This document shows positions 1 through 64,000 of a stretch of 64,000 nt of DNA, in pieces. Location of the stretch: assembly GCA_903813345.2 (NCBI GenBank), contig CAIIXF020000008.1, forward strand, positions 6,333,341 through 6,397,340, given 5' to 3'. Source of the stretch: Owenia fusiformis (taxonomy: Eukaryota; Annelida; Polychaeta; Sabellida; Oweniidae). A program made the translations under genes and the position numbers. Within the stretch, counting starts at the first letter, position 1. Every line of letters begins with the position of its first letter. The notes below the pieces were generated by a model. It did not search any database, was not told the DNA's origin, and saw only the letters and a list, made by a program, of their open reading frames with translations.

Positions 1-617
1 CTCATCGGCCGGGCTATGTGACTAGGCCATTAGGTAACAAAAACTTTTTGAAAAAAATTGAATTTTTTTTTTCGATGTCAATCTTTTCTAAATATGCTAG
101 ACTTTCATAAAAAACCAATGTTGATTGTCTAACCAGGTTAAAAGGAAGAATAAATTATGTTTTAGATATCATTGTACCATTGGTTTCTATGAGAACTAAA
201 ATTTTGAAATGCATTTTTCTCAGAACCATTTTCATGCACTGATAAGTTCATTTCTCGCTTGTTTATCAACCGATTTTCTTAATTTTTTCGGCAAAAAACA
301 TGGGAGGATGAATGCTATGCATTGGTATGAATTGTGGCTAATTAGAAGATATGAGTGACCTCTAAAAGTTGGTTTTAAATAAATTCACAAATTTTGGAAC
401 AAAAAGTCTATCAAAAACCACTTTTTGAAATTTAAAAAAAAAGTTTCACATATCACACTTTGATAACATTGGGTAAGACTACAATATAAGCCAAAGTGGT
501 TTAAACTTTACATGGGGCCTTTAAGCATTTTCTACAAGGTACATTGTAGTACTACATTGATGTGGTACATTATCTTTGTGCCATTCATATCATTGTGTAT
601 TTTCTCTTTACTTTCAG
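1..617 (+). other. SLC39A9 last intron (partial)
   Basis: AT-rich sequence up to the acceptor at 616-617. No exon, RNA gene or repeat recognised. Confidence 0.7.
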
Positions 618-866
618 GCATATAAAGAGACTCTAAATGACATGAACGCTACTGGTTTAGCCATGTTATTCAGTGCTGGTACATTCCTGTACGTAGCTAC
701 CGTACATATTCTCCCAGAACTAGCCGCTGGGAAACACACTCACTCAAGCCCTGGCAATGGCAATACTGTTATACATGAACATAGTGGCTTCTCCAAGCCC
801 GAGCTGTTCGTCATGGTGATTGGATCCATAGTGCCCATAATCCTCTCAATAGGTCACTCCCACTAA
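618..866 (+). CDS. SLC39A9: SLC39A9 (ZIP9) zinc transporter, last coding exon (partial gene)
   Basis: C-terminal 82 residues of a ZIP-family zinc transporter, ZIP9 subfamily, which moves zinc into the cytosol across Golgi/plasma membranes. The exon follows a pyrimidine-rich acceptor (AG at 616-617) and is open to a TAA at 864-866. Diagnostic stretches match my memory of vertebrate ZIP9: NATGLAMLFSAGTFLYVATV (a membrane helix), then HILPEL, a short polar His-containing loop, a last helix around FVMVIGSIVPIILSI, and the C-terminal GHSH (human ends GHQH). The loop is longer than I recall for human. The acceptor joins in phase 0. Earlier exons lie left of the window; I saw no other exon in 1-617. 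ZIP9 is much more likely than another ZIP because of the C-terminus. Confidence 0.93.
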   Translation, partial: AYKETLNDMNATGLAMLFSAGTFLYVATVHILPELAAGKHTHSSPGNGNTVIHEHSGFSKPELFVMVIGSIVPIILSIGHSH

Positions 867-1762
867 CCCATTTGTCATACATGTCATACACACAAGACCT
901 AGCAGGCTATTCATAATTGCACAAAGGCTTATTAAAAGTGTGTATACATCTGAGGATTTTTCTGCCATGTTCATGATTTAAATGCATGACGAACATTTCC
1001 ATTGCATTATGTGTACTGATAGGTGGCATCAGTCTTCAAGATGTGGACGGCTTCATTGGATCCTGTATTTGACATTGACAAATAAGTCACATCTTTTACA
1101 AACACGGGTGTGTAGAATTGTGAATGAATCCATGTCAAAAAATGAGATCGCTTCATTACACTGTCTCATTCCCGTCTGAAGGTCTCATTTGTTTATAGAT
1201 CTGAGCGCAGTCTCATATCATTTGGTTGTTTATATAGTGTGATAAATATTTGTGCAAAAATCAAACAATATTTTATTATTATGTGCTTGGAAAAGAGCAC
1301 AGAAAGTAGTCCAAATTAGCTCAGAGTAAACTCTTATGTCAAACAATTATCATACATATGGTTTTAAAATTTATAACTACTGGCACTGTGTTATGAACGC
1401 TTACTCTGCAGCTTCACATCTCTAAAAGAGAGCTTCATCTACATTTTTCAAATTAGAAATTATTTTTGGTCTGGCCTATCTAATCAGAATGTGTCCTACC
1501 AAAAAACATGCACACAATCTGACTGTGTATTATCAATTTCATCTGCTTATACATAACTGACATTGATTTCATATAAACTAGCAAAAGCTATAAAAGCAGC
1601 TTTTAAGATAACTTCATCAGCATCAAAACTGTAGATTCGTTTGAGCTACTCAAATGGTAGAATATCACTGTTAGCTTCTGAGCATCAGGGGAGTAGTGAA
1701 AACTATTCAAATTTTGAAAATTTATATTTTACCATACTGTCACCAGATTAAGGACCATTTTT

Positions 1763-1874
1763 ATGTCACCACCAGAAGTGGTGACATATTGTTATAGTCT
1801 TCAACATTTTTGTGGACAGAGTTTGGGGTTCAGGGTATGCAACAAATGCAACTCCCAAAATATGGTGGTGACAT
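1763..1874. repeat. MITE-like repeat, ATGTCACCACC family, copy 1
   Basis: Starts with ATGTCACCACC and ends with its inverse GGTGGTGACAT (1864-1874). The 5' end is self-complementary: TGTCACCAC, a short loop, then GTGGTGACA. The sequence after the hairpin (GATAGTCT/TTATAGTCT followed by TTTTTGTGGACA) is shared with the copy at 18674. Confidence 0.65.
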
Positions 1875-2354
1875 TTTAGGTATGTTAATGCCTTGTCTAA
1901 CTGAGAATCACATAACATACATGTATTTTGTACATAGATTCATGGTGGTATATTTCTGACTCAATTCGGAGTCTTGTTTTAGCTTCATAAAATGTTACAT
2001 CTTGTAAGCTGTATGAATGTATGTGCCATTTTATTTATTGTATCTCGTGACGAAAGTGTATTTTTTGAGGTCGTATAACAGAAATGATTTTATGAGGTTT
2101 CATTTTTAGTCAGAGAGTAATTGAATTTCACCAAAATGCCAAATCTTACTTAGCCTTGTATTAAGTCCTTGCATTGCCCCAAAATGATGAAAGACTAAAT
2201 CATGTCTACATGTATAGCATGAACTCCCTTATCTTAATTCTCTGCCTTAAAGGAAGCTATATCCAAATATCTTATTTATTTATTATAATGCTATACCATC
2301 TGAACTCTATTTGCTGATGTTTTGACTCATCTTTAATGCGCATTTTAGTTCTGT

Positions 2355-2372
2355 AATAAATGATTGAATAAA
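2355..2372 (+). terminator. Poly(A) signal pair for SLC39A9
   Basis: AATAAA at 2355-2360 and again at 2367-2372, about 1.5 kb after the SLC39A9 stop codon and on its strand. Two close canonical hexamers make this the best 3' end. Confidence 0.5.
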
Positions 2373-2516
2373 AATTGTCAAATTCAAAAAGCTTACTTTA
2401 GCGTCATTCCAGAAGGATTATATAAATAATACATCATTATGGTAGATCTTTGCTTGTACCAGCAATGTTCATTAGGGTTGTTTTGATTTTGTGCATGATA
2501 ACAACTGAAATAAGTA

Positions 2517-2892
2517 CAGTAAAACCTGTATTATCTGAACACCACTTGGACCGGCTAAAAGTTTTTGAATCGGCATGTGTTCATACTTCAAGGTTTTTGC
2601 TTAAAAAAGAAATCTATGTCAGATTTAGCAAAAAGTGTTCTCATTGAGAGTTGTCTAGGTTTCATTGTAGTCTATAGGCTGTTCAAGTAATATATGGTAG
2701 AACCTGTCACATTTGGAACCTCTGAAAGGTTTTCCACTTGGGAGGTGTTCGACTTACAAGGTTCATTTAACATCGATTCAGTTGGTCTTGGGACTCTGAA
2801 AAGTCTTCCACTAACAGAAGTGTTCCACTTCTAGAGATGCTCCACTTCTAAAGGTGTTCCACTTCTAGAGTTTCACTTTATGGGTTTAACTG
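2517..2892. mobile_element. MITE, CAGTAAAACC family, TA-flanked
   Basis: Left terminus CAGTAAAACC preceded by TA, right terminus GGTTTAACTG (2883-2892) followed by TA. Interior has GTTCCACTTGGGAGGTGTTC-like text shared with the copy at 28217. Terminal repeats plus a TA duplication fit a Tc1/mariner/pogo-type non-autonomous element. A second partial start near 2697 suggests a composite of two copies. Confidence 0.65.
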
Positions 2893-3252
2893 TAGTTGGT
2901 AGTTAGAGAACCTATTTGGGCATACTTCTCCTTTAACATGGCAGCAAAGGTAATATTTGTATCATCTTTTCCCTCCATCTCTACGAAGACAGGAACAGCT
3001 CAATGTTGCTCTGGGGGTATTCTAGGTTTAAAGCTTAACTGGTAAAGATGTGTTATGGAGTGAATAGGGTGCATGAGATATTGTAACTGAGAATTCCAAA
3101 TCTGTAAATATGTATATGCAGTATGTGCCAGTTGTTAAAAAGTAAAAAATATAAGTTTCATATTGAGGGAAAACTACAATTTTAGTAGTATTTATACCAA
3201 AACAAGTGTGTAATAAATAAAGGCAGAATATATAAAGGTTATTTAATGGGAG

Positions 3253-3353
3253 GTATTTGATACAGGGTATATCTGAGGGAAATACAATATATCAATATTA
3301 ATATTATTATTAATATATTGTATTTACCGAAGAGTATACCCTGTATCAAAAAT
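3253..3353. repeat. Long imperfect hairpin (fold-back element)
   Basis: Two arms of about 37 bases: the left begins TTTGATACAGGGTATA and reads into AATACAATATAT, the right is its reverse complement ending TATACCCTGTATCAAA. The loop is an AT-only stretch. Weaker complementarity continues outward for about 15 bases on each side. Confidence 0.7.
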
Positions 3354-4276
3354 TGAGCATTTAATAACTGATTTATTCTACACTTAGTAGATTATGAGGA
3401 TTTAAAGCCAAGTCCCCTGGCTCAGTATCTACTCCCTGAATTTGTGACGTCGTAGATCTGATGGGTGGGTGATATAAATATCACTCGCTCACGTCACATA
3501 TCAATTATATTCCCGCATGTTTTTAACCTATAACACTACTAAATATGGAATAAACACGTATAGATGAGCTTTTTATATGTTAACTAAACAGTTGCATTGA
3601 CTGTGAAAAAACTTTACCGATATCAAGTGAAATGCATTTGATTATAGTATTTACAACACTGTAAATTAAAATCAATTAATTTATAATGACATATACATTT
3701 AGTACATTCATGTATTGTATTATATTTTATGCCCAAGGGGAAACCTTAATGAAGGTTACAACATTAAAAATGAATGCTCAACCATATTATGTACATAAAT
3801 AAAAAAATTTAAAATGCAGTTTAGGATCACATCAAAGCATCAATGTGTGCCTAACCGACAATGTTAATTTTGTGCATTAAAGGTTCTGTGTAAAGTTTGA
3901 ACCGCAGAATGCTATGGTTGGGTGGATGTTGATGTTTTAATACCTTAAGGTGTGGGGAAATTAGTATTAAAACTGCTGCAATCTCAGAGCATGTGAACTA
4001 CAAAACTTCAAAAATATATGAAATAAATATGAATGAAGAAGCATTGGTTTTATTATGTATCTTTGACTGCTATCTGGAATTAAGATACTTCAAATAATTT
4101 TCGATATATTTTCAGTCCACCTGTTGAATACATCATGGCCTTTTACTGGCCTAGCATATCATGCCCTTTATTGGTTATGATGTCATTCTTTCAGTTTCAG
4201 TGCCGAAATGGGATGAATTGATTGCTAATTTTGAACAATTACAATCTCAGTTTTGCTTACAAACATTACAGTCTTA

Positions 4277-5170
4277 CAGGGTGTCCAATAAAAAAGGTGA
4301 AAGACATTGTAACTTTCTTAATAATGCACCAATCTTGATGAAATTTTCAATGTTTGTAGCCCAAACCTTCCATGAATTTAAAGCGTCTTCTGTTTGATTT
4401 GCCAGAGTTGTGGTTGCTATAGCGACTGAAACAACAAAAAGGCGGGGCAAGTTTGTTTATGTCACAACTTTCCAAAACATATCTATTCTTTCTGATAGCT
4501 TTATTCATACTCCCAGGTCTAAAAACGACCACAAATTCAATATAAAAACAGTTCTAAAGTCCCATTGTTATGAAAATAAGCTATTCAACATAATGTCAAT
4601 CTCTAGCTATACACTTCTTATGCCTGTTCACCCACTCTCTAAACACACTTCCAAACCCATTCTTGCCCATTTCCTGGTCTTGCTAAGACATGTGATCTGA
4701 GTTCACCAGTGCTTCCAAATTTATTTCTTCTCAAGTCACGCTTGAGTTCTGCATATAAGTAAAACTCATTTGGTGCACGGTCTGGGGAATATGGAGGGTG
4801 TGCAACCTCTTGACTACCTGGAGTGACGAGATTTCTCAGATATGACCTTGAAACCCAGAGTGACGAGAAAATCTGTCACAAAATTGTTCATTAAAATTGG
4901 TCTTATTTGAATAATTTTCATCCAATTTATACAAAATTGTTTTAAAATATGTAGAAATGATCTCTGTCATCTAATTTTACCAAGTTGAGCATCTAAAGTT
5001 GTATTGGTTTGTAGTAAAATGTCAAAAGGTGGCAAAAATAAAAAATTCTCTGGTTTCAACCGATTTTAGAGCCTGGGATTCAAGAGGTTAAAATGTACTA
5101 TATCTAGTAACTCTTCTATTGATTTAGAAGAAATGCTGTGGATGGGGGCACAATGCCATTTGACACCCTG
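4277..5170 (-). mobile_element. Mariner-type transposon relic with C-terminal transposase fragment
   Basis: Left end TA|CAGGGTGTCC, right end GACACCCTG|TA, giving TA-flanked inverted termini. On the minus strand at about 4700-4805 a fragment reads HPPYSPDRAPNEFYLYAELK, the mariner-family motif that carries the last catalytic Asp (YSPDxAP). After an apparent frameshift it continues EWVNRHKKCI, the usual mariner C-terminus. The catalytic core upstream of this is missing, so the copy is internally deleted and dead. A separate 282-bp MITE (4806-5087) has inserted in it. Confidence 0.8.
4806..5087. mobile_element. piggyBac-like MITE, copy 1 (nested in mariner relic)
   Basis: Ends CCTCTTGA... and ...GGGATTCAAGAGG form inverted termini. 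TTAA follows the right end (5088-5091); the left duplication has decayed to GCAA. Nearly collinear along its length with the copy at 52007-52299, including AGAAATGATCTCTG and GAGCATCTAAAGTTGTAT. TTAA target and CC-starting termini fit the piggyBac superfamily. No coding capacity. Confidence 0.8.
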
Positions 5171-5377
5171 TACATACTGGATTGATGAAAAGATGGCAGT
5201 GTGGTTTCCAAGTTAGATACACTTTCAGTTTGTATATTATATCATAGCCATTATATTAGTCCATATAAACACTGATCTCACCAACATGAGAAACTTTGAT
5301 CACCCACCCCACTTGCTAATTCTGTCAACTCAAAATGCAAGAAAAAAAACAAAAGGTTTGAGACTATGTACATATAT

Positions 5378-5388
5378 TTTATTTTATT
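5378..5388 (-). terminator. Poly(A) signals for B9D2
   Basis: Two overlapping AATAAA hexamers on the minus strand (TTTATT at 5378-5383 and 5383-5388), about 750 bases past the B9D2 stop codon. Confidence 0.45.
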
Positions 5389-6137
5389 TCCACCAATTAC
5401 AAAATAGAGTTACATCTTGCAACATCCAACATTAAATTTTCTAAACATGAGAGTTGTGTACCTCAGTCTACTGAGTTTTGATTGGTCAAGCAGAGGTTTA
5501 CAATTCATGTGAGAACTGCTGAGGACAAGGACTGATTTACTGATTTAGGTAAAAGATAAAATTTTACCCTTCATTATTTAATTCTTTAACTAGGAAATGC
5601 CTCTGCACTCTGTCGACCTTGATTCACATTGCATATAAGTTCAGAACAAGGCTTTTATCAAATGTCAAAATTGTACTCAAGATTAAATGGAATTTATGTC
5701 ATTAACTCATTGCTGGCCAAAGCTATTTTGGAGGTTTTCTACTGGTGACTGGGCAATTTGATGAAAAATTTATCAAGATGGCATATTTTCATATTAACAT
5801 AAAATGGACTATGCTATGTTTTATGCCATTGTGAACAATATATTGCACTACGGAGTTCCCCTTGTGACTCCTACAATATTTCATGAGATTATTGGTACAA
5901 ATTGTGTGACAATTATTGTAAAGGACCCAAGATATCTTGGGGTTGGTCAGATATGATAATGACATAATAGACGAGATATCTCGGGGTTGGTCAGCAATGA
6001 GTTAAATTTTGAATTAATGAATGTTTTGAAAGATGCTTTTTCCTTCATATCCACTCTACAAAGTGCCCCATATTCACCACTTACATCTCTCCTTCTAGGC
6101 TATATACAAATTAACATGGTCCACAGTTGCTAAAATA

Positions 6138-6451
6138 TCAACACTCAATTCCATGTTTATCAAAGTTTCTCAATATAATTCCAATTTGTAGATGCACTTT
6201 CCCCATTGCAGTAGTCTGCAAATGGAACCTCTCTGCTCCGTTATATATGAGATCAGGGTTCCTTAATTGAGGGCCTCCACCCAGGAACATTTGAGATATC
6301 TGTTCCCGCATGGTACCTGTTGGTCGCCACGTTGGACACTCTATTGTATGTTGGCCGGGTGATGTAGGAATGTGACAAAATCCATAGCCGTAAAGTTCAT
6401 TCCGTCCAAACCCATCTTGATGCCAAACCTGGAAGTGGATCTTTGGCCATC
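6138..6451 (-). CDS. B9D2: B9D2 coding exon 3 (last)
   Basis: Starts after acceptor TTGCAG (6453-6452). The first two bases complete a Gly codon, then WPKIHFQVW. Ends at TGA (6140-6138). Confidence 0.95.
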
Positions 6452-8711
6452 CTGCAATGAAAGACATTTTGTAAATCAACATGCTTTCATTCATTCAATA
6501 TATCCAATTATCCATACACTAAAATTCCCTTCTAACCAGTCATTATAATTATAGTAAACCTGTGTTTTGGTTGTTGCATATAATACACAATTTTAAAAGA
6601 AAGTTACTTTAAATATTATACTAACACCAATTATCTGAATTTAAGGCATTTGGTGCATTCTTAAACCCTTGAATGTGGCGTGTGGTAATTATTAAAATAT
6701 TTTCTTATGATTGGAAATTTTTCTAGGTCACAATGACATGGCAGTATTTCTATATTGTCCAATTGAATAGCCTCATTTACGAGTTTAACTCGTATTAATT
6801 CAAGTCATGACATTCAGGAACAGAGTAAAATATAATTTTCCCGAATTTTAAATTTTACAGATGAAATATATTTATTTCACATATTTTTAAATTCATACAG
6901 ATTTAATTTAGCAAAAATGGTGTCCTCACAAAAATATATTCTTCTATATATATATTCTATAGTTTTTCAAATGAAATTTCAAAGTATGGTTCAATCATTT
7001 GCATTCTCAGGGCCAAAAGGCCTAAATGCGCCATAAGTAAGTCTACCTTGTAAGCCTTTAGTGGCAAAGTGCACATCTATAGGGTGAGCCCAGTAGGCCA
7101 TCTGACCATCTACTGGGGCGTCAACTTGAGTTTGACCATCTCGCATACCAGCAAGGATTTTCCAAGCACTTCCTGAAAACATAACAAAGTTTAAATATAG
7201 AGGCGTCAATTTTGTTTCCTGTTGGAATTTTTGGATTAGGCCCAAAAGGTTAAGTTTTGTGATAACCAGGGCAGGTACCACTAATTAGATATTTAATTTA
7301 TAAAGGCCTTAAGGATTTAAACATTTAATGATTTCTCTGAATGCTCCTTCAGTTAATCCAGTGAGTATAATTTTTCTTTTATGAACCATCCATTGACCAT
7401 TAATTGAAACATTGCTGACGTCATAGAGAATTAGTATGGGTGAGACCTACAGCTTCAAATTGTTTTTATTAGACCATTCTAGCTGAATATTAATCCTTGA
7501 ATACTGATTTATGTTACAATTGATCCATCTGATGAGTTGGGTTCATAAATGGACAGATAATGAGAAATGAAGTATCACCATGGTGGAAATTGATTTGGTT
7601 TATGTTTTAAATGATTTAAACATCCTCTGAGTAATTTATATTAAATCCAAAAAATAGTTCCAGGAAACAAAATAGATGTACATATTACATTATCATAAAT
7701 CAGAGATGTATGGGTGACAAAATTGAAAGCAATGTACAATTGACCATCTCAATCTATCTATAATCTATCTCCCAAAAGATCCATGATCCATGATATCTTT
7801 CTCAATTAAAATATGCCATTTCTTAAATCAAACTTTAAGTTGAAAAATATTGTTTCAAACCACATTTTCATATTTCAATATGAATGCACTGAGGTATGTA
7901 GAATAGAACATGATTATATTTTTCAACATTAAAATTCCTTCATTTACATATTACAAACAGTTTGGTATGCATGATGGACTACTTCTCTATATCAATTGCA
8001 TCACATATTATATGATTTAGAAAAAACACTACGGACTATGTAATATTTTGACAACCATAATTTTAAGATTTCTCAAAAATGGTGAATATGTAAATTACCT
8101 ACCAGCAAGGACAGATTGACAGAATCCTTAAGCTTACGGTACCAAATGTGTGCCAATAAAATGTATTTATTTGAGATTTAATTTTAGATACCTTTCATTT
8201 GTAATTCAGCTTAATAAAAGCATCATTTGAAGAGATCACAACACAAAGCAATTCCGCATTGGGCACCATTCATTGGTGGTCATTTTTGATTTTCTGAGGC
8301 AAGAAAGTCCACTTCTACATTTGGCAGCAATTTTTGAGACCTTTTGTTGTCTTTACTAATGTTATTCTACTTCAATTTAAAATGAAACACAATCATTTTG
8401 ACTTCATTAAATCACTGATCAAAAATTATCCAGCCATCTTCCTACCAAACATGGACACAATCAGCCAACTGGTATTTGAGTTATTGCCAGGATTGATTGA
8501 GTAACATATAACTCCACTAGAGCTAATCACTCTCATTGGGAGATACTTGTATGTAAAATACTACAACATTGTGGCAACATATCTTACCAGTCAAACATAC
8601 AAACAACCAATCAATGAATATACCTGTATGTATGCCCCATTTACAAAACAAGCTCTGGTCAGGAAATCCACTTGCTCCTACTAGTTGCCCAATCACATGA
8701 ACTTCAGCCAT
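6138..8711 (-). CDS. B9D2: B9D2, ciliary transition-zone B9-domain protein (complete)
   Basis: Coding exons complement(6138..6451, 7047..7172, 8624..8711), 528 nt, 175 residues, the same length as I recall for human B9D2. B9D2 is part of the B9/MKS complex at the base of cilia that gates entry of ciliary membrane proteins. Exon 1 gives [16 protein letters not shown] and FCKWGIHTG; exon 2 gives [25 protein letters not shown]; exon 3 gives the rest of the B9 (C2-like) domain, [24 protein letters not shown], and ends [11 protein letters not shown]. The paralogue B9D1 lacks this start and this C-terminus. All introns are GT-AG, both in phase 1 within Gly codons. The ATG at 8711-8709 is the only start giving the family N-terminus. 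A 5' non-coding exon ending at 10043 is likely. Confidence 0.96.
7047..7172 (-). CDS. B9D2: B9D2 coding exon 2
   Basis: Acceptor TTTTCAG, donor CAAG|GTAGAC. 126 bases, phase 1 at both ends. Encodes [19 protein letters not shown] through FATKGLQ. Confidence 0.95.
7173..8623 (-). other. B9D2 intron between coding exons 1 and 2
   Basis: 1.45 kb of AT-rich sequence. I saw no further exon or repeat with clear ends. The shorter intron 2 (6452-7046) is also plain. Confidence 0.7.
8624..8711 (-). CDS. B9D2: B9D2 coding exon 1
   Basis: ATG at 8711, donor ACAG|GTATAT at 8623. 88 bases, 29 codons plus one base. Encodes [16 protein letters not shown]... and KWGIHT. Confidence 0.94.
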
Positions 8712-8748
8712 TATAGGTGTCTTGTTTCAATGGTTTTATTCAACAGAT
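8712..8748 (-). other. B9D2 5' UTR segment before the start codon
   Basis: A good minus-strand acceptor (AATCTTTATTCCAG, AG at 8750-8749) lies 37 bases upstream of the ATG. The matching donor is GAG|GTAAGAATTT at 10043/10042. This implies a 1.29-kb intron in the 5' UTR (8749-10042). Inference from splice motifs only. Confidence 0.5.
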
Positions 8749-10043
8749 CTGGAATAAAGATTAAAACAATTATTTAAGCCAAAGGTAGTTCTGCACTTTT
8801 ACAAAATTGCTGATTTAATCGTCAATTGGGGAAATATCATTTCAACATTTAATCATCAATTGAGCCAATTTTTAAGAATACTTTCAAAGGAAAAGAAAGA
8901 TATCTTTCTTATGGGGGATTTCAATATAAATTAACTGAACAAAGATCATGCTAGGACAGACAATGGAAAATGATAAGTCATACACCCCCTGGGGTGTCTT
9001 TATCATGACAGTATTATATAGATATTTTTATATGATTTTAATAAATAAATAAAAAAACATTGAAGCAAAAAAACTTGATATACGATATACTATTATACTA
9101 GTAATTTATGCCATCTAAACATTTTTTCTAATTCAATCCCAAACCATATGGGTTTCTTGCTACAATGAGAGCCATACTCTGTGGCAGTGATACTGTGATA
9201 GTCTTCAAATCTTCAACATAATCTGAGACACTGCCATGGGAGTTTGAATGAGAGGATTTTGTTTAATAACTCATGCAGTCTAGACAGTATCATTGACACA
9301 GTCTCATAATTTCGCATGTTCCAATGCTCAACCCAACAATAACATCTTTCCTTGCTAATGTCCTACTTCTCCAATTATATGATTGTAAAATGCATAATCA
9401 AGCAAATAAAAATAAGTCTTGTTTTTATTACAGTAATTTATATATTCACCATATTTCTGAACCCTGAAGTTCAAGATGGCGGCCCAGAAAAATCTGTGCT
9501 AAATTCAACTTAGAATAATAAAAAGTTTATGTAAAATAATAGATAACTTACTGCATCTTCAGATATGTCATCAGATATGTTACTGTCAAAATGTTAAAAT
9601 GATACTAGTGATAATGTTAGGTCGGTTGCGATATGTAGTAGTAGGTCATATTTTTTTTCAAAATGTCATAAAAAGATCTTAAAATTCTCAATCTAAAAAA
9701 TCTACAGCATCCTTTATATATGTTGGGCTATCGGATAGTGGGTGGAGGCGGTCACAACAAAATAATAGAACAGTTCAGTTTGGAACATTTGGCTTCGGAA
9801 TGGAACAATTTCATCAATGCAAAAAGAGTAGAAAAATACAAGCTATTTGATGTTTTAGAAATTTAGAAGTCCTAACACAAAAAGTCTAAGGGTATAACTT
9901 ACAAAATACAGTCAAGTGATTAGAGCATAGGACAGGGATCATGTATAAAATTTTGAGTCAAATACACCAAGTAAAGTGGAGAACATAAATAATGATTACA
10001 CTATGAAAAAGACATTCTGTCACATATGTCATAAATTCTTACC

Positions 10044-10196
10044 TCAGAGCCCGATTACGCCGCAAGGAGGATTGGCTCCCAGAATGCAACATGACAAGTG
10101 CCAGCTTTCAAAATGCCGTTCCGCCGAAACCTGTCACAAGTAAATAAGGTTAACTGATGTTGCATTCTGGGAGTCAATCCTCCTTGGATCACAAAC
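10044..10196. promoter_or_regulatory. Probable bidirectional promoter with paired ZNF143/STAF-like sites
   Basis: Two 29-base arms (10064-10092 and 10157-10185) are inverted copies with one mismatch. Each contains CTCCCAGAATGCA or its complement (10076-10088; 10161-10173), the core of the ZNF143/STAF site known from many divergent vertebrate promoters. The left arm also has an inverted CCAAT box (GGATTGGCT). The segment between is CpG-richer than its surroundings. It sits just upstream of the inferred B9D2 5' exon (donor at 10043) and just before a forward ATGGCG (10197). Confidence 0.6.
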
Positions 10197-10253
10197 ATGG
10201 CGATCCATGAAAACATTCGTTCAATTCGGTAGGAATTTATCCATCATTTGCAG
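10197..10253 (+). other. Candidate forward 5' exon from the bidirectional promoter
   Basis: Two donor-like sites lie just after the promoter: TTCG|GTAGGA at 10228/10229 and the stronger TTTGCAG|GTATGA at 10253/10254. An ATG at 10197 opens only 11 codons before TAG unless spliced at 10228. This could be a non-coding first exon of Spred, joining an acceptor such as TTTTCTTGCGTAG (14933-14934), or of a separate RNA. No downstream exon is proven. Confidence 0.3.
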
Positions 10254-13084
10254 GTATGAAGCTTTTGATTCATTTATTGTGCTACTTAGAGTGAACGGGA
10301 ATAATTTTTCTCCCGCTTGCGAGAGTTTGAGACATGAAACTTAGAATTTAGCTCATTGTGACAACTTTTGATGGTTGAGGTTTATTAATGTCTCCGACTA
10401 TAAAGAGAATACTTGTGTAGCTTCTTTGGTGTATATGACTTGACTTTTTATACATGTTTCCGGGCTTATGGATGAGAGAAGAGGGGGAATAACCCCAGAA
10501 TCAAAGAAGGCATACGCTTATGATGTAAACCTGTATTGAGAAGACATACATCTCTGATTCAGATTGGTCAAAAATTGCCAAGCAAGTGACGTCATCAATG
10601 GCGGCTTCAAAATTTTCAAAATACACTCCGAATAATATTATGTTAATTTCTGGAGTGTTAAGCAATATCATAGCTTCCTATATCACATCAAGATAAAGAA
10701 AGTTGTATGGAATATGACTAAAGTTTGAGCAATATAAATTGATGAGTAGTCGATTTTCTATCACCACTTCCAAACTTACTCGAGTCTCTAGTCAATTCTT
10801 GGCTAGAAGTAATTTCATCTGGAACAACATGAACGCTATTTGAAAAAAGCCGGCCAGCATGTCATAATTTATTGAATATTTTAAAAATCGCCAGATAAAT
10901 AAATCATTAATTAAAATGGGACCAGCTGGGCTCCTTGATGAGATATTGCATGATTTCGTCTAGAGCTGGCATCGAATTGGATTTTAATGTCGACATGTCG
11001 GAGCTCTCGATCGACGACCTGTCAGGTCCAATGATATTTGAAAAATGAAAAAAAATTTGAAGAAAATCCGTCTGAATTTTAGATTTTCTAGGCTTGTAAT
11101 TAGCAATACGATGCACAATAGTCATCCTCAGTTGTATGTTTTATATTTAACTTACAGGTAAACCATGTTCAAGTATCAGACTTTGACGAAAAAGCAATAA
11201 ATAGACATAAAACTACGATTTCTGTTGTTATTTCCGGGCAGCCATTGAAAATAAATCTCGAGGATAACTCTCGAGAGGCCCCGAGACCTAATTTGAGAGC
11301 AGGAAGTCGATCAAAACAAAAAAGAAAATTTGAAAATGTAGGCGGTAAAACTTCACTAAAATACACCATACAGCAGATAGAAACAGAGATTTTAATTCAT
11401 AGGGAAATAGCTTATTATGTTGTGAGTTCCGACTGTCGATCAAGAGGCGTTGTGACGACATGGGTGTCGCAGAGAGCATTCGACTGACAATCGACCATTC
11501 CGACATTTGATGCCAGCTCTAATTTCGTCTAAAATTAAAACAAATGGCTCCAAGAAAAATGGCGATATTCAAAAACTGGACGAAATGTCATTAATGTCTG
11601 ACATTAGTAACTGGCTGTAAATTCTAAGTTAGCAATCCAGAAGATGTGAACTAATACACTGATCACTTTATGTGTGTTTTGGAATTTTTGGTGAGGTAAT
11701 AAGACCAAAACTCGCATTTCAAATTGTGATGTGGAAAAATGGCAGACATTTGATTTCAAATTTTATGATTACGACATGACCCGTTATACATGCAGGAATT
11801 TATCTTTGGATGAAGGCCATGATACAGTGGCCTTAGAAGAAGGTAATTCCAAACCATGGTGGTTTGAAAGCCCATAGCTTCCAATTACTCTACCGAGCTG
11901 ACAGAAGTCAGCTCTGGGAAGTTGGATGTATGTGTACTTGAAGAGAATAAATCGAGCCCATTTTGACTAAACGCTGTGCTGAGTAGCGTTTATAATAAAC
12001 TATATATTTGAATCAATACATAATTTATTTGTTGTTACTTTATTTTGTTCCTTCAACAGTCTGTTGCTGTAGTAAATCAATGTTCTATTAGACAACAAAA
12101 CTTTTGAATTTAGATTCCAGCCATTTTAGGTCTCGCGAGATCTCGTGACTTTCGAAAGTAAAAATTTGCTACAAAATAACTCGCGTTAGCTAAATATGAT
12201 ATAGTTATGTGATCTTTCAGCGGTAATACCCATGCGCATAAAAAGTACAATGCGCATGTGCATGCATGCATAAAAAGTTAAAAAATGGTGCGCGCCAGAT
12301 CTGGAATTTCTCCACTTTAACTGCAATTACACAACAAGTAGGACTTATTGTCACCACGCGTCATGAAAAGGGCAAGTTACATTCAATTATCTTCTTAAAT
12401 ACCGTTTCTTATTCCAGCGCGCCTGCTGGAAGTTGGAGAAAACCGCTTCACAAGACGGTATAGTTTAACGGTTCGTCAGCTGGCTTTTGAGCCAGCTGTG
12501 TTCAGTAAGCTTCCAATATTATCTAAATAGAAAGACACAATTATGTCTGTCATCTCTAAAGTTCTGGGGTTTTCCCTCCTCTTGGATTAGATAAGAGTTC
12601 ACATTACAAAAATATTGAAGAAATATCTATGGGCGATAATAGGAGTGATATTCGAATTTTTAAAATAAACTTACAATGTCATTGTATTCCCATCAACTGT
12701 CACATTTTTCTATTGAAAAGGTAAACAATTATGAATCATACCTTTGTGAAACTGCATTCTTTCCATCGAAACGGCGCTATTTGTCGCAATATATATAAGC
12801 TTCAAAATAGAAATTCAAATATTCAAAATTATTTATGTATAGATGGCGGTACTATGCATATACATTTTCACCGAACGAAATTAATGAAACAAAGAATTCC
12901 CGGGTATGCAAATTACGTCCCATCTTTGGAAGGGGAATGGGAGTTGCGGAAAGCTGCGGAAAACATTTTAGTAGAATTTGGTCATCATGCTTGGGTTGAA
13001 TTATATTTGATTCAAATTCTATCACTGTTAAACTATATATCGGCTTTAAATGGGCTTACAGTATTATTAGCCTTTTTCAGATTA
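10254..13084. other. Unassigned sequence between the B9D2 promoter and the Spred start
   Basis: Moderately CpG-containing, non-repetitive in the main. Holds the possible exon at 11158, a minus-strand open frame at 10907-11125, a perfect 9-bp-stem hairpin at 12478-12499 (CAGCTGGCT, loop TTTG) and a 120-codon frame at 12731-13093 with a protein-like segment (RIPGYANYVPSLEGEWELRK). None matches a family I know. Confidence 0.4.
11158..11490 (+). CDS. Possible terminal coding exon of an unidentified gene
   Basis: After an acceptor-like ATTTAACTTACAG (AG at 11156-11157) the frame is open for 110 codons to TGA. The product has a mixed, protein-like composition: VSDFDEKAINRHKTTISVVI, then a basic stretch with RAGSRSKQKRKFENVGGK, then TIQQIETEILIHREIAYYV. 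Only phase 0 is open from that acceptor. I recognise no family and no upstream exon that fits. The minus strand is also partly open here, so chance cannot be excluded. Confidence 0.25.
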
Positions 13085-13099
13085 TTGAAATAAACACTA

Positions 13100-13250
13100 C
13101 CCGCCACAGGGGCGGATCTGGGAACCAACAAGGGGGGGCAGTAATGACCAAAAAGGCCCACTTTATGGGGCCTTAAGGCCTTTTTTGGCCCAAATTTCAT
13201 TTGCCCCCCCCCCCAGATCCACCAGCGCGCCATGCCCACTTTTTAATGGA
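13100..13250. repeat. GC-rich fold-back repeat
   Basis: GGGGCGGATCTGGG near 13110 faces CCCCAGATCCACC near 13212, with poly-G and poly-C tracts inside. It behaves like a short inverted-repeat element; the open frames across it are an effect of the G/C tracts. Confidence 0.5.
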
Positions 13251-13271
13251 GGTGAGATATGTAGGGGGTGA

Positions 13272-13549
13272 CAGGGGCGTAGCCAGCTTTCAGTCAGGGG
13301 GGGGTGCGATCGCCAAAAAAATTTCAGTTTTCGGTCAGGGGGGGGGTGCGATTTTGGCATAAGCAACACAAAAAATTAAGATTTCTTTTGAATTTTACAG
13401 AAATTGATGCAACTTCCTTCAAAATTGAGCTAGAAGCTTCAAATAAAAAGCATTTTAAAGCTCTGTTCTTTCTCTATCCAATGGTCATATTTTCAAAGGT
13501 TATGGGGGGGTGCGATCGCACCCATCGCACCCCCCTGGCTACGCCCATG
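13272..13549. mobile_element. Fold-back MITE with CAGGGGCGTAGCCAG termini
   Basis: Left end CAGGGGCGTAGCCAG (13272-13286), right end CTGGCTACGCCCATG (13535-13549), with subterminal GGGGGGTGCGATCGC also inverted. About 278 bp, non-coding. Termini resemble the 19236 family in the GTAGCCAG core. Confidence 0.65.
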
Positions 13550-15030
13550 GGTGAGGCCTTCTCAGAGGCTTGCAAGACTAGTTTCAGTACAACTACTGTG
13601 ACATAATAGCCTTGTATTTCAAAATGCCAGTCCCTCAAAATCTTTTAAATGACTATGTTTTCGAAAACAAAAACTTTTCATTGCTTAGATTAATCTTACC
13701 CCGTTATATATTACATGTATATGTAACTTATATCAAAATGTATAAATGAGGCAAAAATTAGACAATACAATAAAGAAACAATTACACAAGTATATGACAT
13801 ATCTACCCCTTCCAATATCAAGTTTGACTATGAATGGCAATTCTCTAAATGCCGATTTATTTTACAGTCTCAAGTGAATACTGGTTGGCATCTTCCATGC
13901 CAATAACTTGAACTTGAAATTATATTGTAAAACATTTAAAGATTGAATAAGCTTGAAAAAGTAAAAATCTCTTATATTTGGCTATAAGACACAAACTGAT
14001 ATCTATCTATACTTATTACTTATTTCTAGAATGAAATCATCCGAGCTTATTTTAATGAATGGGCAAATGGTCATTTTTCACAGATACTGTAATATTCCAA
14101 GGACGACGGACGGACGTCTATCTCAAACATGATCTGATGTACATTGTTATAAAAGCAGGAATATATACATAAATTAAAATTTCGATAACATATTTTGCTT
14201 ATTATATTGAGTTTCTATTTATTGTTTGAAGTTTGACCAGTCTTATCAAATGATGGAAATCTAATTATCATAAATTATGCACAAGAAAGCCTTAATGAAT
14301 AGTTTTCATTTACTAACTTTAATCAAATCAGATTATCGATATAATTCCTATATCATATGCTTACATATTTGGGATTTCTTAAAAAGATAGAATCATTTGG
14401 ACACATATGAAATACAAGCAAAATAAACAAACTGACCACATTCGAAACGTCATCTTACTACACATTCATAAATTACGGCAATATCATGTGACAGATCCCT
14501 ATGCTGATTGGCTGATCCGGGAGGGATTGGTGCATCCTAATTTACATAAGAAATATCAATGTAATCGGATAGATATTCAATTATTGTCTTATTCCGAATG
14601 CATTTAGCTAATAAAATAGGATACACTTTTTCTGCTACATGTTTTTAATCCCCTGGTCACATAAATAGAAGTTTGATAACCTGTAACAAGTATAAATTTA
14701 GCACTAAAACTAACCAAGCACTTGAGGATTATTTGCATGTCGGCCATTACAAATATCAATGCGCCAGGAAACTAAATGTTAATGAAGTCAGTCTAAATTT
14801 GAAGTAGACCGTGATGATATTAAATATAAGTCGTTAGAATGAGCCAGTTGATGTCACTTTGCGTTGCAATTATCGCTGAACTGGAGAAATTATACAGAAA
14901 TGGCTTGAAATATATTGACTATTTTCTTGCGTAGGAATACTGCAGTGATAAATAGGTTCATTTCCTGCCTAATTTTTTTTAACAATCTCATCCCAAATTA
15001 CCAACATTTGGTAAAATTTAAACCATAATC
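13550..15030. other. Upstream region of Spred exon 1
   Basis: No gene recognised. 14470-14530 carries CATGTGAC and TGATTGGCTGATC (an inverted CCAAT box), which could belong to a Spred promoter. A good acceptor motif (TTTTCTTGCGTAG) sits at 14933-14934 and may begin the exon that holds the Spred start codon. Confidence 0.35.
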
Positions 15031-15048
15031 ATGAGGAAAAGAAGATGA
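15031..15048 (+). promoter_or_regulatory. Upstream ORF overlapping the Spred start codon
   Basis: ATG AGG AAA AGA AGA TGA: a five-codon ORF whose TGA shares bases with the Spred ATG (ATGA). Ribosomes starting here would stop exactly at the main start, a layout that can limit translation or allow re-initiation. Seen in sequence; the effect is inferred. Confidence 0.5.
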
Positions 15049-15067
15049 CAGACGGGAATATGAAAAA
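15045..15067 (+). CDS. SPRED: Spred coding exon 1
   Basis: ATG ACA GAC GGG AAT ATG AAA AA | GTAAGT. 23 bases, phase 2, completed by the first base of exon 2 to Asn, then ADDYLVRV. Vertebrate Spred genes likewise have a very short first coding exon. A five-codon upstream ORF (15031-15048) overlaps this start by ATGA. Confidence 0.8.
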
Positions 15068-18000
15068 GTAAGTACAGTTTACATATTCATTATAGCCCTG
15101 AATGTCAAAGGTATCTCGATCATTGAAGGTACTCAAAAATCAACATGGTGGTATTGGTAACATTTCAAATCTCAACAATTTTCACTTTTTGTGCCACCTA
15201 AAATGGGTCAAATTACGATTTATATCACACAGAACTGTGTAGTTCCTATGATCGATGTACCAGGCATATGTAGAATGTATAAATTTGTGTTATAAATGTG
15301 TATTTTTGTTCAGCAAGGTATACTTTTGAAGGTGTGTAAAACCAGTTTTAGGATCAATCACATCGAGGTCAAGTCATAGGCTAGGCATTCATTCATAAAT
15401 CCTGAGTTACATTGGGCAGTAGAAACATTGCAATCAATATCATTTATCACCATGAACAGCAATAATCATTGTTTAGCTCGTTGTCAATTATTTGTTTCAT
15501 CTGTAAGGATATAAATGCTCAGTCAGATGCATTGAAAATGTAAGTCTCAAGTCTAGAAAATTAGCACCCAAAGGACCATAGTGCAATTTATAATATGGGA
15601 GATCCATTCATATCAAAGATGCAAACCATTTGTACATATTTTGGATTGCTCGTGGTTCACATACAAATGTTTTGCCTCATGTATTTTGATTCTTTTATGA
15701 CATGTTATATTCGAAAAAATCATTATCAATGACTCCCTCGATATTACAAGAGGCCGCAGGTTTACTACACACAAAACAAATTTATCTAAAGTATATTAGT
15801 TTTATATCTAAAATATGGATGTCTTCAGATATAATATTGCACTGTCTTCTTTTCATTGCCTTTTTAGAGTGATAGACTAAAGTTTCACTGCCACACGTTT
15901 TAATTATTTGTTCCCTCAGATAGTTCAAGCAGTTTAAAACTAGCCAGTCTTATTTATGGATGGGTGCCGTCTTGTAGCTGGCAGAGTTTGATATTCATGC
16001 TATTGATATCCTTGGGGCAAGAATCCATGTAGAAATCATATGAGACTTCAGGAATACTTCAATGAACAGTATATCCCAATACATGTGTTACATTCTACTC
16101 TGAAAATATGAAAGGTGGGGGTAGCTACAAATGAAGCATATAGAAACATATCATTCCTATTTATGAACCCAAACATGTATGTAAACTAAAAATGTATTTG
16201 CATGTTGTACACGTTACGTATTTCGATTTCTGTACCATTATAATGTAATGAAAAAGTAGAGTTGTGAACATTTTGATATATTTAAAGTTAAGTAGCATGT
16301 TACATGTGCACTAACACTGTATGAAATTATGAATGCCATTTTGACTGACTGCCCATTGATCACTCAGATTATAGATTTGACAGCATTACTAAAATCTTTG
16401 CTAGAAATAGGATCATCTTATTTTTTGGATAATCAATTATAGTAAATAATTAATTAATTGATTATTTTGAAACGTTATTTGAGGTTTTTCAGGAGAGTAT
16501 TTCAAAGTAAGTGTTTCTCAACTGTATAAAGATTGATTTTGACTTTGATTCTAGCTCTTAAATTAGACACAATATTCAAATTTTCATGGTTTTCTTTTTA
16601 AAATTTTCACCTGGATGTATACCTGCGTGCAAATCTCAACTGCAAGGTAATTCTTAACTTGTAATTCTCAACTGTTTGCAAGCAATGTAATTCTCAACTG
16701 TTTGGAAGGTAATTGTCAACTGAGTGTAACTTAACTATCAACTGAGTGTAATTTAATTCTCAACTGAGTGTAAGTTAATTCTCAGCTGAGTACAAGGTAA
16801 TTCTTAACTGAGTAACTGAGTACAAGGTAATTCTCAACTGGGTGCATTATGCAAAGTAAGTCTCAACATAGTATAAGCTAGTTCTTAACATGGTGCAAGG
16901 TAATTCTCAGCCGAGTGAAAGGTAATTTTTTCAACTAAGTAGGTACTGGATTTCTTCACTAAGCGTTCCAAAGCCTTTACTTTTTCACAATCAATAGATA
17001 AAGATAAACTCATGATCAATTGAAATGTATTTCTGCATGTATTTCAATGCATTTAAAGATGTTGAAATATGATAATTGCATTGATGGAGCACTGATGGAA
17101 AACTTGAAACCCCAAGTCCCAGTGAGAAGTTGTAATCCTGGTTCATTTAGAAATATTCTCCACATGACCAGATTAGATAGACTATCACTGTTTCCTGCTT
17201 AGTGTAATATTGACCACTATATGCACTGAAATAGACCTGCAGTAAAACCTCTGTTTGTGAACACATTTCTAGAGTAAACACACCAGTCCCATTCACTAGA
17301 AAATCTCCCAATGATTATTCCACAAATAACTTTTTTCAATTGAAATTGCGATGATCATATTTTGGATAGGTAATACTGATTTAGCATCTACTTTAGTATA
17401 ATTATCTGTGTGTACTCAAACTTTAAAGGAAAGAGGTACTGATTAAGTCATATTATGAATTTGACATATTTTCAAAATACTCATTGAAGCCGTAGGGGTT
17501 GTTGTGTGTGATAACTTTCACTTGTATTTGTAGATAAAAAATTGGCTAAAGGGATCATGTAAAGTTACACCTCAACCATCAAAGTTTGTCCATTAAAATC
17601 CAAGCCAAAATGAAGTCCTTGGGTAATAACATTTCGAGCAGGAAATTTCCAAGTAGTATTTATCCAAGCAGTGTTACACAGAATTATAAAAGGGTGTTTA
17701 GGGACTGCTTAAAAACAATGGAGAAAATATATTGTAAACTTATTTTAATAGGAGGGGAAGTTTAAACGTCTTAAAAATGAGGCAATAGAAAAAAATTATA
17801 CTATTATCCTACATTGATGTTTTGGAATGGTCCCTTAGATCAAATGAATGTTGGTATTTTTAGTGGGAATCTAATATCATTTTAATTATCATCAGATTAA
17901 GTTTCATAATTTTTCTTATGTAGTCACCATTTGTGATTTTCTATTTAGCATTATCTTACACTTTGTTAAGTTTTGATTCTATTTTAAAAGAGAGCTTCAT

Positions 18001-21000
18001 ATGCTAGGTGCTGATACTCATGGTAGCATTATCTTGAAGTTATGAGTCAGGATTTGTCTTCAACCAAATTGCATCATGTGGTCCTTGGGAACGTCCATGA
18101 GTTTGTGGTGTCATAAAAAAGGCACAGGAAGGAGTTCAAGTTGCATTTTTGTGGTCATCCATGATAACTTTTGCCTTTTTAGAGGAAATGAGAAAAGAAA
18201 TTGGTCATAAATAGATGTCTGTAAATTGCCACATGATGGTGATGGGGCTGTTGGTTTGTATGTTTTGGGATGGACGCTTTGCCAGAGATTTTGACGAGAT
18301 TGAATGGGATGCCCTTATACTGTTAAGTTTCATATCTTCAAAATCGGTTGTAATGTTAGTTCTGGAGACTTTTTCCTATATTGTTGTCATAATCGTCTTA
18401 AATTTTCACGATTACAAATCACACTGCTTAGCGAAAATATGTCACAATTAAATGACATATGTATTCAGTTAGTCTAAAAAAAATTATGACTTGTTATTTT
18501 ACGCACATGTGTTTATTTAGCTAAATTACATATACAGTATGTATATTTCAATTATATTGTCTCGTCATTAGTGTTTAGTAAATACAAGATCACAGTAGGT
18601 TGTGACATAAATAATAAACTGTTAGATTTTGAAGGAAATGATTTCACTTCACTCTAAGTAAAATTATGCTTTTATGTCACCACCAGAAGTGGTGACATAT
18701 GTTGATAGTCTCCAACCTTTTTGTGGACATTGTTCAGTGGTCAGCATCTGTAACAAATGTCAGGTGGTGCATGTTAATGCATTGTTTATGTGTGCTGGTT
18801 CAGTCTGAAGTAAGTGATCTAAAATCACATTTTATGCACTGATTTATAAGATGTACTTTCTTAAAATTCTATAATACAGATCTTACACCACCTTGATCTA
18901 TTTTACATCACCTTTATCAACAAATTCACAACCTGGTATCTTATATTGATATCCTTCTCTATTTCTGACTACAAACTAGTGAAAAAATTTAACTAAAATG
19001 TTCATGTTTACAGGAAATGCCATTCAGTTACTGTATATCTTTTTAAATTTTGAGTTAAAGCTATCCAGGGTGTTTTTCTGAAAGTTAGTTGGTTCTCCCC
19101 CAGGAGAATATGGGATACTTGGTTATATAGGATTTAACATCTGATACTCTTGACATCATTATGTTCTACTTTTCTGCTACAATGTCTCATTTCTGAAAAA
19201 ATAATTTCTAAAAATTAGACGATGCTGTCTGCTATCAGGCCCGTAGCCAGGATTTGCCAAGGGGGGGGTCATTTTTCAAATATTTCCAGGGGGGTTCACA
19301 TTTCACAATTTTAGCTCAAATATGGCTAAAATCACTTGAGAAGTGCTCCCCCTTGCTACGGGCCTGGCTAGGATGATCAGGTTTGAATTGAAAGGTCTAT
19401 CCTTAAGAGACAATGTGCTACATGTCTTTGTGAATATTTCATTGTGTTGAACAACCATCAACCTTACCCAATCTCCAGACAAACTAGAGTTGGTGATACG
19501 CTGGCTTAAAGTGAATGACCAGATGTGGTATTTAGATAACGGTTTTTAAATATCATATCACTTAAAAGTAATAATCGGATTCAGCTTCCACTAAAGAGCT
19601 TTTAATTTTGTATTCCGAGTACAGTTTATTATAATCTACGTCAATGACCTGTGTCCCTGTGACTTTCACGCACACACAGGGTCTGGAAATGATAGTTGGA
19701 CGGGGTGACACGTTTTGATAGAGCATAGTAGAAACCTCTTGGTGCTAGAAAGAACCATACTTGATTGGATTTTAAAAGTATATTTATTCTGGAGAGCTGC
19801 TTTAAGAGAAAAGTTTATCAATTGTGGTCATTGGAATAAATATTTGTATCATATTTAAATCTTGATATCACGATTTTCTGGTAATGCTGTGACTGACTAT
19901 AGCAACTTGTATAAATATAGTTTTCTATTAATCTCTAGATATTTTGTGATGAGAAGCATGACAACCATGACATTTTAAGATGAATTTCCTATGAGACAAT
20001 AAAAATCTATTTGTAGTCTAACCTTTAGCATAGATTAGTAGATTATCCCCTTCTCTCTCCTGTCTTGGTGATGGACTTTATTCCTAATTTACTGCACACT
20101 ATATTACCTTATTTGGGCACTAAAAGGGTTATATTTTAGCCAGTCCGTATCATGATTTACTAATTGTGAGGGTGGGGATTGATCTGACTTTTAAAAATGA
20201 ATCGTAAATAGTTATGAAGTTTTAAGGTATTAGCGGGTATTTATCTGGAGTTTTCTAAGGTTTGTTTCATTCATTATTCATTCTCTTGTAGAGGTTCTGT
20301 AGATTTCTTACTCGATAGTTATGTGGTATTTGTTATTTGCCTATGTATTTTTAAACATCTTGATCGTTTTGGAATATAGGATGAAAATAGGGTAAAATAA
20401 CTATAGTTAATACAGTACATGAAATCATGGTCAGTCAACTATGTTTCAGTTTCTGTGAAAAATTTAGTATCCAGACATTTCATGTTTTCTATTTTTAAAT
20501 ATCATTCCTAGAATCCATCATCAAAAAGTGTATACTGTCATGAACTTGAATGCAATAGTCTAGAGTCAATGCTGTATAATAACACACTTGAATTATAAAC
20601 CTAGCAGATATAGCAATAATTAGTTTCTTGCTAGCCAGGGCAACTGAATATGAGATTCATTTCTTCTCAGCAGTCAGGGGCTATTGACTCGACCTCCTCA
20701 GAGTTGCAACCACAAATTACCGTATTTCCTCCTTCTGTTGCACTCTCTGATAAATGAAATGATTATTGGTGATATCACCACATTTCTTCCAAAATGTGTT
20801 CATTGTTTGGTTAATATAAACAGTATTCATCAGCAATCTGAAATATTGTCTCAGAAACAAAAAAAATATTAGTTGTGATATAAGACGCTTTATTTTATTG
20901 ATTAGACATTTTCCTGGAAATTAAGTGTGGTTCTGAATAGAAATTATAATTTTATATTAGTTGTCTACATAAGGTATTTTTATCTCAAATGGAAAATGTC

Positions 21001-24000
21001 ATCTGAGAATATACTGAAGCCATCCATCCTCTAATAGGTTCAACACCCTCTGCTAGCTGAGCTTGTATTCGCGAATGCAACTAACGCCTGTCGGCTATCG
21101 GATTGACCTACTATGTTATGACCAACTCATTAAAATATGAATGGAATAGTAGCAGGTACTATTCATATTTAAATGAGTTGCCTTTAAATAGTAGATTAAT
21201 CCGGTAGCCGACAGGCGTTAGTTGCATTCGCGGATACAAGGTCAGATATATATGCGCTTTAGATGTAAAGAGGAACTCAGATAAATTAAAATGTTTCCAT
21301 GCATCTGACCGAAATTTGAAGTAAGAAGATACGAAAGAAAAAATTGATGAAAAACTACACGAATTGTATGTATACTTATGCTAATTAAGGAATAAATTGA
21401 GTTTAAGTTGGATATTGAATGAATTTGAACATGTTATGTATGAACTCAAACTCTTCCAAGGGGGGGGGGGGTGGCAACTGAAGTATATTATGGCATCATT
21501 ATTGCCTGAGTAATACCATTTCTTCAAATAATTGGTGCAACAGTTTACTAAATAAACCTACAGCATAATGAACAGAGGTCTAGAACATAATGAACAGAGG
21601 CCTACAACATAATAAACAGAGGCTTACAACATAATGAACAGGCCTTCAACATGATAAACAGGCCTACAACATAATTAACAGGCTTACAACATAATAAACA
21701 GGTCTAAAACATAATAAACAGTGGCTAACAACATAATGAACAAAAACATACAACATAATGAACAGAGGCCTACAACATGATAAACTGAGGATTACGACAA
21801 AATGAACAGGGGCCTACAACATCATGAACAGAGGCCTATAACATAATAAACAGAGGCCTACAACTTAATGAACAGAGGCCAACGTCATAATAAGCAAAGG
21901 CCTACAACTTAATGAACAGAGGCCTATGTCATAATAAACAAAGGCCTACGGCAAAATGAACAGAGGCCTATGACATGATGAACAGAGGTTAATAGCATAA
22001 TGAACAGAGGCTTATGGCATAATGAACAGAGGCCTACAACATAATGGACAGAGGCCTACATCATAATCAACAGAGGCCTACATCATAATCAACAGAGGCC
22101 TACAACATAATAAACAGAGGTTAATAGCATAATGAACAGAGGCCTATGGCATAATGAACAGAGGCCTACAGCCCTACAACATAATGAACAGAAGCCTACA
22201 ACATAATAACAGAAATACACAACTTAATGAACAGAGGCCTGCAACATAATAAACAGAGGCCTACAACATAATGAACAGAGGCCTACAACATAATGAACAG
22301 AGGCCTATGGCATAATGAACAGAGGCCTACAACATAATGAACAGAGGCCTATGGCATAATGAACAGAGGCCTACAGCCCTACAACACAATGAACAGAAGC
22401 CTACAAGATAATCAACAGAGGCTTATGGCGTAATAAGCAGAGGCCTACAACATAATGAACAGAGGCCTGCAACATAATAAACAGAGGCCTACAACATAAT
22501 GAACAGAGGCCTACAACATAATGAACAGAGGCCTACAACATAATGAACAGAGGCCTATGGCATAATGAACAGAGGCCTACAACCCTACAACATAATGAAC
22601 AGAAGCCTACAAGATAATCAACAGAGGCTTATGGCGTAATAAGCAGAGGCCTACAACATAATGAACAGAAGCCTACAAGATAATCAACAGAGGCTTATGG
22701 CGTAATAAGCAGAGGCCTACAACATAATGAACAGAAGCCTGCAACATAATAAACAGAGGCCTACAACATAATGAACAGAGGCCTACAACATAATGAACAG
22801 AGGCCTATGGCATAATGAACAGAGGCCTACAACATAATGAACAGAGGCCTGGAACATAATAAAAATAGGCATATACCATGTTCAACTTGGCCCTGCAACA
22901 AAATTAACTTGGGGCAATGGCAATGTACCCAACAATAAAATCAACTTGGTCCGTCTTGGTGCATGTGGCTTATAACAAACTCATGCCCACCACAAAATCA
23001 TGGCAAGTCCATGTGTATGAAAAAGGCCGCAGGAAGTATTGGGTGTGAATATGATACAGGAAATTATATTTCTTGTAATACATCTATCAAGGAGAGAAGA
23101 CAGATACATACTAATGTAAAGTGCACAAATTAGACATTGAAGTGAGTATGGTAAAACTGGAAAGCCTTTCAAGGATATTGATTAGACAAACACATTCGAC
23201 TTCATTCATAAACCTCCCAATTGATTAGTTAGCCTGTGTCACTGGTAACTGAGGTATTCAGCCATACAAATTATTTCACAAGAGGCACATTATTCATAAC
23301 TTTTTGATAGAATCCAACAAAATAATACATAAAGTTGATAAGTGAGATGTGTATGTTTTTCGTATTTTTAATGGTGTGTTCTCTTAATTTGGAATATTTC
23401 TCTGCCTTTCTGGATATTTCATGTTTTAGCCTGGACTACTTTTACATTTTGCAAGGCTGATTATGGCAAGGAGATACACAGTCCAATGTAGTGGACTTTG
23501 CACTGATTAGACCATGTCACAGGTTTGGTGTGCAATTTGGCGAGATTCATTCATCATTTTAGCTGCATAGCTTATTGATAATATTACTGGAATGAATGTA
23601 CATAGCTATCTCATACAGTGCTACTTCATGAATGAAACCATCATGTTTATTGCATTAGCTTTGCATTGATGTATTGTAGGCTGACAATATATGTGAACTA
23701 GTGAATAGGTTGTCCTCTAAAGGTAGTCTGACTAGGTTCTGAGCCTAAATGAGTGTATTATCTGCTTTATTTAGGGTGAGAGGATATACATAATGATGCG
23801 ATGATGATACATATATAATTTAGGGATTAAGGTCACGTTTCTAACCAGAAAATAGTTATTTTCATGAATCCTATCTTAGTATTTAGTCTGTTATAAAATC
23901 TAGTCATGCACACCCCATTATGGACCAGTTAATCAATTGCTCTAGTTACTGTGACATCGCCTATCATATTAGTAGTTGGATGTGCTCCGTGTCAACATTG

Positions 24001-27000
24001 ACCCAGTTTAATGCAGATAGATGCATTGGGTTGAATTAAATAGTCCAATCAATCCATGAAAGCCAATATCCATATCCGGTCTTTATTGCTATAAATATCA
24101 GTGAATTAATTTTCTTTCTTTTGTTATTTTGACCATTAATACATACATTGTCAGTTCTACTAAACAAATGTTTGAACATTCGGATATTATTTGTAATGTT
24201 GAAAAATTGATTATTTTGAAAAAAATTATTTTAAAATATGTTGAATTTCTAGTCCTTTTAGTAGCAAATTTTAAATTTCAAGACAATAAAATATAATTTT
24301 ATACACTGTATAAGAAACTTGTTTCTTTATACCATAGAATAGATCAATTATTTAGAAATATTTATCGTGTTTAAAATATCTCTGAAAAGTTTTGCGCTTT
24401 TGAGAAATCTCTCAACCAATTTCTCAACATGAAATAGATTTATTTAAAATATTGCTTATTGAACAGGTATAATTGACAACTAAAATGAATTTTCACAGTT
24501 CTTGAACATAAGTCTTTGCTCAAGTTGCTCTCTGCTTAGCTAATAAAGGGTCAGACAATTCAAAATCTGTAGCATACCACACCACACCATACCATACCAG
24601 CATTATCATACCACATCATGTAATTTAATATCATACCATACATATCATACCACACTATCCAACACTGCATTATACTATCATATAATATCATTTCCAACGA
24701 AGGGTTAATACCATGGTTTCAATAGGGGGTATAATAGGTACAAGTACATAAGATAGTATTTTGATTTTAACTCTCCAGATTATGGTAAAGCAGTGCTATT
24801 TTGTAACAGGCTAACAGGATACCATTTTGGTCATGTTTATACTAAGGATGGGATATGGTCATGGTTATGGATTCTAGATAATTTAGGATAACATGAAAAT
24901 GACTTGGTATTACTCAAAAAAGTTAGACTGTTACATCATGTCCTGTGTTTAAAATGAAACCTGTCGGGTTACTGCTCTACTTGAACATTAATTAGGTAAA
25001 TATGGTGTTTTCGTTAGATTAATTTTGTAAATATGATGTTTTTGTTGCTGGAGTTGATAAAGAGTTAAGGTTAGGGTTGGGTTAGGGTTAAAATAAAAGT
25101 AAGAAAAATAGAAATAAAAATAAACTCTTCACTACAATGTTTCTGTTCATTATCTTAGGTTTTCATTTATCATTGATATTTTATTTCAGAATTATATCAA
25201 ATACTTGACTATGCTCTATTAGATTCTCTTTGGCATGGTATGAGTCTTATTTTCCGTGACCATTTTTGTTGTTGATAATATCCTTCAGAATTTAGATACT
25301 AATACTAAATAGGAAATGTAAAAATTTTACAGATGCAGGAAATGATTGTTTTGAATTCAGTTCACCAATATAACTTATTGACGATTACCAATTTGGCTGC
25401 ACTAAGGCCCTCTTGGCTTGCAGCTTGCCCTTCACAGGAATTTCCCGTCCTTGAACATGTAGATTGATATCAAATCAGATATAGTACAGTGAGCCTTATG
25501 TCTAGTTAACACTTTTAGAGCTTGAGAAAAATGTTTTGCTTTGATGATTTACAGCTTACAAAAGGAGACATATGTTTGACTTGTAAAGGACATATATTAT
25601 TTAATGTTATTTATTTTTGGTATAAAAGCAAAATTGAAATTCTACCAATCATCATAATAAGCTTGGTTTTGACTGGCTGCTAGATACATTCATTGAGGTG
25701 TGTATGTAGAGGACTAGAGGTTTAACTGTAGAACATAATGCTGTTGCTTGTCCCCAGTGTTGTTATATTATGGTATTTCCGTGTAGCCCTTTGTGTAGAG
25801 CAGAAAATTAGAGGGATATATACAGTAATACAAGAAGCTGATTTAGCCAGTATAACACAAATGTTGAGTTCTTATCAATAAATTTTTCATAAAAATTTCT
25901 TTTTGACAAAACACTAGTAAAGTTATAAGAAATGTATTTAGCACAAATAGATGAAGGTCATCCCAAACCTTTAAGGTTGTGTGCTTTTACTTATGTTTCA
26001 ATCTATAGATTATTTTTTTGTACAGTACATGCATGTATATAGAATAGTTGTGAATAAAAGTAGAGAGTGAATTGTGAACTTCATGTTTAGTTTGTTTGAC
26101 TGCCGTCATGAAATTCATGAGTTAAGTGCAATCATACTTGAAGTTAAAATGGGACAAATTATTGAATTTTGAAAAGTTAGGCTATTACTTTGTAAACTTG
26201 ACAAACAAAAAAATATTATAAAACAATTACCATCAAGTACTTTACCATTGGAGCCAAATAGGTCAGAGAGGTGAAAATCACTTGAAATCGATTGGCATAA
26301 AGTGTCTGTCATATTATATTGTAATCTAGATAAGATTTCGAATTGAGAATTTTTCTTTTGGTTGCCAACTGTTACCATTTACTAGGCCCACGCATAAGAT
26401 AGGAGATATCGTTACAACCTAATGGCATATTCACTTGTGAACTAACTATAGGCAACATGTGGGACAAATTTGCTGAAATATTATAAAGTAAACATCAGTT
26501 TGTGCTGAGGTTATAGGTAAATTATAGTAAATCACTGCCCTTTAAACACATACAGAATCTTTGAAAAATCATAGTTTTGCAAATCCTCTTTGTAATGCAC
26601 CATTCATAGGTTTGCATGAGGCACCTCCACACGAGAAGGGGCGGGCATTTTGACAAAATGAATATTTCGCTGTCAAATGTTTACCCTGGGAGCGCGAGCA
26701 TCCTAGTGAATCAGTTTCCTACCCTGGGAGCAGTAATAGCTGGTCATCTACATATATAGTCAAAATTCAAAAGTTTACTTTAAGTTATAGTTGTGGGACT
26801 AAGTAATTTATCGAAATCCCGCTCCTGGGACAGTATTGCGTGTCAAATGCCCAGCCCTTCCATTTGGGGGGTCTCACTTAAATATCTGCAGGGTACATAG
26901 TCTCAAAACATACATACATGTTGCATTTCAGGTTACTCATGAACCTTTAGGTAGATCGTGGCCTTGTGTTTTTACAATAAAAGGGCTGTTTTCAATTTTT

Positions 27001-30000
27001 TAATATTATATACACACAACCATATGCCAAAATGGTAGTTCCAATCTAACCTCAAACTCTGCCAAAATGGTACCGAAATGGCACCAAATGTTGTAAATGT
27101 TGGTTTGCTTTAGAACAGTGTCAAATATTATACTTTTTGCACTTATCGGTGCTGACCAAATGATCTTGGTATTAAACCTCCCTCCATGTTTCTAAGACAT
27201 CAATGGAAGAAAACTTGCAAGATTTCACAAATGCTTCGGAAGATCTCATGTTCAGTTTGGCATGAATGAGTGCAGTAGGAGTTATACAGGAAACAGTCCC
27301 ATATATTAGATCTAGTTGGTCTACAATCCACAAATTCAGAGCTTACAAAAAGTCTATGGTTTCATTTTAATGAGAAATTTTCACCTATTGTGATTCTTTG
27401 AACAGGAAATGTAAGTGCTCTTTATTAATGTTTATTAATGTAATGTTAAAGGTCTCAAACCACACTTACCATTAATCACCTCCCACCAAACCATACTGGC
27501 GACATGACACACTTTAACATAGAATGATAAATTTAATTTCTCAGCATTGAAATGTTATATTATTATTACAAAGGTCATCAATATGAGGTAATAGTGAGCG
27601 ATGATGATTTGTTTTAGAGTCTTCAATGACTATCGGATGCTGCGGTTTCTCGTTTCCTTTTGTTTTACCTTTATGATTTATGGAAAATAGCATATAGTGG
27701 TTTAGAAATTTGAAGCCTGTTGTCTTCATGGCTTGCATTTGTAATGATTAGATGATATTTTGACGGTTGAAGTATTTGTGAAAGAAACATATGTTATAGA
27801 AAATAGACCCCAGAATCAGGATAATTCAAATGACGCTGCTTGATTAAGAAAGATGTACAGTTTAAACGATTTAGATCATGCTTATACTGTATCCTGTCTT
27901 AGGTAAATGAACTTCCATGAGTTCATTTATTTAAAATCTTGCTTATTTCAAGCATTTTCTTATATAATTACTACTTATTAGAATGACACGGTGTAGAATA
28001 AGATAAGTATCTAGAATATGAGAATTTTAATGCAATCATATTTGAAGGTCATCTACATGTACTTTTAAGCCAACTGGGAGCATTTTCAATGTATAAATTC
28101 AATTGATAATTTCTGAAATAGGATTTCACAAGATTGGAGGTCATTTTGACTTATCACTAAATATATTAAATGCATAAACTGGTGATTCAACTTCAAATGC
28201 AAGAATATTCCTAATACAGTAAAACCTGTCTCAGTAGAACACTTTTGGTACCTTCAAAAAGTGTTCCACTTGGGAGGTGTTCCACTTATAGATGCTCATT
28301 CACCATTAATTCAGTTGGTCTTGGCAATATGAAAAGTGTTCAACTGAAATAGCAGTGTTCAACTTAACTGGTTTCACTGCATAACTTTTACAATTGAATA
28401 TTAATTTAACCTGATGTGATACTAGTCTCTTTTTGGTATCATCTGGAACATAGCAGTGCTCTCGCCGCATTGGAATCTCTGAGGCGCAGTACCTCCATGA
28501 CTTTTATAAAACTGAAATGATTCTCAATGCAATTAGTTGTGCCTCCTAAAATGTTACGATAAAAAATGAGGAAATTCTAAAATGTTGCACAAAAAATTAC
28601 AAAATCGTAAAATGTTGCGCAAAAAGTTGCAAAATACTAAAATCTTGCACTAAAAAAATAACAAAATCCTCCACACAAAAAATCCTGGGGAGAGCGTTGT
28701 ATAGGTATGACAAAAATCGTATACCTCAAACAGGCATGTTCTTTTTTTACCATGGGGCTTTAAGATGAGAAAACCATCTCTAGGTGAATGAACCTTCATT
28801 CTTTATTTGTGGTCTAGTGTTGCATTTCTTGAGATATCATAAATTATGATTTGTGACATGTAATAATGTTTCTCAATGCATTTTTATTGCTTTATTGATA
28901 CCTTTATATTCTATTATCACTGTCTGTAAGATGTGGACACAGGTGATATCACCATAAGAAATGCGGTTAAATGGTTTATTGTGATGTTTGTTTCAGTACC
29001 CTGGTTTAGATCCCTACTTAATATAATCTATGTCTCCCATATTCTATCACTTATGTCATATCACCTATATCAACTATATTATATCATACCTGTCCCTTAT
29101 TCAACTATATTATATCTTATCATCATCTTTATTATATCACATATGTCCATGTAGCCTATATCATATCACCTATTATATCATATCACCCGTTTCATATATC
29201 ATATGACTTATGCTACCTCTATTTTGTATTTCACCCATGTTCCTAGCCACATCATCTTTATCATATCACTTATGTTCATTTGACCTATATCATGTCACCT
29301 ATGTTTCATATATCATATGACCTATGCTACCCATTATCATATGTTACCTTTATGACATTACCTGTATTACTTATATCATATCACCTATATGACCTATCAT
29401 ATTACATTTATAACTATATCATATCACCTATGTTACCTCGATCATATCACCATATTACTGTGTCCTGCTAAATGCTTCCTTATATCTTGATGTCACTTTT
29501 AAGTGAGGTCATTTAATTGATCATTTGACCCAGTTTATACTATTATGAACAATTGTTATTGTTAGAACCGCAATTGAAATACTCAATTCTGATTGGCTGA
29601 TGAGCAGTCAACAATATGTACTGTTGACCGCTACTGGGTACTGCTGACCGCTACTTTTGAAAAAATGTTTTTTAAATGTTGAAATTTTTCTTAATTTTGA
29701 AAAAAGTTGAAAAAATTATAAATATTCAACGGTTTGGGGATTTTTTGCTAAAATATGATACCTACACTTATCAAATATGTTCAAGTGATAGATGGTAATA
29801 CATCCTTCCAATTATTATATTCTTCGGAATACCTCCGGTCTCCGTCAACAGTACAATTTTGCCAGTTGACTTCAAGAGAGGTCTACAATTCTATATTGTA
29901 TAATTGTTATTTATATTATACATTGTATATTTCTAGTGCTGATGATTACCTGGTTCGGGTGAAAGCACAGGTAATGCAGCGAGTTAACGATATGGGGTAC

Positions 30001-33000
30001 TGGGTTCCGTATGATAAACGAAGCGAGCTCTGTATAGTAGGATTACGCAAAGTGTTGGTTCCTCTTGGTGATGAAATGCGCACGGAGTATCTTATATATG
30101 GACAGAGAATATCTGATCATGAAGTAAGTGTTGACTATTGTTTGTTTTGATTGTATGTTTATTTGCATTTATGTGTTTTACTATCAAGAAGTATTGAAGT
30201 AACAAGCCTATAATCAGTTTTTGCCAATCAGGGTTTACTTTCAAAACATTACAGGTGGGTTGACATTTAACAATTTTGGCCCAAAATCACTTGTAAAGTG
30301 CTCAGAATTATGAAAAACCAACTACGGGCCTGTGTAGCGGTTTATTGTTATAGTTATCATTTTTGTTACCCTAATTCCATGTTGGGACTTGGTTTAGTCG
30401 TACTATCATATTTGCAAATGTTCACTTTCGTTTGCAAGGCTTTGGCATAAAATTTACTATAGCTTGCAATGCCTGCTATTTCATGAAACATTCTTTAACA
30501 TTAGGCCCATAATAAAAATTAAAATGAAAAGATAATACATCCAATTGTACTTAAACATGATTTTGTCAGAAATAACTATACAATTTATATATAAGAGAAC
30601 ACCTCTTAAACATGACTTTTATATGGAATCATGTCAAATTGTTGATGATAAGATAACCAGTCTAGTCTTTAGAAGAAGATGATAATAAATCTTCAATTCA
30701 AAATTGTTTTATCTGTAATAGGTTGCTCATTTATAATATCATTATATTCAGACCTATCAAGGTTATTTCAAAGGACCAGGTATGCTAGGTGTTCACAGGA
30801 CAAAACAAAATTGGGATCGGATTAGATTTTGTCAATTTTGGGTCGGAACCACTTCTGATATTGATTAATGACTTCCCAAAATTGTCATGTAAACCTGGAA
30901 CATGTTTAAAAATGTTGTTTGTAATTAGAACAAAATGAAAAGCTCTATTTGTTCAAATGAAATATTAAAGATCTAAGGAGTTTTCACCATTCTGAGCACT
31001 TGTCAAGTGATTTTGGCAATTTTTTGGGCCAAAGTTATCAAACGTGAAACTCCCCTGGAATTTTTAAAAAGTGAACCTCCTCTTGGCAAAAGCTGGTTAC
31101 AGGCCCGATCATATTTCTTTCTAATGAAACTCCATAGGGGATCAGGATCTAGTATCTTTATGACCAGCTTATTTTATGGAACTGTATTAAGCTTAATCAG
31201 AGCTAAATATTAACCTCCAGGTATATGCTCAATTGAACCTGGTCCTTTAACTGTTATATTTTATTGTTCTATAAATATGCTCTTTTTGACATTACTTAAC
31301 CTTATGAAACTTTGACTGTCAACTCTTATCAAATACAAGTATCGCATCCTGTTGAATGCGAGTATCGGTTTAAGGAGTGCAATAGTTAAAGACAACAAAC
31401 TATAAGAGACTTTCTGTCGCCATGCGTCTAAATTCATAGTTACGGGTTAACTCTATTTCATTGCTCTGTAAACAAACTTATTGTCCACAAAATCGCAACG
31501 TGAGAGATCACAGACATGTTGCTAGTTTGAAAGTCACACAACGAGTCGATTTCATAACGAGCCACTTCAAGATACTCTTATCATATTACAATTTATCCAT
31601 GATATATTCATAATTTTTTGATCTACTTTTGCAGTTGACCAATTTTTGCAACTTCACCTATTTTTGAAAATGACCTCCAAAATATTGTGATAATTGATGA
31701 AGACAAAAACAAACAAAAAAGTATTCAAAAAGTACCTTGTGCATATCAAATTGTTAGTATATATTTTGAATGAAGGAATAAGCATTTAAAATTAACAAAG
31801 TGATCACATTGAATAGTGTAAATTTTAGCTCATACAACAAGCCATGAAATCATCCTCTATTGGTCTGTATTTTCTTTATATAATTCAAAACCTTTTTAAA
31901 TTTTGATGGAAAAATAATTTTTAGCCTTACAGCCTAAATGCATGTTGATATTTTACCGTTGCCATGACTGAAATCACATACTGGGGGGGGGGGGGGGTAA
32001 GCAACAGAATACAGAATTATTTCCAGATCACATAAACTTAATTTTGAGTTTGACATTGAGCCATGCTACAGCAGCATACCTAGGCCAGTACAGGTAATAT
32101 ACCTGTGATCAGAGTCAGATAGTCTTCTATATCCAATAGACTGGCTATAATCCAATCTACTGGTGTGAAAATCCTGTAGGATATAGTCCAAGCCATTGGG
32201 TCTATACTCTAAAGGTACCCATGGAGGTGACCTCAGAAAAGTCCACAATAAGACTTCATCGGACTATTCCTTGCAATATGAATGATTGAAGTAATTGCTT
32301 CTTTTCATTAAAAAGTCTATGTCAACACTTAACACTGTTACATGATTTTAAAACCTATTTTAAACACCTGTATCTTCTGAACACTTGCCTCTAAGAATAA
32401 TGAACACCATTTCCTAGAATATTCTCTACTGACTACAGAGTCTCTACTGACTACTGAAGTGAATACCTATCTACAATGAACACTTTGAGTCATGGGTGGT
32501 GTTCCCTACACATTGGTTTTACTGTAGTTTGATTGCAAGGTGTGAAATGCATCATTTAGGCCACTACTGTATAAATCAAAGGGTTAACATCCTCTTTCAT
32601 TCATTAATCTACATATCCATGAAAAGGGTTAATTCAGCATCTAACCCTAAAGCACAATGTCAACAGAGGGATATTAGAAGACATTTTTCATTTGTGTTGA
32701 CAATAAAATTATATTATAACATGTGTATTTTGAGGGTTATTATATTGGATGAAACAAATGAAAATTGAAGAAATTAGAACCAAGCAGTATCAAAGTAGTG
32801 TATATAATATGTGCTAAACCTTGTCCTTGATTTAGGACATGTATATTTTATTGTTCTATAAACGCTTTCGTTTTGATTTTATTAATCACCAATGGATTTT
32901 TGATTGTCAAGTCTTATCAAACACATGTATCTCGGCATGTAAATTCAAGTATTGATTTATATGAGTGTAGATAGTATAGATAAGAAACTATAAATTTTTT

Positions 33001-36000
33001 AGTATGCATTGCATCATTTACATCAAAGTGAAATACTAAAATAGTTCATGTTTCATGCCATGTATTTTCTAAATATATTTATTGATCTGTAATTATAACG
33101 AAATCTATCGATTTGTGTGGGAGTAGAATTTGTTTAATGCAGAATAGCCCTATGGCAATTTGGAATCTACATTATAAATGTGGACTCATTTATAATATTG
33201 CATGTTACGAATCATTGTTTTGATAGTACTGTTTGATGCATGTGTATTTAGGATGTTCAATTTATAAAATATATAAGAGTTTTGTTAATTTTTCTGCTTT
33301 TCAACTAAATTTTGATGGCATACTCAACATTTCAACAAATATCGCAGTTATATCTATGCATATGAACTATGTCCCTACAAATGTTATTTCTTGGTATCTG
33401 CATAGCAGTTCCTTAAGGGCAATAAAATGAAAATGCAGTTAAATGCCCATGGCCATTTTGCTAGAGGAACAAATATTTGTTTTATACTAGACAGCATGTT
33501 TTCTTCAGGTCAATCACCATATTTTATAATTTTGTAGTTTTCAGTTATATGAAATGATTTGAAAGGTTAAAACTTGAAATTCTGTGAGCTACGTATGAAG
33601 TACACTGGTAGCATTTCCTCCACATATGTAGGGAGGGATTCCCTAAGAGGTTTCTCAATGATATCATTATCTAAAAAATCTATATGAAAATCTTGCTTAT
33701 GTTGACATATTTTCCTTTCCAGAGTATTTTAAATTGTTCCTTAAAAAAGGATGTTGAATATACCAATGCAAATCCGACCTTTCTGCATTGGACAACAGAA
33801 AAGAAAAAATTTGGCCTTACATTTCAAAGTCCTGCTGATGCCAAGGCCTTTGATAAAGAAATAAAAAAAGCCATTAAGGACCTTTTGGCAGGTAAGCAAC
33901 ACACAACTACTACTCTTTTATTATACTGTATTTGTACAATCTCAACTTGCCATAATGTCATTTATCGTTAAATTTCAATTCAATTCAATTTATTTATTTC
34001 ATAATTCTTATATAATATAAACTATAAAAACAAGCCGCTTTATCTTTAACGTAAATTACGTTAATTCCGAAGCTAATTCTAAATATTTAAGTGTAGAAAT
34101 CATTTATTTGGGAAACCAATCTCTAGCAAACGTTTTGGTCTAAAGTTGACTATGAAGAACTATATGAACAGTAAAACCTGTAAAGTGGAACATTTCTATC
34201 ATACAAAACCCCCATATTAAAGATCTAATAGCAAAGGTTTTGCAAAAATAAATCAATGTAGTATAAAACAAATGTATGTATAATGAAGAAATAAATATAT
34301 AATGAAAAAAATAGATATCTGTTTGTAATATTGGTATAAACTTATGATTAAAAAGTGTCACTATCTCTTTCATTTTTCAACAAATATAGGCTCACGTGAC
34401 ATGTGACGCGGGGCAGGCAATTTTGATCTATCGTAGACCATATCAGTATCAAATTGCTGATATTTCAACCTCGTCTTGCGAGGCCATTTTGATTTGAAAC
34501 ATCTTGAATTTGGTGTCAAAATGAAGCTGGTCACGCCCACTTTCAGAGTTATCAATGAATCATTTACTACGACTACTATATTCATTTAGGACGCGTGTAA
34601 AGTTAACCAATCAGAAAGACAATTGTTCCATATATGGCAGTTCATTAACATATTCAGTGTTTACTACTGCTTTTCGCGTCATGACAACACGAGTAGTAAC
34701 CAATCAAGATGCCGTATTTTATCACGTGAGTTCAGAGTGACACGCATGCGACATGTTGTCTGAGGTGATCGCGATGTTGAACAATTTCTTCTCGGAATTT
34801 GTCCAGAGAAATCAGCGATTCTAAATTAAGGTAGGATCTGCCATTTTTTCCTGTACAAGTTATAACTTATCTCTATCGAATCCTAAAGTTTTGGAAGAAG
34901 ATATGAAGCGTAGGTTTAAAAACGAATCGATTAATTTGACGATCTGATTTTGCAATTTGCAATGATTTGCAATGGCCAATTTACTGCAAGTCCAGTGCAT
35001 GTATTTGACAAGAGATAGCGCCAAGTCTTGTATCTAAATGCTTGTTCAGCCACTCAAAAACAAGATCCATATTTTCAAAATTTGATAACTTTGCAGAAAA
35101 CCTGTTTTCATAATCTGTTTTCCGCGTCTAGATTCAAACTGAGTATGATAATAGGATCGCTGGAATCTTCAGTCAATGGCAACGGGTCTTCATTCCAGAA
35201 CTCACATTTTTAGTTGATTCTCCGTCATACTTCTTGTCTAAAGTCCCCATATCTGCTCTCTTACTGCCATACTTGCATACATTTCCCCTCCTTAAATTGG
35301 CTTCATTCAAATTACACCCTCTCGCCGATTTATATAGCCATTTCCCAGAACCCGGGAATCAGAATCGCTGATGTTTGCCATATTGAACATATTATATGTA
35401 CTGTAATATCTGTACATTGCCTGCTACGCGTAATGGTCACGTGACTAGCACGATACAGGAAAAATGGGGAATTTCGAAACAACAATTTTTGGGCACTTTT
35501 ATTGCAAATTTCAGGTATTTATAAAGTGTTTGTGGTATAAAATATAATCCACAGACATAAATGAACATCCAAACTACATATTTCATTCAGTTTTGGAGCC
35601 TTTTTTGCTCTTAAATTAACATCTTTAAGTAAAACACTTTTGAAGTCCTTACTATCTGTTTTTTTTTATTTAACCTCTTATTGTATTATGTTTGCTGTTG
35701 TTGTGTCTTGACTCTTGGGGTAGTCTTGTCTTGTGGAACTATTGTCTCATTATATTTATTTGTTATGTCCACAGGTACATGTTATTAAACATCTGATGCA
35801 ATGACACAGGTTATGTAGCAAAATAGAGAAAAACAATTAAATGGGATGGATCAAGATTTATGTTTTATGTATTATTTTGGATTCATAATGTAATATAATT
35901 GTTAGCCACAAATAATTCAGCTCCAAGTTAAAATCACTTCCACCAGAAGAGGTATGAGGATGCAGGTGTCATCCATAATCATAAAAGAAAATAGTTCACT

Positions 36001-39000
36001 CATAATATTTCCGCAGTAATCGTCACCTGAAACCAGTCTGCTTATACAAGAAGGGAGCATCCTTGGGGACCCCTTAGAAGCAGGATACAAGTCTTTATAA
36101 TGAAATATCTCTGGGGACCCCTTAGCAGGATACAACTCTATTCTAAATTCTGCTTTTGAGCAGAAAGAAATTTTAAAATCCCATAGGTTCTAAAATAACA
36201 GGAAATGCTATTTTATCCCTTTGGAAGTTATATAGAAACACTTCTTTTAGTGTGAACTTTTAGTATGAGATTTAAAACTAGAAAATGGAATTAAAAAGCA
36301 TATCCACTGAAATATGATAATCAATCCCATCACAGAAAGAATTGAAAAATAGAATGTATTGGAGGGAGCTCATTGGCTAGATACTCTTTTTACTATCCTG
36401 GTATATTTTCAATTAATGAATGGAGGGGTTGATCCATATATTACATGTAGAATTATTTCAGTTTTGTTCAAAATTCATAGAGACACCATTTTTGAAACAA
36501 TAAGCAACCCCAAAATCGACAAAATCAATTTTCAACACCCATCTTAATATTAGTTTGGTCATACATTCCACATAAATCAACCTCAGCACCTTTAAGTTGT
36601 AATCAGATGAACATGAATAAGAACCTCATCTCTAATTTAAAAATCTCAATGGATATCAAAGTGTCCCCTCTAACAGCCAATAGTCCTTCTTTAATTACAA
36701 AATCTTGGAATGTAATTTAAAGTAGCTCTTCTCCGCTTTGCATCATTTACACACAACAACTGCTGGTTTGGCATTTTGTAAATCATATCATTAAGCGTGA
36801 GAAAAAGTTCTTTTTTATCTGTCTAACCATTAATGTTGCAAGATAAGATACGGTGGCTTATATTTAGATGGGAAGAGGAAACTGTATAGAGATTAGCACT
36901 TAACTGTCAGTTGGAAACTTACTGTGTTGCTAGGCTACCTTTCAAGTTCTGCTGAACTTTTTCTTCATTTCTGAGCTCTATGCAATACAAGTAACATTTT
37001 GCAGTGATTTTAATATTTTTCTGGTATGTGGTCATCTAATATAGATACGCATCAATATTTGTATTCTTTAAAAGTTCAAAATTATTCAGTATTTACAACT
37101 CAGGCTCAATTCTTAAAGGCTCCTATTTCATTCATATTAATCAGACCATTTAAAGGCACTTTTTATAGACACAAATGGAATTTTATGCCATTTAATGATT
37201 AAATTGAAAAGGAATATGGTGCCAGTAGGGTATATTATTATATAAATTGAAAGTCTATTATATTTTAACATGTTTTTGGTTTGAAAATATAAAATAAACG
37301 AGTAGTTATGGTAAAATTTTACTTTTTCTTTTATTACTCCTATGAGGATGTGGTTTTTCTGAGAGAAATGAAACCAATTATCTTAATATTAAACACAGTA
37401 CTTGCATGTTGACATTTTCATTTTTGAAACTTTTGTCGGGTTCAAAACTGAATTCAAAATTGTGTTCTTCAACGTAAAGGATGTCAGATTATGAATTTAC
37501 AATGAACTAAATGTTCATAGTGTCTGTCGGATTATAAATTTACAATTATCTAAATGTTCCGTATGGACGACAGTTAGGCTAAGTCTGTAAGCCTTAGATT
37601 AACTCTGAGGTTCTGATTGGAATTTGAATATAGCTTTAGAATTATTCACTTCCTGAACATATAGCTTTAGAATCCAAGCATTATTCACTTCTTGAACATA
37701 TAGCTTTGGAATTTGAGCATCATGCACTTCCTGTAAAGTGAACCTAAGCTTTGGAATCCGAGCATCATTCACTTCCTGTATATTTTGCTTTGGAATCTGA
37801 GCATCATTTACTTCCTGTATATATAACTGTATATTATATATGATAGTGATGTTATAATATCATTATAATTCCAGTCACAAAAATCATGAAAAATATAAAT
37901 TACCATGGAAACTAATAAAACCAAGAAACCCATTTTGGCAGGGCTTATAATACTTTACATGGAATATGTTTTGTTTAATTATTGGAACTTAATAATAATG
38001 ATATAAAACAAAAAATTATAGAAATGTGTTGAAAAACTGCCAACTGACAAACTTGATAAAGAAAATTCAATTTTAGCTAACATGATCTTAATTTTCCAAT
38101 AATTTCTATGATACAAAATATTTTTCATGAGATATATATATTTCATATACTCATACATTCATTTTGGGATTTCCATTCAGCTTTCTAGAAAACGGACTAA
38201 TTTGACCTTGTTAAGATGGTAAAGTAGGAGATAGGGAAATTGGGCTGAATGTGTAGGCGTTTGTACGTAAGATTTAAGGACTGTTTCACCGTAAGTTGCA
38301 GCTGTACCCAGTTTACAGAACTTTGCATTGGAAGTGCAATATTGGAACTTTGGTTAAGAGGTACATGAGGGTTTGCATACAGCTGCTTCAAAGTCCAGAC
38401 AGGAAAGAAACAGTATCTACTTCTATAGGAATCCTTGGAGTCTCAATGTCTTCGACAACAAATAATATTGACCCAGGGGGAGTTGTCTCTGGTTACCCAA
38501 TCAACAGTGCTTTTAACCCAGGAAGTGGGAACTACCTTGAGAATTAGTGTCCTTGATAGGCTAATAACTGTTTGTATCTTATTGGGTTTTGTTGTTTGTA
38601 ATCTGCTAAAATTGAAAAGAATAGAAAATTCTGTAAAAGTTTATAAAACTCGAAAATACCATCTATGATGAAATTAGTGAGTTAAGGGAGAATGAAAAGG
38701 TTACCCGTCACTATTTTAATTTTATCTGTTTTTAGACCTATAGTATAGTATTTTTGCCATTTTCTGAATGACACTATTTAAAACATATGCTTCTCAATCA
38801 TAAGATGCATGATTGATAAAATGAAGTGGATGGTGAGAAAGTGGAAAAGTCAGTGTGCCCCATCAGTATTTTAATATTTATATATTTAAAACTTAAAGTT
38901 CATTACCTATTTTTGTCATTTTCTGAATGACTTTGTTTGATTTGTATTAAAAACAATGACGTTCATGTGCAGTAGTACTATAAAAGTATTTGATTAATTG

Positions 39001-42000
39001 AATCTAAGTCTGGTCATTCATATCAGTTTCTGCTAATAAGGGAGAGAAAGTGGAAATCTACTTAAATATTAACTATTTAAAACCAAAGCATATTATATAT
39101 TTTTGCCATTTTCCGAATGACTTTGTTTGACTTGTATTAAAAACAATGACGTTTATGTGGAGTAGTAGTGTAAAAATAATTGATTAATTGTTACTTAGTC
39201 TGGTCATTCACTTTAGTTTCTGCTATTACATGGGAGGGTGAGAAACTGGAAATATACTTTATTATTGTCTATTTAAACCAAAGTGTATTCTATATTTTTG
39301 TCATTTTCTGAATGACTTTGTTTGACTTGTATTAAAAACGATGACGTTCATGTGGAGTAGTAGTGTAAAAATAATTGATTAATTGAGTCTTAGTCTGGTC
39401 ATTCATATCAGTTTCTGCTATAATAAGGGAGGGTGAGAAAGTGGAAAACTTTAGTATTATCTATTTAAATCCAAAGCATATTATATATTTTTGCCATTTT
39501 CTGAATGACTTTGTTTGACTTGTATTAAAAACGATGACGTTTATGTCGAGTAGTAGTGTAAAAATAATTGATTAATTGATACTTAGTCTGGTCATTCACT
39601 TTAGTTTCTGCTATTAGAAGGGAAGGTGAGAAAATAGAAAACTACTTTGGCATTATCCATTATTAAAACCTGAAGTATATTATCTATTTTTACAATTTTA
39701 TGAATGAATACTATATTAGGACAATGACATACTTGTTGTTGATTGGGGCAATAGTGATTGATTAATTAAACCCGTCTGGTCATAATGACTTTTGCATTCT
39801 CACTCTAATCTTAAAAGTACATGTGTAGAATTAACTTTATAGAAATTGTACTTATCCATACATAGCCCCTCGTTTCTAAAAACCAAGGATGGATCTGATC
39901 AGTGATAACTGAAATGTATACATTGAAGAACGTTTGCATTTGTTTTTCTCAAAACGTTCCTGTAATTATATTGTATGATTCTGAATACAATCTGTGCTGT
40001 TTACTTTTCGATCTTTTTTGGGATGGGATTTATGAAATGATTAAGAAAATATTGGTTGGTCTGGTTAATTATAAATGTGGCTTATGATTTTTGCACCCCT
40101 CTATGACAAATTCAAACTTTATCAAGTAGGTAAATACAAGGGGTGATCCAAAAATCTTAGACACCCTGCTCTAATTTTGTTGGTTAACAAAGTTAGATCG
40201 GGGGATCCAAGACTTTTGGGTCACCCCTCGTTCCTAGAGCCCTAGAGTTCCATATATACTTTTTTATTTGATATTTTGATTTTCAGTAAAACCTATCTGG
40301 TGGGACACCTTTCTTTAAGGAATGCCTGTCTACAAAGAACAGTTCAAAAGAACCAAATATTTTCCCATTGAATTACATGTTATAAGACCTTCTCTGTGAG
40401 GAACACATGTCAACTTGAAATAAGCAACAGTGTTATAAGGTCAAATTATGAAAATCCACCTGTTCACAAGGAACATGGTGTATTAGATATAGATATAGAT
40501 TAGGAAGCTGATTGTTGACATTTGACAAGCTGCGACATCCTTACCACTGTCAATTACCCCAATATTTTTTTTAATTAATCTGTTTGTTAAAAATTGCCAA
40601 TTGACACTAATGCTTTCTTTCAACAAATGTTGATCTCATCTGACAAGTTGAGATCCCAGGGACTGACACTACTCTTTTAGGAGATAATATAAATGTATTT
40701 GTGTCATATTGAACCAAATCTCATTAAATCTTTTAAAGATCCGATCTTTTTTTAGAAATATTATAGCATAGTTTGAGAAATACAGTCTTACACATACATC
40801 CCAGATTACTCATTCTATTTCACCTTCCTTAACGTTTATTATGTTGTGTGCTGTTGTCATGGTGATCTAATATGTTTACTTTCATCAGGAACTTTTTCAG
40901 ATAGATTTAACTTTTTAGGTTTTTTACAAATGTTCCATCATCAAGTTTTTATCTATTGTGTTATCTCATCGCTAATGATCAATGAATGATGTCACTAATA
41001 TATTTTCTTTTTATCTTTTGCATTCGAATTGGATTTTACAATTGGTAAGTGTGTATGCAGTTAGGTGTTTGTTTTTAACTAGAATGTTTCGAATTCAGTC
41101 TTCATCAAAAATTTACTCAAAAGCCTTTCTTGGCTATGAACAAATAAAACTATTGTGGCATAAAGATTTTATCATTATAAGCTACAATAGGTACTATTGT
41201 TTCATCTAACCATCTGAAAAGCGGCATAAAATATGTCTCAGCTTTAAGGTAGCGCAAGTAGAAGCTTTTTAAGAGACCCACACCATGGTAATGTTAAGGT
41301 AGACAAATTGGGATACCTTTTAGATCTACTTCTTTGTACAGTGTCATTATATGCAAGAATTATGTGTAAACGATTTATTCTCCAATTTTCACCATCAAAA
41401 GATGATAAATTTTTATTTTTTAAACTGATATTTACAAAAAAAGATGGCTTGTATTGGTAATGTCAAGTGGTAGGTTGTTGATTTTAATTCTGGCAATTTT
41501 AGGCTCAGAGTTAGTTACTGAGCTCCTTTAGTTATTTCCTTTACTTAATAAACATGGTGTAAATAATAATATATTTGTATATTTTCTCTTTGCAGGTCCT
41601 CACAATGCAGCTGAGGCGGGCGAAGATGATGTATTTATGGTGAGTTGGGTCTTTTAGTTTTTGGTATGACCATAACTTATGATTCCGAGAAATTGTAAAA
41701 AGGACCCCAGAGTTATAGCCACAGAATGTAATGTTATGATTTTCTGATTACAAATTCGGATTAGATATAAGTTAGAACAAAGACTTATCTCTTATAAAAT
41801 CTAAAGGTTAGATAAAATTGAGCTATTTTGGAGTTCAATATGTAAATGTTGTTGACCCCAAATCAACTGGGTGAACATAATTTGCAGTTCTCCCATTTGG
41901 AGGCAGTGGGTGGTAGATTTGACCACATGTGGAGCAAAATCAGTCTCTATATTTTCACAAATTTCGATTTTACTCGTACATGTGTATATGTTTTTAATAC

Positions 42001-43341
42001 CAGTGATGGCTTGTTTTGTTGTTATGGCAACAAGTTATAAGAATTAGCTGAGAAAACAATTAACTTAATTTAACATAGTTTTAGTTTGAAAGGTTTAATT
42101 TTATCTTGAATATTGTTGAACGTTAAATTGTATTGTCAGTATTTGACTTTTTGAATGAGAAATCATCTTGAGCGGCTCAAATGTCTGTAAAAAACTTGTA
42201 AGTTCCAATCCTTTTTTGACTGAAGGGCACTCTCTGGCACTGTACTGTCATTAATTATTAGTTAATAACCTTCTAAAGCTGTGTAGAGCCCTCAGGTGAG
42301 TTAGGATAGTCTCATCACTGTCATTATGAGATAGGATAGGTTCATCTTTGTCATATTCTAGCATATTAATAGATCTGTTATTTCCTGTCATGGTTTATAG
42401 ACTGTAATGCCATCTTTTGTGTGTTCCAGCAACTGAACCTGCCATGTAGGAAGGGTAGCAGCTCCCAGTCAGCAAGTACGGCTAGTACAACCACCAGCTC
42501 TCCCACCCCTCAATCCCCAGGCTTCTCACCCGCCTTTGCGGACCCATTCGCACAAACTTTCACAAATAGCCACAACAGGGACCATTTACATAGAGTTGTG
42601 TATTGGAGCTCTCCCAACTCTAAGCACTCATCTCCTGGTAGTGATAAATCAGGGGGTAGTAGTAAAAGTAACGAGGAGGTCTGGAAACTTCGCTCTGATA
42701 AAACAACTAACAGTGGTAAGGGAACTGGGGTGGGGTCTACTGGGGGAGTAGTGGGAAGCACAGATAATGCACCCGATGACAGCTATGTACAATTTGAACA
42801 CAACAGACCTAGTACACATGACTACTCTTATCCTATGTGCACATTGGATCCAGCATCCAACAAACATGTCTCAGGTAAAAGAGACAGTGTAGGCAGTATA
42901 AAAAAGAACAATTTGGAGTGTACAACCTCTCAACCTCCATTACCAATGAAAAATAAACATAAAAAACGGGATAAAATGGATAGTAAAAATAGGTTATTAG
43001 AGCGTTCACGGTGCGTATACTGTCATGAAGTATTTGTACATGATGAGAATCCACGAGGGAATTGTGAAGACGCCCCTGATCGGGTGGCAAACTGTATAGA
43101 AAAAGTTTCGTGCCTATCGTGTGCTCACTGCATGCTTTACCACTGTATGTCAGATCCTGATGGGGATTATGGTCATCTGTGCGTGTGTGATTCGAGTGAC
43201 GAGAACAATAGCAAGAAATGGACCGTATTAACGGTTTTGTCATTCTTCGTGCCGTGCCTCTGTTGCTACGGGCCACTCACAGCGTGCCACCGTTGTGGGG
43301 TGGCCTGTGGGTGCTGTGGGGGTCGGCACAAAGCAGTTTGA
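15045..43341 (+). CDS. SPRED: Spred, Sprouty-related EVH1-domain inhibitor of Ras-ERK signalling (complete)
   Basis: Coding exons join(15045..15067, 29937..30123, 33723..33891, 41596..41639, 42430..43341), 1335 nt, 444 residues, the length I recall for human SPRED1. Spred proteins bind neurofibromin through EVH1, reach the membrane through the cysteine-rich SPR domain and damp Ras-Raf-ERK signalling. Order: short N-terminus MTDGNMKNADDYLVRVKAQVM; EVH1 about residues 9-126, with NPTFLHWTTEKKKFGLTFQS and PADAKAFDKEIKKAIKD; Ser/Pro/Thr-rich linker; a KBD-like patch near 258-283 (YVQFE, THDYSYP); SPR domain about 335-440 (RCVYCHEVF, SCLSCAHCMLYHCMSD, VPCLCCYGPL, CHRCGVACGCCGG). Exon phases are 2, 0, 1, 0, all matching. 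It cannot be Sprouty because EVH1 is present. A single invertebrate Spred fits, so I give no paralogue number. Confidence 0.95.
16632..16930. repeat. Degenerate minisatellite, unit about 22-25 bp
   Basis: About 13 diverged copies of a unit like AAGGTAATTCTCAACTGAG. The array lies 1.6 kb inside Spred intron 1. Confidence 0.8.
18674..18773. repeat. MITE-like repeat, ATGTCACCACC family, copy 2
   Basis: Starts ATGTCACCACCAGAAGTGG, with the same terminal hairpin as copy 1 and the same following text (GATAGTCT, TTTTTGTGGACA). Right end GGTGGTGCATG is slightly decayed. Confidence 0.65.
19236..19365. mobile_element. MITE, CAGGCCCGTAGCCAGG family, copy 1
   Basis: Left CAGGCCCGTAGCCAGG, right CCTTGCTACGGGCCTG: inverted 16-bp ends with one mismatch. 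Interior has G tracts and AAAATCACTTGAGAAGTGCT, shared with the copies at 30218 and 30990. Confidence 0.75.
21056..21246. mobile_element. 191-bp palindromic MITE flanked by TA
   Basis: Two arms of about 85 bp are near-perfect inverted copies, sharing GAATGCAACTAACGCCTGTC and CATTTAAATATGAAT-like text near the centre. Termini are (G/T)CTGA-CTTGTAT. TA lies on both sides (21054-21055, 21247-21248), fitting a Tc1/mariner-type non-autonomous element. The whole insert could fold as one hairpin. Confidence 0.8.
21555..22870. repeat. 22-bp minisatellite, about 60 copies
   Basis: Unit AACAGAGGCCTACAACATAATG, period 22, with an AGGCCT palindrome in most units. Variants (TATGGC, GAAGCCTACAAGATAATC, GCGTAATAAGC) recur in the same order near 22390, 22597 and 22664, so blocks of several units were duplicated together. 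Confidence 0.92.
24575..24695. repeat. CATACCA/ATCATACCAC low-complexity repeat
   Basis: Irregular runs of CCATACCATACCA and ATCATACCACA, without a fixed period. Confidence 0.7.
28217..28379. mobile_element. MITE, CAGTAAAACC family, copy 2
   Basis: Left TA|CAGTAAAACCTGTCTC, right GGTTTCACTG (28370-28379). 163 bp, interior AAAGTGTTCCACTTGGGAGG and TTCAGTTGGTCTTGG shared with the element at 2517. Confidence 0.7.
28549..28680. repeat. A-rich tandem repeat, unit about 33 bp
   Basis: Four diverged copies of a unit like CTAAAATGTTGCACAAAAAA followed by a TTACAAAAT run. Confidence 0.65.
29005..29475. repeat. TATCATATCACCTATGT-type minisatellite
   Basis: Many imprecise copies of TATCATATCACCTATG. 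Open frames across it (Tyr/Ser/Leu-rich) are an effect of the repeat. It ends 460 bases before Spred exon 2. Confidence 0.85.
29937..30123 (+). CDS. SPRED: Spred coding exon 2 (EVH1, first half)
   Basis: Acceptor TATATTTCTAG (29935-29936), donor GAA|GTAAGTG. 187 bases. Encodes ADDYLVRVKAQVM through IYGQRISDHE, matching the start of the Spred EVH1 domain. Confidence 0.93.
30218..30332. repeat. MITE, CAGGCCCGTAGCCAGG family, decayed copy 2
   Basis: Shares TTTTGGCCCAAAATCACTTG and GTAAAGTGCTC with the 19236 copy and ends ACTACGGGCCTG. The left end is eroded. Confidence 0.6.
30767..31252. repeat. Inverted-end segment AAAGGACCAGGT containing a reverse MITE copy
   Basis: AAAGGACCAGGT at the left faces ACCTGGTCCTTTA at the right. 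Inside, 30990-31107 is a reverse-orientation copy of the CAGGCCCGTAGCC family (GAGCACTTGTCAAGTGATTT, GGGCCAAAGT, TACAGGCCCG). Confidence 0.55.
33723..33891 (+). CDS. SPRED: Spred coding exon 3 (EVH1, second half)
   Basis: Acceptor TTTTCCTTTCCAG (33721-33722), donor GCAG|GTAAGC. 169 bases. Encodes SILNCSLKKDVEYTNANPTF, KKFGLTFQSPADAKAFDKEI and AIKDLLA, the most conserved part of Spred EVH1. Confidence 0.96.
34380..34835 (+). promoter_or_regulatory. Possible internal promoter / alternative first exon of Spred
   Basis: Locally richer in CpG than its surroundings, with CACGTGA E-boxes (near 34391 and 34721), two CCAAT boxes (AACCAATCAGA near 34598, AACCAATCAAG near 34697) and a downstream donor AATTAAG|GTAGGA near 34830. 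A transcript from here would join exons 4 and 5 and lack EVH1. Motif-based inference. Confidence 0.3.
37620..37825. repeat. Tandem repeat, unit about 39-50 bp
   Basis: Five imperfect units of ATAGCTTTGGAATC followed by GAGCATCATTCACTTCCTGT. Confidence 0.7.
38690..39770. repeat. 190-bp tandem repeat, five to six copies
   Basis: The segment TTTTTGCCATTTTCTGAATG recurs near 38750, 38911, 39100, 39294, 39488 and (decayed) 39685, about 190-195 bases apart. Units also share GTATTAAAAACAATGACGTT, ATAATTGATTAATTG and AGTCTGGTCATTCA. Confidence 0.88.
40137..40231. mobile_element. 95-bp hairpin MITE
   Basis: Arms ACAAGGGGTGATCCAAAAAT and its inverse ...TTTTGGGTCACCCCTCGT pair along about 42 bases around a GGTTAA loop. 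Confidence 0.65.
40284..40480. repeat. CAGTAAAACC-family element, decayed
   Basis: Left end CAGTAAAACCTATCTGG followed by GGGACACC and repeated GAACAC/GGAAC text typical of the family. The right end is unclear. Single left ends of the same type occur at 17240 and 34169. Confidence 0.45.
41596..41639 (+). CDS. SPRED: Spred coding exon 4
   Basis: 44-base exon after TTTTCTCTTTGCAG, donor ATG|GTGAGT. Encodes GPHNAAEAGEDDVFM in the linker. Phase 1 in, phase 0 out, which agrees with both neighbours. Confidence 0.88.
41640..42429 (+). other. Spred intron 4
   Basis: 0.8 kb, phase 0. Contains one RFX X-box-like motif, GTTGTTATGGCAAC, at 42018-42031. Otherwise plain. Confidence 0.6.
42430..43341 (+). 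CDS. SPRED: Spred coding exon 5 (linker, KBD-like patch, SPR domain)
   Basis: Acceptor TTGTGTGTTCCAG (42428-42429), stop TGA at 43339-43341. 303 residues. Starts QLNLPCRKG, then a low-complexity Ser/Thr/Gly linker, and ends with the cysteine-rich SPR domain GCCGGRHKAV. Confidence 0.95.
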   Translation, partial: QLNLPCRKGSSSQSASTASTTTSSPTPQSPGFSPAFADPFAQTFTNSHNRDHLHRVVYWSSPNSKHSSPGSDKSGGSSKSNEEVWKLRSDKTTNSGKGTGVGSTGGVVGSTDNAPDDSYVQFEHNRPSTHDYSYPMCTLDPASNKHVSGKRDSVGSIKKNNLECTTSQPPLPMKNKHKKRDKMDSKNRLLERSRCVYCHEVFVHDENPRGNCEDAPDRVANCIEKVSCLSCAHCMLYHCMSDPDGDYGHLCVCDSSDENNSKKWTVLTVLSFFVPCLCCYGPLTACHRCGVACGCCGGRHKAV

Positions 43342-45055
43342 CCTCCCCCTTGCCCGCCTTATATCCCACCCTCAGAGCCTCGTGTTGGTGGCCACTTGAT
43401 AGACTGCATAGGTGACTGATATAAAAACCACAGTTTGGATTAATGCAGCGCTTGTATGGCTACAACAAGCTCAGTGTATATTTGTACAGTGTATAACAGT
43501 GGAGCCACAATCATTGTGTTTCTAACAGAAAACAAAATGGCTGCCTGGTAACGAATTGCAGTCTTACATAGCAACATTTTTGAACTTTGCTATCCTTTCA
43601 CATTATCACTTTTGGTGACAATTATACATTGGAAAGAGCAATGTGTTGGAATTATGTGCCAAAGTAGAATTTTCAATTTAGTCTAGTGAACTCCTAGCTA
43701 GCGTTTCAAATAGGAAGCTATGAATGCAATTTTAGGATAATAGAATATCAATGCCCCTCTGAGGAAAATTTCAAATCATGTTAAAAGAAAGGATGCTGGG
43801 TTAACCAAATACTGTGATAGATAAATTTAAGGAATATGTATAGTCAGAATAAAACTTGTCAAATGTTTCAGAATTTTCACTACAGTTTAGATTTTTACGG
43901 ACAACATATTAATGTATCAATGGGTACTTATCAGTGTATCATCCACACATATTAATATTGGTAGAATGGCTTGAAATTGACAAGCTATGATGAGCCATAA
44001 ATGCTCCTAATAAGTGACACAGTGATTATATAGAGTAATTGCTTGAATTATTTCAAACAAATAGCTATGGCACTGTATGTTCCTTATAGTTGGTGCAGTT
44101 CATACCATATTCTTCTTAATATGAGCTATATACTTTGCTATTGGCCAAAATTATTTGAGACTAAATCAGATAACCCAACAACTAGAGATACTCTTTTATT
44201 TTTGAATGTATCTTAACAATGGTAATGACCATTACAAAAAAACAAAAAATTGAATTTATAATAAAATATGAGTAATTAAATTTGTTATTTATCTGCTAAA
44301 TTGTTTCTAATACTCAACATTTTCTCATTGACATTTAATCTTCATCCAGAAAAGTTCAAATGATTTTTTAATAACTGACCCGTTGATACATTCTTATATG
44401 TAGTTCTGTATAAAATCACTTGTTCCAAAATCAGATTATGTATCATTAATGTGGAGTCTTTGTATCAATAGAATTACTAGCTGTTATGTTAAGTACTTGA
44501 TTGAATTTGTTTTCTGAAAAATTCCCGGTAGAGCATTTCAAACCACTTTATGGTAACTTTGTATTTATTCTTGATTTACAAAAATTTTGAACATTCATAT
44601 ATGTAACCAAAGTGTCTTAATGCTAAATTCAATTGTAGTTTGAAAATCCATAACTGTAGAAAGAAACACATCAAAAACGAATCATGTTCAAATCATTAAA
44701 TAATTGCAGTATGTCATACATTAAGATGTAAGAATGTAGTATAAAATCATGTCAGTTCTGCTAGTGCTTTCGTAAATGTACATGACAGATAAGCCACACA
44801 GAGAAGATCATTGTTTAATACTGATTATATAGTACATGTAGTTTTCATGTATCGTAAATTACTTGGAAATTAAATTGTATTTGAGCACAATCGTTCAGAT
44901 TTTCCAAGAATTAACTGTTAACCAACCAACTATGAATATTGCCAAATGTGAATTATAAGCTTGGGACTATATCAACTTGCTTAACAGGTCTAAACAGAGA
45001 ACTCTCTCTCTATTCTCTGGGAGTGGGAACTATAGGAGAGGGTCCTCAGTTAAAC
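43342..45055 (+). other. Spred 3' UTR and flank
   Basis: Non-coding. AATAAA at 43848-43853 is the first canonical poly(A) signal after the stop codon; another (48810-48815) lies beyond the tandem array, so a very long 3' UTR is possible. No gene recognised. Confidence 0.5.
43848..43853 (+). terminator. First canonical poly(A) signal after Spred
   Basis: AATAAA about 510 bases past the stop codon. Which signal is used cannot be told from sequence. Confidence 0.35.
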
Positions 45056-45059
45056 ATTC

Positions 45060-46115
45060 ATTGTGATTGTGTAGTATATGAGTTTAAAACAGCAGTGTAG
45101 CATCAGCTAATGTTCATAAGTGATTGTGTAGCATAAGCATATGTTCATAAGTGATTGTGTAGTGTCAGCTTATGTTCATAAGTGATTGTGTAGCATAAGC
45201 ATATGTTCATAAGTGATTGTGTAGCGTCAGCTTATGTTCATAAGTGATTGTGTAGCATAAGCGTATGTTCATAAGTGATTGTGTAGAATAAGCTTATGTT
45301 CATAAGTGATTGTGTAGCATAAGCTTAAGTTCATAAAAGATTATCCTGTGTAGCATAAACTAATGTTATTAATTTATTGTAATTGTATAACAGAAGCTAA
45401 TGTTTATCAGTGATTCAGTATGTGCTTTAATATTCAACAGTTATTGTAAAGCACAAGTTTATGTTCAACAGTGACTGTAAAGCACAAGCTTATGTACAAC
45501 AGTGATCGAAAAGCACAAACTTATGTTCAACAGTGATTGTGAAGCACAGGCTTATGTTCAACAGTGATTTTGATGCAAAGGCTTATGTTCAACAGTTATT
45601 GTAAAGCACAAGCTTATGTACAACAGTGATTGTGAACCACAGGCTTATGTTCAATGGTGATTGTGAAGCACAAGCTTATGTTCAACAGTGATTGTGAAGA
45701 ACAAGCTTATGTTCTACAGTGATTGAAAAGCACAAACTTATGTTCAACAGTGATTGTGAAGCACAGGCTTATGTTCAACAGTTATTGTAAAGCACAGGCT
45801 TATGTTCAACAGTTATTGTAAAGCACAAGCTTATGTACAGCAGTGATTGTGAAGCACAGGCTTATGTTCAGCAGTGATTGTGAAGCACAGGCTTATGTAC
45901 AGCAGTGATTGTGAAGCACATGCCTATGTTCAACAGTAATTGTGAAACACAGGCTGATGTTCAACAGTAATTGTGAAGCACATGCCTATGTTCAACAGTA
46001 ATTGTGAAACACAGGCTGATGTTCAACAGTAATTGTGAAGCACATGCCTATGTTCAACAGTAATTGTGAAACACAGGCTGATGTTCAACAGTTATTGTGG
46101 AGCAGGAGCCTATGT
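45060..46115. repeat. 31-bp tandem array, about 34 copies, two subfamilies
   Basis: Left part (to about 45360): unit AGTGATTGTGTAGCATAAGC followed by TTATGTTCATA, period 31. Right part: unit AACAGTGATTGTGAAGCACA followed by AGCTTATGTTC, also 31. Many left units hold the 12-bp palindrome CATAAGCTTATG. From about 45920 the array becomes a 62-bp two-unit repeat (CACATGCCTATG alternating with CACAGGCTGATG), present about three times. Confidence 0.93.
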
Positions 46116-49079
46116 TCTGTTCATAAGCATTAATTTTTTAGTCACAGCTGGTTTTATTTTAGTTTCTGTAGGCTAATGTACATGGTTTAATGTAACCTGG
46201 TCAGAACTAATGTGTCAAGTAAGAACTTCTATCCAGAATTAAGATCAACAAACTATTTTTTGGTCATCATTTTTCAGCCATTTAAATGAGAGAATTTATG
46301 AACATGCTGACTGATTTATGATAAGATTGAGCGATGATGCAGAAGTGATGTGTGTAATGATGAAGAAGTGTTGTTGCATTACTTTCTTAACGCTTCACTT
46401 CTTTTGTTCCGTAACTGACCTGTAATGCGGTTTATAGGTCAGGCTTGAAGAGAAATAGTTGTTGATCGGCAGCTGGTAGGAAATTCTTTGAACACTACAG
46501 AGTTCAATGTACAATAGTGTGAAATTGGAACCATAGTTACTGTCATGGAAACAGGTCATAAAAGTCAGGGAAAGTCACCATATAAGGAATTACTAGAAAG
46601 GGACAATTTCAAAATCTAATTTTATTCTCTTAAAGATCCTGTATTTAAACCAACTCTTTGTTTTAATTTAGAGCACAGGTTATATTCAGAGAGACAATTT
46701 GTATGGTATATCAATGATTAATTTAAAATTTCCTTCACCTTTGAATAATTCAGATAAAAGTTTCGGAAAAATGATTAATTTTGATCTAAATCTTTTACTC
46801 ATGATAAATTAGAAGAAACCTTGAACATGAAACATCGACATTGGCATTGACATTGGCCTTTATGAAAGACCATGAAAGTTAAGCTTTCAGCTATCAATTA
46901 GCAGGAATTGCATTGAAAATGATGCATTCATCTTCTGTGATAATTCAATTTAAAACGTGTATCTCTGTTACAAAAAATTTCAATTTCACTTCAATTTGGA
47001 TTTGCTTTAGTCAGATGCATTAAATATTAAATCTTGAGCTGTTATAGATATTTCAGAATTAGGTTCCTAGTTTTATCTACATGATGACAAACCCTGCATT
47101 TCACGGCCTGCTCCTTAAAGGTCCCATTCTCATTTTTTCTTTGAGAATGCCTCTTTAACTGACCTCAACAATTGTACTGTATAGTGATAGCCACATTTTG
47201 TACACATTTATGTAAATAATGTAACATATTCCCAGTACGGGAAATGAATAATGAGTATCTCTAAAAACTTTTTATTTTAAATTACTGTATAGTTGTGAAT
47301 ATGAAAGAAATCAAAAACATTGATCCGCGGCTATTTTTACTACCGTATGTAAACTACTATACTATTATATATATTAGTCGTGCTATGCAAATTGTTGAAT
47401 GGATGGATGGTGATTACTGTTAACATGAGGTATTTATAGTTTATATTTTCGCACAAATGTGCTGTGTATAATTATTACGTGTATAGATAATTGATATAGG
47501 TGAGTGGATCAGTCACAAAACGCTTTCTTGAAGGCATTTGACGCAATATGGCTTGTATTATCGTATCTGTATCGTACAAGATATTGTTGCTACAGGACTT
47601 TTGTGTTACAATATAGCATTGTTTATTTTTGTGATTTTATAATATTGTACTGTCAGTTGTAATGCTGCAAATCATAAAATGATCTGAATTAGCATATATG
47701 TTATCACTTCAGTTAAAATATGTATTGACTATCAATGTGGCATGGCGTCTGATGATGATCAGTTGCATTATGGGAGCAAAACAGCATTATTTGATGTGCT
47801 GCATTATGGGATGCAAACATGCCGTCTGCTTATGTCTGTTGCATTATGGGACACAAAATGAATGTAGAGAGAGACTGACTGGTCCACTTACTGTACCTGA
47901 CACAATTGCTTCTGTATAAATTAATGCCCAAGCTTTGTAGGAAATCTTGGTGTTGAACCCATTCTGCTAACTCTTGTCCAGTATAACCCCTCCATGTGCC
48001 AGCCAGACATTATGACATACAATATGTAAACCCCAAATATGTCAGATATTCAATCACTAAAATTTCAGTGAAAAATACTTCATTGGTGTCTGTTTTAGTA
48101 ACATAACACATAGGAAGAAAAACTTATTTACTGGCTGGTGCAGGAGATTCAGTGTGACCACATCATCTCAAACTAATGGATAGATGCAATGGCTTGTTTA
48201 ACATTTGACCAAGAATTGATATTCTGATATCTAACAAAAACAAAATTAACATGTGAACAAAAACATGGTTGTTGTATTATAATATCTATATCGTTAACTG
48301 TCATTCTTGAGCTACAAATACCTTAATGATTGTATTGAAGGTTAAGGATCCTTGCCAAGGATTTATTTGTTTCTGATAATTATCTCAGATGAGGTACATG
48401 TTTATAGTATCACTAAAAACATTAGATTCTGTTATCGATACATGAAACAATATAGTTTATATCATAATTGAGTGAGAATGACTTGCCATTTTTATTGAAA
48501 AAAATATCCAGAACTTCAGTTTAATGACCATTGTTATATCATAGAAATTAGCCTACTTTCATTCTTTTGAATAGCTAAAGAATGGCAGTAAACTCTGTGA
48601 ATGTAGTATAAACAACCTGAAACAGACCTACACTGTATAGTGTGGAGAAATTGTGAAGACCTAATCCGTTAACTCCTACAATGACAGTTATTTGTGTGTG
48701 TGTGCTTATATTCCATTAGACCTTTTACAATATTCAACATCATATCGACATTGTGAATCAGACGATGAGTAGATGGGCTTATGTTGTAAATATGATGTTC
48801 GCTATTGTAAATAAACTATTTTGTTTGTAAAGACGTAGCATTGTAAGTTTAGAATCAAGATTTTCTACAAAGCTTTGAGAAATAATCAACTAGATATTTA
48901 TCAATCAATCAATCAATCAATCAACCAACAATCAAGTGTCAGTATGCCACTACCTTCTGTATGTACAATTTGCTTGATTGTTTGTTTGTTACTGTATATT
49001 GTTTGTTTGTATCTCAACAACACAGTATGCTTGTTTTATTGTTATTGACTCTTACAAGAAACTGTTATTTTTTCTGTTT
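46116..49079. other. Spred downstream region without a recognised gene
   Basis: AT-rich. Three near-copies of TTGCATTATGGGA lie at 47760-47860, a (TCAA)n microsatellite at 48900-48925 and AATAAA at 48810-48815. The 73-codon frame at 47698 spans the TGCATTATGGG copies and is not credible. Confidence 0.6.
48810..48815 (+). terminator. Possible distal poly(A) signal
   Basis: AATAAA followed by a GT-rich stretch (TTTTGTTTGT), 5.5 kb past the Spred stop codon. It would put the 31-bp array inside the 3' UTR if used. Confidence 0.25.
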
Positions 49080-49511
49080 ATGTCACCACCCAAAAGATGT
49101 TGACATACCATTATGGCCTTCAATTTTTTATGCATTTGACAGTTGGTGTTTTGCCACTGTAACATGTAACCTTTTTAATTCAGGAAAACTACTTATTAGA
49201 TTAATTTCAAAGTTGTAGAATTGTAAGATAGTATCAAACTGATTAACTTTTGATGGGGATCTTAGATGGTTCTACATTTTCCTGCTTTAATATAGCAATT
49301 ACTCAAGAACAATATGTCAGATTTACTTGAATCTGTTTCAAACATGCTATGAAAATTCAGATTTTACACAAGGAATTATGGGATGTGTAACATTTCAAAC
49401 AAATTTTCTCATTCATTTTACGACAATAGTACATAGGTACATAGGTACTATGGGCAATGGAAAACATTATCCAATTAGTTTTGATTATTGAACGAAACCA
49501 GGTGGTGACAT
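49080..49511. repeat. ATGTCACCACC family, copy 3 (432 bp)
   Basis: Left ATGTCACCACC (49080-49090), right GGTGGTGACAT (49501-49511), perfect inverted ends. Longer than copies 1 and 2, so those may be internally deleted. Confidence 0.65.
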
Positions 49512-52000
49512 CTATGTAACCTTGTTTATATTGTATATGGCCATGTATGTTGATGAGTAAACATATACTGGTCAGATTTCTACCAAGTGGTATTAGCTGG
49601 TACTAATTTCAAAAGACCCTTTTGCGACATATTTATTTATGATGATTCTGAAAGGATAGAACCATTCTTGGGAACCATGGGGCAAGATGAGCACTCAGAA
49701 TTTGATTCCCTGGTCACATTTATTTGTTAATATGAACCAATGTATATCCAGTCTTACTTCAAGCTCTTGTGGCAGATACCCTTAACGTCCAAAGAGGTGT
49801 AAGAGACAGAGGGGGGGGGAGGGGGGGGGGTCAGAGACCTTTGAAACCCAGCCAGTATTTTCCAAGAGCTATTTATAGGGAAAAATGGGATGTTCTATTC
49901 GGAAGAAGTTCTTTTACAGAGATTCAATGGTTATTCTTTGTTCTATATTTGTATATATTGAATTTATCATTAAATTTATCATTAATGTTTAATAACATTT
50001 TGTTCATCACTTATCGAGCTTATATAGTTGTTAAAGGGTCTTGTTTACAATATATTAAGTGACTCTCTGGAGTTTGATGTTGAAGGTACCAGCTGATACT
50101 TAACCTGGTAGTCCTCCGTCACTGTGTGGCTGTCAGAAATAGCTTTGTTTAAAGTCTCTTCTTTGCAATACACACCTGACCTAAGTGTTTTATAAACTGG
50201 ACTATGTCAACTGTATTTATATAAAAACTATTGCATTGAACTAGAATATACTACTACTGAAGATTTCATTCTTTAAAAAAATGAATCACTTTGGAAATAT
50301 TTTATTTGAATGCATTACCATGACAACCTATATGAGAAAAAATAAAAATCCAAAGTTCAAAGGTTCAGTATATGGCTTTTTTGACAGCCCACAGTGATGT
50401 TTACAGTTCCAAACAATTTATGTGTATATCAATTTGGATGTATACGTACATAATAGTTCATCTACATGTATACCTAATTTAATGGATTTTCTGTTCAGTT
50501 ATAAAATGATATTTGTGTTCATGTGCATGTGTTGATTTATATGCAAGTTAGTTTGTATGTCTGATTGTATTTTCTGCATGGTCATATTCAGGTCTTATGA
50601 AGTAAATTACCTACAGTGGTCTTAAAATTCACTTTTAGTGTGAAAAAAATGGAATCCCAATATTTAGTGAACTGTGTATTCCCAATGAGACATTGGGGTT
50701 TCTTCACATTTTATACACGTAGCAGTGCTAAGTCTTGGAAGATATGAGAAAGGGTGTGACCATTTTGCTATTTTATTAAAAAGCTCTACACAAGTTTGTG
50801 TAACATTTTTAGTTATGAATAAGGATATGATTTATGAGAAAAGAGAACTTTTCACATTTTTGTTAATCTGTTTCGCATTCGTTACTGATTACAATGTATT
50901 ATTGTATGAAGTTTCATACGGAGGTTAAAAATTACAAACATTTTGCATCGTAGTATCTTTATTTTTAAAATGTGAACTAATCAGTATACCATTGTTTTCC
51001 TTTATAGGCTACTCTGGCCTTTGATATATCGAATAAAAGCAAAATTATAATCAGATATAGAACATAGAAATATAAAAGTATGGTAAATAACAGATGTAAT
51101 GTACAACAATTTTGAAGTATGTATAGAACCATTTCAAACTATTTTATAGTGTATTATTAAGATTGATGCAAATATTTGTAGTTTTTATACTCCAACTGGC
51201 AAATGTCATGAGTTAATTTAGATAAGAAATATTGAATATAAAATTGCCAAAAAATGTTAAGTTTATGAATGTAGATAACAGAGTTAAGAAAAGGCTTATG
51301 ATCGTTCTGAGTTGCTAGGTTATTTTTACATTAAAATCATATGTGTATGTTTACATGCAGACATCACCAAGAATAAAAGCACAAACTGTATACATTTCTT
51401 ATGTGACTCTTTTTACATTCTTATATTCTACTTAAAATACTCATTTGAAATCTTTTGGAAACCAGTTTGTTATCAGTGAAATAGGGTCAACATTTGTAAC
51501 TCCCAAAATCATAATTTGATTTTTTTCTGAGTTAGTTTATTTCATATTAATCATATTTACAAAACAATATAACAGTGAATACATATATATGAAATGCAGG
51601 CCGAGGTCTTGCGACATTTTTGGCCTGTAGTTCATCAACAGGAAAATGAAAATCGGTTCCTCAGTTATGGTGGAAGATTTGGTTGATGATATGCATATCC
51701 ATATATAAAGCCATGAGAACACAATACATTGTATATGCTATAGATATAGTCAAAATGATGTAGCAGATCGTAAAAACCGGTAATGAAAACTCATTCCATG
51801 TCCCTGTCTCATTTCACCGGGAAACATGTCTCAATGAAAATATTTTGTTAAGTTTTGTCTATTTTCTTCACATTCGTAAGTGTGTTAAGTTGAGCAAGCC
51901 TGTAAAATGGTTGATTTCCTTTAATAATTGGTTGATGTCCCTTGGTATTTTAAGGACTTTTTTAACAAAAGTCTGTCCATTATCCAGAAAATGAATATTT
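49512..52000. other. Intergenic, no gene recognised
   Basis: AT-rich with a G-rich patch near 49808-49830. No conserved frame or element with clear ends. Confidence 0.6.
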
Positions 52001-52006
52001 ACTTAA

Positions 52007-52299
52007 CCTCTTGAATACCCAGAGTGACGGATATATCCGTCACAAATGAAATAAGACTGGTGCCCAGAGGGACGAGAAAATCCGTCACAAAATTTTTCAC
52101 AAAAATTGCTCTCATTTGAACAATTTTCATCCAATTTACACAAAAATTGTTTTAAAACGTGTAGAAATGATCTCTGCCGTCCAATTTTACTAAGCTGAGC
52201 ATCTAAAGTTGTATAGGTATGTAATAAAATGTCAAAAGGTGGCAAAAAATGAAAAATTCTCTGGTTTCATGCCAATTTTAGAGCCTGGGATTCAAGAGG
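52007..52299. mobile_element. piggyBac-like MITE, copy 2, intact TTAA duplication
   Basis: TTAA|CCTCTTGAATACCCAG on the left (TTAA 52003-52006), CTGGGATTCAAGAGG|TTAA on the right (52300-52303). 293 bp, no coding capacity. Closely matches the copy at 4806-5087. Confidence 0.88.
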
Positions 52300-52500
52300 T
52301 TAATTTCCAATGAAATAATTCAGATTTTGGTAATTGAGGAATTTTTATTTCCATGCTAAACTTTCATTTCTGGATGTGACTAACCCTTCATTGTCAAAGC
52401 ACATGGATATTTTGCACTATGCTATGATAAAGATGTTGAGTTCAAGGTTCCATCCATCTAAAAGTAAAGATTTTTACTCTTGAGGATTGAATATGTTTTT

Positions 52501-52530
52501 ATGTCACCACCAGAAGTATGAATATGAATA
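52501..52530. repeat. ATGTCACCACC family, truncated copy 4
   Basis: ATGTCACCACCAGAAGT, then similarity stops. Confidence 0.5.
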
Positions 52531-52982
52531 TTTCTTTGTGTTATCCACTGGGAAGTAATAGTATCATGGTATAAATAGAGGTTATACCTAGGGAGGGATT
52601 GTTGATATCATGCCGAAGTAGGAACCCCATATACAATCCCCACCAGGATGACCTCTTTCAATGATCATTAATATTCAGAGAAAAAAACATTTTCAAAAAT
52701 AAAAGAAAATGATTTTAAATAAATGAAAAGATGAAAAAAAGATAAAGAGATAGTGTATAGCAAAAAAAGTTTATCCTCTGCATCATCATATAAAGTGCTT
52801 TATACTTTTATTTCCTAGTGAATATTAATAACAACAGGGAATATAATTTATATGGAAAAACTCAAAAATTGGATTCACCTGGTTCCCTTATTGAAGTCTA
52901 ATTTTCTGTACAGTCATCCCCGTAATTTATTCTCTGACATTTTTTCGTTCAAAGTACCAATATTTGAGCAAATGTATCACAA

Positions 52983-52988
52983 TTTATT
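52983..52988 (-). terminator. Poly(A) signal for the intronless gene
   Basis: AATAAA on the minus strand, 213 bases past the stop codon at 53201. A second lies near 52927-52932. Confidence 0.45.
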
Positions 52989-53200
52989 ATTGTTTCTTTT
53001 TATTTCCTATTTAACATGGAGTACAAACATATATGAATAAATACTTTAATTATGCATAATAAACGTAACATTGGATATAACAAACTATCTAAAAACAAAA
53101 CAATTCTCAAAAATGTCAATAACAAGATAACATATCTAAAAATTACAAAAAATGTAAGGGAAAGAAAAATATCTGTCCCACCTATCCAGGCCTAATAGGG

Positions 53201-55003
53201 TCAAGTTTTCTTTTTAGACTTATGGGTCATTTTCTTCAATTGCCCTTTTGATTCTATTTCTAACCATTTGTGCATCTCTGATGAGCCTTTGCTACCAATT
53301 GGTGACTTATTCACATTGATCTGTCCGTTTCCTAACATTGTCTCGTCTGCACTCATCCTTCTGTCTCGTATGGAGTTAAAGAATGTTGACATTGTCTGAA
53401 ATGAGGCAGAATTTTTCCTTGTTAAGGGGGGTTTATCTGGTTGAGCTGAATGTAGTTTTTCTGAGCTGCCAGCGAGCAGGTCGATGTTCTCAGAGGAAGA
53501 CATTGATGTCCTTCTCTTAGATAACTCAGGTGGTTGTAAAAGTTGACATCTTGAAAGGGAATTGAGTGGTAAAGAAACTCTGCGATTTAATAATCTTTCA
53601 GAAGGTCTATTACTCTCTCCATGGAGGCTGTCTGTCGAGTCCACTATGCTTGGTGTTAAAGTTGTTCTGAGGTTAGGCACATTGGCTAATGGAGATCTCG
53701 GAGACCGTTGACTGGATAGAGACTCATTAGATGCATTTGGGCTAAATGAAAAAGTTTTCTTTTGGAGCACACGATTTTTGAGGTCATCATAATTTTCTGG
53801 TTTCTTAGGCCATGTTCCACTTCTTCTTCGACCTAAGCCGTGACCATCCATGTCAAAATTTGGAGATGATGGATTAGATATGGAAAGTCTACGGTTGTTT
53901 AAATGTCCCATTCTTTGTTGTTCATTAGTCTGACTGATTTGAATCATTGGAACTTCTTGTACAAGAGGCAAATGCTCAACATTCTCAGTTCCAAGTCTAT
54001 GATGATGCGTACCTTGTTCGTTGGCTGAATGTCCATCTTTATTGTCACTCCCATGCTTCTTCATCCGACTTTTATGTTGGGCATGGATGCCTTTTGGTGG
54101 ATGTGGAACATGAGCTCTGGTTATATTTGAGTTTTCTGCACAATGTTTAGTTGAATTTTCCTCTTTGATTTGTGCATCATCATCCTCCTCGAGTTCAATC
54201 GTATTAATCTCAATGGTTTCCGAATCACCAAAGTGTACATGAACATTCTTATGGCTCTTTCCAGGGTGTAAGTGTTTGTAACTGGGCAATGAATGTGGCA
54301 CATGTGAGTGGACAACTTCATAATGTGAATCATTATCATCATCCTTGTTTGGTTCATCGACAGTCAGCCTGTTTGGTTCAGTAAGTTGAGACACGCATGA
54401 CTTGTCATCCTTGGTCATATGAGTAACATATGTGCCACAGTTATCATTATTGGTATTGTTGGTTTCACCATTATAATTTACCATATTGTTGTCGTGAACA
54501 TCTGCATCATTGTGTCCAATTTTAGAAGAACTTTCCTCAAGGGGAGCATCTTCTAGCTCTTTGTATTCTTGATTGGAGGGATTGTCAGTTTGATTACTGT
54601 GTTGTGTCTCTCTAAGCATTATTTCTCTCTGGGCCTGTGAATCGGAAAGAACGGTTCTTAGAAGAGCTTTTGCTTTATCAGCAGGAAGACAAATCCTGTT
54701 GTTTTCTGGAAGTATTGTTTCTTCAACAGTTTTAGTATAAAACCGATTACCATGTGATTCTTGAGCTTCATACTTTTCACGAATTATTTCTCCTTTACGA
54801 TGGTTTATTTTTGATAAATGTTTCTCCATATCTTTCTGTGCATGTATGATCATATCCAATGATCTACGTCTCTCCAATACAATTTGTGAGATCCCTTTAT
54901 CATCAATTCTCTTTTGAACATCACTCAATTTCACAGCTTGTCTTTCAGATTCACTCAAAACCTGATCTCCTATTGAATTATGTTGAACATGTTTAAATTT
55001 CAT
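53201..55003 (-). CDS. Unrecognised intronless protein, 600 aa, rich in basophilic kinase motifs
   Basis: Single open frame from ATG (55003-55001, context CCAAAATGA) to a minus-strand stop at 53201; an in-frame TGA lies 21 bases upstream of the ATG. I know no family. Residues about 17-115 are charged and probably helical (QKRIDDKGISQIVLERRRSL, KDMEKHLSKINHRKGEIIRE). A polar, Asn/Asp-rich middle follows, then a His-rich region (VVHSHVPHSLPSYKHLHPGK) and an acidic run (IELEEDDDAQIKEE). The C-terminal 250 residues are Ser-rich and basic with RRLS, RRRS, RRVS, KRRTS and RRMS, ending in a lysine cluster KSKKKT. With RRRS near residue 48 this makes six PKA/AGC-type sites. No signal peptide or membrane segment. 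The length of open frame and low-repeat coding bias make it real; function unknown. It could be a retrocopy-derived or lineage-specific gene. Confidence 0.85.
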   Translation of the reverse strand: MKFKHVQHNSIGDQVLSESERQAVKLSDVQKRIDDKGISQIVLERRRSLDMIIHAQKDMEKHLSKINHRKGEIIREKYEAQESHGNRFYTKTVEETILPENNRICLPADKAKALLRTVLSDSQAQREIMLRETQHSNQTDNPSNQEYKELEDAPLEESSSKIGHNDADVHDNNMVNYNGETNNTNNDNCGTYVTHMTKDDKSCVSQLTEPNRLTVDEPNKDDDNDSHYEVVHSHVPHSLPSYKHLHPGKSHKNVHVHFGDSETIEINTIELEEDDDAQIKEENSTKHCAENSNITRAHVPHPPKGIHAQHKSRMKKHGSDNKDGHSANEQGTHHHRLGTENVEHLPLVQEVPMIQISQTNEQQRMGHLNNRRLSISNPSSPNFDMDGHGLGRRRSGTWPKKPENYDDLKNRVLQKKTFSFSPNASNESLSSQRSPRSPLANVPNLRTTLTPSIVDSTDSLHGESNRPSERLLNRRVSLPLNSLSRCQLLQPPELSKRRTSMSSSENIDLLAGSSEKLHSAQPDKPPLTRKNSASFQTMSTFFNSIRDRRMSADETMLGNGQINVNKSPIGSKGSSEMHKWLEIESKGQLKKMTHKSKKKT

Positions 55004-55093
55004 TTTGGACAAAGTCTTTGCTCATCTTAAATTCTTCCTACCTGGAAATTGTTTGTTGTTCTTGATATGATTGCTTGTTATTTGTATCGCAAC

Positions 55094-55102
55094 TTATTTA
55101 TA
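55094..55102 (-). promoter_or_regulatory. TATA box of the intronless gene
   Basis: TATAAATAA on the minus strand, 91 bases before the ATG, placing the start of transcription near 55068. A TATA box suggests regulated rather than housekeeping expression. Confidence 0.5.
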
Positions 55103-56870
55103 ATATATTATACATGTACCGATTGATCTCACTCCCTTGTTAAGGCAAGTTGGCGCTGTATCAAATGTTACACAGGTAACGCCTTGTAAATAAGTTCTAA
55201 GGATAAGTCATTCAAGCCTCAAACAATACAAAGTTGAAAGTTAATTCTGGTCGAGTAGATCAAATGCTTTAAGCTATGAGATTATAGCAGATTAAATTGT
55301 CAACAACATCCATGCTATAATATTCATGGATTTAAGTACACACATCGAAATAAACTGAAAAAGTTACATAAAGATATTATTGTCAATGCAATATTCAATA
55401 TAATATAAAATTAGCTTATATTTCAAATTCAAGCTGCTGTAAACATCTTACATGAACCTTTCATGTTTTAGTGTAGAGTTCAAACAACAAGCTAAAAATA
55501 TAATTATATTTCCAGTTACTTCATGATCTCATTTGTTTGACCTTACAAAAGAACCTTGAGTTAAAAACATGTTGACAAAATGACTGAACACTTTCAAAAA
55601 ATTCTCCAGATCAAAGCACCAGCTTCAACACCCTTCTCAATGGACATTAATGGCATAATTTAAAATACAAGCACCTTTGTTTAGTGTTTCACTTCGATGT
55701 TGCACTTTTTTTAGGTTTTAGAAGGTTTTGCCGATATTTTGGTCTGGTTGTTCCAAATTGCATTCTTCCCTGTAAATATTACAGCACAGGTGAGTGACTT
55801 GCCATCTTTTTAAATGCGCTAGTCATGGTGCTTACTAATACAGCAATTCTTAAGCATAATGATGGATCAAATTGCAGGATGTGATTTATTTTTAAAATTG
55901 AGACATTTTGTATGTTTTCTACAACCCCTTCATGAAAATGTTGTCCCAGTTTGGTGCATAAAGGGCAATGTGTTCAGACGGCTTATTCAGCGAAATTATT
56001 TTAATCTTTCGAGGCAGTGTGCAATATAAGGTAGAATACAGTATTTAGTTAAGACCTACTTTCAGGGATTTATATACTGTTAATCAGTATTACGCTTAGT
56101 GTCAGAGTAAAAATTGGTGATAATAAGTAAATTCCATAACATTTCTAATATTTTCAAATTATTTCTCATTCATTCTTAATTTTTATTTAAACATTTTTAC
56201 TTAGTAAATCCATCCAGGGGCATTGCAGTCAGTAACAAGATATGAGCAAGGGCAAGGCAACTGGTTCACCATAGTTTTACAGAAAAATATTTTTGTGAAT
56301 AAAACTATTGATTTGAAGTCCAATTATAGAATTTAATCCCCTTTGTCCTCATTTTGCCTATTTTAAGATCCCGGATGAGATATGTTGTCATAAGCAACAT
56401 GGGATTTTACCTCCTTTAAATAATACTTCCCTTGTATATATGTACCTATATATTCAAACATTTTTACTTAGTAAATCCATCCAGTGGCCTTAAAGTCAAT
56501 AACAAGATATGAGCAAGGGCAAGGCGACAGCTTCACCATAATTTTTGTGAATAAAACTAGATTGCAAAAGCTCATGTTATTACAAATGTATAAATTGATT
56601 TTTGAATCCAAAACTATACTGGAGAAGCTTGGATGGACATATCATCAAATATTTCAAATCTGCATTAGTGACGGTCAGATTGATTTTATACCTCGCACCA
56701 TGACAAAATATTTACAGTATACGCAGAGATCATATTGCATCACAAATGGTTATTCGTTGTTATAAAAGGGGCGATCCATATATTCTGATAAAAATGCTCT
56801 CATTTTGTGTGTTTTTCACATATCCCTCTCATTTTTTCAGAAAATGTAGATTATGTAATTACACATACAA
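55103..56870. other. Intergenic with a direct duplication
   Basis: No gene recognised. 56186-56310 and 56452-56565 are related direct copies sharing ACATTTTTACTTAGTAAATC and AACAAGATATGAGCAAGGGC. Confidence 0.6.
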
Positions 56871-56871
56871 T

Positions 56872-57716
56872 GCTAAAATATTATAGCTATTATAGCTTAA
56901 AATATTAATGAAATAGGGTTGCTATGGTAACATGTATTAAGGGTAGGCAGGTCAATCAAATTAAAACATATAAAATATCATAATAACTTGTTATTTTAAT
57001 TATCTTAAAGCATGCGGAAATCAAACATTTTTTTCTAAAAACGTTTGGTATTGTTGCTCGTTGTTTGTTTGCCAAACAAAAGTTTATTTGTGCTCACTAT
57101 AACATCACAACAACTCACAATAGCATTGTATGACAGAACTGGGCAGTTAACATTACATCTCATGAGACACACCAAAATCAAAATGTCAGATGAGGTCAGT
57201 GTGGCTGATGCAGAGTGTGACATTAACAGATACATTAGGAGTACCATTAGATTTTATGTACTATCAAGAATAAGTAAGAGGACACTGTCAGAGAAATATG
57301 GACTTGTTAAATGTATGGGCAATGTGTTATATCTGCTGAAAGAATCTATAGGTATTATTATAAAGAGGAAGGCATGGTAAATGTTGAAGATCATCCACAA
57401 TCTGGTTGCAAGAAGAGCTTGTGGACAACGAATAACACTACGATAAATTGTGATGCAACTTATGAAGAGAGAACTAACTATTCCACTGTAGAAATTAGCA
57501 AACAAGGGCAACAGGGGTATGGAACAGTTCAACAAATAGTTGGCAATGACTGGAAGATGCTTTTGATCTGCTTAAAATAGGTACCGATGAATGATTAAAT
57601 TAACAAATTTATCTATTTTATACATTATAATTTAACTGACTTGCCTACCTTAAATACAGGTTACCATGGCAACCTTATTTCAAAATCAATTAAAGATATA
57701 GCTATAATATTTTGGC
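56872..57716 (+). mobile_element. DNA transposon relic with 90-bp terminal repeats carrying X-box motifs
   Basis: Left arm starts near CTAAAATATTATAGCTAT, right arm is its inverse (ATAGCTATAATATTTTGGC). Alignment continues for about 90 bp, through GGTTGCYATGGTAAC and GTAGGCARGTCA. Inside is a broken plus-strand frame (57311-57580) with HPQSGCKKSLWT and ATYEERTNYSTVEISKQG, resembling the linker and second helix-turn-helix of a Tc1/mariner-like transposase. No catalytic core remains. Each terminal repeat has one RFX X-box: GTTGCTATGGTAAC (56918-56931) and GTTACCATGGCAAC (57660-57673). Confidence 0.7.
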
Positions 57717-58289
57717 TAGTTTTTGGTGGTGGCATAACTCTTTCAAAAATCCTCTGCAATATCTCTGAAGTAGTCCAGAACTCATCAATTTCAAAGGAAT
57801 CTTGGATAGGGAAAATGATATGAAATAAATTGCTTGAAGACTATAAGGGGATAATATTTTCATTCCATATTTCAAGTCATTCTGTATTCTCCGGGAGCAA
57901 TCAAATCTAAATTATGCATTTATAAACCATGTCAAGCAAATAAAGGTAATATAAAATGATAACAGATTTGGATTAACCTAAAATTATAGTTAAACCATTA
58001 TGTGCACAGTTTAAGGAAAGTTGGAGACGTAATGTAGTCCGACTGCCCTATTTAAATCTGTAAGAATAATGTAATGTTTAAGTCATATTACTTGAGAGCG
58101 TGTTATAAACTTGAAATGGAATCTTTCCCAAGATAATTATCAATGGTGTTAAATTTTTGCAAGTTAAATTCTTAAAATAGTAAAACCTGCATTAATGAAC
58201 ACTTCCCCACAGTGAACATTTTTGGTAGGGAAAAACGTTTTCTCCCTTTCATCAATTTATCAATTTAAAACTGTATAGATTAAAGTAAA

Positions 58290-58990
58290 GAATGATGTAA
58301 AGGAGTGGAGAACTTTTTGAACACACTTTTCTCTTAAACCAGTCATAAAAAAAATCTAAAAATTTAACACATCGTCAATTTAATGGTCATCTTTTGAATG
58401 GTAACAATATAATTTGAAAATATATACTTCCATCTATATTGTTTTAGAAAACACATCAAACACTTGTTTTGTTCTTGGTATCATGTTTCCAGAGTGAAAT
58501 GAAACATCTTTCCGAACCTCACTGGAACAAAACATAAACACAACATGTTTAGGTCTCTCAATATTGTAATTGTACAAAGGAAATTTTGGTTGATTTTAAA
58601 AAAGTATCTTGTTAATGAAATAAACGGTTAATCTTGATTTTTATCTATTTTGGGGGGATTTTGTTTTAATTTTTTGAATACTTTTTTAAAATCAACCAAA
58701 AATTCCTTGGTATAACTATAATATTGAGAGGTCTAAAAACATGTTGTATATGGTATTTTGTTCCAACAAGGTTTGGAAAGACATTTTATTTCATTCTCAA
58801 GAATTGGAAGAAAGGACTAAAGAAACAAAATATATTAACAGAAACAGTTATATAAAATATTTCTAAATAATTTTCACATTACATTGTTGTCAATCAGTCA
58901 ACATAACATAAAATACCATGTTTTTTGCAGAATGTTTTCAATGATTGGTTTAAGAGAAAAACATTGTTGAATTCAGTTCTCCATATCGAT
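58290..58990. repeat. Large diverged inverted repeat, arms about 330 bp
   Basis: Left arm text CTTTTCTCTTAAACCAGTCA, CATCTTTCCGAACCT, TAGGTCTCTCAATATT and TTGGTTGATTTTAAAAAAGT is matched in inverse order and orientation by TACTTTTTTAAAATCAACCA, AATATTGAGAGGTCTA, AGGTTTGGAAAGACA and ATTGGTTTAAGAGAAAAA. The centre is near 58640. Ends are diffuse. Confidence 0.75.
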
Positions 58991-59218
58991 ACCACTCCTT
59001 TTACTCTTTATTTTGAAAACATGTATTGAGAGGGGATTCAGTTTTTAGCAGAAAAGTTTGTGATCACCTACTAAGTGATGATGTTCACTATGCCCAGATT
59101 TCACAGTGTAATGTATTACAAAATTTGGAATGGGTCTAGTTGTATAGATGTACCATGTGAAGCATAGTACACATTTAAGAGGAGGTTGGTTGCACTTTTT
59201 CCAATCACCCTCTATGTA

Positions 59219-60201
59219 CAGGGTGTCCCAGAAGTAGATCTAAAATTTTTATTTGACAAAGAAACGATATGAAATCACAGAAATTAAAGGTTAACATTGT
59301 AAGCTTCATTTTGCTATATTACATTTATAACTTTACACAAAAATGTTCCATGTATGGTTGCCCTAACAACCAGTATGCACGTTTTTGAAAAACATTTCAT
59401 GTTTCCTTGCTGTTCACATTACTACAGTAGCACTGCTAATTTATCCCTCAGTTGTAGTTCCTTCTTTCATATGCAAAACATACTTGACTTTGGAATACCT
59501 GAAGCATTGGATATTCCCCGCACTGACACCCTGTTATCCGGCTGTATCATTTCTTGAACAAACTGGCTGTGTTTTGTGTCCAGTCTACCAGACCATTTCT
59601 TATCAAATTTTGTCCTGCCTTTAGACCCAAACCATTTTAGCTATCTAAACACAGTTGGGTTGGAAAGTATTGCTTAAATTCCTTCATAATGTCACTGGGT
59701 TTACTGAAGGAATTTCATAACTGCATTCTGCTCTAATTTTTCATCTTTGCTCAAAGTAATGACAGGGTGTCCATCTCTCTGGAAATTCCTAGGCTGTGTT
59801 CCCGGGAGTTTTCCTTTTGGAAACTCTATATGACATCATCATCATGTGAATTTTATGTCATAAAATCAGACCAAAGTTATAAATCCTGTCATAATGAGCT
59901 AAATTAAATAATATTAAAGCACTATAACATCATGCAACAACATACAATGATTTAAAAGCTTCAAAAATTATGGCAGAATAACTGCTTTTCTTCATGAGTT
60001 TAAACGTTTACAATATGGTCCGCAGAACGTGCATACTGGTTGCAACAGCAACAATAAATAGAGAATTGTTTTGTCTAGTGATAAATGTGATACAGCAAAA
60101 CGAAGCCTACACCTTGATCTTTATTTTGTGTGAATTTTATATTGCTTCCTTTTTGAATAAAAATTTTAGAGCATAATTATAATTACTTCTGGGGCACCCT
60201 G
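59219..60201 (-). mobile_element. Mariner-type relic with 175-bp terminal repeats
   Basis: TA|CAGGGTGTCCCAGAAGTA at the left, inverse TACTTCTGGGGCACCCTG|TA-type end at the right. Inverted similarity runs inward about 175 bp to CGTGCATACTGGTTG. The minus strand near 59470-59600 carries GRLDTKHSQFVQEMIQPDNR and VSVRGISNASGIPKSSM, a helix-turn-helix of Tc1/mariner transposases, followed by stops. No catalytic motif seen. Same terminal CAGGGTGTC as the relic at 4277. Confidence 0.78.
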
Positions 60202-60241
60202 TATTCTGTAGAATCTCAAGATCAACATTTTTTTTAAATTA

Positions 60242-60247
60242 TTTATT
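60242..60247 (-). terminator. Poly(A) signal for PSMC4
   Basis: AATAAA on the minus strand, 355 bases past the PSMC4 stop codon and just outside the mariner relic. Confidence 0.45.
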
Positions 60248-60601
60248 TACTAAACATATACGAACACTTTGCAATGTTTAAGAAATGTATTTTTAATCTT
60301 GTTCAAAAAGATTCGAGACATCTATGAATTAATTGTTTTACAAACAGCCAAACTAGAGCCATTAACATGTACTTCTGAATCAATATTAGACACTTAACAG
60401 TTAACACCGCCATAGCTTGGGTGATTTCTCACTTTCTTAGGCATGTATTGCTTCAGAAATGTCATGTTGTATTAAGAGAATGTTCTTTCAATTCATCAAG
60501 AAAACCCAAGATTTACAATTTCTGAACATCAAGTTTTGCCCATCGAGGAACATATGCCGTGTCTTTCCACTGAAGAAGTACTATTGTCTGATTGTTCTTG
60601 T

Positions 60602-63932
<3,331 letters not shown>

Positions 63933-64000
63933 TTAATGTACTGGGTAGGCCAAAACAATTCAAACAAGGCATTAACATGAAAAATGTCACCACCTGCTAT

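Follow-up and report, generated by a model that had tools for sequence, protein, structure and literature searches.

What is encoded by a gene whose 600-codon frame runs uninterrupted in a neighborhood of ordinary multi-exon genes? The question arises in Owenia fusiformis, in a stretch of 64,000 nucleotides that is analyzed here as a whole and referred to as the window. The gene and its conserved neighbors are located as follows (window positions).

53201–55003, minus strand: single-exon open reading frame (ORF) of 600 amino acids, ATG to stop, from the ORF listing with translation.
6138–7284: B9D2-like gene, exons of a B9 domain.
33675–43341, plus strand: SPRED-like gene with WH1 and Sprouty domains.
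60612–63932, minus strand: PSMC4-like gene with an AAA domain.

A ZIP-family transporter exon completes the set of ordinary multi-exon neighbors, and the names SPRED, PSMC4, and B9D2 are readings from domain and sequence. The first-pass annotation described the conserved genes of this region as split by introns, and the SPRED-, PSMC4-, and B9D2-like genes do lie in exons. The last exon of the PSMC4-like gene ends in HEFYK, approximately 5.6 kb upstream of the 600-amino acid gene. In humans, SPRED3, PSMC4, and B9D2 are all found on 19q13; given that their counterparts occur together in the window, the three may represent an ancient linkage. The window also harbors a direct repeat of 104 bases (56184–56287 and 56451–56554, 87% identical, spacing 267).

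The frame is very probably coding. An in-frame stop directly precedes the ATG, such that the stop-to-stop frame (53201–55021) spans 606 codons, compared to 163 codons for the longest stop-free run in simulated 64-kb windows (n = 30, first-order Markov). Codon usage lends no extra support to the coding status. The log-likelihood per codon is −1.086 with the usage of the conserved neighbors and −1.059 with plain base composition, so that the base composition of the window fits the synonymous codon usage slightly better; GC3 is 0.30, versus a comparison value of 0.39. This indistinct usage would suit a non-functional or recently decayed frame that yields no product. However, the 606 stop-free codons contrast with the 31 and 74 stops of the strand's remaining two frames, and together with the enrichment of kinase-type motifs described below they render decay very improbable.

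Candidate transcript signals are found on either side of the frame.

55095–55102, minus strand: TATAAATA, a TATA-like sequence starting 99 bases before the ATG (motif scan).
55036–55044, minus strand: CAG/GTAGGA (CAG, then GTAGGA), a 5′ splice-donor-like site in the presumed 5′UTR, with the G of GT at 55041.
52983–53004, minus strand: poly(A) signal AATAAA, present twice, at 196 and 212 bases past the stop.

The spacing of the TATA-like and poly(A)-signal sequences relative to the ORF is sensible. A TATA box had been proposed for this gene, and a match is indeed present; however, because the consensus is common in this AT-rich window (0.79 per kb per strand), TATAAATA constitutes weak evidence for one. 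The gene had also been described as intronless, which holds for the coding region, uninterrupted in the sequence, but is qualified by the donor-like site at 55041, a strong match 38 bases before the ATG. A second donor-like site occurs within the frame at 54012 and an acceptor-like site beyond the stop at 53135. The 5′UTR may contain an intron, or an alternative transcript may lack part of the frame. An upstream ORF of 10 codons (MSKDFVQNEI) at 55025 overlaps the start codon of the 600-amino acid ORF, and a role in translational control is possible.

Does the product belong to a recognized family? The earlier view that it does not is in agreement with the profile searches, in which the whole protein has no match in Pfam, NCBIfam, or PHROGs at E values up to 10 and the helical part alone has none in Pfam at E values up to 1. 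Neither the PDB nor the viral (IMG/VR) and prokaryotic (GTDB) contigs contain a relative. A search of the O. fusiformis genome itself (498 Mb in 525 contigs, 12 of them large) returns only the self-match and no second copy, and therefore no retrocopy parent is detected, multi-exon or otherwise. The term “orphan” is used here in the sense of having no relative in these collections, i.e., Pfam, NCBIfam, PHROGs, PDB, the viral and prokaryotic contigs, and the species' own genome. Two marginal hits were discarded: a match on contig C4 (E = 1.55) that falls in what its sequence indicates to be an unrelated DDE (pogo/Tigger-like) transposase frame, and a single match in a fold search with the helical part (E = 7.6), which is meaningless. 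Literature searches on intronless PKA-substrate genes returned nothing on this gene.

No poly(A) tract is seen downstream of the stop, and no long direct repeats, such as transposon or LTR flanks would give, bracket the frame. With the missing multi-exon parent, these observations led to rejection of a recent retrocopy; a viral or bacterial origin was likewise rejected on the basis of the IMG/VR, GTDB, and PHROGs searches. Within the sensitivity of these searches, there is no sign of a horizontal origin or of a surviving parent copy. A different account is that the gene is the orthologue of a known animal protein but has diverged so far, through drift of its disordered sequence, that the relationship can no longer be recognized, or that it is an old retrocopy that has replaced its multi-exon parent. 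Fast divergence is typical of disordered proteins, the confidently predicted N-terminal helix suggests a constrained domain, and the searches covered the species' own genome, PDB, Pfam, NCBIfam, PHROGs, and the viral and prokaryotic collections only. Yet Pfam remains empty even at the permissive thresholds given above, and the lack of a second copy in the genome, a poly(A) tract, and long flanking repeats counts against it as well. This account is possible but on balance doubtful.

The genome search yielded several observations in their own right. At least nine Hox genes, each on the plus strand, are clustered at C1:17970805–18468329; their homeodomains include what we take to be the Lox5 (KLTGPP), UbdA-type Lox2/Lox4, and Post2 signatures of spiralians. 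Open frames with single homeoboxes, mostly of about 300–360 amino acids, form arrays at C5:39469706–39483441, C1:58459690–58471354, and C4:25513198–25518951, which suggests local expansions, and a small contig (C262:14791–17163) carries four homeodomain matches within one open frame of 1717 amino acids. Mitochondrial COX1 was not found in the assembly. Nine large contigs carry forkhead matches, which form tandem groups on C8 and C10; for O. fusiformis, 35 Fox genes distributed over nine of the 12 chromosomes have been reported, with foxQ2 genes in tandem on two chromosomes (PMC9539403).

What kind of protein does the frame specify? AlphaFold2 predicts two N-terminal helices followed by a long segment of low confidence.

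54716–54952, minus strand: long charged N-terminal helix, codons 18–96, with RRRS at residues 45–48 (AlphaFold2).
54596–54682, minus strand: second predicted helix, codons 108–136 (AlphaFold2).
53969–54331, minus strand: His-rich disordered middle, codons 225–345, with 20 His in 121 residues.

The first helix spans residues 18–83 in a model of the N-terminal part, with a one-residue break at 37, and 18–96 in the full model; its pLDDT block means reach 98, without an alignment. In the best heptad register, L, I, V, M, and F make up 41% of the a/d positions and 18% elsewhere, making the helix a candidate coiled-coil or single-helix segment. From residue 137 to 600, nearly all pLDDT values are below 50, although, with no alignment supplied, low confidence argues less strongly for disorder than it would have done with a deep alignment. 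The composition, rich in S, N, K, and E with 9 Phe, 8 Tyr, and 2 Trp among 600 residues, agrees with predicted disorder after residue 136. The charged helical N-terminus, the His-rich middle, and, at the level of prediction, the disorder of the first-pass annotation are thus all recovered.

The most distinctive property of the protein is its cluster of basophilic-kinase motifs. All six that had been listed are present: RRRS at residue 45, RRLS at 371, RRRS at 392, RRVS at 474, KRRTS at 496–500, and RRMS at 548, and RKNS at 529 constitutes a seventh site.

53348–53893, minus strand: disordered tail with RRLS, RRRS, RRVS, RRTS, RKNS, and RRMS, codons 371–552.

Against a null of composition shuffles of the protein itself, six RRxS are observed where 0.26 are expected, and none of 20,000 shuffles reaches six. 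With local composition, residues 361–600 contain five versus 0.30 expected. Every Arg-Arg pair of the protein is part of an RRxS. The Arg and Ser codons of the sites are mixed and the sequence contexts differ, and therefore the sites are not copies of a repeated DNA unit; no tandem repeats were found. The enrichment of RRxS in the predicted tail is strongly supported as non-random. The five RRxS and the RKNS of the predicted disordered tail would be accessible to kinases; in contrast, the RRRS at 45 sits within the confidently predicted helix and would be a poor substrate.

The identity of the kinase is less constrained than the cluster itself. RRxS-type sites are also used by basophilic kinases other than PKA, and the same layout could serve PKG, PKC, CaMKII, RSK/Akt, or PAK. 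RxxS is common to these kinases, and two matches to the Akt/RSK-type RxRxxS/T, at 392 and 546, fit such an assignment. However, the doubled Arg at −3/−2, a classical PKA preference, is present at six of six sites, and a tail kinase other than PKA is considered unlikely. Thus, the earlier proposal of a disordered substrate of PKA or a related kinase stands with respect to predicted disorder and motif enrichment but not as a choice of PKA over PKG, PKC, CaMK, RSK, or any further basophilic kinase.

Other short motifs bear on whether the protein might also dock its enzymes.

53933–53950, minus strand: PMIQIS, calcineurin PxIxIT-like, codons 352–357, of a kind present in approximately 7% of shuffles.

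An AKAP-like scaffold would dock PKA RII through helix 108–136 and calcineurin through residues 352–357, with the tail as a shared substrate. Residues 111–122, inside the predicted helix, fit a loose AKAP RII-binding pattern, PMIQIS fits PxIxIT, and PKA-type RIIa docking domains are encoded in the genome. Nevertheless, 14% of shuffles also match the AKAP pattern, no LxVP motif was found in the motif scan of the protein, and helix 108–136 does not fit the complete AKAP consensus, LxxxAxxIVxxAIxxA (PMC3682517). Such a scaffold is improbable. The more specific version, a lineage-specific, self-contained cAMP/calcium scaffold that recruits PKA via helix 108–136 and calcineurin via PMIQIS to act on its own tail, is based on the same two matches, both inside the shuffle range, and is more improbable still. 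The motif scan of the protein also found no PP1 RVxF, KEN, FxFP, or DSGxxS, and its matches to D-site, SIK, and D-box patterns are at chance level.

The preferred reading, offered tentatively at somewhat less than an even chance, is that of a lineage-restricted or fast-evolving gene for an N-terminal helical protein whose tail would be phosphorylated at multiple sites by a basophilic kinase, most likely PKA. The long helical segment, probably self-associating, would bear a 460-residue disordered tail. Upon a rise in cAMP, several tail sites (RRxS and the one RKNS) would be phosphorylated, with PKA as the first candidate. The added phosphates would alter the charge of the tail and possibly create docking sites for 14-3-3, e.g., at RRVSLP, which matches, marginally, the form Rxx[pS/pT]xP (PMC8786283). 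Either change could then switch binding to a partner or relocate the helical core. Each step past the motif count is one that we infer, as are expression, kinase identity, self-association, and partners. O. fusiformis is used in studies of animal life cycles, and stage-resolved transcriptomes have been published.

Three known systems invite comparison. Animal orphan or lineage-specific single-exon genes share the one-exon coding region, predicted disorder, and absence of a recognized family; however, 600 amino acids is long for a gene of de novo origin. AKAPs resemble the protein in that it has a short helix fitting a loose RII-binding pattern and many PKA motifs, and differ in that this match is at chance level and the full LxxxAxxIVxxAIxxA is not fitted (PMC3682517). 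Disordered multisite PKA substrates with 14-3-3 sites are similar in their clustering of RRxS in a predicted tail and in RRVSLP (PMC8786283), a likeness in how the proteins would work, whereas no sequence kinship to any of them was found in Pfam, PDB, or NCBIfam. If expressed and phosphorylated as predicted, the protein would be an output, possibly restricted to its taxon, of a kinase pathway that is itself ancient, and it would exemplify how a disordered protein gains clustered kinase sites. The disordered multisite kinase substrate is a well-known kind of protein, and the motif cluster here is unusually clear.
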